From the NCBI RefSeq assembly GCF_029227915.1, contig NC_079882.1:9920001-9984000 (forward strand): a stretch of 64,000 nucleotides of DNA. Direction: 5' to 3'. The notes below the pieces were generated by a model that ran no database searches, was not told the DNA's origin, and worked only from the letters and a program-made list of their open reading frames with translations. Origin of the DNA: Hydractinia symbiolongicarpus (taxonomy: Eukaryota; Cnidaria; Hydrozoa; Anthoathecata; Hydractiniidae). Made by a program: the position numbers and the translations under genes. Below are positions 1-64,000 of the stretch, piece by piece (within the stretch, counting starts at the first letter, position 1; each line of letters begins with the position of its first letter).

Positions 1-660
1 ATTCAAAGAGGCTTATAAAAACATTTGTATAGATTTAACTCTTCTTATAGACTATAGAAAGATAGAAAGATTTTACAATCAATACATCGGTTGTTCATCA
101 TTTCGTTAGATGACACGATCATTGTTTGTTTTGAAGTTAGGAAACCCGGAAAGTGAAAGAATGAACGAAACTTCCATCTTCAATAACAATTACGTACATT
201 AAATTTCTTCTTTTAAAGGCGGGAGTTTCAACGATCATAACTGCTACATACAGATTGTTTCATAGGCAATACAAAATTTCAGTTAAGGCTTAACTGCCAG
301 TTATTTGTTCCTTGTTGACTTTCTACTTAAAAATGTAATGTCCTAGAAATAAGTAATTAATGACCAACATGACAAGAGAGGACAAAAGACGACACAAGAA
401 GACATATGTAAATAGCCACAAAAAGACAGACAGCAAGCTTATTATGTATATTTAAGAATTTTGACGTCAGCAGTAGAAACCTTTTTTTTATTGTTAGCTT
501 GTGCGTACCAGGTCATTTATTTGATTCATAATAGCTTTGTTGTTGCTTATTGCACAATTAAATCAATCTAATCATCTAAACAATCTCATTAAAAAAAGTC
601 CGCATTGAAAGCATTAAAAAAAAAGTTGATACGAATTTCTCAATTCGATAAAAAATAAAG
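1..660. other. Upstream flank, no gene recognised
   Basis: AT-rich sequence with no convincing exon on either strand. It presumably contains the promoter and 5' UTR of the receptor gene that starts at 661. I see no clear TATA box at a usable distance. A TGACGTCA-like core (ttgacgtcagcag) lies near 462-474 and resembles cores seen elsewhere in the window, so it may be repeat-derived. Confidence 0.4.
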
Positions 661-3600
661 ATGGGTTTATCATCTGGCATTGTTTTATTTATGGGTTATA
701 TTTTTTTCGTTCTAGTAATTTGTTATTCGAATTGTTCGGTGAGTGTTTTAATGATCTATTTCATTTAGGCAAATTTAGTATTTTTTATAGTTTTGTTGTT
801 TCGTTCGTAAGACAAAGGGCATAATTTAGCGTTTAAATTTACCTTTTTACAACATCCACTCCGCTTCTTGTATCATCCTTATGGCTATACAAATCAATCT
901 TCCAAACAACTTAGCTACGTGCCACAATAGTACATTCTGCAATATTTCATAATCTTAAAAATGTAAACTTGGTTTTTAGAACTTTAAATTTACTACCTCG
1001 ACGCCGAAAAAGATTACCTACTATTTTGGCAGTCCTGAATATTTTACTATCCGGTGTAAAACAAGCTCCCCGGCAGAGATATCATGGCAGAAATGCTCTG
1101 CACTTTCTGAAAGTATTGTTTACTGCGATGAGAAATCTGCGAAGGATCACCACAATACACTCAATTGTGTGCCTGTGTTAGAAAACAACACTGAGCTAAG
1201 CAGTCAGGTAATTTCTGATAAAGAGTCCTTGTTACGTCTGAAAAAACAGCCGATATACATCGGTATTGGCTGCTTTCAATGCGTTGCGAAGTCAAGAAAC
1301 ACATCTCAAGTTATTAAACAATCAACAGAGTATTCTTACCAAGGTAATAGGACAAAAAGTAGAATATGAGAATATAAAAAAAGAGGTATTAACGTGCTTA
1401 AAATTTTTTTTTTTTCTTTAGATTATTGCCATACGCCTTCGAAAGCACAAGCAAAGGCGCATCCAGGTACTTGTTTTTTTCCTCCCAAACGCTTGTTCGG
1501 TAATACAAAAATTGGAAGCTTTCTTTTTCTTCTTTTTTTCAGAATTTAATCGTTTGCTCATTGGTACACGTGCCACGATAGGTAACGCAACAGTTGAATT
1601 TAATATATATTGTAAAGTCGCACCTGTTGAAAAAATCTTCATACGCCAATCAGTCCGTTCTGATGGAAGTATTGATGCTATAGCTACATGGCAACACAGC
1701 AACTTACTTGGAGGTAAGCAAAAATTATATAAATAAAATTATATATGTTTTAGAAAACTGAAATTGTCCGCCTTCATTAAATTTCATGAAGATGACTGTT
1801 AGAGTTTTTAAGACGTGTGTATGACTTTTAGCATCCTTGGTACGTGTGTATGGATTTTGCGTGAAGGTAACATCACTCTTAACATCACATGTTAGTGATT
1901 TTGGAAATTGCTTCTATGATCTAAACAATCAGGTATGTATGTCATGAGCCAGGAGTACTCCTTATGTGAAACCATAGTTCGGTATTAGACTTTAATCCAA
2001 TTATTGTTGGGATCTGAATGTCCCAGTCAAAGGCTGGAGAAGGGTGGGCTATAATGCTTTACTGCTCTAGCTTCCAAAGTACTGTGTTATTTTAAAAAAT
2101 TACTCGTCAGATATAACGTCGACCATAACAGAAAATGAAGCCTTGTTTTCATGTTAAGTCACGTGATGAATTGCTGACGTCAGCAAGAATACAAAAACTT
2201 GTAATATATTGATTTTTGATATATGCACTTTTTAGATTTTAATTAACAATACTCTAAAGTATATTATAAGATTCTTGCAGCTATAACAGGGCGCCAAATG
2301 ATTAAATTTCCGTTTCAAAATGGACACAAGGGAAGGATAACTGTCGAATTTTACGCCTGTATGACGTAATACTGTATACTTAGCTCTAGAAGAGAAACGC
2401 GCATGTTAACAATAATAATAATATATACTCTAATTGCCCTTAATTTGTCTAAATATATTTCACAATATCTAAAATTTAAGCAGGAGGATCCTATAAAATT
2501 TTTTCCAATACGGCATTAACTTTTAGTCTTGGACTAAGTTCTTTCCTGGTTAAAATCACATCAAATGCACATGTGTCCATATATCGTTGCATTAAAGATT
2601 GCAAATATGAAATCCATTTTGTTTTAAAATTTAATAACTGATCGCACGAAAGTAGATTATTTTTAGGTTCCAATGTTAAATTTGGTGATAATAGCGTAGA
2701 AATGTGCACATTATCCATTTCCATTGTAAAATCAATTCTGGATCTGAAGGTGTACAATTTCCCCAACCTCCACTAACTTAGTTTTGATTTACCTACAAAA
2801 AGGATAGGTTTGATTTCTTTATTGTTTTAACATAAAACCTTCGTTATCCTCCCGTTTTCAAAAATGTCAAAATAAACCTGCAATGGTGGAATTATGCTTT
2901 CCTGAATATAATCTTGTTATTGTTGCTGCTGCTATTTTTAGAAGAATATATACACCTACAATCTCTCACACGTAACGAATATTTACGCCGATATTGATTA
3001 TAAACTCGAGGTTGAGGCTCTACCCGTTTCCAGTCCTGTTCATCATTCCTTTACGATCAAGTCCGCAACCGGTTTGTGACATTATTTTTTTTTCATCTTT
3101 TACATAATGACTTTCAAGCTCGTTCCCAAGACCGCTAAGTAAAGAAGAGATGTCCTGGAGACGAAACAAGATGTCCAGGGGACGAAATGTGACAACTTCC
3201 GTATAACTTTATACTATTGATTTTAGAACTTTGCGAAAAGTATTTTGAAGAAAATGGCGTTATTCCCCTAAAATGTCGTAAGTTATTACATTATCTGGAT
3301 TTTCTTCCTTTGTTACGAGAACCACACTAAGAATGTGTGTGAAGTTCTAGAACTTCTGGTATACCAATATCACGGCTGTTTCAGAGCGGAAACTAAGACT
3401 GCGCATGCGTCAATAATTACGGCCACGTTGAGGCGCAAGATGGCGGGCGCAAATAAAAACAATCATGATAAATAAGTAACTAACTTTTTGAAATCGCTTT
3501 TGCATGATAGAATCTATTTCAGTGGATTTAATTTAGTTTTTTAAAGCATTTCAACACGCTGGAAGCTAAATCTTTCTTTTACCTTTGCGACAAGCATGCT

Positions 3601-6600
3601 GTTGGAGTAATACTGTGGCAGTTTTGAAGGCATACTTTTTTTTGTTAAAATTAACATGGCAACTTGTTCCAACTAATTTTTGGTTTTGTGGACGTTGCGA
3701 AGTTATGTGGCTGGTGTATTATATATTTTTGGAAAGCTGAAAGGCTCATCTACAAGGTAAGAAAAACGAAAAAACTGTATCAGTACTTCTGAAAGAATGC
3801 TAGAGCGCTGAATTCTGGCAATAAAAGTTAGTGTAAAACCTGAAAATTTTAACTCCCTCTTTGACATAATCTACTGTATGATTTATTGTAGGCATTAAAA
3901 CTGTTGTAGTTTACTAAGCTAATATTTCACAGAATAACAACACTAAACAACATTCTATATAAACAATTCTGTAACTCTAAATAAGGTTTCTGCGTCTCAT
4001 ACACTACTAACGTAAGCTCGACAAAAAGTCAAATAAAAATGAACTATGCATGTAGTAAGCTAATTAACTGTTCAATTCTTTTTCTTTCTAGACCAGCTGA
4101 TCCACCTTTGAAATAATGCAAAGACTAAAGGAGCTTGCAAAGTAATGCTAATATGCAGTTAAAGATATAACTAGCTATCTAAGCTGTAAGTCTAAAAGTT
4201 ATTCTTCACGTGCAATTTTTCTTTTTTTAATTTTTGGTTTTAATTGGCTCGATTCAGGATTTACATTAACAAAATGTTGCTTTAATGTATTTCGTAACCG
4301 CTCGACTGGGTTTTTGATGCAGCTGTACCTGCTCGACATCCTGTTGATTTCATGATGCAAGCTTTCTCCACCTTAAAAATGTTATAATTTGACATTTAAG
4401 CTAGCTAGCTACACATTTTCTGAAAAATAACACATTTTGGTAAAAAACACAAATTTTGGTGTTACCAGGTTACAAATTTAAGTGGCTGTTTACCTTGTTC
4501 GCCATAAAACCCAAATCCAACATTCCATTTTGCTATGAACTCAGTGACATGATCTTCAAGCATATGCAGTTTTGGTGAAATATTAACTTTTGGCCAGTTA
4601 GTTCGCAGATGCATCATGAATTTATTAATTGAAATTTCTAGAATTATGTACTATATGTATATTATTCTTTCTTTTTGTTTTGTTTTTGGCACATGAAATT
4701 TTAAAAAAAACTTATTTATTATTAAAAAAAGGAACAAGTTTCTCACCTAAAGCCAGTATTTCCTCACATGACAGATATTTTGCCGAATTGTAAATGTTAT
4801 GAACTTCTGCAAAGTAAGTAAATAACATGTCGTACTTATCCATTTCTAAATTCACACTGTGAATAAGCTGGTCATCATGCTTTTGTGCTGCAACAATCTC
4901 TTTAATGCTGGATGTTAAATTTTGGATGTTTTCTTTCTATAAGAGCAAGATTGTTTTTTTAATTTTCTTTAAATATGTTATTTTTAAATTGCTACATTAT
5001 TGTTAGTATTAACAAACCTTTAGCAATTTATGTACATGGTTGCCGATAAAACTTTGGCCATGGTAGGCCTGACGTTCAACACCCATTTTTTGCAGCGTTT
5101 TATCTATTGAAGAAGCACAAGGACCAACACCTAAAATAAGATGAACAAACTATTAAACATAGCTTTAGATTGGAGAGAATATAAGGCTTGCATCATAAGA
5201 TCAGAATGAAAATTATAATTTTGGAAAGTTTTTTTTCGGGAATTAAATTTCTTGGAATTTCCAGACAAAAAAACATTTGCGAATATCACAAAAAATTACT
5301 TAGGTAATAAAAATGATCATACCCACTAAAATTCTTTTGTTGTTTCCCAAGGTTGAGATTTCTAATTCTAATTCTGTGATTTTCTTCTCAGTTTTTATTA
5401 TACTTTTCTCGTACGTCAGTATATTTCGTTGTAAGCCACCAGATATTACAAGCCAGTTTAACTGATCTTGCTGGTTTGCTAATTTGGCTTTTTCATCTTC
5501 CAGCTTTTGCTGCAAGTCATTTGTTTCTTTAAGGACTTCGATGTAGTCACCATAATCTGAATCCAGTTCATTGTCTTCTGTTGCCAACAGCAGAGCTATT
5601 TTTACATCATAGTCTTGGCAAGAAGACTCAAACATTTTAAACATCTTTTGATATACACCCAAGGAAATATGAAGACCAGGAATACAGACCTAAAATTAGG
5701 TGTTTATATAGATTTTATTTTGGGATTATTAAATCAACTTGCAGTGGAAAAGCATAAAAATATGATGTATACTTGATCAATAGGTATGTCAAAAAATATG
5801 TTGTCAATGACATTATAAAATTCTTTCGCATTTTTAGGGCTCCCACCACTTTCACGGAAATCTGCTAAATTTTCTTCAAGTGTCGCCAGTGACCTTTTCT
5901 TAAATTTCTTGCGAGTAAACACTGGGATGTTCATTAGTTTTGAGGTAATGTTGCAAAACAAACAGCTGTGACGCCCTAAACACAAATGTTAAAGTATACA
6001 TATTTTATTAGAAACTTTTAAAAATAAACCATTTTTAACTATGCATTTCCCATATCTGCGTAGTAAAAACCCATTGTTAAACTACAGGAACTTTATGAAG
6101 TTGCAAAAAAAGTTCTGTAAAAATTAATTAATTTTGATTATCAACTAGCAACTTGCCCCAGATCTTAAGTAATTAATATTTACCATTTGCACCAGTTATA
6201 CCATACATTGCACACAGAAATTCGTAGTCGCCATACATAAATACACGGAATATCGACTCTTTATATTTGACTTGTTGCAGCATTTTTATTTGTGGTCGAA
6301 ACCGTTCAAGGCAGACTCTTAAGTTTGTTCTTGTGTCTTTCCCTAATTTAAAAAAAAAATATAAAAAATGTTTTGATTTCTACTTTAGATCACTTAGATC
6401 ATTTCTACTTTAGATCACAATTAGACATCACATGCATAGAATTTTGGAAATTCCAGTTTTAATTTTTTTTTTTTCATATTTGTAATATATTGCATTAATG
6501 TTTGTTACCTTCAAAAATGCTAAACATTATTGTGTTTTCCTTCTTGTTTGGGTTTAGAACATTGCCTATTTGATATGCCATTTTAAAACTATTTCCTCCA

Positions 6601-9600
6601 TGGTCTCCACCAATTTTAACATGGATCTCATTGTCAGGAATGAAACTATGTTTTACAAGTAAATTGTGACATTCTAGCTTTTTGAGTTGATACAGAATGT
6701 GGCCAACTACATTATACAGATACCCCCAGGGCCTAGGTATAACGGATACCCTGTTTCCAACTGATAATTTGGTGAGAGGAGCCAGCTCAACTCTCAGTCC
6801 TTGGCCTACCCATTCAGCAGCGACACTTCTTGCTTTTTTTTCTGATTCAATTTTTATGTTGAATGTTTTCAACCAACGTGATATTTCACGTAGTTGATTC
6901 CATGGCATGTTTAAATTTGATTTCATTGCTGTGATGTGATTGGCTGGAATAATGACTTCTGTACCCAAATTTTTAATGATAGTATTTCTGTCACTTTCTT
7001 CCATAGACTTTAGCAGTGCTGTGGTCTGTTTTGTGACAGATTGGGTTTCTTCACCAGACATCAGATGGATTAACTCCTTGGCTGTATTTGCTCTTTTCCG
7101 CACATTCCTTTCACATGTTTCATCAGAAGACTTGCGAGGAATTCTAATGGGTGTTATTGTCAATGGCTAAAATATGGAACATATGTTATTAATTTGTTTT
7201 ATGTAAAATGTAATATTACTATTAAAATTATCATATTGTTACAGACAATTATGTGTACATTATTTTTAATATAACATAGCATAGTTTTGTATTTTTGTAT
7301 AAAGTAGTTATACACATTTTTTATATAAGATCACTTAACGATGTAGACGCCTTAGCATTTAGGGTGGGCACATCAAAATTTTAGTAAATCTCCTAATATA
7401 TAGAATGGTTTTTATTGACCCCCAAAACTTCCTATATTCTGTGACCCCTCTAGCCACTTACTTATATTTATTATTATTTTTAATTATTTACTCTGAACAT
7501 TTTAAAATTTGTCTTGTTCTTATTATGGCTTGTTTTTTGTATAAAAAATGTGTATAAGAAACATTTCACTGGAATTGTAAAAAAATGATAACCTAGGTAT
7601 GCACATATATAGACATATACAAAAGCAACTTATTTTCAGTTTTGATTTCAGCCTTAAAATTGCTAAGATCAAAATTTTTTGCTTTATCAGCCGTTTGAAA
7701 ATCAGTTGCTTGTTAAAAAAAGTCAATGTCAAATCACTTTTACTGAGTCCACTCCATACATAAGTAATCTTACTTGTGAACTTCCACTGGGCAATTGGAC
7801 AGTTTTATTCGGCAAGTTTGACTGCTGCATTTTTATTCCAACCACATGAGCAATGCATTCTTCTACCTTTTTCGGTACAGGCTTGGAAGGGCTCAACTGC
7901 ATCATCTCTAGTGTTGTAAATGACAATGCTGGAGAGCATGTGTGCGATTGTGCAGACAGCAGTTTAAATGAACAACCACATGTTCCCTTGACAACTCGTG
8001 TGTTTAAAATCCTGGAAATGCACAAACCAGGCGAGACATCCCCGGGTGTTGTTGGGATGCTGCAGGTGGGACATCTATTTGAATTTTCCAACCAATTTGT
8101 TAAACACAAGGCACAAAACACGTGGTTACATTGGTTTATCATTAATGGCCTTTTTAAAATATTGCTACACAAAGCACAAATCAGATGTTCCCAGTTGCCT
8201 TCACTGATATTTATGTCTGAGAGAACGTTTCCACTATAGTCAAAAAGTTCAGAGGTTTTTCTGTAAATTTTATTAAGTTCTAGGGGTGTCCAAGTTTTTT
8301 CTGCGGAATCCACAGCTTTGTGTGTTGGGTTACCACCGCCCCTTCTTTTCATAGGTTTGCCACCTCTCTTTCTTTGTGCACTTAATATGCATGTTTTGCA
8401 CTCGGTGTCTTTATGTGTATACCATTTAACAGGCACAATAGCGGTAGCTGAGTCACGTTTTAGGACATTACTTATTGTAGCAAAGCACGAGTGACAGAAT
8501 TTTTTTGGGTGAATGCCTGCCCGATCAGAATAAAAATCAGCTCTGAAAATACTGTCCAAGTTCTTTATGTGCTCTTGGACAATATGTGATCGTCCAGGCA
8601 GAGTGTTTCCACATATTCGACACAGCTTGTTCAACCGAGCTAGGTGTAAATCCCCAGTAGCCATCTTGAACTTTAACAAAAATTTTGAAAAAAAAGTACC
8701 TAATGTTTGATACAATATCAATTCGTAATGTACTGATACACCTACAGTTCTTTTTTTATTCGTATCTCGTAACTATCTTGGAATGATTTTTATAAAAATT
8801 ATCTGTGGGATAACTTCGTATCTGAAAATATTTTGCTTTAAGTTGGCATGGTGTCCACAGTCTTCAAAATGGAGGTTGAAAGTTTTTGTTTTGTTTTAGC
8901 TAGGCAACAAGCGAATAGCTTTGTATTTGAATTAATCTTATTGGTATAGGACTATATTTTATTTAAACCACTTAGTTTCCAGTCCTTAAGTTGGTTTATG
9001 TGATTAAAATGCCTATTAAACCTGGTGCTAGCTACCCTAAAATTTGTTTACTTTTAAGCGCAACTCGCCCCAGTCCTTATTTTAAATTTTTTTTTGACAT
9101 GCGCAGTCTGAGTTTCCGAAATCTCGCTAGCTGAAACAGCCGTGATATATGTTGCACTCAACAATAAACGTCGCAATCTTACCAATCAATGTCGCAACAG
9201 TGGAAATGTAATTCTTTACGATAAAAGTCGTAGAAAATGTTTACAACATTTAACAGTAAACAAACTGAGAAAAAAAGGAAAGCATAGCTATTTGTGTGCA
9301 TGCCAGATTACTAGAAAACACTTTTCTGAAAAGATTTTCTTTTTGGTTAATTGAATTGACTTAACTTTTCCTGACTTTTTCCAGTGTCATTCAGTTTGGT
9401 CGTACGTTTTTGTACCATGATATGTCTGTTGTTACTCATAATAAATAATATATGTATCCCAAGTATGTTTTATGACATTTAAAGCTGGCTATAGTTTTCG
9501 CCCGTCGCAGCTAAGCTACCATTTTGCGTGACAGACAGGCGGACGGACGGACGTATACGGGCATTATAATATAGATAATAAATAATATGTCTGCAGAAGC

Positions 9601-12600
9601 TTGTTTTAGTATGCCTTTCACCTATACGCGAGCTTTAAATTTTTGGTCAACTTTTTGAACACCTTCACTTTATTATTGTTGTTCAGTTCTAGACCATCAG
9701 TACAAAACGCGTTTTGGTATAAAAATTTTCAAGGCGAAACAGTAGCTTTTTTACGAAGAAAACACAACTAAGTTATGTTTTTCTGGAACTTATTTCAAAT
9801 ATCAAAAACAATTTCTGGGTTAATTTTTCTTTATAAATGTAAGCAGATGCTATAATAAACAATAATTGACTCGCTTTTGCGTCTGAACATAGAAAAGCCA
9901 AAGACAGCAAAAGACAAATTGACGGATTTTATGAAGAAGGTGTAATAGAAAATGAGGAAATGAGCAACAAAGCGGAAATGATGGAAAGGGATGATGGAAA
10001 GAATATGATTGTAAGAGACATTCTAAAAAAATTGATGGAAAGGGGTGGTTGAGAAGATATGATGGACAAAAGGGAGGAAAGAGAGAGAGTTGTAAAGGGC
10101 AAAGAGAGATTTGTAAAAAAACGAAGGAAAAGACGAGACGAGACTTTCCTTTACATCTTTTCCATCATTTTATTACTATACAAAGGAATCATAGAAAGGC
10201 ACGATAAGCAAGATGCAAGGGAAATTAAAAGAAAACCCAATCTTTAAGAAAATATAGATAATGGAAAGGAGTTAGAGAACACTATTGGTTTAGACAAAAA
10301 GAACAGCGCCGAACTTGTTAATGACAAGAAAAAAGTGCAAGCAGAAATATACTTTGAAAATGTGAATGACTGCTAAAATTGATTGTGGTCATTACTCGAC
10401 TTAAAAGAGATTCCGACAAAAGCAGAAAACAGACCAAGAAAATGTAGTACTGCAAAGTTGTTGTGATGGAACACAGTCGTGTTAATGTTAAAGGCTTATG
10501 GCGTAACTTATTGAGTTATGGCTAGTATGTCATATCGTCCATCAAATGGCATAAACATTGATTTCTACGGGACATTGTATTTACAATGTTCAATTTTTTT
10601 AGTATTATAAGCTTAATACACTTCTTTGTTGTTGATTGCGGCATTTATTAGTGTAACACACCCTATCGTTGTGAAGAAACGTAAGAATTAGCGATGTGAT
10701 GTGATGTGATGTGATGTGATGTTAGTTCAAAATAATATGACTTGCCTTTGTACTAATGAAAGATTTTAAAGTTCCAACTATGTTATAAACTGTGAACTGA
10801 AAATATCTTATATTGATGTATTTCGATTCTTAATACACTTACTGGTGGAGATAATATTATCTGGCTAAAAAAAAATTATAGTCGAGATTAAATGATATAT
10901 ATATAATGAGTTTGACATTGCTTTCGTTAATGGAAAATATGCTTTTCATTTAGAAATGGTAAAAAATATCACTGTATCTCATTGTACTTTCAATAAATCA
11001 GTGAATATTTCATGGATTGTACCAAACTTTACAAACATCAAAAATGTGACATTCATTCGAATTTATTCGAATAATTTTCTTAACACGGAGTTACCTAAGG
11101 TGAGCCATCCAACGTTTTCTTCTCTATCTAATACTCCTTTCCATAATATCCGTTTTCTTAATATCCATTGTCAATTATTGCATTTTTATATATTATACAT
11201 TAATTTTCTATTATTTTTTTTCTAACAGTCTCAGACATTGATTACACTCGAAAATGTGGACGTGAATACAACAGTTTATGTGAGTAAGAATTGTTTCACT
11301 AAATATTTTTTTCCCTATTTGATTGTCGATCTTACATATTTGCCTGTTTAATTTAAGATTGAATTAAAGCTCGCAGATAATTCCGAAATTTATTTGCACT
11401 CAGCAAGAGTGGATTTAGCGCCCTGTCCAAGTAAGCTATTAAAGTTTATTTTCGTTTCTTCGTTCTTTCGTTCCTTCCTTCCTTTGTTCCTTTGTTCCTT
11501 CGTTCTTTCGTTAATTTGGTGTCTCGTTAATTTCCTGGAATAAGGTAGTTTTCCCTTTTTTGTTTTTGCTAAGCCAGTTTCAATAGTTAAATTATTTCAG
11601 TAGGTCGGTTAAGAGAGGTTCTTTGGAAGCCTGTTATTCATCTTCGGACTTCGGAAGGTGTTCTATTATAAATATGCAATGGTTTTTCTTCTATAAATTA
11701 AACACTAACATTTAGATATGATAACGACAACGACAACTTCCAAACCCACAACGAGTCCCACACGTAGATCAAGTATACTGCAACACAAATGGATGTTGGT
11801 CATTATAATTCTCTCTGTTTTGATCTTCTCTGTTGCATTGATTGCCTTCTTAATTTATTTTTGCGCAACTAATTTACGAAAAGGACGCATTCTACGAACT
11901 CCTTTATCGACACCTCCAGAAAATTACCCTTTGAACGAACCAGGTAGGTTTGCGATAAAGTTTTCTATATTGCTGTTGAAATAAAAATGGTTATTAACTA
12001 TTTCATTTCTCTCTCACTAAAGGAGAAAAAGTGATGCTTGTTTATCCACACGGCTGCCGAGAAGTGGAAAATATCGTTTTATTTCTTGCGGCTCAACTCA
12101 ATTCATTTGGTATCGAAGTGTTGGTTGATAATTTACAGACTGAGAGAGTGGCAAAATATGGCTTGCCATTTGTACTAATGAAAGACTTTAAAGATTCCAA
12201 CTATGTTATAACTCTTTGTACAGAATCAGAAAGTAAGTTCGCGTTTAAGACACAAATATTAAAGATAAATGTCTTGAAAGGATGACGTTTTTATTCAGGA
12301 CACTGCCTTCTTTTAATAGGTACAGTAGTAAAACGCGTCTAAAGTGGGCATCTACAGTGGATACCTCTATTTGAAATTTGACACGTTCTCTCAAAAGCGA
12401 AAAAAAATGTTTATTTCTCTTTACGACGCCACAGCCAGACTTTTTGGAGCTCTGACAGGTCGTGGAGGTTTGCGGGGGTGGGGGGGGATGAGAGAGGGAG
12501 GGGGGATTTTGGACACAGTTGCCTAAATAGCGTTTAATCATAACTTCCTTTATTTTAGCAAGTAACCTAGCGAGCCACCGTCCCTACAACTTCGTTATGA

Positions 12601-13600
12601 ACCAACTCGTTTCAACGGATTGCGTTTTTCAAAATGGCAGACGCTGTATAGCTGTCTACTTCAGTAAGACACCAGATCTAGTGCCAACCTATCTTAGACA
12701 GAGATGTTACTCATTACCGCTCTCATTCGAAAGATTTGTCCAACATTTACTTGGAATACAAACATTTTTTTCATCAGTACACGAAAAGATGTTCAACTTG
12801 AAAGTTGGTTACGTTGCTGACAGAAAAAAAGAAATGAGAATTTTGATACAGTCCTTAAATATGGCCGAGCATGGGTTATGTAATTCCGCCACGTGTAGAA
12901 AGGTAAGGAGGATTTTTTTTTTTCCGAAATGCTTTTTTCATCTTTTAAGGGGAATCCACCATTCAATAAATAATACCTTCGGCTTTGTTAATAAACTCTT
13001 TTTCCACGTTTACAAGAACCCCCCGTAGGGCGCATACTATGTGCGCGAACTAACCTGTCAACGAGATTAAATATCCCTTTTTGGCCAAAAATATTAAAAA
13101 ATGTCACTTTGTACCAGGCGTAACACGCCCGTACACATCGCTTCCAAAATGTCGTTTTATATTTTTCATTTGTCAAATGTCACAGAATTAAACAACTCCG
13201 TCGTCGATATACGTCGGAATGAGACTTTAGTTGCTTCCCTATCTCAGCTGTATGTTATTCTCACAGTAACGTCTTTTTATAGGGACAGAAAACAGAAGAC
13301 GAAGACTTTGAGTTTCCTTTAACAGAAGCTTTTGAGAAAGAGGCAAAAAAACAACATTTTAACCAAGATGATTGCAGTTTGAAGTTTTCTTCAACAGAAT
13401 CTCTCACTGAAGACGAAAGTGTTCCACAAAAGACTAACTTAAATGACGGGGCGGAGTACTATACTTCAATAAAACCGCCAGTGTACTATGATCAAGACAT
13501 ACATCATTATCCCCAAAAGAATGACTGTCAGAGCGTGTCATCACAGAAGATGTTGATGTCGCAATTGTCAAGAATCGATGAAATGGAACCCCTGGTATGA
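661..13600 (+). CDS. IL-17-receptor-like protein with Ig-like ectodomain and SEFIR domain
   Basis: Single-pass receptor of the IL-17R/SEFIR class, predicted to signal at the plasma membrane through SEFIR-SEFIR contacts with an Act1-type adaptor (family knowledge). My exons are 661-738, 980-1343, 1543-1713, 10954-11099, 11229-11279, 11358-11430, 11716-11943, 12023-12232, 12559-12902 and 13283-13600. They join in frame to 660 residues with GT/AG borders. Exon 1 is a signal peptide. Exon 2 is an Ig-like fold (C52, W62, C127), followed by N-glycosylation-rich ectodomain exons. Residues 320-344 are a hydrophobic membrane span. The SEFIR domain is about 372-535: it starts KVMLVYPHGC, has ITLC at the end of its first half, and IAVYFS and LPLSFERF in the second. 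The Ig-first layout recalls IL17RD (Sef). The third intron is 9.2 kb because of a transposon; a missed exon there is possible. Confidence 0.82.
2491..2766 (-). other. Short unidentified antisense ORF in receptor intron 3
   Basis: An open frame of about 90 codons, with an ATG about 15 codons in, ends in a stop at 2491. It has a balanced, protein-like composition (motifs NVHISTLLSP, MQRYMDTCAFDVIL, ELSPRLKVNAVLEKIL). I do not recognise the family. It lies outside the RAG1-like transposon and inside the receptor gene's long intron, on the opposite strand. It could be a relic exon of another mobile element, a retrocopy fragment, or chance. No partner exons were found. Confidence 0.25.
3371..3407 (+). 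repeat. Left terminal inverted repeat of RAG1-like transposon
   Basis: Bipartite end: a 14-bp tip (3371-3384), a 2-bp spacer, then the 21-bp inner block (3387-3407). The inner block ends in GCGCATG and runs into TGCGCATGCG, a sequence resembling an NRF-1 site. The right end has the same two blocks with a 12-bp spacer. Confidence 0.85.
4199..8664 (-). CDS. RAG1-like transposase, 965 aa, nine exons, apparently intact
   Basis: DDE transposase expected to cut and paste the surrounding element. Exons (minus strand) are 8664-7774, 7166-6509, 6342-6184, 5975-5773, 5689-5323, 5130-5018, 4936-4747, 4637-4494 and 4371-4199. All have GT/AG borders and join to exactly 966 codons without internal stops. 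N-terminal RAG1-like zinc-binding region: C15, C18, HPKKFCHSC (C57, C60), H84, C89, C92. C3HC4 RING: C163, C166, C179, H181, C184, C187, C198, C201. A further zinc finger follows: C229, C231, H241, C243. Catalytic core: D485 in GGDHGG, D555 in GDYEF, E911 in GEQGGES. Zinc ligands CLFC (C574, C577) and H885-x4-H890 sit where RAG1 has C727/C730 and H937/H942. About 120 residues rich in charged heptads (638-760) separate the second D from the E. The ATG at 8664 starts MATGDLHLARLNK; an upstream in-frame extension looks like 5' UTR. Confidence 0.86.
9098..9144 (-). repeat. Right terminal inverted repeat of RAG1-like transposon
   Basis: Read on the minus strand from 9144: the 14-bp tip, a 12-bp spacer (CTAGCGAGATTT), then the 21-bp inner block. 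One base of the inner block differs from the left copy. The spacer is 10 bp longer than at the left end. Confidence 0.85.
9149..10953. other. Rest of receptor intron 3, no exon recognised
   Basis: No exon was found that would fit the phase-1/phase-1 intron on the plus strand. Around 9520-9575 there is a 'gacagacaggcggacggacgg' run followed by 'cattataatatag', a sequence type often seen at the 3' ends of short retroposons. A purine-rich, lysine/arginine-coding open frame at 10059-10247 looks like low-complexity sequence. Confidence 0.4.
10693..10722. repeat. (GATGT)n microsatellite
   Basis: About six tandem copies of the pentamer gatgt inside receptor intron 3. Confidence 0.85.
12473..12507 (+). 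repeat. G-rich tract in receptor intron 8
   Basis: Runs of 5, 8, 3 and 6 or more guanines separated by short spacers, in a region that is otherwise two-thirds A+T. The pattern satisfies a G-quadruplex motif on the coding strand of the receptor transcript. Confidence 0.6.
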
Positions 13601-13661
13601 CACTTTGTGTGTTCAACTCGTGTATATATAGATTTTAAAACGGATGTTCTGTTACAAAAAG

Positions 13662-13667
13662 AATAAA
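13662..13667 (+). terminator. Polyadenylation signal of the SEFIR receptor gene
   Basis: AATAAA lies 62 bases after the stop codon at 13600, the first canonical signal downstream. Confidence 0.6.
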
Positions 13668-14061
13668 AGAAGATGCACTCTTATTTTTAATGGGTTTTTG
13701 TGAGCACTTGTAAATACAGAAAAGCACCATCTGTAAATTTTTAAGTAAATATCATTCCCGTCCGATCAGATGTTTCTCTCAAAGAGCTCTGGGGACGAGA
13801 GTGTGGTCATTTTATACTATTTATGATGTCACAAAGGGAAGAATAATTAACGATTGGTTATTTTAAGTCATGTTAAGGAAGTTTTAAAAAGGTTTCTTTA
13901 TTGCCAACTAGAAAGTGTAAAGTAACCTCAAACCCAGGGCCGTATAGTCTTCTTTTTACATGAAGATAAAACGTGTATCATCCTTGCACTAAAAGAAACA
14001 CTACATACCCTTAATTCGAGGTTGATTTAGCGCCTTTTTTGAAAGTATTCCATTACACTTC

Positions 14062-14156
14062 CACCCTCGTCCCCAGGGATTCTTGTCTTTTCGATATGAA
14101 AGATTGCTCGCCGTCATCTCATACCTAAAACGCGAAAATCCCTGGGGACGAGGGTG
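14062..14156. repeat. Short palindromic MITE-like element (CCTGGGGACGAGG family)
   Basis: A perfect 20-bp inverted repeat, 14062-14081 and 14137-14156, encloses a 55-bp loop. The core CCCTGGGGACGAGGG recurs as partial or paired copies near 3160-3186, 13784-13800, 46560-46578 and 54864-54947, so it is a dispersed family. No clear target-site duplication is visible. Confidence 0.65.
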
Positions 14157-14689
14157 ATTAAATCTCATTCTCACCATTCACATTGTTTATAATGATGTGA
14201 CATCTACATTTCAAAAATTTTACTTCGTCTATCCCAAGTACTATCTACGTCTCCAGGATCTCTTAATCCCTGAGCCCTTATTTGGAGCAATAAAAAGAAG
14301 ACAAAATTCCTTGGGATCAAAATAAAAATACCGCTAACAAGTTGCTAGTGAAACGTGAAACAAAACATTTTTTTAATACCTTTGCACTACATAATTGCCT
14401 ACTAATAGGTTTTTGACTTCACCATTGTGTGCAAACTTTTGGGTCAGCCAGTACTTAGATGTTGAGGACAGCAGTAAGAATTATAAACATTTATAGAAAG
14501 TTGTGTATTTATTTATAACTGCATTTTCATGTTATTAACCGTTTTTTAATTATCTATTTTTAACCAAAAATACTTAGTTCACCACATTTTGTATATAACA
14601 TTTTTTTAACAGTAAAATTGTTAGTTGCTTTTGTGATCGTAATTAAAATGCTACTAATTTGTGCCGCCAATAACCGAAATATCGTCCCG

Positions 14690-14808
14690 AATTTATTCAT
14701 TGATCCATTCATTCATCTATTCATTCATTCATCAATTCATCAATTCTCTCATTTGTCCATTCGTTCATTCGTCCTTTCTTTTATTTCTCCATTCATCCAT
14801 CCATCCAT
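14690..14808. repeat. Degenerate ATTC/ATCC tetranucleotide tract
   Basis: Imperfect tandem repeats of attc, atcc and ttcg units directly upstream of the GGTC array. They look like older or diverged phases of the same tetranucleotide locus. Confidence 0.75.
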
Positions 14809-14813
14809 CAGTT

Positions 14814-14985
14814 GGTCGGTCGGTCGGTCGGTCGGTCGGTCGGTCGGTCGGTCGGTCGGTCGGTCGGTCGGTCGGTCGGTCGGTCGGTCGGTCGGTCGGT
14901 CGGTCGGTCGGTCGGTCGGTCGGTCGGTAGGTCGGTCGGTCGGTCGGTCGGTCGGTCGGTCGGTCGGTCGGTCGGTCGGTCGGTC
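14814..14985. repeat. (GGTC)43 microsatellite
   Basis: 172 bases of the tetramer ggtc, about 43 units, with one substitution (ggta near 14926-14929). The array reads as Ser-Val-Gly-Arg repeats in all forward frames. Those open frames are artefacts of the repeat, not genes. Confidence 0.95.
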
Positions 14986-15337
14986 ATTATTGTTGCTTTC
15001 TTACCATTTTCAAAGCCTCCGTTTTTGTTTGCATCATATTTTCTTTACAGCATTTTTTTACTACAAGACATAGAAACCAGGTCGCTTTTTATGTAATTAA
15101 TACAACTACCTAATTCCAATTAACCTTAGCACGAGCTTGAGATAGATTAATGAATCAGCATTTTTGAGCAATTTACACTTCCGTTAATAAAAAATTTAAA
15201 CAATTAAAAAAGTTGCAACATTAAAGATGGCACGATGAAATGAGTTTTTAAGCTTATTGCGTTCTATTTTACCATAACCTCGCGTCAAAAAACATCAACT
15301 AAATGAAGTAATTACGTTTATTGTATTAATAAGTCAT

Positions 15338-15370
15338 ACCATAGAGGTATAAATACCTCCATGGTCATAC
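15338..15370. repeat. Near-perfect palindrome ACCATRGAGGTAT
   Basis: The sequence around accatagaggtat/atacctccatggt folds into a hairpin of about 13-bp arms. A related palindrome, accatggaggtat...acctccatg, occurs at about 20232-20262. This suggests a small dispersed hairpin family. Confidence 0.55.
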
Positions 15371-16045
15371 TTACTTTCCTCTTAACTCCTTCTACACTCT
15401 GAAAACGTGATCCACAGCATTAGGCAAAATTTAACAACTACATACCACGCATATAATAGACCTTCAACAGAATCTCATGATTAGATTCATGCCCCTCCCC
15501 CTTTTTTTTGTTCTTTTCCCTGTCCCCGTGCCTATTTGCGCCCAGGCTCTCTTTTTGAGCAAGGTAGCGAATTACTTTCCATGTTGTTTTGAAGTATATC
15601 TTATATCGTATTAAAGTATTGCATACTTTTTAGAGCGTCCGGTAATTCTATCCTTCTAGGTTAATAAGAGAGTTGATTGTACAACTGTTGAACATCATGA
15701 AAGATTAGAACGATGGTATTTGCGCAAGCTTTGGCTTGTATATTACTAGGTAAACAATCACATCAGAGTTAGCAGCGTTTAGTCACGTGTGGCAGAAAAT
15801 GATGGAAATAATCCTTTTATTGCAACGTAGAACAATTCGTAAAAGCGCTTACAGCACGTCGAAAAGAGCTTTAAACTACTATTTAGAGTTTATCAGACAA
15901 GGAAACAAAAGTTATAACTTCTCGATAATTTTTATTTGCTAATTTTTATTTTAACATCTATTTTGGATACAATCATATAATAAAAATAATAAATAGCTAA
16001 TATATTCTTGAATGTCAAAACTGAGATAGCTTTCTGTGGATCTGA

Positions 16046-18238
16046 TCAGCATAATCCACAAGATTTTGGACATATCTCAGAAAAAAATTTAATATCTTTA
16101 TAACAACCAGATCTAGCTTTTTTCTCGCAGCTTTTGTACTTATCAAAACAAGTAGCTATAAATAGAAAGTATAAATATATAATAGTAATCCATGCAAATA
16201 AAATCAAGTGCGTTTGATTAAAAAAGAAAAAGAAAAATTACCTTTATAACATCCATACAATTTATTAAGTTGATAAATATCAATTATGCTCAGCTGCTCT
16301 TTTCCCAGCTCTTCATTTGGATTATCAAGTGATTCCACAGTGTTTCCACCATTTTTAGTAAACGCTTTGTTGCCATAGTGAAGTATGCTATGTTTGTCGT
16401 ACGGCGCATTTAGTGTGTCCACCTTGCCGTGACTGTAACTTGCGAAGTTCTTGAAAGCACCTTAAATGAAATATGCCACATATAAATTTCCTGAAGCAAT
16501 GAAGCGGCACTTTGATATGTGAGAAAAAATTAGCTAGATTCCTACCGTCTGCAATATTCCACCAAAGTATTTTCACATATAAATCGCGATCATATCGACT
16601 TTGCTCGTGAAAGAAACCAATGCAATGCATTAGTTCGTGCAGTACATGACCAAAAGTGTTACAACCGTCACCCAATGATATTTCTTGTTTACCACCTTGT
16701 CGACCAATAGCTGAATAGCAACTAAAAACAAACAAAGGATCGTTTAGTTCGGCTTGTCAAATGGATAAGTGCTTTGTTTATAAGAAAAAGTAAGTTTCGT
16801 ATAAATCATCATAAGGATTTTTCGATATTTAGTCAAAGGTAATGAACAGATCTAGAACGATTGCTTATGCAAACATTATATTTATGTGTATATTACAGCA
16901 TACAAAAAAAAAAAGAGAAAGAAAATTTACCCATCATCTGCAATAAATTTCACATAATCAACGTAACCGTCTAAAAATTCTTTTTTGATAAATTTGATAC
17001 ATGATATTCTTTCATATTCAGCAAAAGCTCTTAATATCAACTGTCGGGTTAGTCCATCTAAAAAGATAATAGTGTATTTTCTTGACTAGTTTGTTGTTGT
17101 TGTTGTTGTTGTTGTTATCATTGTTGTTATTGTTTTGTTTCAATGTTTCTCTATCATGTTTTTTTTATAGTTTACTAATTCACGAAAAAAAGGTTTAAGA
17201 CACTAATATTGTAAACAAACTAACTAACCAATTTGAGGAGATATCATGTACGGTATAATTCCGTCCTTCCAACGATATATATCTGCTTTGATTGCGTTCC
17301 TTTTATTTGCGCTATTTTGTCCACGTGACTCCTGAATAATGTTGGCAACATTTTTTGTTACTATAATATCTCCCTCAATGATCACACCCTTTCTTCCAGC
17401 TAGAAAGAGAAGGTACTATATCAGAGGTATGTTCGGACACGAAGTAAAAAAAAATGCAATAGAAATTTCCTAAATTATGGTCATATGGAAATACAATGAA
17501 GCCTCTGTATGAGTTTCAATTGGGTGAAGGGATTGGGTTTGGAATTACTGTTAGAGGAAGGTTGAGGGGAGTCTTTGCGGCTGCTTTATTCAGCTAAAAT
17601 GCCATGCCAATTTGTTTACCAGCAAAAGTGAATTGCTTGGATGTTTAAATCAGTTAAATATTTTGTTTGTCTCAATAAATTAATAGGGGATTCAAAATAA
17701 TATTCATTTATTTTATTTTATTTGTATCCATTCGATACAAATGCTTCTTCTGCCTAAACTAAAAATGTATATAAATATATGATAAGGAAACCCGTAACAT
17801 TTATTTAATGAATAAATTAAAAAAATATAATAATTACAATAAAACCGCTGCAGACACAAGGGATAAAAGGAAGTTGACAACGGTGAGACGACGATTATTT
17901 TGTACGTGAAAAAAACATAAGAAAAGTAGTGTCATACCTATAAAAAGAGGTCTACGGGGGAAAAGATTTGGAAGAAATTTCGGTTCCTTATTCAGAATAC
18001 GTAAATTGTCCTCTATCAAAACCCGCTCGGAAAGCTACGTCAGCGCCATATATTGTAGAAAACATTTTTATATACTCAAACATGAGCGAAAAGAGCACAA
18101 TATTTCTTTAAGAAGAAACGCCCACCTGCATGCAGACGAGTGACGAAAAAAGTTTGCTGACACGTAAAACTCACCTGTTTGAACAAGCAGTTTAAAAAAT
18201 GTAAAGATCCAGATGATAATTGCATCGTTCTTCCACAT
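16046..18238 (-). CDS. Secreted astacin metallopeptidase with C-terminal ShKT domain
   Basis: Zinc endopeptidase of family M12A, secreted. Exons are 18238-18175, 18012-17938, 17399-17229, 17057-16931, 16721-16546, 16460-16242 and 16155-16046. They join in frame to 313 residues. Residues 1-21 are a signal peptide and about 22-60 a short propeptide. The catalytic domain begins near RNAI and has RWKDGIIPYMIS, typical of astacins. The zinc site is H174, H178, H184 with catalytic E175, within HELMHCIGFFHEQSRYDRD. The Met-turn reads SILHYG (229-234), with Leu231 in place of the usual Met; the following Tyr233 is kept. Residues 280-313 form a ShKT module with six cysteines (280, 287, 295, 306, 310, 313) ending SCGLC before the stop. 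Astacin-ShKT proteins act in matrix remodelling and development and can also occur in nematocysts in cnidarians (family knowledge). The second exon border is the least certain. Confidence 0.87.
17089..17115. repeat. (TTG)n microsatellite in astacin intron
   Basis: About nine tandem ttg units between astacin exons 3 and 4. Confidence 0.85.
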
Positions 18239-21200
18239 TTTGATAAGCTCTACCTATGCACTGAAGTTGAAGAAAATCCTAAGTGTATAAGTTTATGAAG
18301 AACAAACATAAGATTATTGACACAAGACAAGATACATATGTTTTCTGTTTACACTATATGCCCCTACTTATTTTTCATTACACCTAAAAGTTTTCAATGG
18401 CTTTTATACTAAAATGGATTACAATGAATATATATATATATATATTTATATAGAAATAAAAATCAAGCAAGACAGAATAATAAAAGATTACGAAAGAATT
18501 GAAACAAAAGACATAAGAAATGAGTTGCAAAGTATTATTGTGTGAAAAATACATAAAATTTTCATTCCGAGGAGTTCGTTCGTGTGAAAAAGAAAAACAA
18601 CATTTGATATCTGTCTTTTTCCCTTCTTAACACTCAAACAACATGTTTGTTTCTTTTGATTCACCAGAACATTTTTTCATGACCAATATAAAAATACGCA
18701 GTCATACAAAATGTCTACAGTGTAGTCATAGTTTTAAAAGCTAAATATTGTACGTAATTATTTTTTTTTTCAATAAACTGCTATTCTGTGGCTCTACAAA
18801 AATTTTTAAACTGTGTATTTTCGCAATTAGTGTCTTTTACTTAAACTGTTAAATTTCTTGCTCAAGATGGTGCTAATTTATTATTTATATAAATCCGTAT
18901 TTTCATCTGGATAAACTTCTTTTTAGCTATCCAGATTCCTTCTCTTTAAGCTTTATCAAAAGTAAACAAGCCTGGAGAAATTAGTAATAAGCCATCTCGG
19001 TCCCAGGAGTTTATGTGATACTTTTGATAAAGCAGACAGCTCCTTCCCCATTGTCAGACAAGACAAGTGGGGTTGGGACGAGGCTGAGTAATGAGGGGAA
19101 TGAAGTTAAGATGTGATAGGATGGTCTTTGTTTACCTGACCCAACACGACGCAGAAAGAAAACGGCGCAGAGGTAATATTCAACGGACTGTCCCCAGCTT
19201 CCAAATTCTGACCCCGAAAGAAGAGATCAAGCTTTCTTGGAAAATAAAAAAAAAAAATTAGCAAATTCATCTTAAGAAATTAATTACATAAACAGGTAGT
19301 CTAGACGTCTATGTCGTTTTAAAGTTTGTATAATTTCTTGCACCTAGACCATTTGAGTTGTCCGTTTATTACACGCCATTTTTCGGAAATTGCAGGGAAT
19401 TAAATTTATTGAATCGCTTCGTAGCACACAAGATGTTGTCTTATGTCTTGAGTGCGTTGTGAACAATGTTAAAATCGTGAGAGCTTACAAGTTAGTAATG
19501 CGTGTTACTGACTTAGAAACGGCTTTCTCAATTACTTGTGGCCGCGAGCTTTGAAATCCCACCTTCCTTTGCAATAATTTACGCTCAGGATTGTAGTTAG
19601 CTATGAAAACTTAAGTCTAGAATAGCCATAAAGTTTGCACAAAGTATTTTAAGGAAAACTTTAATTTTGGGATTTAGCGCGTGGCCTTGTGGTTATGGAG
19701 TTCGCTTCGTAATCAAAAAGTCCGTTTGTGATTCGTGTGGTTTGATCCACAGCGCAGGAATGTTTAGCAAGTGTTTTTACCACAACTACAAGTCAACTTA
19801 CCCATGTGAGGGAAATTGGTCAGGCAATGCCGGTGTATACTTCGTATACATTAAGAACACAGTGCCCACATTAATAACAGTATTATATCCAACACTGAAG
19901 AGGCTACATGTATAAATATTCGGAATAATAGTAAAAAAATTCCAATTCTTTAGATTTCACGAGAATTAAATTTCGCAAATGGATACTTTTTATAAATCTC
20001 GCAAGAATTTATTTTCTAGATATTTACTAGAATTATTATTAATAATTACTAGATTTTATATAAAGACAATTTGCATGTGCAATGTTTTTAATCTAGCACA
20101 AGTTTACAGCTATTTATCACATAGTTAGAAGGCATTTATTTCGTCCTTCTTTAAAAGTCTATATCGCAAACTTATTTAACAGAGGAATGTTGTCTCTATC
20201 ATTGACGTGAGGATCTTGATAGGAGTCACCGACCATGGAGGTATAAAGAAGACCTCCATGCACGGACTGATGACTTTTCTCTTCTACAGCTAGCACGATG
20301 TCTACATAAGACAAGGTTTTGAAAATATGAATTTCGCATGAATTTAATTTCGTAAATGACAAAATTGACAAAAAATTTCAAAATTTTAAAAATTTATGCT
20401 ATTAAGGTACATTGGGGCCATTTTTAAGCAGTTTTTTCAGGAAACAATTTCTAACGGGGAGTTACAAACTAATATTTAACGAATCTATGAAATCTTGGAG
20501 GGACTCCCTCCAAGATCAAATTAACAATCCAGCTATTATCAAATTTATATTCACTGTTTATTGATAATAGCTAAATAAATTATACAGGGAATATACAACC
20601 TGTTGCAACTATTTGTTTATTTTCTGTATCAAAAACTTCTTTTAAAAACGTTTGGATACAGAAAATCATTAAGTAGTTCGAACATTATGTATACTCGCTG
20701 TATACTTTTGAAATTTTGGGCATATTAACTATGTTTTTTGGTTATGTAAAAGAAAAAGAAAACTTGCACTGTATTAAAGAAATCGAATGCGAGAAAGGTC
20801 TATTTCTTTCTGCACGCTGATCATAAGCCATTGCTTATTTTGGCCAACCATGGCCTGATAATCTACTGATTACTATTTCACTATTTACAAATGAAAATAC
20901 CATGAAAAATGTTTTCGCCTCATGTTGTGAGTAATGCAGATTTTGACCAGTTGAAGTTCTGAAGGGGCTACAAAACGATCCAATAAGCTCGCAAATTCCG
21001 AAAAATGACGTGTCATAACTGGATCATGCAAAAAGTCAAGGTGCAAGAAATTATACACACTTTAGAACCACATAGACGTCTGGATAGCCTGTTTATAAAT
21101 AATTAATTTCTTTATGATGAATTTCCTACTTTTTTATTTTTATTTTCAAAAACGGAAAGAAAAAATTACCTTAAGTATTCTTTTTAGCGGTAAAATAAGC

Positions 21201-22063
21201 TACGGTCTGCAAAATATATTAAATATTAAATATATTAAGGAAACAGAGACCACACGGGGAGCTGTATCTGGTAAAAAATGCTATGTTATTAGCTTTAAGA
21301 AGGTAATTAATATCTCTAAAGAGATTTTAAGTCATTGTTGCTGCTTAAACTGGCTTTATGTGCAATAAACTTGTATGTTTCTATGCAAAATTTATAAGAA
21401 AATTTGAGTTAAAAGCAAGCTAAGTACTTATATCAAAAAAATCATGGATGTCAATGCATGTAGAGAACTTTTCTGTCATTTACAGCTATATTTGAATGCC
21501 CAATATGATATTTGAGATGATTTTAGTTGTTTTTGTCCTCAGTTATCATAAACATTTTCACTGACATTAGCTCGACTTTCGTGTAAGTCACTAAAGTCGA
21601 AAAGCAACGGCCACTTCGTAGTCCCTTTACTCTACTTTCGCATTAGCGACATATTTTTCGAAATTTGCAGTAAATGTTAATTTGAGAATTAAAAATGAGA
21701 ATTTAGGTTTCGAGATGAAATGTCAGGGGAAAACACGAAAAAAAACGTATAAAGACCATTTCATAATACAGAAAATTTTGAAAAACTTTAGCAGGAATTA
21801 AGAGGTTACTTATGATAAAGCCTAATCTTTTTTGAAAACGTAATAACAAAATTTAAATACTTTGAAAGAAAATTGTTGCATAAAACATTTATTTAGGATT
21901 TAGGGGATTTTAGGCCCTGTGTTCCAAAGTAAGAAGATTTACAGGAAATTCTATTCAGGATCAAAATTTAGTCTTTCCATTTAGTCATTTTATTTGCAGC
22001 AATTTATAAGAATTAAAAATAAATTTACAATAATTAAAATATGAAGTCTAAATATTTTTATTC
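18239..22063. other. Intergenic region with dispersed repeats
   Basis: No convincing exon. It contains an (AT)n run near 18428-18450, a possible SINE at 19672-19920, a hairpin near 20232-20262, and repeated 'attaaatttcgcaaat'-type stretches (19960-19985, 20335-20360) that match a family also found in the small-heat-shock-protein intron. AATAAA on the minus strand at 21994-21989 probably serves the NUDT6-like gene. Confidence 0.5.
19672..19920 (+). mobile_element. Probable tRNA-derived SINE
   Basis: The head reads like a tRNA: an A-box-like TGGCCTTGTGG at 19682-19692 and a B-box GGTTTGATCC at 19739-19748, one mismatch from GGTTCGATCC, at near-tRNA spacing. A body follows that is not tRNA-like. 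The exact 3' end and target-site duplication are not clear. The open reading frame over it is a by-product. Confidence 0.5.
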
Positions 22064-24956
22064 TCATATCAATGGTCGATGATAGAGAGACATTTGTTTC
22101 TTTTTAAATATCCAATGTTGTAAAGTATTATTTGTAATGTCCACATGTTCGAATCCTTGTTCACTTCCTTTTAAAATTAACTTACATACTAACTTCACGA
22201 ACGGAGTTGCGTCATTCATTTTAGAAAGTTTGTCTACGCTCATCCACTCACACGCGTCTATTTCATCTGGACAAGGATTGATTAAAAATGATAATGGCTG
22301 CAAACGACATATGAAGTAAAAATCCGACTGTCCATGGATTGTGTCGTGCATTTGTCGCAAACTGAGAACCGATTTGAACTCTAAAACGATAGAGAGAATG
22401 ACATCACTAAATGGCGTAGGATTTGTTTCAGAGGCTTCTGTTGATGATTAGGCAGCCCTTTTTGAAGTTTTATTTCGGCCTTTATACATGTTTACATGGT
22501 TTCTAGCGAAATGAAACTCATTTCGGTGTTTATTTCATTTCAGTATAAAAGACTGAAATTGCTACCTTAAAATATTCAAGTAAACACGTTTTACCTATTG
22601 AGCATGCGTACAAACGTATGGCGAATGTGTTAACACAAGCTCGATAAGAAAAAACGTTAGGTAAACACAACGAAATTTCAAAGCGGTTTGAAATCTAATT
22701 TAGGGTCAATGTAAAGGTGACCTTAAAAACTGGAATTTAGGAAAACTATAATATTCATTAACTAATATTGAGAAAAAAGACGTTGCTAATAATACTTACC
22801 AGCTTCGATACCAGTCTCTTCGTAAACTTCTCTCACAGCAGTTTCACCTTAAAAAGAATAACAACCACTCTTCACAGATTTATCGCTAAAATCTCACGAG
22901 CTGAGAAAAACCTCCCTTTACACACCTCTCACAGAAGTTTCACCTGAAAAACACTGTACTCCTTACAGTAGTTTTGAGTAAAAGAGTAAACACTTTTGAA
23001 ACACCCCATACAACAGTTGCAAAACAACACAAAGTAAGAAAGCATACCAACAAATTCTCCTAGGTCAGAAAAACCGCCGGGAAATTTCCACCAATTTGAA
23101 TACTAAGGAAAAATATGAAAAAAAATAAAAGAAGAACAAATAGCTAAAGCGGTTAGGTGAAAAAAAAGATCGCGTTCAGGAATTTGATATTCAGCATAAT
23201 GCAGTAAATGACTTTCCTTTTAAAAGCGTTTTGACTATGGTACTTGTTAATTTGCGTCAAAACTGTAGAACCAAAAAAAACACGTCTTTTTAAATGCAAT
23301 TTGACTAACTCAGCGCTTAATTAAATTCGCTTATGGTAGTCATTTTACAAGGTAAAAAAATATCAGCTAAAATACTAGCTACCGTCTATTTGTTATCACT
23401 TTTAACATGATAATGATTTGAGCCGGATAGTAACTTTTTAAAATCTTGTCATTTTTGTAAGACGTTTTCAGGCTCATGTTGGTACGTAAAACAGCCAAAT
23501 AATTGCCAATGTAAATTATTAACGACACAAAATTAGAATCAACTGCAGCTAAAATGTGTATTAACCAACATTTGACTTACTCTTCCCTTATCACGAACTA
23601 CTAACAATTCGTTCTTGTCGCTATTGAAGCAAGCACCTGCAATGAACAAACAACATTGTTAATTAAGTAAAATTTAAAAGACTCGTTTTTCAATCAATTC
23701 AGAACTATAGTAAACAACCCAAAAGCCTCGAGTAGAGTCAAATATTAAGCAACTATGTTAGACACATTTTAAACTGCACAATAATCCCTCAATCACTTTT
23801 TGCTGCTCAAACAACCTTCTTAAGTGAACTATGACTCTTTCCAAGAAAAATTATTTCCCAGAAGAAACATATGCCAATGTTTAAATGGCACTTTAGTGTT
23901 CTTCACAGATTTTTTTGTGTTTGTTGAGTTCACCACTGAGAAACACGATTCAAAGGTTCGATAAATAGGAGCTAGCTAAGCAACTTAAGAGCTAAAAATG
24001 CCTTCCACCCATAACAAACCAAAACTTAAACCAAAAAAATCTTGCGTGAAAAAAAAATTAGAATTCAACAAAACTCTGTACCTGCCACGCCCACCTGATG
24101 ATTGGCAAACAATGGAATCTTTGAATCTGTGTTTTCGACCAACCATAAACTCAGAACTGCTATATTATTTCGTGCATGATGATATATAAATCCATTTTGG
24201 GATGCTACCCTTATTAGATGACTTTGTGATATTGGAACCTGAAGTAGTACACTGCTTCGTTGATCATTCTTCCATCGTTTTAACGCACCTATAATGAAAC
24301 AAAGGCAACGTTAAAAATCACCAGACATGTTACAACATCACTATTTTGAAAGTTCACGATGATTCGCGTTAATAATCGGGTTTTTTTCCCACTATGTATG
24401 CAAAAACTTTGTTTTGTACGTTTGTTGATGGCAACTTGCTCATGAAATTGTTTATCTCTTATATTATTGTTCTTGAAACCATTTATCCTTTTTTGTGTAA
24501 GATACAATGTTTTTAATTGAGGATAAGGTAAGAAGAATTTAAAAAAATATGTAAAACGTTAAAGATTTAAAATCACATGATCGCTGAAGAAAATTCAGAA
24601 AACAAAATATGTGAGCATATATACATTACATAGGCTATTTGGGTGTACGTGTGAGCTGACAAATCGCTGTATGTACATGCATACATATAGCGATTGTAAG
24701 AAAAAAAATTGCTTTAGTTGCAAGCAATGGCTAGCTTACTTTGTAAATCGTCTTTAAAAGTGGTAGCATCTTGTTCTTGATCTTGAACAGTCACATAAAC
24801 CCCATTAAATCTTGTTAAATGTTCTGTAAAGTTAGTGTTCACTGCAGAAAAATGTCTTTTATAAAACACTGCTCCTCCTCCACATAACAAAGTTATCTTA
24901 ATTTTCTTAAAATTTCCAGCTAGCGAAGAAAAAGATTTAGCACAAACTGCTATCAT
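22064..24956 (-). CDS. NUDT6: NUDT6-like Nudix hydrolase
   Basis: Nudix-family hydrolase of the NUDT6 (FGF2-antisense protein) subgroup. Exons are 24956-24740, 24288-24082, 23636-23581, 23102-23048, 22847-22800 and 22380-22064. They join to 299 residues; human NUDT6 is 316. The N-terminal half has the NUDT6-specific module (RFNGVYVTV, LLQVPISQSHLIRVAS, GFIYHHA, ANHQVGVAG). The Nudix box at 170-192 is a perfect match: G170, E176, R184-E185, E188-E189, G191-I192. WKFPGG precedes it. After the box come SVLSLRQMHD, SDFYFICRLQPLSF and CEWMSVDKLSK, as in the subgroup. The physiological substrate is not well defined. The ATG at 24956 is the first Met in the open exon and gives a basic, possibly mitochondrial-targeting N terminus (inference). 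Confidence 0.9.
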
Positions 24957-25815
24957 CTAAAAGAATCATTCAGATAAACTGCAACAGGAACATCAAGTAC
25001 ACCTTTGTAAAACTTGACATTAAGTAAATATATAGACACAGACAATGTAAAAACGGACACCTTGTAAGAAAAGCCTTCGTAATTTCGACAATACGAAAAA
25101 AACAGCGATTGGAAGTTTACTATATATAATAGTTGAGTATTTATCATTCACATGGAAACACAGTATCTTAAATTTAAGCCTGTACAAATGCGTGCGCTTA
25201 AGTAAAAATTTTCCCACCGCCCTAATAACTCCATAAGTAACCTCACAACCATTAATAAACAACAAATGGGCAGATGATATTTTAAAATGCAGCAAAATTT
25301 TGTTAGCAGTAAGCCAGCTTAATTCTTATATTCCTATTGAATGCCTTTATATTAATACATGCTTGCCCACCTACCTCCCTATCCCCCTCCATCCCTACGC
25401 CTTTCTTAACAAAGAAAATAAACTTTGTTCTTTGCGTAAGTCTCTGCCTTTATAGCACATCAAAAAAAAAGAGTATACAATTGCATTTTTCACAAATAAT
25501 ATAATTAAGGTATATATAAATATAAATTTATTTCAAAATAATTGTTATAATATTCAATTTTAGTTGTGCTGAATGATGCACACATTTCTTTTTTGGAGAA
25601 CGTTTTATGAGAGAAATGAACATGACATATATATGATATCACAATCACCCATAGTGAGAAGCACCTTCACTGAAATGAACATAATTTGTGACAAACCTTG
25701 GCCATACCAGAAATTTTATAAAAAACATCCATATTAATAAAAAGTTATTTTTCATCACAACCACATCAAAAAACCTCTTACTTAAAAACCGAACCCTTTA
25801 AGGTAATTTAAAATG
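24957..25815. other. Gap between NUDT6-like and FAM114-like genes
   Basis: AT-rich, no exon recognised. It should contain the NUDT6-like 5' flank and the FAM114-like 3' UTR. Confidence 0.4.
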
Positions 25816-28800
25816 TTACTTAATAGCTGATAATTTTAATATTGGACTTAATAAACCATGTGAGTCATGTAGCAGCGACACACAGTTCGAAACTTCCAGG
25901 TAAATATCTGTTATTATACGGGAAGCACTTTCTTTGTTATTTTCAGCTAAATGGTTAGCGTAACTGTTGCCCAAAGATGTGACTTCTATTTGGTAGAGTT
26001 GGGTGATATTTTTTAATGTTGATGCTCTCTCTTCCGCTAATTTTTTCGCCTCCATGTCCGTCATAAGGAGCATGTCTGCAACCTTTCTGTAATATTCGAT
26101 ACATCTCGATGTAAATTCAGCTAACGTCATCACAGCATTTTCATAACAATCATGAACATTAATAGTTTCTGAAAAGTTTGTTTTTTCTTGAAGTTTTGAC
26201 CAAGTGTTTAACAGTTTTGAACATGTTACTTTTAATTGCAGTTTCTTTGACTGGAGATAAAGTTCCTTTTTAAAATTTACATCTTTTGATTCGTCAAGTT
26301 CAACATCAAGTTCCATCTTTTCTTTTATGGCAGTCAATATTTCGATGCTTTCATCTTTCGCAGCATCAGATTGGGCATTTAAAATTCTCTCCAGTTTCAT
26401 ATCACATTCCTTAGATAACATTTCCAATGCCTCAGAATGTGCAACTCCTTGTACTTTTTCAAACATGTCATTAAAATTTGTTGGGTTATCTCCCCTTTTC
26501 ATAGAACTTTTGCAATCCACTTGTTCAGATTTATTTTTAGCTTCTTGTAGCACAGATGATAACGTTGATTTCTTTCCAAGCAACTGGTCACGTTTGCTGC
26601 GTAGACCTGGATCTCCTTCAGACAAAATGTTTACAGTTTTTTTGCCAAGAAATTCTAATGCATCGATGCTACCAGAGACAAGATCTTGGCCAGTGGATTG
26701 AACAAGATTTGATAATGTTGATACTGGGACAAAACTGGAGAACCAAGATGATGCACCTATAAGACAGAGAAGGCATATCTTGAAGTAAAGGTATATGAGG
26801 ATAACACTAAAATTTAGAAACATGTTGGTACATATACATAATTTGATATGAATGAAATGTGGGTAACATGTTCTGCAGATAATTGTTTGTGAAAAATGAC
26901 GTAAAAATGTTATCAAATATTTTTTTCGCAGAAAAGCCTTTTATCAACAAAACAATTACAGCACTTTTAATAATCCTTTGTTATGATTTTTTGTGACAGT
27001 GCTTTAATTTTTCTTTGTGTGATATTTTCACTGGTAAAAAATTCATGAATTATGGACTTTTGTGTTGTTTTTTTGCAGGAGACATGTATTTTATTTTTAA
27101 TTTTTTTTAACTCAATTTCAAATACTTGGCTACAATCTGTCAAACAGTATAAAGAATAACATCCGTGATAACTAGCACCACTAACATAGAACAGAACAGA
27201 AAATTTCATTGACCTGCAGCCTGGTTTCCAGCAGAACTATCCGAAACATTGTCAAGTTTGTCAGCCTGTTTCTCACCCTCCTTGCTTTGACTTTCCACCT
27301 CATCTTTTCTTAAAGCTTGTGCAACTTCCTTGGGATCAGGTATGCCTAATTGGTGTTCCACAGTTTCCAGTAGGGATGAAACTTTGTTTGCAGTTTGGGA
27401 TATAAAATCATCAGCCCATGAGTCCCATCCCCAGTCTTCTTGACCTGTGGTGTTGTTGCCACTGGAGGAAATCTGTGGTTGATTGTTAACACTCTGATTG
27501 CCATTTGATTCATTTTCTGTGACGTCTTCAACAACGGAGTCATCGGTTGTTTTCACAACTTTTTCAGCATTAGGTGTTTCCGTAACCCTTCTAACTTTGA
27601 GGGATTCTTCAACTTCTTTAGTGCTAGATATATCCATAATCTTTTCAGGATTTGGTGTTTCTACATTTTTTTTAGTGTCAGAAGCTTTCAAAGCCTTTTC
27701 GACAATAGGTGTTGCTGCAACCTTTTCAGTGCTAGATGGTTCAATAGGTTTCTCCATTTCTGAAGCTTCAATTGCTTTCTCGACTTTAATGACAAATGAG
27801 CTCTCTGCAGGACTATAAAAATTAAGAAAAAAAATATACAGGCAGAATTTTCTTTTTGCACTACAACAGGCTACTGATCACCAGTTTAGCCCATAAAAGG
27901 AATATGGTTATTACTGGAGTTTAGGTTACAAACGATAGTAGCAATAATTAGACTTGTTTGGTCACTTTTTATGAGTTTTAATTAAGAACAGAGCAGTAGT
28001 GCTCTTTCTCTTAAAATTCTGACAAAAGTGGTCTGCACAGAATGAAAAGTTGAACTTTACCACTATAAGCAAACCCACCATTCAATCAAAGTACATATAG
28101 CATCCACTTGATGTGAACATAAAGCAAGAATTTTTTTTTGGATTTTTAATTTAAAACATTTAATAAAAACTTGAAAAGTTTTATAAAGAATACACCAAAA
28201 AGAAGACAATTTTTTACATGGTTTTGCTAAAACTTTTTGTGATTCGCAACTTTATTTTCAGCATATTGAAAATAAAGTTGAAAATCATGCAGCCTCATGT
28301 TTCATAGACTTTTTTCAGGTTTTCGTTATTATTGTTATTTCCTTATCAGAAGTCTTATTTTATACTTTTTGTTTTTTTATTTCTGCGAAAAATTTAAACG
28401 TTTTAAAAGTCTGTAAACATCGAAAAAGTTAATTCTACACCTTCATTTCAAAAGTTGCTTTAAATGCTACAAATTATTTTTTACCAGTAAAAATTGAAAA
28501 GTGACAAATTGAGCAAAAGGCAGGGTGGTTTATTGTTACTATAACAGTTATAACAATGCCGTTCCACTATGGGCATTCTTAAACTGCAAAACCAGGACCC
28601 ATACCAGACAGAAGTGGCTTAAAATCGGCCTAATAGTTTTATGAAGCTTTCCTTTCTAAGTTTTTCGACTTACCTTTCATTTGCATCACCGGTGTTTAAT
28701 TCAGGTGTAATTTTTAATTCTCCGTCATTGAAATCTTTGTTGTCTTTATTAATGACATCACCAGATTTAACCTCACTGATATCACTTTCATGGTTATTAT

Positions 28801-29281
28801 CTTTTAATATATTTTTATGGTTTACTTCATTTTCACCTTCTGTGCATTTATTTTTTTCTCCATCAACCATCAGTGTGTTCTCATGATGTTCAGAATGTTC
28901 GTGATCATCTGACAAATTTGCTGATTGATTAGGTACATCCTGCTGATCAAATTTTTCAATATTCTTACATGGCAAAGAGGTTTTTTTAACATTCGTATGT
29001 TTTAAGTCACTGGCCAAGGAGTCTATTTCTTTGTCAGTGTTTTCTTCTTCGTTATCACTCTCAGATTGAATAATTTCATTATTTCTAATAATGGTTGTTT
29101 TATCATTAATGTTATTAGTTGCTTCCTCATTCTTTGACTCTATCTTTTCATCACTTTCAACTTTTTTTACATTTTTCACTTTCATTTTTTCTTCTTGCTT
29201 CTTACAAGCATCCTTTTTATTGTCATCATCTTCACCCTCATCAGCACTAACAAAATCTTCTTCACTTTCACTATCAGACAT
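25816..29281 (-). CDS. FAM114A2: FAM114A (NOXP20) family protein
   Basis: Cytoplasmic or Golgi-associated FAM114 family protein; the family binds Rab2 effector networks in animals, and its biochemical role is poorly known. Three exons, 29281-28674, 27812-27214 and 26756-25816, join in frame to 715 residues. Exon 1 encodes an acidic, Ser/Glu/Asp/Lys-rich disordered region starting MSDSESEEDF. Exon 2 continues with KxxET/EKV-type low-complexity repeats and ends in the family's tryptophan motif DWGWDSWADDF (about 328-338) and LGIPDPKEV. Exon 3 holds the conserved core SSWFSSFVPVSTLSNLVQ, GLDALEFLGKKT-like helices and a helical C terminus. It is longer than human FAM114A1/A2 because of the low-complexity N terminus. 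I cannot choose between the A1 and A2 orthologue; the single gene probably predates that duplication. Confidence 0.85.
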
Positions 29282-31238
29282 TTTCAACTAAATATATATA
29301 CACAATACACCAGTATGGTCAAAATCACACTCTGTATAATAACACTTTTCTTGATATAACATTTCAAAAAGTTGGAGTTCCTATAGCAGTAACATTTTAA
29401 CAAAAAAATATTTTAAAAAAAGAGACAATGGACTTTAATTATTTTTACCAAAGAGAAGAAGCAAAAGCAAGGTGCACAAAAATAAACTTCCTAATTAAAG
29501 AAAAACAAACCAACAAAAAACATCTAAAATATATCAAGCCTCTTTTATGCCTTGCGTCTGACTTTTTCTTTAGTTCTTAATTGTATTTTTGTGCGGTGGG
29601 GATATGACATTTTAATTTATTGTTATCTTGGCAATCTTTCATCAAAATACAAAACAAGCCTATATTATTATGAAACTAAACTGGCTGGAGAACATTTTTA
29701 AGATAAAAAATTTTTGGCCACATGTGCTCTCCTACAAAGAACATCTTTGTTAATTCATGTCAACGAGTTTTCCTAATGTCGCCTTGGCTTTTTTAGCAAT
29801 AAAAATAATACATGGCGATGTTTGAAGCATCCACTAGCTACATCTGAGACAAGTCAGCAACCATTATAATTATAAAATAGGCTTTATAAATAATTCAAGT
29901 GGACCACAGATTGGAATAAACACATCACAGAATTATACTCTGTAAGGGACCTTCGAAAATTCTTTTTGAGCCTTGTTAGCGGGATATAGCCCCTAGGATT
30001 CGGACCCGCTCCCACCCTCTTTTAGCGGATTTCCGTCCGTGAATACACACATTCGGATAAATCTTGGAAGGCTCAGGGGTGTGTTTTGTAGATAAAAGTT
30101 ATCGGAATACATTGAATCACAGTCACGCTAAACAAACTTAGCGGAAAAGTTACCTCCATTTATGTGCGTGCAGGAAAAACACAGCACAATGATTGAGTGT
30201 ATTGATGACAAGAGGAATTATTCTTGCGAAGGACAAAGAATTTTCTTTTATATAATCTTTCCCCTCCTGAGTGCACAAATTTTGTCTGGGATAAAATAAG
30301 ACAGAGAACACAGTGCCAGTGGCTATATTATTATTTATACATGGCCTTTATAATACTAAAATCGTGGTAAACACACTCGAGTTTTCCCGTTTAGTTTAGA
30401 AGAAAGATAAAGGTGTTTATTCTAAAGTCCAGGCTCTAGATATGGATATGGATATCTGAGAAATGAATTCTGTTGATTTGTCATATCTAAATAAAAATCT
30501 TAGTCTACGAAGAGATAAAAAGAGAGTTGCGGCCTGCTGAACTAGCAAAACAAACACCACGTCGACGTCCATTAATCGGTACCGTAAAACTATTCGTGTG
30601 CATGTTACAGGAAACAAAAAATCAAAACATTGGAATCTGGAGAAATTTATGCAACACGCAAAACAAAGCAAACACGGAAAGTATATATTTGATTATTGCT
30701 GTCAACCTGCAACAAAGCAAATACATGAGTGTAAAACTTTTAAAGAATACTTGTATTGAATGAAATATATATATAGCCTCAAAATAGCTAGCTGCTTACT
30801 AAAACGTGAAGCAAATAGAAATATTAGAAATGATGTGGAAATAACCACCAGGAAACAAACAGAAACCAGAAAAACAAACGATTAAAAAACATCCTTTTTT
30901 ACCACATGTCAAAAAATCTTAAACCTGCTGGCTTTAATTTTTTGGCCGTTGACAACTAAGGTTTCATCCATTAACAGCAATATTCCATTAAGCTTCATGA
31001 GCCCCTCCCCTCTACACATTAACTGCATGCTATTTTTTCACTTTGTACCATAATGTACTACAATAATGTTAATAGGAAATTATAAACCTTTCTGAATGTA
31101 TACATTTACTGTGGTAATCCCTTCTAGCTCTAACAACTGCGTGGCACGCAGAAAGATCCAGAAGCTTGCTGAAGAATAGTCTTTTTCATCCCATTTCTTT
31201 TTACGGAAACATTTTTAAGGCTTTGAACTATTATTGAG
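29282..31238. other. Intergenic, no gene recognised
   Basis: AT-rich sequence including the probable promoter of the FAM114-like gene. Short open frames near 30417-30763 show no family resemblance. I see no RNA gene. Confidence 0.4.
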
Positions 31239-31815
31239 TCATCATCATCATTCTCGGCTTAACGTCTGTTTTCCATGCTAGCATGGGTTGGACGGTGTAT
31301 ATTAATGACCCTTTCCCAATCTGATCTAGACTGTGTTAGATCTAAACTCAACTTCCTCTGTATAAAATCTGTCCTCATAACCTCCTGCCAAGTCTTTCTC
31401 GGTCTGCCTCTGGGCTTTGCCCCAGGAACTATCAAGTCTCTACACTTTCTTACCCAATTATCCTCCTCCATTCTTTCCAAGTGCCCCAGCCAATTCAATC
31501 TTCTTATCTGGATAACATCTTTAATTCTACGGAGACTTAGCCTGCTTCTTAGCTCATCTGAACTCTTACGTTACACATCCACCTAACCATTCTCATATCA
31601 TTCCTTTCTAAATGGTCAAGATCTTCCGGCTTCACTGCCCATGTCTCACTACCGTACAATATAACACTTCTTACACAGCCCTCATACAACTTACCTTTTG
31701 CCTCAATTGACAGGACTCTGCTAGTCAACAAAGGAAGTAACTCTCTGAACTTTTTCCAAGCAGAACCTATCCTGCAAGTAACACTGCTTCCAACACCCGC
31801 TTCACTGCCCAACAT
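31239..31815 (-). pseudogene. LINE reverse-transcriptase C-terminal fragment (degenerate)
   Basis: The minus strand encodes the end of a non-LTR retrotransposon ORF2. Recognisable blocks are a segment with LYEGCVRSVILYGSETW and DMRMVRWMCNV, then, in another frame, LNWLGHLERMEEDNWVRKC and PRGRPRKTWQEV. A deletion of roughly 16 bases near 31565, compared with the copy at 31954-32349, breaks the frame. The 3' end has the sequence CCATGCTAGCATGG and a tail of ATG triplets (31240-31252), as in many invertebrate LINE tails. It is 5'-truncated. Confidence 0.8.
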
Positions 31816-31953
31816 ATCACCTAAGTAACAGAAGTTCTCAACTATCTGAGTGTATATAGATAACTTCTTATTGACATATATTTATATAAAGTCGTAAAAT
31901 GATACCTTTGTGTGAAGAAACAGACTAAAAAGGACCTAACTTCCTGGTTCCGT

Positions 31954-32350
31954 TTAGAAAGGAATGATATGAGAATGGTTAGGTGGATGTGTAATGCCAG
32001 TCTGAGAGACAGAAAGAGTTCAGATGAGCTAAGAAGCAGGCTAAGTCTCTGTAGAATTAAAGATGTTATCCAGATAAGAAGGTTGAATTGGCTGGGGCAC
32101 TTGGAAAGAATGGAGGAGGATAATTGGGTAAGAAAGTGTAGAGACTTGATAGTTCCTGGGGCAAAGCCCAGAGGCAGACCGAGAAAGACTTGGCAGGAGG
32201 TTATAAGGACAGACTTAATAGAGAGGAAGTTGAGTTTAGATCTAACACAGTCTAGATCAGATTGGAAGAGGGTCATTAATGTACCCCGTCCAACCCATGC
32301 TAGCATGGAAAACGGACGTTAAGCCGAGAATGATGATGATGATGATGATA
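31954..32350 (+). pseudogene. LINE reverse-transcriptase C-terminal fragment, opposite orientation
   Basis: A second, shorter copy of the same LINE 3' end, pointing the other way. It is open from the ERNDMRMVRWMCN block through HLERMEEDNWVRKCRD and GRPRKTWQEV to a stop at 32322, followed by a (GAT)n tail to about 32350. With the minus-strand copy it forms an inverted repeat with arms of roughly 320 bp (about 31239-31557 against 32023-32350). Confidence 0.8.
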
Positions 32351-33569
32351 ACTTCACCTAGCGCCGGGATATTTTTGCCTGCCATGCAGTTGTTAAAGCT
32401 GAAAGGGCTTACTGTGGAAAATGTAAACATTCAAAAAGGTCTATATATTATATACATGGGATCTTGTATAAAGTTCTGCTTAATGAATATTATATGCTTT
32501 CATGCAAAGACTGTGTTGTTATAATGTGTTGGTCAAAAAAATGTTGTAAAACTTATTCTGGTATCATATTAGTTTCCTAGTATTTTTATGTTTATTTTTA
32601 TACTTTTTCTTTTATCTTCTACAATGAAATATAAAGAAGTAAGTATCTAGACACATTTTTTCCTTTAGTTTGTGCAATATTAGAGTAAAGTATTGTAGGG
32701 TCTGTTAAGACCAAATTTAAAATTACTTAAGCTCTACAGATGTAAAAATAAGTAGCAGAGTAAAGTGCTCCTTTCCTGTGTTTATTAAAGGAATTTTTCA
32801 TTGCAAAATGATATTTTTGTATGTTAAGTCAAGAATTTCCATCCAACCTTATCACATCATCATTAAAGATGTAATAAGGTAAGAAGCATAACTTAATAAC
32901 TTTAATATCTTGCAAACTTACAAAATATCAAAACTTTTTAGCAGTGTGAACTTATGCTCTTGATGATGTCTTGACATAATGTGAAGTTTTGTAGCTTAAA
33001 AGTAATTTCATCTTTAATTAAAGGTAGAAATGTAATGTCAGCATTTTTTAGAAAAGTACGACATCATAAGACATCATAATCACATCATTATGACATCATA
33101 AGTTCTCAGATTTTGAACAGTTGAATCTTGAATTACTTGAGAATAAAAAAAAGATTTTTAAAAAATTTGAAGAGACTTGATAGACAACTTTTTTTTTCCT
33201 CCACAAATATAAAAGGATCGTTTTTAATGCAGGAATCCCTTTAACTGTATAATACATAGATATGTTAATAGACTTAAAAATATAGAGTTGTCACTGCTGC
33301 TGAGACACAGTACTTCCAGTGACTAGACATTTCTGAAAGTTGTGTTTAGTTATGTAGTCTGTGTATGGCTTTATTTGTTTTGTGTGGTTATGACCTTAAG
33401 TTTTATGTAAAGTGTTCAGTTATTCAATTTTATATTAAAAGTAACTTGTTATATACTTTTTTAATGTAATTACTGCTTTTTAATTAATTTCTGTTTGCAT
33501 TTTTTTTATGCAAATATATCGTTTTCTTGTCACAGTGTCATCTATTTTTTTCTTACATACAACAGCAAT
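32351..33569. other. Intergenic, upstream of the small heat shock protein gene
   Basis: No exon recognised. The region 33050-33100 has short repeated 'acatcataa/acatcat' units. No well-formed heat-shock element (three alternating GAA/TTC blocks) was found close to the start. A 'cttacatacaacag' just before the ATG could be a splice acceptor of a 5' UTR intron. Confidence 0.4.
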
Positions 33570-34814
33570 ATGGCGTCTTGGCACGTGCCTGTTCATGATT
33601 CAGCATCAGCTGGTCTGGAAGAAGATCCATTTGATGAAAACCTTGAACTGACATTTCCACCAATGCGCTATTCGCCTATGTTTTATAATTCCCAACCACC
33701 TTTACCCTCCAAAGGTGGACAACGTTTGCGAAGAGAAAGCTCAAGAGAACGAGATCGGTTGTATCGTGAGCTTGTTGGCCATGAACCATATAAGCCACCT
33801 TCAAAAGGTGAATTGGCTGATCAGGGGGAGAAGTTTTGTGTTCGACTCGATGTTAAGCACTATAGACCCGATGAAATCACTGTTAAAGTTGATGGTAAGT
33901 TTCTTGGTTCTGTGCTTGCATTGAAAAATGCTTCTCTGTATTTTTTTTTTTGTGAAAAAAATATTTTTCGCAAAGTAACCAATATTTCGCGAGGATTGAA
34001 TTTCGTGAATCTCGCGGAAGTGAAATTTTTTTAACATTTTTTCTTTTAACTTTTATACTGTTTAATTATGTTTTACCTATAGTATTAGTTAAATTTAAAG
34101 GGAAAAATTGTTTTTTATAAAAAAGGAGAAAAAATTAAAATTTCGCAAGGATTAATTTTCGCAAATAGCGAGTTACTTAATAATTTTTGCAAAACTAGTT
34201 TTCGCAAAATTGTTCAATAGTTGTGAAATTTGCGAAAATTAATTCCCGTAGAGTAAAACGCGCTCAATTCCTTGGCATTATCAGGGGTTCTAGGTAACAA
34301 ACTTGATAATTTTTTTATTTTAGGTCAAACGATGACAATCACTGGCAAGCATCGAAACGAAATTGAAAATGGCTACGAGGCTTGTGAATTTCAACGTAAA
34401 TACACCATACCCGAACATATCGATACTCACACTCTCACATCCAACATATCACAAGATGGAATTCTTACTATTGAAGCTGCGAAGAAGATCTCTCTCAAAG
34501 AAGGTGAAACGGAAGACTCTGCGGAAAAGAAGAATTACCACTTATCTTTAGATGTGTCTGGTTATGCTCCAGATGAAATAAGCATTCGTGTTAATGGCAG
34601 AGATTTGATTATTCGGGGTGAAGCTAAAGATGAGCATAATAGCGATCATGGCAAAAGCATCCATCATCGCCATTTCACTTGGCATTATAACCTACCCAGT
34701 GATATAAATGTAGAAGCACTGTCTTCTAGATATACCAAAGATTCCAAGTTAGCTATAGAAGCACCAAGAGGACAGCCTTTGAAGACAAGAACATTGGAAA
34801 TCATGAAGGAATAG
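33570..34814 (+). CDS. Small heat shock protein with two alpha-crystallin domains
   Basis: ATP-independent holdase chaperone, cytosolic. Two exons, 33570-33894 and 34324-34814, join in frame to 271 residues. The first alpha-crystallin domain spans about 88-170 (FCVRLDVKHYRPDEITVKVDG across the intron, then MTITGKH, CEFQRKYTIPEHID, GILTIEAA). The second is about 188-262 (YHLSLDVSGYAPDEISIRVN, DLIIRGEA, SIHHRHFTWHYNLPSDI, KLAIEAP). The usual sHSP has one such domain in 150-220 residues, so this is a tandem-domain form, as known in some invertebrates. The start is the first ATG before the conserved N-terminal region. AATAAA at 34966-34971 is a plausible polyadenylation signal. Confidence 0.9.
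33950..34262. repeat. MITE-like repeat in the sHSP intron
   Basis: The intron is filled with alternating 'tttcgcgaggattgaatttcg', 'tttcgcaaggattaattttcgcaaat' and inverted 'tttgcgaaaattaattcccg' segments. The same core recurs at 19960-19985 and 20335-20360. The opposing orientation of the first and last segments suggests a palindromic non-autonomous element. Confidence 0.5.
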
Positions 34815-37800
34815 GAGGTGTGGAATAATCTTATAGTTTTTAGTTTATTTTTTTTATGTAATTTTATTCTTGTATATCTACGTTTTGCATTCTTCATTTT
34901 TACATTGATGTTCCGACACAAAAATATATATTTTTACATGTTTTAGTTTAGATTTTATACGTGGCAATAAATTTATGTAAATAATTGGCCCTTTATGTTT
35001 CTTAGTGGATTGAACAGAACTGAGGCTGAATAATTTTTCTCGGAAACTAATGCGGTATTTCTAGGACGAGAATGAGGCTAAAACAGGGCGAAACTTTAAC
35101 TTCTTGGCAGGTTTAAAAATCAGTTACGCTTAAACACTGGGTGATACTAATGCCATTGTAAAGTATAGGCGCTTTGATCTTTAGAATTCTTGTTTCACGT
35201 GGTTTCCAAATAAAACGGCAAATATAACATTTAAAGATTGTTCTTTGAAAATTCTTGAGCACTGAACACCTTTAAGATGACGATTTCAAATTTCAGGACA
35301 CACCGTGGAGTCTGATTTATAGCTACTTGTGGCTTAACATTTTTAAGGATACAAACATGTGGCAAAACTTGCCACGAGTGGAAATGCCATGGAAATGAAA
35401 TGTATGGATTGAAAATAAATTCACGTAAAACGGTTGGAAAGCTACTTAAAGTCCGTGAAAATGGTTGTTATATGCGGTGTTATACATTTTTTTCACTACT
35501 TGTTGCGAAAAGTGCCGGATTGCACAATATACATGTTTTTTGTAATAAGAGTCTTAATTTTTGAATCTCGATTTTGCTTAAATTTGAAGACTTCGTTTGT
35601 TGCTTAGCCATTCCTTAAATATCCCAAGTAAAGTAACCAATGATTTTTAACCTTGTTTCTATGTCTTCTTTTTATCACGCTTATAATATCGGACTTTTTC
35701 TCTCCTATGAGAAGTCTTATATAAGCGTAATATAAGCGTAAAGGAAAGAAGAAGCCCATGGAATGAGTTTGAACTATTCTTACTCTATGTTAAACCGCCG
35801 TATTCGAATAAATTTGCTGTCTGAAAACAGGTAAAAAACCATTTTTGAAATGCAGCCATTTTTTTTTCGTGGAAACACCCTTAAAAAATTTGTTTTTACA
35901 ATAATCCAAAAGTAATTTCAAGTGGTTAAGCAGCAAGTTTGACAGACCATAAAAGCAATTATATCAAGCTCAATGGGATAAACTGTAGCAAGATTAATTG
36001 GTCTATTTTTTCTATGTAGCTCGCCTCTTCTTTTGTGGTAGCATACAAATACATGTGATGCAAGGTAATTTCTAAACATTTTAATTGTTTTGGAACTTCA
36101 TTGTCGAATATTTCGTTGCTCTCAATTTGTGGATTAACAACGATTTTGTTGTGAAACGATTCTGCTGAAGATTATTCCTAAGCAAAAAAGCGCAATAAAG
36201 TGGAACAAAAATGAAATTAAGGAAAATTTAGCCGTAATGGCTTAAAATTTTTGTCCTTTCTTTCCGGTTTTTGATATTGTTGTTCTTGTCAACATGTTTT
36301 CGTGAAATAAACAAACTTAATGCTTATCTGTTGATTAATTATATTAATATTCTGACCTAATAAAAAATATTATTATAACAACTCTGTGAATTCCATGTCA
36401 TAGTTTGAACATTTTGACAGTGTATATCCGTAATAATAAAAACGTGACAAAATATTGGTCGCAGAAGGTTTCTTAAACTTATAAGTGCAAGAAAGTCTCA
36501 AAGTGCAATGCAAAGGCTACCATAATCTTCTTGTGTCAGCGCCAGTCCCTAATGCATTTACATCGTGCCGTAATGTCAAAAAATAACAAATAGACACAAT
36601 TTTCAACTACTTAAACTTTGGGCGTTTTTGCCAGACATATTAGCGTATTAATATCAAAGACTAGTTCACTGGTCCAACACTTACTTTGGTTTGATGAAAG
36701 CATACACAGTTTTGTTAAAGAATACACTTTTCCCGAATTAGTTTTCTTTGATGTACCGCTGTTATTTCTAAACTTTTTCAAACAAAATGAATGTGATTTT
36801 TGAAATCCTCACCTAAAACTTGATAGACTGTGGAATCTTCAGATTATACAGCAAAAAACAACCTCTTACATATCAATAATCAATAAAACACTTTGTTAAA
36901 AAAAAAATTATTTTCACGAAGCTTTTCGTAATCTAAGTTACATTATTAAGTTACCACTTGATAATGTAACTTAGATACTCATTTATGGCTGAAGATTTAC
37001 ACAACCTGTTACGTGTTTTTTTAATTTTGTTCTAATCGAACTCTGCCTGAAACCGAGGCTTATTAGTACAAGTAGAAAATTACGAAAATTACAGCATTTT
37101 CGGATTAAGTTAAAAATTTATACACACACTAATTCAATGATTTGAATTTGATCCTAAAGTCAAAACAAGAAAATTCTAAAAATTTTAAAAAACATGTAAT
37201 TCGGGAAACGTGTATTACCTTTATATATCTTAATACTTGCAGTTTGAGGTTAAATTCTTAGCGTTACGTAAGTCCTATCTGACGCAGTTGGCTATTCGCA
37301 AATTAACGCACTTTTTTAAAATATGTTTTTCTTGTCTACAACTATTCTACAATAAAGCTTCTATAAATGAAAACACAAGTGTTGGTTCTATCATTTCTTA
37401 TCTGGCCTTATCTCACAGGACTTTGTACTTAAAACCGTACCAACGCTTGCGTAATACCAGCCCCCGCCAACCCATCTCCGTTTTCCGAATCAGTCACTTC
37501 CATGCCACTGTCTCTGATAGCGTTTTTTCTTTCTGTCATCCGAAATAGAACTCACAATAAAATTTTGCAGCATCATTTATTGTTGCTAAGTACCGGGTAT
37601 TTTCAAAAAGGCGTAATTGTAAAGTTAAAAGGAGGAGAATGACACAGTCATTTTTAAATTATGACTACACTGCGAAGAATTTAAATTGATGCCTTTTGAA
37701 AGAGAAACTAAAATAAAGTGAATACTTTTAAAACTTACCTCCCCGCGAAAAAAAAAACACGTTGGTTTTATATGAAGGTCAAGCACTCTTGTCGTAGGGG

Positions 37801-38072
37801 AAAAGGAGCTATGCATGGGCTTTAAACGTAATGTTACAGATAATAATAATTTTTTCTTAGAATAAAAGTTTCCTAAAAAAATGATAGTATGTTTTTGCTT
37901 TGCTATAAACGAAGCTTTGCTGCATGTTTAAATTAATAGCTCAATGTTGGCCTTGGGATTGGATTTTAGCGCAATTCCTTTGATGTTATAGCCTTATTAT
38001 AACAACGATGGAAAACAACATCCGATTTTAAGATATAATATTAGATAAATAGATACAATTTGAATTTCTAAC
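34815..38072. other. Intergenic between sHSP and the first class C receptor
   Basis: No convincing coding exon on either strand. It holds the sHSP 3' UTR and a perfect hairpin at 36931-36976. Short open frames in 36600-37550 look like chance. Confidence 0.45.
36931..36976. repeat. Perfect 16-bp inverted repeat (hairpin)
   Basis: atctaagttacattat at 36931-36946 and its exact reverse complement at 36961-36976, with a 14-bp loop. It has no T-run or neighbouring gene end to make it a terminator. It may be a tiny foldback element. Confidence 0.7.
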
Positions 38073-38078
38073 TTTATT
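38073..38078 (-). terminator. AATAAA touching the receptor stop codon
   Basis: On the minus strand the AATAAA hexamer starts on the last base of the TAA stop of the upstream receptor gene. If used, the 3' UTR would be only about 10-30 bases. Confidence 0.45.
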
Positions 38079-40201
38079 TAAACAAATTTTATACGTATTG
38101 ACTGATGCTCCACCATTTTTCTAATACCATGTCGAAACGCCTTTGCTGTGTTTAAATCTTTTCGAAATATAATAATAAAGCATTTCCATCCATATAGTGA
38201 AATATAACCAATGAAATTTAATCCTATAACTGTACTCATAAGAATAATGTCTTTTTTGATGCCGTTTGTTTGACTGTAATATATCATAGCTCCTGACGCT
38301 AACAGCAAGCCCGATACAAACGATGAAAAAGTGATAAAAATTGTTTCTCGAAAATTACTTGGTAATTTTCTCGCCCTGAATGCTTGCACAGTATTGCATA
38401 CAAGTAGAGTGAATATGTAACCGAGTTGTATTTGGATGTGCGGATTTGTGTTGCAACGAACCATACTTTCGTTGTCCGTTATGGTATCTATTAGAGTTCT
38501 TGGTGATGTGATTTGAAAGGAAACAATTAAAATCAAATCGTCGATAAAAAGCATAATGACAAGTAAAAATATCTCAGTTGCTTTTGTTATTATAACTTCT
38601 TGTTTTCTCATTTTTCTTTTTACTTGAAATACTAATAGCAGTCTTTGTGATTTGGATAATGTTATTGTTGTTGTTGCTGTTAGACATACTCCAATGACGA
38701 TTGGTCGAAATGTGCAGGTTGTAGTGTTCGGTTTCGCCATAAATAGCAATGGTAAACATATCAGCATTACGGAATGCATTGACAGCTGAAGAGTGGACAT
38801 AATGCGTCCTGAAGATAAAATCACAGGCGTGTTGCCATACCTTTGAAACAAATATATTGTCGTTAAGGTAAGGCAGAGCGAAAATGCACAAAAGAAAATG
38901 ATGATCATGCTTGAAGTGTCTTGAAATTTTATGTAGCTTTCCACGTTTGGGTTATAACAGTATGTCCTATCTTCACTACTTTCTTCCAAGAATGGGCAAG
39001 GTTCACAACTGTGGTTGCCAAAATGATTCTTCACATAACCACTTGGACATTTTTTGCAATGCCACCCAATGTAAGTTTTATTGTGACTTAATTCATATTC
39101 TTCATACACCGATTCTTCGCCTGCTTCACACGCACCCATACCACAAACAGCTTGGTGTTGACTAATTAAATTTGTGAAACCGTTATACATTTCTGTATTG
39201 TTTAACAAAAGAGTTTTCAAATTCGGAATTGAAATATTCGTATCGCTGTGAAAATGCGCTAAAGCGTGGTATATTTCATGTTCACCGTACACTATTGTCA
39301 TTTGGGTTACATCAGAACAGATTGATTGTGCTGTAAAATTATTTTCAGCAACAAAGGATTGCTTAGCTAGGACACATGCGTTTTCTTCCTCTGCTAGTCT
39401 ATCTCGAGTGTGTAATATATGAGCGTCCCGATCGCTGGAATGAAAAAAATGCATTCCTGTATCAGCGTGTTTAAACTCGTATAAATTTTCTACAAATACA
39501 TTAAACGTATCATTTTTTAGGATGCTCTTCATGATTGCGTCCTTGTCAGTGATGTTAACAAAGTTTTTCGTCACACATATTTGTTTTGTTTCTGTAAAGG
39601 CTTCAGACAAGCCGTAATCTTCCGCACAATCATATTCATTACAAAATATATAGAATACTGTATTAGTGATTGAGTGTTGTAATAAGGAATCTTTGACACT
39701 CTCTGTGTGTAGAATCTGATCATATTGATAGCTGAATATTGTATTTTGAAGTTCCACTAAAGCATTAGGAAACATGTTTTTGTTCGTTAATGCAACGTAT
39801 CGAATATCAGAAGTTGATAATATTGAAGCAGCAATTCTTGTCATATCAAAAGACATGTAGGAGATAATGGCAATTGGTTTCTTAACATTCATATTGAGAT
39901 ATGGTAAGAGGTTTTCTATCAAAACTTTCGGATTGTCACAAACATCAACGGTCACATAAGTTGTACTTCTGTTGCCATATAAACTCTCCAAATATTTTGA
40001 CATTTGTTGATCAGTGATAATTGTGGAAAGATTGTATTTTAAATTTCCATTTTCAACTGATGTTAAGGAATATAATCCCAGAAAAAAATCCTCCGTATTT
40101 GAGATTTGTTTTGATCTTTGGTTGCATCTACCATTTACCATAAATAATTGGTAACAAATGAGCATAAATAAGTGTAGACACTTCATCCTCAGATCATTCA
40201 T
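38078..40201 (-). CDS. Intronless class C (metabotropic-glutamate-like) GPCR, copy A
   Basis: Seven-transmembrane receptor of family C, single exon, 707 residues at the longest. Start choice: MNDLRMKCLH or the second Met at residue 6, which gives a cleaner signal peptide (to about 24). The ectodomain (about 25-350) looks like a reduced Venus-flytrap lobe (DVCDNPKVLIENLLPYL, KPIAIISYMSFDMTRIAAS). A cysteine-rich linker follows at 353-416 (CGMGACEAG, WHCKKCPSGY, CEPCP). Helices start near 431. Family signatures include TPVILSSGR, LSKSQRLLLVFQ and FRARKLPSNFRETIFITFSSF, close to the mGluR FxARKLPxNFNEAKFITFS block. The ligand cannot be told; amino-acid or odorant sensing is a guess. A paralogue on the same strand lies 11 kb to the right. 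Confidence 0.86.
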   Translation of the reverse strand: MNDLRMKCLHLFMLICYQLFMVNGRCNQRSKQISNTEDFFLGLYSLTSVENGNLKYNLSTIITDQQMSKYLESLYGNRSTTYVTVDVCDNPKVLIENLLPYLNMNVKKPIAIISYMSFDMTRIAASILSTSDIRYVALTNKNMFPNALVELQNTIFSYQYDQILHTESVKDSLLQHSITNTVFYIFCNEYDCAEDYGLSEAFTETKQICVTKNFVNITDKDAIMKSILKNDTFNVFVENLYEFKHADTGMHFFHSSDRDAHILHTRDRLAEEENACVLAKQSFVAENNFTAQSICSDVTQMTIVYGEHEIYHALAHFHSDTNISIPNLKTLLLNNTEMYNGFTNLISQHQAVCGMGACEAGEESVYEEYELSHNKTYIGWHCKKCPSGYVKNHFGNHSCEPCPFLEESSEDRTYCYNPNVESYIKFQDTSSMIIIFFCAFSLCLTLTTIYLFQRYGNTPVILSSGRIMSTLQLSMHSVMLICLPLLFMAKPNTTTCTFRPIVIGVCLTATTTITLSKSQRLLLVFQVKRKMRKQEVIITKATEIFLLVIMLFIDDLILIVSFQITSPRTLIDTITDNESMVRCNTNPHIQIQLGYIFTLLVCNTVQAFRARKLPSNFRETIFITFSSFVSGLLLASGAMIYYSQTNGIKKDIILMSTVIGLNFIGYISLYGWKCFIIIFRKDLNTAKAFRHGIRKMVEHQSIRIKFV

Positions 40202-42242
40202 TTGAACGTGCTTTCATATTGTTAAAACCATACCGTGCCGATATTTCAATACGGAGATGAAAGAACTAATTACTTTAAAATTTGTTTACATTTTGTCATT
40301 AACAAATAAAACATGAACGTAATTGACATGACGTTACAGATAGTCATTATTTATTGTCCTTTTATTTTTCCTAATTACCTGTGACCCCTACGTTCAAGTA
40401 AAAATGAAGAACTCAACGCTAAATGCTCAAATGTATTGTTTTGGCTTTGTTTTAATGATCATTATGATTTGATGTTAAAAAATATTATATAAATAAGGTC
40501 ATATATATTTAATAGTTTTTTTCCATCGTCAACACTCTTTTATTAGAACAATCTTATAAGAACAATCAGGTTGAGAATGACTGAAAGAAAATAAGAACAA
40601 TGAAAAGGCTAAACTTTTACTGAAATTCAATTTTTTTTCCTGAAAAAAAGTCATGAAATAAGGGGAAAACATCTTTCGAGGCAGACATTTTCCCAGAATC
40701 ATTTGTTTCGATTTTGTGAGACTTGTACCTGTATTTTACATTGCAACTATATGTAATATACTGTTAAATAATTTTTTAAATATGCTCAAAATATAAGAAG
40801 AAACAATTTTAGGCTGACGAATGTGAGAAAAATAAGAACACCTAGAGGTACTTACTGAATGACCAAATTGAGTAGAAGCACGTAAGCTTTTCACCCTCGC
40901 AATGCAATTACAATGAAGGAGGGAAATTACCATAAAAAAATTTGGTTTCATCAAAATTATGTCCTATTAACAGATTATTCATTATAATTGCTGCAGGTAA
41001 CAAAAAAAATTTGTTCCCATGTTTTTCAAAACAAAGCGTTTTTTAAAGACGTCAAATTCTAAATGCTACAATATCGATATTGCCAAGTTGGAACAACTTT
41101 TCTGTGACTGCTAGAAGTCTAACTCAAAAAATGCTGAACAATTTTTGATTCTCTTGCTTTATAAGCATCTTTCTACCTTTATTTTTTTCTTTATCTCCTT
41201 GAAAGGGGAACTGAGTACGACGTTGCTGATACATTTGATTCGTGTAAGGAAAAGAATCTAATGATTTTAACAGTGTTACTATAGTAACGATTGATATGAA
41301 TGAACTGTTTGGATAAACAGAATTCTTGTCAAATTTTAGGCATTCCTGTTGTCAGAAACATATACAGCTTTTCTTTTGGAGTCCTTACATACCATTTGGG
41401 ATATAACTTGTTACTATTCTTTAAGAGGTTTTGGGTTAAACATAAAATTAGCAGCTAGTGACCGTGCTATTATACATTTTGTGTAATTCATAATTCATTA
41501 AGATTCATTAGACGTTATCTCGGTCTATTTTGAGTACTGTCATATGGCAAGAACTTACATATAGTTTGGGAGAAATATAAAATACTTTATAACCTAATTA
41601 ATAAGGTTTATCGTGTTTTCACTGATTTAGCATATTTGATACTTCCGTTAACAAAAGAGCCTCGTACTGAAAATTTATTGCTATTTTAAGCTAAAACCGC
41701 AGAAGATTATGCCGCAATCGTTGTGGCTAGCTTTGAATAACATGATCTGTCGTAATTAATGTCGCTAAGGTAGTTGGTTTATAGGAAATTGTTATAAAGT
41801 TTACTTCTTGCCATGAACAATCAAGAACTTCAGGGAGTTATGTTGGGTTCATAGATCTTAGTTGAATTTAGGGTCAACTACCATCTATATAAAACAAAAG
41901 TGTATAACTGTAACAAAGTCTGGTTTAATATTACTGCAAAATTTCCATAACCACGAAATCTTTTATTCTTATGTGAAACGTTTCTATAAACCTACTACAA
42001 CACTCTAACAGCTTGAGAAGTCACGCATCGGCTTAGTCAATAACAATTACATAATTTCCTCTGTCAACACTATTAAGTCAGGATTATTTGACAAGAATTA
42101 ATTAATGGAGGGAGTTGGATCCTCGCACCCACGATTACAACCTGACAGGAGTCTTTCCTGTATCTGGTAGGCGGTAAAAACATTACAACGAGGCTGTGTG
42201 AACATGTTGAAATATTGGGTGAATTTGCAGGACGAAGAATAT
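40202..42242. other. Intergenic, no gene recognised
   Basis: AT-rich, with only short unsupported open frames. It presumably includes the 5' flank of receptor copy A. Confidence 0.4.
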
Positions 42243-42358
42243 GAATTAAATACATCTTCTATATATATATGTTACAATGTCAAAAAAATCTATATACGTT
42301 AATAGCAGACCCTCAGACTTTGGGGGTCAGTTTATTGCCGGTTTAGTTTGACGTTTTT
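42243..42358 (+). repeat. Direct repeat, left copy, flanking a decayed LINE
   Basis: Begins aattaaatacatc, continues through atatatgttacaatgt and ends in gtttagtttgacgtt. A diverged direct copy with the same order of blocks lies at 44151-44266. A shorter shared block (acatgttgaaatnttgggtgaa) also occurs at about 42201 and 42684. Confidence 0.6.
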
Positions 42359-42863
42359 TAAGTTAGTTATTAGCCATTACTGTACTTCCTGGGATTATTA
42401 GTAGTATGTACGTGCAAAGATATATATCGTACGATTTCTATCTATATCTATCTTTTGAAAGTCTCCACGTTTCAATGAAACCTCAATCTACTTTATATTC
42501 CGATTTAAATTTTTCAAAGGATATTACACAATCAACAAAATCAGAGTTTAACAATATACTCAAATGTTAGATAATTTATGGAGTTACTGCGGTTGACATT
42601 TGTCCTTTATACTTCCATGTCTGTTTTGTATTTTATCATAAACAAATTAGGAACGCGAAGAACTGTATTATAAGAAGACCAAACATGTTGAAATGTTGGG
42701 TGAAATCTTTTTGTCACTCCAGGGCTATTGAAACAGGCTTGTCTGATTTTCATAAATTGACAATGACTGTTTTAAAGGCCAACTTTGCTAAACGAAAACC
42801 AAAAATTATAAATTATAGAGCATATCGGAATTTTAATAATGTAAATTTTCGCCATGATATATA

Positions 42864-44256
42864 ATGAATGGTCTAAATGATGACAACAATCTCGATGATT
42901 TTAAATATTGTGAAAATCTTAAAATCAATGTTTTAAGGACATTAGATAATCATGCTCCTCGAAAGAGAAGGTGTGTACGTCATAACCAGGTACCTTTTAT
43001 GAGTAAGGAAATAAACAAGGCAATTATGAACAGATCAAAACTTTTAAATAAGCATAGGAAGGATAAAACTCCAGAGAGTAAATTAGCATACAATAAACAA
43101 AGGAATTTTTGTGCTTCACTAATAAGAAAATATAAAGACAATTTTTTCAATAACCTTAATGTTAAAAATATAATTGACAATAGGTTATTCTGGAAAACAG
43201 TAAAACTATGTTTCTCCAACAAGACAGTTACAAGTAAAAATATTACTTAGTTGAAAATGGGACTACAATATCTAATGATGAAGATATTACTGGAATATTC
43301 AACAATTATTTTGGCAGTTTTGTTGAAAATTTAGGCATAAAGTCATCAAATATACAACCTTCAAGTAATGAAAACAGACCCAAAGATCAAATAAATTCGA
43401 TAATATATAAATATAAATCTTATCCTAAGATAAGAAAAAACGCAAAAAGCAGCACCAAATTTTCTTTTAAACAAATTGCAATTGAAGATGTTGAATAATA
43501 CATTCGAAAACTTGATCCAAAAAAGGCGCAGCAGAAAGATAATATTCCTACTTAACATCATCAAAGAAAACAGTGATATTTTTAGCCAATTTATTACTGA
43601 AAATGTTACTCAATCGTTAAAAAGAATTTCCAACATCTTTGAAAAACGCCGATATTACTCCTACACACAAGAAAGGACTGCGCACTGAAAAGGCGAACTA
43701 TAGACCTGTAAGCGTCCTATCGAACATCTCAAAAATCTATGAAAGATGCATGTATGACCAAATATACACCTTCTTTCGAGCCATTGTTTTCGAAACTTTC
43801 ATTTGGTTTTCGCAAGAGGCACAGTTCACAACAATACCTCATAAATATGATTGAAAAATGGAAAAACAGTCTTGACAAAGGTGGCACATTTGGAGCGCTT
43901 TTAACTGATTTGTCTAAGGCATTTGACTGCATACCACACGAGCTTTTACTAGCAAAACTACTTGCATATGGCTTTGGTATGAACTCTTTCCTGTTTATAA
44001 AATCGTACCTAATTGACAGGAAACAGCAAGTACGTATAAATAACAATTACAGTGCATGGACAAAAATACAATACGGCGTACCGTGAGGATCAATTTTGGG
44101 TCCTTTGCTTTTCAATATATTTTTATGCGATCTTTTCCTTTTTGTCCCAAATTAAATACATCATCTGTATATATGTTGCAATGTAAGAAACAATCGGAAT
44201 ACGTTATTAGCAGACCCTTAGACTTTAAGGGTACGTTCACTGCCGGCTTAGTTTGA
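42864..44256 (+). pseudogene. Non-LTR retrotransposon ORF2 remnant (reverse transcriptase)
   Basis: Several frames together spell a LINE ORF2 linker and reverse transcriptase. The linker has APRKRRCVRHNQVPFMSKEI. The RT starts near RPVSVLSNISKIYERCMYDQI, continues with LSFGFRKRHSSQQYL, and reaches LTDLSKAFDCIPHELLLAKL, which holds the first catalytic Asp. The next conserved block, GSILGPLLFNIFLCDL, follows a TGA stop (about 44083). The second catalytic motif (F/YADD) is absent because the copy ends at about 44150. Frameshifts near 43250, 43500, 43690 and 43800 plus the stop make it non-functional. It resembles the Jockey/CR1 clades. Confidence 0.8.
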
Positions 44257-44266
44257 CGTTCTTGCG
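44151..44266 (+). repeat. Direct repeat, right copy, flanking a decayed LINE
   Basis: Starts aattaaatacatc right where LINE homology stops and contains gcagaccc and ggcttagtttgacgtt. It matches the block order of 42243-42358. Confidence 0.6.
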
Positions 44267-44409
44267 TTGGTTTTTAGAGCTGTATTTGATATTTTATTGA
44301 TTGAAGAAATGGAACGCACTGTAACAAGACTAAAACCAGTAGAAGCATTTGTTTCGGTCAATTTCAGGGCAGAATTAGAAAAAAATATTGTCGTAAGGTT
44401 TCCATAGCG

Positions 44410-44575
44410 TTATAATACTATTCCCCGTTTTGTCGTGATACCCTTTGTCGCGGTGCAAAATTTTTGTCGTGGTGTGTTATTGTTATTGGTGGTTTTACTT
44501 TTTGTCGTGATACTCTGTTATGTCGTTTTATTCTTTGTCGTTGTATTTACTCGTTGTTGTTTCTCAAAATGGCGC
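44410..44575 (-). repeat. TTTTGTCGTGG-type repeat cluster
   Basis: Four or more imperfect copies of 'tttttgtcgtggtg/tttgtcgtgatac'. Their reverse complements (cacgacaaaaacca, acgacgaaa) populate the minisatellite at 45790-46260, so the two clusters face each other about 1.2-1.8 kb apart. Confidence 0.55.
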
Positions 44576-45794
44576 AAAACCCACCATTTTGTGCTATCTA
44601 CCACATAAAGTAAAATTAGTTAGTCACTTCACGTAAGAGAACTTAAAAACATCACATCTTTCATTTAAAACGTGACTTGTAAATTCGGGTCAATAAATTG
44701 TGTGTTCATCAGATATTTTTGTTGGTAAAATGATAACTTGCTAGCTCGCTAGCTTTTTAGATGTTGTTTATTGTATTAAGTATACAGTTAAGATAAAGGG
44801 GAAGTAAAAGTGAGAAGGTTAATTATTTTTGGTTTATGTTCGGCTGGCTCGCTAATATGAAAAAACTTTTGCGATACTTCGCGATTTTTGGCCTAAATAC
44901 GAAAGTTAGGCCACGTGAAAAGGGGTTTAATCGCAGAAATTAATACCCTCAGAATATATTGAAAATGTTATCACAAAAGTTATTTCTCGTCAATTTTTAG
45001 TTCTTTTATGAGATAAAAAAGGTATTCCCTTATATAGCTTTCATCTTTGTTTAAGGTCTCGTGTATTAAGTGTTAACCAACTCTTTGAATCGATTCAAAA
45101 TCATACCGCTTTATATCTTTGATGACATTTTTTGATGACATTGTAATTTTACGCGTTATTTCATGACCTCCTTGAACATATAATAATCAACAGATCTCAA
45201 GAATTAGTTCTCGCAAAGATTTAATGAAATGATCATTCGCTAGATTTCTCGATTGTTTTTACTTGAGAAATTTTCTTTCTTTAAAGTAAATTTAAGTTGA
45301 ATATTCTGGCAGAATATCCAAGCGTAGCAGCCATTTTGCATGGATGTACATTCATAAACATCAAAAAGTAAAATGCTTTACCTTTCACATTGACCCTAAT
45401 TTTGTCATGGCGTGCATTTTATGCCAGTTTGGTGGCAGGGCAGTATATAAAAAAAAATATACCTACAGACGGGCTACATCTTTAAAATGTTTGATTTAAG
45501 GAGGTTCTGTAGAAAATTTGGAAAGTGTGGTCACCGCTAAATCTCACTCCAAAGCCTTTAGCTAGCTGTGCAATACAATGGCCAGGTAGTTAACTAACTC
45601 AAAACGCTTTAGTCACATTCCTGAGTCTCCTGTTGTGATTTCCTGAGAGTAGTTTACGAAATTAGTTATTCCATGTAAAAAGTACAAACATTTTACGCCA
45701 CGAAGTGGAATACGCTAAACGAACTTATATATTGAGAGTTGTGCGACACGGTAAAACGTAAAACCACACAATAAAAATGAACCATTGTTATGAA

Positions 45795-46262
45795 AAGCGC
45801 TAAAGCGATAAAATGCACGTCGAAAAGAATGATTTAGCACGACGAAACGCACTTCGGAGCGATAAAATCCACGTCGCAAAGGATGTTTCGCCTCGATGAA
45901 GCGCATTACGAGGCGATTAAAACCACGTTGCAAAGAATGATTCGCCACGACGAAAAGCACTTCGAAGCAAAAAAATCCACGTCGCAAAGAATATTACGCC
46001 ACAATGAAACGCATTACGAAGCGATAAAATGCACGTCGCAAACAATAATTCGCCACGGCAAAAGCTCTTTGAATCGATAAAATGCACGTCGCGAAGAATG
46101 ATACCCTTCGACGAAAAGCACAACGAAGTGATAAAAAACCACGTTGGTAGAAAAGACACGCTACGACGAAAGGCAACACGGCACGACAAAAACCACGCCA
46201 TAAAAACTTGCACGCAACAATAAAAAGAAACATTACGACGCGACAAAAACAATACACGAATA
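45795..46262. repeat. 54-bp minisatellite, about seven imperfect copies
   Basis: The unit is about 54 bp: gcgataaaatgcacgtcgc, then aaagaatgattcgccacgac, then gaaacgcacttcga. Phases begin near 45803, 45857, 45911, 45965, 46019, 46072 and 46126, the last copies decayed. Because 54 is 18 codons, open frames run through it on both strands; I regard these as repeat artefacts rather than genes. Confidence 0.8.
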
Positions 46263-47890
46263 TTGTCTTACAAATACCTCTGTGAACTTTGCTGATGGTA
46301 AACAATCGTTTCTACAAAAAGGCAAATTTATCCGTGACATTTTATTTGTGTGTTTGTGTCAGCGAATAAAGTAATGTATACACCACACGCCTTATCCAAT
46401 CTCTCTGAAATAAACTTTTTAAAATTTAAAATCTTCATATAATCTTTTTAAACACCCCTCCTTTAATAACGCCCCTTTAAATTGAGACATCTATTTGAAT
46501 CACTCAAATTTTGGTAAATTTTGGTTAGTTATAACTCACCCTTAGCCAGGGTTTTTCGAACTAACCTTGTCCCCAGGGCATATTGTATCTTTTCTGACAT
46601 CGAAACGGCGATATTTTTTCCGCCAGTTTGGTTCTTTACGACTCCCAAGATATAAAATAAACATTCCGATAAACAGCTGTTCATTGTGATACAATCAAAT
46701 TTCGAAGTCAAGTCGATATTACCATACATTTCTCAATAATTCGATCTTGTTTTTTTATGTTATAGTGGTGATATATTTCCCAGTCAAATTTGGTCAAAGG
46801 CTTAAAACTACATTAAGTAAAAAATTCACAGCCCTGATATTACGTTTTAATGCATGCGAAAGTAAAAAGCAGTAAAATAGCCATACAACAATTGTTCCAT
46901 GCACTATATCAAGGAACTAAAATTTTCGGACGATTAAAATTTTAAAAAATTTTCCTTAGGTGGAAGACACACAGTAAGTTCTTCCTACAATAGGTACACA
47001 TCAGATGTTTTTTAAAGCTCCTAAAAAATGACGAATATGTTACCATTAAGAATTTATCTCTTCTAACAAAACAAGAACAACAGTTATCTGCAACAACATT
47101 GTCCATAAAATGGCGTCATATAAAAAACGCGCCAAAAGTTGGTTATACGAAAGCGACAAGAAAAAAAAAACTGAAACAAATATGGCTACTTCTAAAACCA
47201 CAAGAAATGCGAAACTGACATTGAAACTGACAAACAGACCTCCACATAAAATTTTTGTATTCGCTTTTCTACATGCTTTATCAGTAGTATCTTAATGATT
47301 TTTTTATGATTTTTTTCTCGTCAAAATATTTGATGTTTTACCTACAAATACAAACACTTTTCAAAGTTGAAAGGAAACGGCTAATTTTTTTATTTATTTA
47401 TTTACTTTTTTTTGGACCCTACACTGCACATGTGCATTAAGGAAATAAATAAATTATCCCTGTCGTAGGTTACCAAGTTCTTGTTCCGTAAGACCTCTTA
47501 TTTAAGCCCTAGTGTTTACCTGAGTTACTTCTTTATGGTTAATTTACAGGCTTACGTGTAAATGACTTAATGGTTGAGTAAAGAAAAGTATTTCATTTTA
47601 TCTAAAAGAAGTGTTACTAAAACGTCCGAAATATCATCATCGGAACACTGCTTTTTAAAGAACTGGACTTGACACGATGTTCAATTTAAACGTATTATCT
47701 GGCTTGCGATAATAATTCTGGCAGAACAAAGCCAGTGTAAAGGCGTACTGCAGTAATTGAATTTCCGCGCCCGAAGGCGTAGGAAATTCTTTAAAACCGT
47801 CGTTTTTTTCTTTCGGAGCACTTTTTGAGAAATAATCGACCCTGGGATTTCACGTTGGTCCGTCACAGATGTAAACTTCGTACCCAAGCT
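46263..47890. other. Intergenic, no gene recognised
   Basis: Contains one half-copy of the CCTGGGGACGAGG family (46560-46578) and an AT-rich stretch near 47385-47415. No supported exon. Confidence 0.4.
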
Positions 47891-47911
47891 CCTTAACTAT
47901 TTGGAAGTCTA

Positions 47912-48550
47912 GTATTGACGTTTCAGGCCAAAATTGGTATTTGTTTTCGACAAAATTTGGCACAGTTAACAAAAAAAGTATGCTGAACATAATGGTGACA
48001 TAATAATCTTGATTTTTGTCACCTAAATGTCATTTTAGGCCAAAATTGGTCCAAAAATTAGAACTACTTTATTTTCAACAAAATTTGGAACAGTTAACAA
48101 ATAAAGTATGCTGAACATGATGGTGACATCAAAATTTTGATTTCTTCTTACCTAAATGTCATTTTAGGCCAAAATTGGTCCAAAAATTAAAACTACTTTA
48201 CTTTTAACAAAATTTGGCACAGTAAACAAATAAAGTAAGCTGAACATGATGGTGACATCAAAATTTTGATTTCTTGTTACCTAAATGTCATTTTAGGCCA
48301 AAATTGGTCCAAAAATTAAAACTACTTTATTTTTGACAAATTTTGGCACAATTAACAAAAAAAGTATGGTGAACATGATGGTGACATCAAAATTTTGGTT
48401 TTTTGCCACCTTAAATGTCATTTTAAGCCAAAATTGGTCCAAAAATTAAAACTACTTCATTTTCAACAAAAATTGGCAAAGTTAACAAAAAAAGTATGCT
48501 GAACATAATGGTGACATCAAAATTTTGATTTTTTGTCAACTAATGCCGTT
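47912..48550. repeat. 129-bp tandem satellite, about five copies
   Basis: The unit contains acctaaatgtcattttaggc, caaaattggtccaaaaatta, caaaatttggcacagttaac and gctgaacatgatggtgacat. Unit starts at 48021, 48150, 48279 and 48408 give a period of exactly 129 bp. A diverged partial copy leads (47912) and the last copy ends near 48545. No long open frame. Confidence 0.88.
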
Positions 48551-48624
48551 TAAGACCATAAACGTTTCAATCGCAAGACTTTCAACCATGAATGATAGGC
48601 TGTATTTTTTGTTAGCAATTTCTT

Positions 48625-49068
48625 TTAAAATGTGAGTTTATTATGACACGTTACGTTTTGTTTGCGTTTGTTGTAAGATATAATGTCACTGATGGGCTTT
48701 ATCTTCAGAGGTTCATGCACCAAACCCCTTCGAATGTTTGGCACATGGTCTCTTTGCAAGCAAAATTTATTTAAAAGTAGCGTTCTTGGGGTTTCGTTCA
48801 TGGAATTCAAAGCTTGTCTCCAGGAATTCTGTTGTTTTTCATATGATTTATAAACGTTAGAAAGAGAAAAGCTGGAAATGGGATGCGCTCTATCAAATTT
48901 CCTTCGAAGCTTTTTTTGTTTTATTTTTTTTACAACACAAGTCATCTCCCTTTTAAAACATTTTGTGACAGTGCGTTTAATGAGAGTGTTTTGCAGCAGA
49001 TCATCTCTTTTTTTTGTTGAATTCTTTGACAGGATATCTTTCATGAATGCTTTGACATGCCACGTCAT
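48625..49068 (-). CDS. Hypothetical small basic protein
   Basis: Single open frame of 147 codons from an ATG at 49068 to a stop at 48625. The product is Lys/Arg-rich with no signal peptide, no membrane segment and no motif I know. Short stretches such as RTLLLNKFCLQRDHVP and PLKIKPISDIISYN look protein-like. It could be a lineage-specific nuclear or structural protein, one exon of a larger gene, or chance. It lies between the satellite array and the decayed secreted-protein gene. Confidence 0.3.
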   Translation of the reverse strand: MTWHVKAFMKDILSKNSTKKRDDLLQNTLIKRTVTKCFKREMTCVVKKIKQKKLRRKFDRAHPISSFSLSNVYKSYEKQQNSWRQALNSMNETPRTLLLNKFCLQRDHVPNIRRGLVHEPLKIKPISDIISYNKRKQNVTCHNKLTF

Positions 49069-49157
49069 GCCATGACGATCCAATTAGTTAACTCTAAAGT
49101 GCTAGCCTATTATTAATTTATTATCCTTGTGATAAAAACCATTTCAAACATATGAGG

Positions 49158-50190
49158 TATGGCAGCAAAGATATACTTTCTCTGTTTCATTCTATGTTCT
49201 TTATGTTTCTTTAGCGTTCATATGAGCGACGCAAATGAATATTTAAGCAGAAAGTGCCCTTATGTAATGAAATCACCAAATGTCGATGCAAATTAATCGT
49301 TGGTTTTGACCATGATGTGAAATTTATTAGTTCATTTCTTCAGAACTGGAAAAATTGGAAACGAATCTTTAACAAGTCAATGGAGATAACATGTGAAGCA
49401 CTGACAACAGCACAATTAAAAAAGTATAGAGGAATGGAGTATGGCAAGCCAGATCATACGTTTTAACTGCAAGCCTGAATTATTCGTCTCTCTAATTATT
49501 GGTGATGAGAGGAAAATGAATGTTGCACTTTGTCCCAAGAGAGATATGCGTGTAGAAATAGATGGCAAGGAATATGATACAAATTATCTGAGCAAAATCG
49601 TGGAACGGGTTATATCCAAATCGAAGCATGGTACAAACTTTTTTGGAACTGAAAAACATCCTCTGATGCTACTAATCTTGAAAAGTTTTCATACGAAACA
49701 TTGAACGCTGGTATCAAAACCATTGTGTTACCAAAACTCGGTGGTGGTTTGAAATAATTTCGCTTTGTAGCACCCAACGATTTTTATCGATTTTTGTCGA
49801 TCACCCGATACATTTTTAGAAGTAAAATGTTTAGATCCGCAAAAAGTGTGCTTCAGAAATGAAATGGAACAACTGACACTAGAGATGTCGAATGGGAACT
49901 TCGATGTTTCTTTTCCTCGATATATTAAGAACTTAAACTTCGTATATCATGACAATGGTAAAATTTCAAATGAACTAATATTCAGAGATGTGACATTTGA
50001 GAATGTAAACATTGTTATTTCCAACATTATGCTAAACAGTGATGGCTTATTATTTCCTGCAAACTTCAAAAATTTGACGGTAAAAGATGTGTTTTTGGTA
50101 GGACCATCAGAAGAAGAATTGGACCACAATGTGTGTGAGTTTGCTGGTAAAATGTTTCAAAATTACGGAAGCATGGAATATGACAATTGA
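49158..50190 (+). pseudogene. Decayed or multi-exon secreted-protein-like gene of unknown family
   Basis: Starts with a good signal peptide (MAAKIYFLCFILCSLCFF, ATG at 49158), but that frame stops at 49295. Protein-like sequence then continues in other frames without splice sites I can place: FDHDVKFISSFLQNWKNWKR (about 49300-49465), FVSLIIGDERKMNVALCPKR to KSKHGTNFFGTEKHP (49465-49665), LNAGIKTIVLPKLGGG, and finally CLDPQKVCFRNEMEQLTLEM onward (about 49828-50190) ending at a stop. The last block could be an exon with an acceptor near 49818. Three or more frame changes favour a pseudogene, but several small introns or assembly errors could also explain it. I do not recognise the family. Confidence 0.45.
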
Positions 50191-50329
50191 GAAGTTTTAG
50201 TAAGGCGAACGTTCTCCTTAAAAGAACTCTCAACTGCAGAAATAACAGGCAGACATAAAGCAATCATCATCAATGTTTACACCATATTGGATAAGTTTTC
50301 CTAAACCTGGGTCCCCGAATCCGTTTCGG

Positions 50330-50665
50330 AATAGACGGGTTGGTGAGGTCATCAAAAAACTTTCAAACCCCAAAATCTCTGCAACCATTTGTAAAAAGTA
50401 CATGGTCCTATACATTTTCTTGATCAACGTTTCAAGATCTATACGATGAAGACAACAAGTATACAAATTTATAAAAAAGACTTTTTGCGTTGATAACCTC
50501 AGCAATATTTTTAAACCCTCACATCTCCTTAAGGCGTTTATCAAAAGCATGTGATCATATATATTTTCTTGATCAGCAGTTTAAGTTCTACACAATAGAA
50601 GCAACGTGAAAACAAGGTTCTTTTTTTTGTGGATGGGTTGCTGACGTCATCTAAATTCAAATAAC
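50330..50665. repeat. Degenerate tandem duplication, about 150 bp
   Basis: Two diverged copies: 'tatacattttcttgatcaacgtttcaagatctatacgatgaagacaac' (about 50412-50460) corresponds to 'atatattttcttgatcagcagtttaagttctacacaatagaagcaac' (about 50560-50606). The flanking 'gggttggtgaggtcatc' and 'gggttgctgacgtcatc' correspond as well. Confidence 0.55.
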
Positions 50666-51147
50666 GCTTATTTTTCATTTTTATCCTGCCCCATTGGATT
50701 TTTCCACGGTTTTATCGACTAGTATAAGATATTGACGTTAAAGTAGTGTTACGTCGAAAAACATTTCAGACATTTTCGGCAACATCAAAGGAAAATGAAC
50801 ACATTCACTTTGCTTGTTACAGACACACACACCCTCCGTATTATTATAAGAGATGAATTTATTCTGGCATATCATATAAAAACACACAACTCTTCTTCCA
50901 GAAAGTAAATAAAATAAAGTAAAATATTTAGAAAATATATAAATAAATAACATAATATATTTAAAAAAAATCTTTTGTATAGAAGTATGTTAACGAGTAA
51001 CATACAGGGGCGGCGCCACTAGGGGGGCTGGGGGTGGGGCTTCAGAGTTTTTGCAAATGCAAATAGTCATCATTATTGAATAAAAAATATATATAGATAT
51101 CATTAGGTTTTTCAAAAACAATTTTTTATATGAGGATGCTACACATC

Positions 51148-53262
51148 TCACGATAGTGAAAGATTTTGTCTTTCTTTTGACAGCTTTCTGCTGATACCTT
51201 CTCGAAATGCCACTTCTGTGTTTGCTTCTGGCTTAAACAGGATAAGAAATACCTTACATCCATACAACGAAAAAAAGCTTGCTGCATTAATAGTCACAAC
51301 CGTGTAAACGAGAACCAAAGTTTTTCCCCCGTTACTCATTTGACTGTAGTAAATAAAACTTGTCGATGCTAGTATTAGAGTTGATATGAAAGATGAGAAT
51401 GTTATGAATACTGTCTCTCTGTAGTTTTCTGGTAGTCTTCTCGCTCTAAATGCTTGTACTGTATTGCATACAAGTAGGATGAATATGTAACCCAGTTGGA
51501 TTTGAATGTGTGGGTTTGTATTGCAGTAGATATTTCTTGAAATGCTGTCGTGGTCCAAATCCATCTTCTGTGTTGGCCATATTACTTTAAATGACGTAAG
51601 CAATAGAAAATCATCAACAAGTAAAACAACTATTAAGAAAATGATATCAGTAGCCCTTGTAACAAAAATTTCTGTCTTCCCCATTGTTTGTCTTCTTTGG
51701 AATATAAATAATAATTTTTGGGTTCTGCTCATCGTGATGGAAATTTGTATTGTGAAAAATACTCCAATGATGATTGGTTGAAATATGCAAGATGTGGTGG
51801 TCGGTCGACCAATGAAAATCAGTGGTATGCATAAATTTATTGCAGATATGACTACCAACTGTAAAAACGAAATATTTCTCCCAGACGACACCACAATAGG
51901 TGTGTGCCGATTTCTATACAATATTGCTATTGTTATGCTGTTTAAAAAAAGCATAATGACAGATACTGTCACTATAAGCTGAGATTCTGTATCTTTCATA
52001 CTTAGAAACTTATCCTCATATGGATCAAAGCACATGGTTCTTCCTCTATTACTTTGCCAAAACGATGGACATGGATGACAAACTCCTTCCGTGTCCGTGT
52101 CTTTAAATGACGAAGCATTGCATTTATCGCAGTACCAACCAGCTCTTCTCATCCAGGTGTAAGATGAAGAGACTTCCCCATAATTCGCAACCATACCTAA
52201 ACCACATGATGGCATAATGCAGGATTGGTAATTTGTTAAGTGTTGTGTTGTGTTTAAATGATCTTTCAGTGAAAAAAAAATGTACCCGAAATCTAAAGAC
52301 TTTCTGAACCCATCAAATGTTAAACCCGTTTCAATATCTGTAACATAGGTGTCTATTAAACGTATAAGGCTTTGTCTCCCTGAAGTTGACGATACAGTAA
52401 CGTGAGAGCAATTTATTTTGTGTTTCCAATCTACAACAAACGAGCTTTCGTAATAATCACAAGGAACTTCGATTTCAAGATTATCTTTCTCCATTTGGGC
52501 ATTGTAAATCATTCCAAATCGATAATCAGTTTTGGAATTGAACAAATATAGGAAATCAGAGTTTACTATAAGTATTGACAATACATTTTCTTGTTGTGTT
52601 TCCAAATAAAATGATGATTTATTGAATATATTTTCGTTTGCCAGATCTACAAAATATGTGTTGACACACATTCTTCGCATCTTTGCAAAATTCTCTATAC
52701 CACCATCATATGCACACAAACTTCCATTACACAGCACATAAAAATCAACAGCCGTTACTTTTGCATCAATCATACTTTTTACCATCGTCTCTGCATAATT
52801 TGTTTCATACAAGTCAAAGCTAAAGAAATTTCTTTTATTTTCCAATAAAGCATTTGGAAACATAGACTGGTTTGTGAATGCAAAGAAGGGAATATCAGAA
52901 GTGGATAACATTGAAGCAGCAATTCTTGTCATATCAAAAGACATGTAGGAGATGATGGCAAGTGGCTTGTTTACATTCATATTTAGATATGGTAAAAGAT
53001 TTTCTATTAAAACTTTTGGATTATCACAGACATCTATCGTTATAGCGTTATAGTTATATAAATATCCATTTGACAGGTCCAAATCCACATCAAGAGCATT
53101 TAAATTGTAACTATGTTCACCAAAGTTCGAGAAGGTTAAAGAGAACAAGGAAATAACAAGGTTATCTTCACTATGCTCCATTACCGATTTCTGACCACAT
53201 TTGCCTTCAGTTGTGTGAAATACCAATTGAAATTGCAATAAAAAAGGTAGGAGCTTGTACAT
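51148..53262 (-). CDS. Intronless class C (metabotropic-glutamate-like) GPCR, copy B
   Basis: Single-exon family C receptor, 704 residues. The signal peptide is at the first Met (MYKLLPFLLQFQLVFHTTEG). The ectodomain carries DVCDNPKVLIENLLPYLNMN and IISYMSFDMTRIAAS, identical or nearly so in copy A. The cysteine-rich linker contains IMPSCGLGM, WYCDKCNASSF and CHPCP. Seven hydrophobic helices follow from about residue 430, with TPIVVSSGR, MSRTQKLLFIFQ, NPHIQIQLGYIF and FRARRLPENYRETVFITFSSF. Tandem position, shared intronless structure and shared strand with copy A indicate a local duplication. The ligand is unknown. Confidence 0.86.
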   Translation of the reverse strand: MYKLLPFLLQFQLVFHTTEGKCGQKSVMEHSEDNLVISLFSLTFSNFGEHSYNLNALDVDLDLSNGYLYNYNAITIDVCDNPKVLIENLLPYLNMNVNKPLAIISYMSFDMTRIAASMLSTSDIPFFAFTNQSMFPNALLENKRNFFSFDLYETNYAETMVKSMIDAKVTAVDFYVLCNGSLCAYDGGIENFAKMRRMCVNTYFVDLANENIFNKSSFYLETQQENVLSILIVNSDFLYLFNSKTDYRFGMIYNAQMEKDNLEIEVPCDYYESSFVVDWKHKINCSHVTVSSTSGRQSLIRLIDTYVTDIETGLTFDGFRKSLDFGYIFFSLKDHLNTTQHLTNYQSCIMPSCGLGMVANYGEVSSSYTWMRRAGWYCDKCNASSFKDTDTEGVCHPCPSFWQSNRGRTMCFDPYEDKFLSMKDTESQLIVTVSVIMLFLNSITIAILYRNRHTPIVVSSGRNISFLQLVVISAINLCIPLIFIGRPTTTSCIFQPIIIGVFFTIQISITMSRTQKLLFIFQRRQTMGKTEIFVTRATDIIFLIVVLLVDDFLLLTSFKVIWPTQKMDLDHDSISRNIYCNTNPHIQIQLGYIFILLVCNTVQAFRARRLPENYRETVFITFSSFISTLILASTSFIYYSQMSNGGKTLVLVYTVVTINAASFFSLYGCKVFLILFKPEANTEVAFREGISRKLSKERQNLSLS

Positions 53263-55594
53263 TGTTGAAAGACAGAAACCTAAAATTAAATTACGATATC
53301 AGAAAATAGTTGTAAATTTACTAGTAACCTTATAGATAGGTACAAACAAGATAATCCAGCAATAAGCTAGAAGAAATTGTTTTTTTTTTATTTGGGGTGG
53401 TGGTGCTATTTTAAGGCATGCAATACAAGAAATCGAAGAGGATTCTAAAAAAAACTTCTCTACCTGTTATAGTGTCAATCTGAAGTGATTTGTTGATGTT
53501 TTGTCATAATAAATCTTGAGAATATGAATACTTAATTATAAACGCAACTTCACCTTATCGAATTTTGTCGACAAGCGATCGTCAGACAATCACTTACAAT
53601 GTGATTACGAAATACACTAAAAGTAGTGTCATAACCTTCTAATTGTTTCATTGTATGTATAATTAAAATCGACGTCTTTATAACCACAGGGCGGATTCTT
53701 TTTATTACGTTCGATACATGTAGTTTAGTATGGAATGTCTCTTTGTTAAATTTTTAATAATGAAATGAAGGAAGTTTCCAAATAGGAAATTAGAGGTCAT
53801 AACCACATAAGAAGACAGAAAAAAAACACACGCACTTCTTAAGGGGTGTTGATGAGAGTCATTCTGGTCTGTATAGCGAGCTGTCAGTATTTCTGCGAAA
53901 AGGAGTCAGCCCGGTAAGAAAGACAGCCCTCTGGTAACTCGGCCTCATATAATCAGTCCTTAATTAACTAAAAAAAACGTGTTTATATGAGAAACAAGCC
54001 ATATCTCAATTGAATTTGTCGTGATCCCGGCAAGAAGGGATAAATTTAACCTATGTAAACTCACTCTAGCAAGCCAGCTCAACCCGAGAGTTTACGCTCA
54101 CGCAATCAAATTTGCTTGTGATGAAAATTTTTTTTTGTTATGCATTGTTTAATGATTTCATAGTTTGCCCGCTTAACCGAGGTTTTTCGCATATACCTTT
54201 GTTAAAAGAAAGTGGGCAAAAGAGAAGTAGGCAAGAAGAAAAAAAAGACGGCTAGAAAAAAAAAAAATAATAATATATAAATAATAAAATATTTAATTTT
54301 CGTCACTTTTTGTCGACTAATTTCTAGATCGTAAATGACCACAAAAGTTTGAATTTTTAAGCTGTTTTTGTTTCGATAACAACATACGATGGCTTTGAGG
54401 GATACTTAAATTGTTATTTCTGAAAGAAGATGAGCGCAGAGAGAAAGGGGTTGGCAAAAAGTATTAGTCATTCATCCAGTCCTGGCTCAGCCTGTTCTAA
54501 CAACTTCCGAATTTTTGTCAATTTTACTAGTAAAAACGAAATCAAAAGTAGACAGACATTAACTTTTTGACCTGAAGACTAAAAGCACTCAAAATATGAT
54601 TACTTTGGCACGCAATCAATGAGCAAATAACGATTGCGCGCCATATATTTTTTAGAAATGGAATAGAAAATAAGCAAACAGGTGATCGTATGGTCAGGTG
54701 TAACGAGAAGCATATAGACCTGTGACAAACTGATTTCCCGGTGGAAGTTCTTACATCCCTCCTTGTGATTTACTTACAACCAGCTTCAACTCAATTGTTT
54801 GTATAATGCATACGATATGCAGTCGTTTGTGTTCTCTCTAATAAGCCACTTTTATGATCCTTTTAACCTCGTACCTAGGGATTGTTAGTTTTTTTTCATC
54901 TGTACATCCGAAGTTTAAAAAAATCTAACAACCTCTGGGGACGAGGTTGGGCTTGTATAAAAAAAATTAATCGATACAATAGAAACCCGTCTATGATATC
55001 AATCCTATTTTCATGTTGAACGCTAAGCAGAAAGGATCGATTCACAGAATAGCTAGTGGCATGACTTTAAAGAAGTTTACAGATTTCCGCACGGAGAGCG
55101 CACACTCTGCCACAAGGGGTGGCTTTGGTGAGTGTGGCCACAAAATTTTACGTCAGCGGACTTTTTTTCACTAATAAGGCGTGATTTCCATTGGAACGCT
55201 TCTCACGGCAGGTACTACAAAACTTGTAACGACTTTAGCAAGGACTCTTACGAAAACAAGTGTGAAGTCATATCTTTTGGCTATAACTTCCTAACCGAAA
55301 TAACGCAAAAAGAAAACAAAATAGTCTGGTAAAAAATTATTTCAGAAAAAATAATATTCCATTTTTAGAGTGGCCACTTATTTTTTTAAAAAATTCAAGA
55401 ACATCGGCTCATCTTTTGAACATCGCTCATGAAATTTAATTATAGATTTTCTCTCCACTGAAGTTGTTCACAAGTAACCACTCAAGTCTTATTCCATCGT
55501 AACAAAAAAGAGGTTAAAAACCACAGTGTTTATGTGTTAGATAAAAAAAATTAATTCTACCATTTTTAAATTGCTACCTTCCTACGAAACATGT
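53263..55594. other. Intergenic, no gene recognised
   Basis: No supported exon. It contains one inverted-repeat member of the CCTGGGGACGAGG family at 54864-54947 and an A/T homopolymer-rich tract near 54236-54295. Confidence 0.45.
54864..54947. repeat. MITE-like inverted repeat (CCTGGGGACGAGG family)
   Basis: A left arm at 54864-54887 and a right arm at 54924-54947 are inverted copies with a few mismatches, enclosing 36 bp. The right arm carries CTCTGGGGACGAGGTT. Confidence 0.65.
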
Positions 55595-61182
<5,588 letters not shown>

Positions 61183-61937
61183 CTAAAACAGATTTTATAG
61201 GATGATTTCTTACATACAAGGTTTAAAAATCAATCTAAAACTTAAACAAGAAAATGCTGCATATATATTAACAATCGCAAAGACAAAAGTGTAAAGATTT
61301 CTTTTTCCGGTAACAACGTTGATACAGCTAACTTGCCTCAAGTAATAATTGTCGTTTTTTTAACTGATACGTTTAAAAAATTACCATCAAAGTAATCGAT
61401 TAAAGATTGATAAAAATTTGTACAAAAGGACTTTGTACAAAACTGAGACAATCATCATATAGGCAAATTGCCTGCAAAAGAGGACCACAAAAGGTGTGTA
61501 AATTTTGTAAAATAATGATTGTTTAAAAAGTTTTTTTTCTTTTTTTGTAAAATAATTCACACATAAAAGATGTGTAATGTTCTGTTTTATGCTAAATAAG
61601 TTGTTCATAAGAACCAATTTGTTTTAACTGCATTTGTACATAAAATGTTTCACACTGTTAAAAAATTATTCTCAAAAAACAGTCGCAGAAAGCCTTCTAA
61701 GCAAATATTTTTTTAAAAAGTAAAAAAAAGAAGCTTATTTTGTAAACACTGCCTTCAAACAGAATACAAACATATATATATAGCAACATCAAAAATACAA
61801 ATATTTTATATTTAGTTCTTTTTTATTGAATTCTGGCTAGTTAAATATTATCAACAAAAAATCTGTTTTCAAGCATGAATAAACATCAGCAATATTCGTT
61901 GTCGTTAAAATTGATAGTTTTGGTAATTAAACATTTT

Positions 61938-62259
61938 CAGGGTTTCCACCGAAAATATGGTATCAAATTTCCTGACTTTCCTTCAAATTCTCGGACTTTC
62001 CCTGACTTTTTCAAGAAATTCTACAGCCAAACAGAAAAACAAATTAACTAAAACCGTTTAAACATTAATAAGGCATGCAACTTTGCATTTGCAATTTTTG
62101 AATTTATAAAAATAAAGTTCTATCAGTCTACTAAGTCAAGTTAAAAGACAAAAAATTCCCTGATTTTCCTGAAAAAATGGGTCTTTTTTCCTGACTTTCC
62201 CTGACCACAGATAAAGTTCCCTGACTTTCCCTGATTTCCCTGACTTGGTTGAAGCTCTG
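61938..62259. mobile_element. MITE-like element with 'ccctgactttccctgac' repeats
   Basis: The ends are imperfect inverted copies: CAGGGTTTCCACC at 61938-61950 and, inverted, CAGAGCTTCAACC at 62259-62247. Inside both ends are repeated 'ttccctgactttccctga' units in the same sense. The CAG-G ends recall hAT non-autonomous elements, but no clear 8-bp duplication is visible. Confidence 0.5.
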
Positions 62260-63560
62260 AATTTGTGTCATATTTTTTTAATAACATACAAGATTGTTTT
62301 AACAACAGCAGATAGTTTTTTTCAGTTTACCTTAAAAATTAAATCTACCTAAGAATTCCAAGCTTCTAAACCTGCAATCTACTTTGGTTCCTACCAATTC
62401 AAAAAGTCTTTAAGACACTTTGTCTATACTAATCCTTTACCTTTTGCTTCTGTTGAAAAAAGTTTTGATGAGCATATTATACTTCTAGGTAACAATTCCA
62501 ATTTCTAAAAAAAAAGTTGTCAAATATTTCTTGGTACATTTGATCACACGACTAAAAGAAATTGCAGATGATTTGAATGCATCCTGCATGATGATGTGGA
62601 GATAATGCAGACAATAATGCACAGTCAAACCTGTGTTAACGGCAATTTCTCTATAACAACCAGTTTAAAGTGGACTCCTCTGATTTCAGTGGAAGTCGGA
62701 CCTGCCAATAGTGGTCGGCCACAAAATTTGGCTCCCTAGTTGTATCACAACCTGTATATAACAGCCACTAAAATAAGATTGCTCACTGCCGTTGTAAGTC
62801 GTTTTGTTTTCGTGGTAATTTAATTGTCGAAAACTCCATATATTTTGCACAATGAAATCAACTCACTTGCTACTTACATGCTATATGATTACATTATTTG
62901 TTTCTGATAACCTGTTTTTGTGACATGAAAGTTTTAGTAAAACTTTATTTATTTTGCACAGTGCACTATATTTAATTATAAAAGAACATTTACATGTTAA
63001 GCTAATATGCCACCATGAGTTGGCTAATAAAGTCAAAAATGTTCAAAACTTTTCAGATTTAATGTTTGAATTTTTCTGATAACCCTTCTTGAATGATTGA
63101 GGCATTATGTGAAACCAGCAATTGAAATGCGTCATTATATCGTTATATATTGGATCAATTCTTTTCTATGTACATTGTTTTTTAAACCCAATCCTTGAGT
63201 TTCACTAAAATTTAAACTAAACAGGTTTTTTAAAGCTGTTCTCATTCATTTTTTGACTTTTTTTAACTTCAAATGTTTTGTTGACAAAATGTTTAAGATT
63301 TTGAGACATTTTCCTAAGAGGTGGGGTGAATAAAAGTGAGTAAGTCAAAAAAAAAAAAATAAATACTGACTTTAAAGAAAAAATTTTTTTCTGGTTTGGG
63401 AACCCATAAATAAGCAAAAGAAGTTGGAAGTTGGAAAACGCAAATACAAACCATAATAAAAAATAGAGATGAAATACTTAAAAGTTGTCAAAATAACGAA
63501 CCAGCTTAACGAAAGCGTAAAAGCAGTAAAAATACCACCCACAAAAAAATTAATAATTTA

Positions 63561-63876
63561 ATGTGGGAGTGGTTCAAAGATCATCTGCTAGACACCTTCC
63601 AGTCAGTGGTCCGCTTATTCAGGAAAGAGCTTTAAAGTTTGCTGAAGATCTTGGAGTGGAAGAATCTTGTCAAATGGCTGGCATTGAAGTTTTGGGCAAC
63701 GAAACAATTTAGCATTTAAGGGAAAGCGGAGATGCAGCTCAGGACTTGTTTGAAGAAATAAATGTATTGCAAGCTATTACTTGGCTAAAGAGAGTTGGTA
63801 AAGTTTTGCGAGAGCCGATTTACCAATGTTGCATAAACAGTGGGTTTGATGTAGCTTGTAGAGATGGCAAAGGTAA
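63561..63876 (+). pseudogene. Tigger/pogo transposase relic with the DDE domain deleted
   Basis: One frame reads SSARHLPVSGPLIQERALKF and EDLG, typical of the CENP-B-type helix-turn-helix of Tigger transposases. After an in-frame TAG (about 63710) it continues with FEEINVLQAITWLKRVGKVL and IYQCCINSGF, which resembles the segment after the DDE domain. The catalytic domain expected between them is missing. The trailing GKG|GTAAGG might be a splice donor, so an exon of a domesticated gene cannot be fully excluded, but the stop argues for a relic. Confidence 0.65.
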
Positions 63877-64000
63877 GGTTACAAAACCTAACTTTGTAAG
63901 AACAATTAAGAACATTATAATCCGAATTATGCAAATATGTGTGTTTCATTTCTTTACCAAATCTCTTGTAACAAAATATTTACAAGTCACAAGCTCGGAT

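Follow-up and report, generated by a model that had tools for sequence, protein, structure and literature searches.

A young Chapaev-superfamily transposon in Hydractinia with RAG1-type N-terminal modules and unequal two-part ends

Introduction

Accounts of how V(D)J recombination arose usually turn on Transib and RAGL elements. A further group of DNA transposons, the Chapaev superfamily, is said to include elements with Chapa and RING domains, described by Kapitonov and Jurka in 2007. Members of the group that carry RAG1-like zinc and RING domains are already in the literature (Kapitonov and Koonin 2015, PMC4411706). The target site duplication (TSD) of the superfamily is 3 to 4 bp. As for RAG1 relatives in invertebrates, the original prediction for the locus studied here supposed that most are fragments; this sits badly with PMC7204232, which describes numerous intact RAGL transposons from molluscs and a nemertean.

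Here we analyze a 64-kb stretch of DNA from the hydrozoan Hydractinia symbiolongicarpus (the window). We are highly confident that it contains one copy of an autonomous DNA transposon, young and of the cut-and-paste type, that belongs to the Chapaev superfamily. The unequal two-part ends described below go beyond the original prediction.

Results

The element and its gene

A DNA transposon spans positions 3367-9148 of the window and encloses a nine-exon, 965-codon gene (Table 1). As predicted, it looks complete, with matching inverted ends, an ATAT flank and an open gene all present. Exact matches to the 14-bp end sequence CACGGCTGTTTCAG in the 64 kb are the two element ends only; three more matches carry 3 mismatches each, where 2.8 would be expected by chance. 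The perfect terminal repeat stops at 14 bp, and deeper in lies a second common block, CGGAAACTMAGACTGCGCATG, identical at 20 of 21 bp and set at unequal distances from the two ends.

Table 1. Features of the element, in window coordinates.
Feature	Position	Strand	Basis or remark
TSD ATAT, left copy	3367..3370	.	exact 4-bp duplications in 23/23 near-identical copies
14-bp terminal inverted repeat CACGGCTGTTTCAG, gene-downstream end, begins CAC	3371..3384	+	
Subterminal 21-bp block CGGAAACTAAGACTGCGCATG	3387..3407	+	2 bp past 14-mer; GCGCATG begins 30 bp from CAC end
Transposase gene, nine exons, 965 codons	4199..8664	-	homologues agree with junctions; 965 open codons in 19/37 fetched copies
Exons	8664-7774, 7166-6509, 6342-6184, 5975-5773, 5689-5323	-	
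Exons, continued	5130-5018, 4936-4747, 4637-4494, 4371-4199	-	
Chapa / RAG1 N-terminal-type zinc region, aa 14-101	8362..8625	-	Pfam RAG1_imp_bd E 6.5e-6, best stretch aa 38-101
RING finger, aa 163-201	8062..8178	-	Pfam zf-C3HC4_2 E 1.9e-11
DUF1280 (Chapaev transposase), aa 373-540, exons 2-3	6272..6941	-	Pfam E 4.3e-15
Proposed catalytic Asp 485 (KIGGDHGG)	6603..6605	-	column invariant in 52-sequence alignment; putative role
Proposed catalytic Asp 555 (MYGDYEF)	6227..6229	-	at least 90% conserved in 52-sequence alignment; putative role
Proposed catalytic Glu 907 (GEQGGES)	4498..4500	-	homologue alignment; putative role
Region of 179-bp unit	6119..6301	.	covers exon 3 end and part of next intron
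Subterminal 21-bp block CGGAAACTCAGACTGCGCATG	9098..9118	-	12 bp past 14-mer; GCGCATG begins 40 bp from CAC end
14-bp terminal inverted repeat CACGGCTGTTTCAG, gene-upstream end	9131..9144	-	
TSD ATAT, right copy	9145..9148	.	paired with left ATAT

The nine exons have GT/AG borders and splice, with no frame break, into the predicted 965 codons plus stop. However, enumeration of nearby splice choices yields 32 open combinations, so openness alone is insufficient to settle the gene model. We chose the 965-codon model because seven homologues align continuously over its junctions, five of them reaching the last two, and because 19 of the 37 copies fetched from the genome have 965 open codons. The 179-bp unit is single in the window copy, double in 15 of the 23 near-identical copies and triple in 2.

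The search for further copies found tens of them, which excludes that there is no other copy anywhere. Twenty-three of the 37 fetched are near-identical, 20 of these lying 0-2 substitutions off the consensus, and the 19 that keep the gene (the window's included) encode proteins differing from the window's at 0-2 residues. Where both ends were found, the 4-bp TSD is exact in 27 of 28 copies, the exception being L037. Of the 37 left ends fetched, 36 begin with CAC and one (L038) with CAT. The family is very young and probably live: recent mobility, which the original prediction had raised as a possibility, is strongly indicated by the 23 near-identical copies, every one with exact 4-bp duplications. 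The window copy itself could be impaired, since it has R at residue 98 and the remaining 18 intact copies all have K there.

Unequal two-part ends

The distance from CAC to GCGCATG is 30 bp at the gene-downstream end and 40 bp at the gene-upstream end in all 28 copies with both ends; taken singly, all 37 fetched left ends have 30 and all 28 right ends found have 40. The inner block at unequal distances is absent from the original account of this locus. In a genome-wide scan the pattern occurs at 372 places (189 + 183), of which 100 are listed, covering contigs C1 and C2 and some of C3. A reversed-pattern control gave 17 + 137 places, so a lone match is no proof of a transposon end. Facing matches at most 8 kb apart formed 17 pairs among the 100 listed places, or 14 once three that merely read one end a second time (54 instead of 47) were removed, and all 14 read 37/47, the 30/40 spacing. 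Three of these pairs are family A elements and one, L049, is from family D, all fetched earlier; C2:22716574 and C3:14374556 are also among the 14. For family E the 3' end was taken from the genome-wide pattern. Three elements of this family (C2:16042526, 16955798 and 16976119) have identical flanks and may go back to a single insertion that was duplicated, which leaves fewer than 14 independent pairs. Fifteen of the listed matches have a length of 35, and every one of these is on C3.

The two end spacings are about one helical turn apart, which is also the offset of 12/23 signals, and no RAG2 was found. Unequal two-part ends of the 30/40 kind were not found for Chapaev in those parts of the literature that our search covered, Repbase Reports being outside its scope. 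How could such ends come about? One explanation is inherited baggage: 10 bp inserted long ago in one end would have made the spacing unequal without playing any part in pairing. Unequal ends that follow no pairing rule occur in many transposons, all the families examined belong to a single genome and have common ancestry, and family B (P0074 type) departs from the GCGCAT spacing, with 32/36. We consider inherited baggage a serious contender, falling only somewhat short of an even chance. Against it, the letters of the spacer turn over while its length is kept: in L037, 5 of 12 bases of the long spacer differ from the window although the block next to it matches at 21 of 21 positions (its downstream counterpart has 1 difference in 21). 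Moreover, families whose transposases have clearly diverged (about 27-69% identity in tblastn segments) retain 30/40 or, in family C, 30/41. Family B is equivocal and gives weak support, since its GGAAT block lies 17/27 bp in while GCGCAT follows the other spacing. Both its ends come from one copy (L046), with flanks TTTA/TTAA that are not an exact TSD; of six more copies, five gave a 5' end (L057 did not) and none a 3' end (L047, L052, L054, L056, L058 and L060). We tentatively propose, with rather low confidence, that RAG1-fold Chapaev transposases obey a "12/23-like" rule of their own, in which a short end (30, on the gene-downstream side) must pair with a long end (40-41, on the gene-upstream side).

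Chapaev kinship and the RAG1-like core

The nearest known kind is Chapaev (DUF1280), a superfamily widespread in animals. The element has the 4-bp TSD, 5'-CAC...GTG-3' termini, a DUF1280 match (56.4 bits, against a curated Pfam cut-off of 25) and the motifs C(2)C (HSCLFC, 572-577), LH (PGLHISLG, 641-648) and H(4)H (PKLHMLEDH, 882-890). The zinc region followed by a RING finger is the trait of the Chapa+RING subgroup; the Chapa region scored through RAG1_imp_bd rather than the Chapa model. These two Pfam matches, together with a match of the family profile to the RAG1 N-terminal structure (21wb, E 8.4e-15), bear out the predicted RAG1-type N-terminal modules. Catalytic residues were assigned by motif: the putative Asp 555 sits 19 residues ahead of the first Cys of the C(2)C pair and the putative Glu 907 lies past the H(4)H pair, Glu 911 being an alternative candidate for the latter. 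In a tree of 66 sequences, made up of DUF1280 proteins and including no RAG1 or Transib cores, the window protein adjoins P0002-P0005, P0009-P0013 and P0056, with Hydra proteins next. One peptide pattern matched 1 stretch in viral contigs, not confirmed by tblastn, and 15 in prokaryotic contigs, 0 of them confirmed; a search of plasmids with exon 2 gave no match.

The predicted RAG1-like DDE core holds as a fold but not in sequence. Models were made of two homologues of the window protein (P0002 is 45% identical over 74% of it), and their PDB matches at E<=0.001 are RAG1, amphioxus RAGL and Transib only, with about 12-16% identity in the structural alignments to RAG1; as far as these models go, "RAG1-like core" is right. 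Neither hmmscan (18 families at E<=1) nor the phmmer matches listed (60 of 138) showed any resemblance in sequence to the RAG1 catalytic core, and in the family-profile search the RAG1 match stops at residue 490, short of the catalytic core. Given the Chapaev kinship, the fold-only match and the 4-bp TSD, the supposed living relative of the V(D)J lineage is a distant cousin and not a candidate ancestor.

A RAG1L-lineage transposon of the RAGL/ProtoRAG type that has lost its RAG2L gene would account for the N-terminal zinc region, the RING, the RAG1 fold of the modelled homologues and the CAC ends. However, RAGL elements make 5-bp TSDs (PMC7204232, in the part consulted) rather than 4 bp, and the core here is DUF1280 by sequence. 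Nor was a RAG2L-like gene found inside the element, in agreement with the prediction of one gene without a RAG2 partner: the element DNA outside the gene amounts to only 828 and 480 bp, open reading frames of at least 50 aa outside the gene's own exons reach 129 aa at most, and nine such single frames gave no kelch or PHD match in Pfam. We therefore regard RAGL membership as very unlikely. Transib membership was likewise rejected, on the 4-bp TSD, the presence of N-terminal zinc and RING modules and the core sequence. A single domesticated host gene, intact over nine exons and with flanks merely resembling transposon ends, is ruled out, with next to no probability left to it, by copy number and TSDs, there being 19 intact copies on many contigs with near-zero divergence.

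Discussion

If the Chapaev reading is right, we expect the spliced 965-aa transposase to bind the subterminal block through its RAG1-NBD-like domain and the CAC end through its core, and to pair one short with one long end. The Asp-Asp-Glu active site would then cut at CAC, and the excised element would be joined into target DNA at cuts staggered by 4 bp. The RING is probably a ubiquitin ligase acting on the transposase or on host factors.

Thus a hydroid used in laboratories carries an intact, one-gene, multi-copy and probably active transposon with RAG1 N-terminal modules and, judging from the models, the RAG1 core fold. As a distant outgroup it makes end recognition, RING function and dependence on a RAG2-like partner testable. 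If the one-turn offset controls pairing, asymmetric signals can arise without RAG2 or the RAG/Transib lineage, and the age of the 12/23 rule becomes an experimental question. Were the proposed 12/23-like rule true, the reading of unequal ends by a RAG1-type transposase would predate both RAG2 and the Transib/RAG split, or would have arisen twice, and the rule could be taken apart in a laboratory animal, in a still mobile element with a single gene.

Among known systems, Chapaevs with Chapa and RING agree with the Hydractinia element in DUF1280 core, CAC/GTG termini, 4-bp TSD, C(2)C-LH-H(4)H motifs and a zinc region followed by RING. N-RAG-TP of Aplysia, likened here by its description in part of PMC8355894, similarly has RAG1 N-terminal-like sequence on a transposon. 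Transib, in contrast, has a 5-bp TSD, mostly symmetric ends and the core domain only, according to the parts of PMC8355894, PMC8289069 and PMC4411706 drawn on. RAGL/ProtoRAG elements have in common with ours the RAG1-type N-terminal region, the RAG1-fold core (from homologue models), CAC ends and asymmetric two-part ends (27/31 bp in ProtoRAG, from part of PMC8289069); they differ in TSD length, in having a convergent RAG2L gene where the Hydractinia element has one gene, and in an end-spacing difference of 4 bp rather than 10-11. Compared with vertebrate RAG1 and its 12/23 signals, no RAG2 was found, the block is unlike the nonamer and the spacings themselves are different. Nevertheless domain order, fold (again from homologue models) and CAC end are the same, and in both systems a second block occurs at two spacings that differ by roughly a helical turn, 11 bp in the 12/23 signals and 10 or 11 in Hydractinia.

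Results

The original prediction had placed a transposon in the window, and its position is exact: the ATAT duplication, the terminal 14-mer, the minus-strand gene, the inverted 14-mer and the second ATAT are all located there. The 14-mer has three other matches in the window, each with three mismatches, a number in line with chance expectation. Of the splice choices we enumerated, 32 combinations are open, the 965-codon gene model among them. We prefer this model because homologous proteins continue across its junctions (seven homologues; five at the last two junctions) and because 19 of the 37 fetched copies, counting the one in the window, keep its 965 open codons.

Pfam assigns the protein DUF1280 (E 4.3e-15), RING (E 1.9e-11) and the RAG1 importin-binding (N-terminal) family (E 6.5e-6). 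A profile search returned 91 relatives among 7997 scored candidates, the named ones from Hydra, Hydractinia, Branchiostoma, Asterias and Haliotis, plus eukprot entries that we take, by label style, to be the sponge Sycon; the precomputed Pfam lists of several relatives hold RING and DUF1280 together. According to PMC3985635, DUF1280 corresponds to Chapaev transposases and forms one clade with RAG1, and the element carries every Chapaev hallmark given in PMC4079192. PMC4411706 describes two Chapaev subgroups with a Chapa zinc domain followed by RING, as in RAG1, and only a distant relationship between Chapaev cores and those of other Transibs. The architecture is therefore known and widespread, and the element adds a new member to a superfamily of a kind already described.

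Further copies, which the original prediction proposed to look for, are present in the host genome (480.9 Mb, 76 contigs; the window lies on contig C8). The left 100 bp matches at least 37 places, all 37 of which we retrieved together with their flanks, and 23 of these match the window element almost exactly, either along its whole length or in the parts of it that remain. An exact 4-bp duplication flanks each of the 23, and its sequence takes many different forms; copies L009 and L010 have identical flanks and count as a single insertion. All splice sites and the 965 open codons persist in 19 of the 23, among which residue 98 is R solely in the window copy; L014 has a 12-bp in-frame deletion that leaves the frame open, and mapping of the exons did not recover the full gene in L017, L024 and L031. 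Twenty of the 23 lie 0-2 substitutions from the column majority, and L021, L022 and L032 lie 11 away, ten within the same 12-column stretch. The remaining 14 places are relatives at about 87-92% (L033-L036) or, within alignable stretches, about 67-83% (L037-L042, L045), short matches (L043, L044) and a truncated left end (L019); only L033, L034 and L036 among them match the transposase. These sequences portray a family that has spread very recently and is probably still active.

The otherwise near-identical copies differ in a 179-bp unit that reaches from the end of exon 3 into the following intron. It is single in the window copy and double in the commonest form (one in 5, two in 15, three in 2; the region is deleted in L017), and, judging by its position, its repetition duplicates the exon 3 splice donor.

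Features of the window
Feature	Position	Strand	Details
Left target-site duplication	directly before 3371		ATAT
14-mer	3371-3384		CACGGCTGTTTCAG, left terminal inverted repeat
Transposase gene	8664 to 4199	-	
179-bp unit	6119-6301		repeated in L009, L010, L013-L016, L021-L023, L025-L032
Inverted 14-mer	9131-9144		right end, then ATAT
SVGR open frame	14564-15073	+	long simple repeat
DUF719 ORF	25819-26940	-	E 8.9e-26
HSP20-domain ORF	34257-34811	+	small heat shock protein, two stretches, E 4.2e-25
7tm_3 ORF	38081-40213	-	711 aa, E 9.2e-34
7tm_3 ORF	51151-53298	-	716 aa, E 3.5e-33
Alanine dehydrogenase/PNT ORF	59989-60627	-	both domains; probable NAD(P) transhydrogenase exon

The two 7tm_3 (family 3 GPCR) frames are intronless and similar-looking.

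Both ends of the element contain the block CGGAAACTMAGACTGCGCATG, 2 bp past the 14-mer downstream of the gene and 12 bp past it upstream. Allowing at most two mismatches within the motif, the distance from CAC to GCGCATG among the fetched copies is 30 bp at every downstream end (37 of 37) and 40 bp at every upstream end (28 of 28). L037, a diverged relative, has 5 of the 12 bases of the long spacer changed and the adjoining block identical; its downstream block has one base different.

Counted by hand from the sequence letters, Chapaev family D of this genome (L049) has spacings of 30/40 with duplication GGTA, and family C (L048) 30/41 with CGCC and far motif ACGCATG, the short end again downstream of the gene in both; the upstream end of family E measures 40. 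Genome-wide, the pattern CACGG, 12-42 free bases, TGCGCATG occurs at 372 places, against 154 for a reversed-pattern control. Among the 100 of these 372 that were listed, the length is 37 in 20 and 47-48 in 32, and ends facing each other within 8 kb define 14 elements, all 37/47 (equivalent to 30/40), with no 37/37 or 47/47 pair. Sequence letters or fetched loci assign 12 of the 14, three to the window element's family, three to D and six to E; some of these overlap copies counted earlier, and three of the six in E may be one duplicated insertion. Also among the listed matches, 15 of length 35 cluster on contig C3, at 19.36-21.02 Mb.

A second Chapaev family, typified by the H. symbiolongicarpus protein P0074 (99% match on contig C11, among other places), occupies L046 (C11:23787738) and 14 further places. 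It is 55% identical in exon 2, and it is also young, because 15 matches over residues 1-269 stand at 99%; RING is absent from the one copy that was read. The end spacing of this family (B) is equivocal: GCGCAT sits 32/36 bp in, its GGAAT block 17/27 bp in.

Discussion

Two-part ends whose spacings differ by one helical turn persist in families whose transposases have clearly diverged. We infer that the offset may enforce the pairing of a short with a long end; the main rival is that it is inherited without function. No account of asymmetric Chapaev inverted repeats turned up in the papers we searched, a set that does not include Repbase Reports, the place of the original Chapaev description. 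The element is distinctive in that an intact and very young RAG1-fold transposon, with a single gene, has two-part ends that are unequal.

How does the offset compare with known systems? One DNA turn is 10-11 bp. RAG signals have spacers of 12 and 23 bp, an offset of 11 bp, against 10-11 bp here. PMC8289069 gives 27/31-bp spacers for ProtoRAG ends, with asymmetric pairs the more efficient, while Transib ends are in most cases symmetric.
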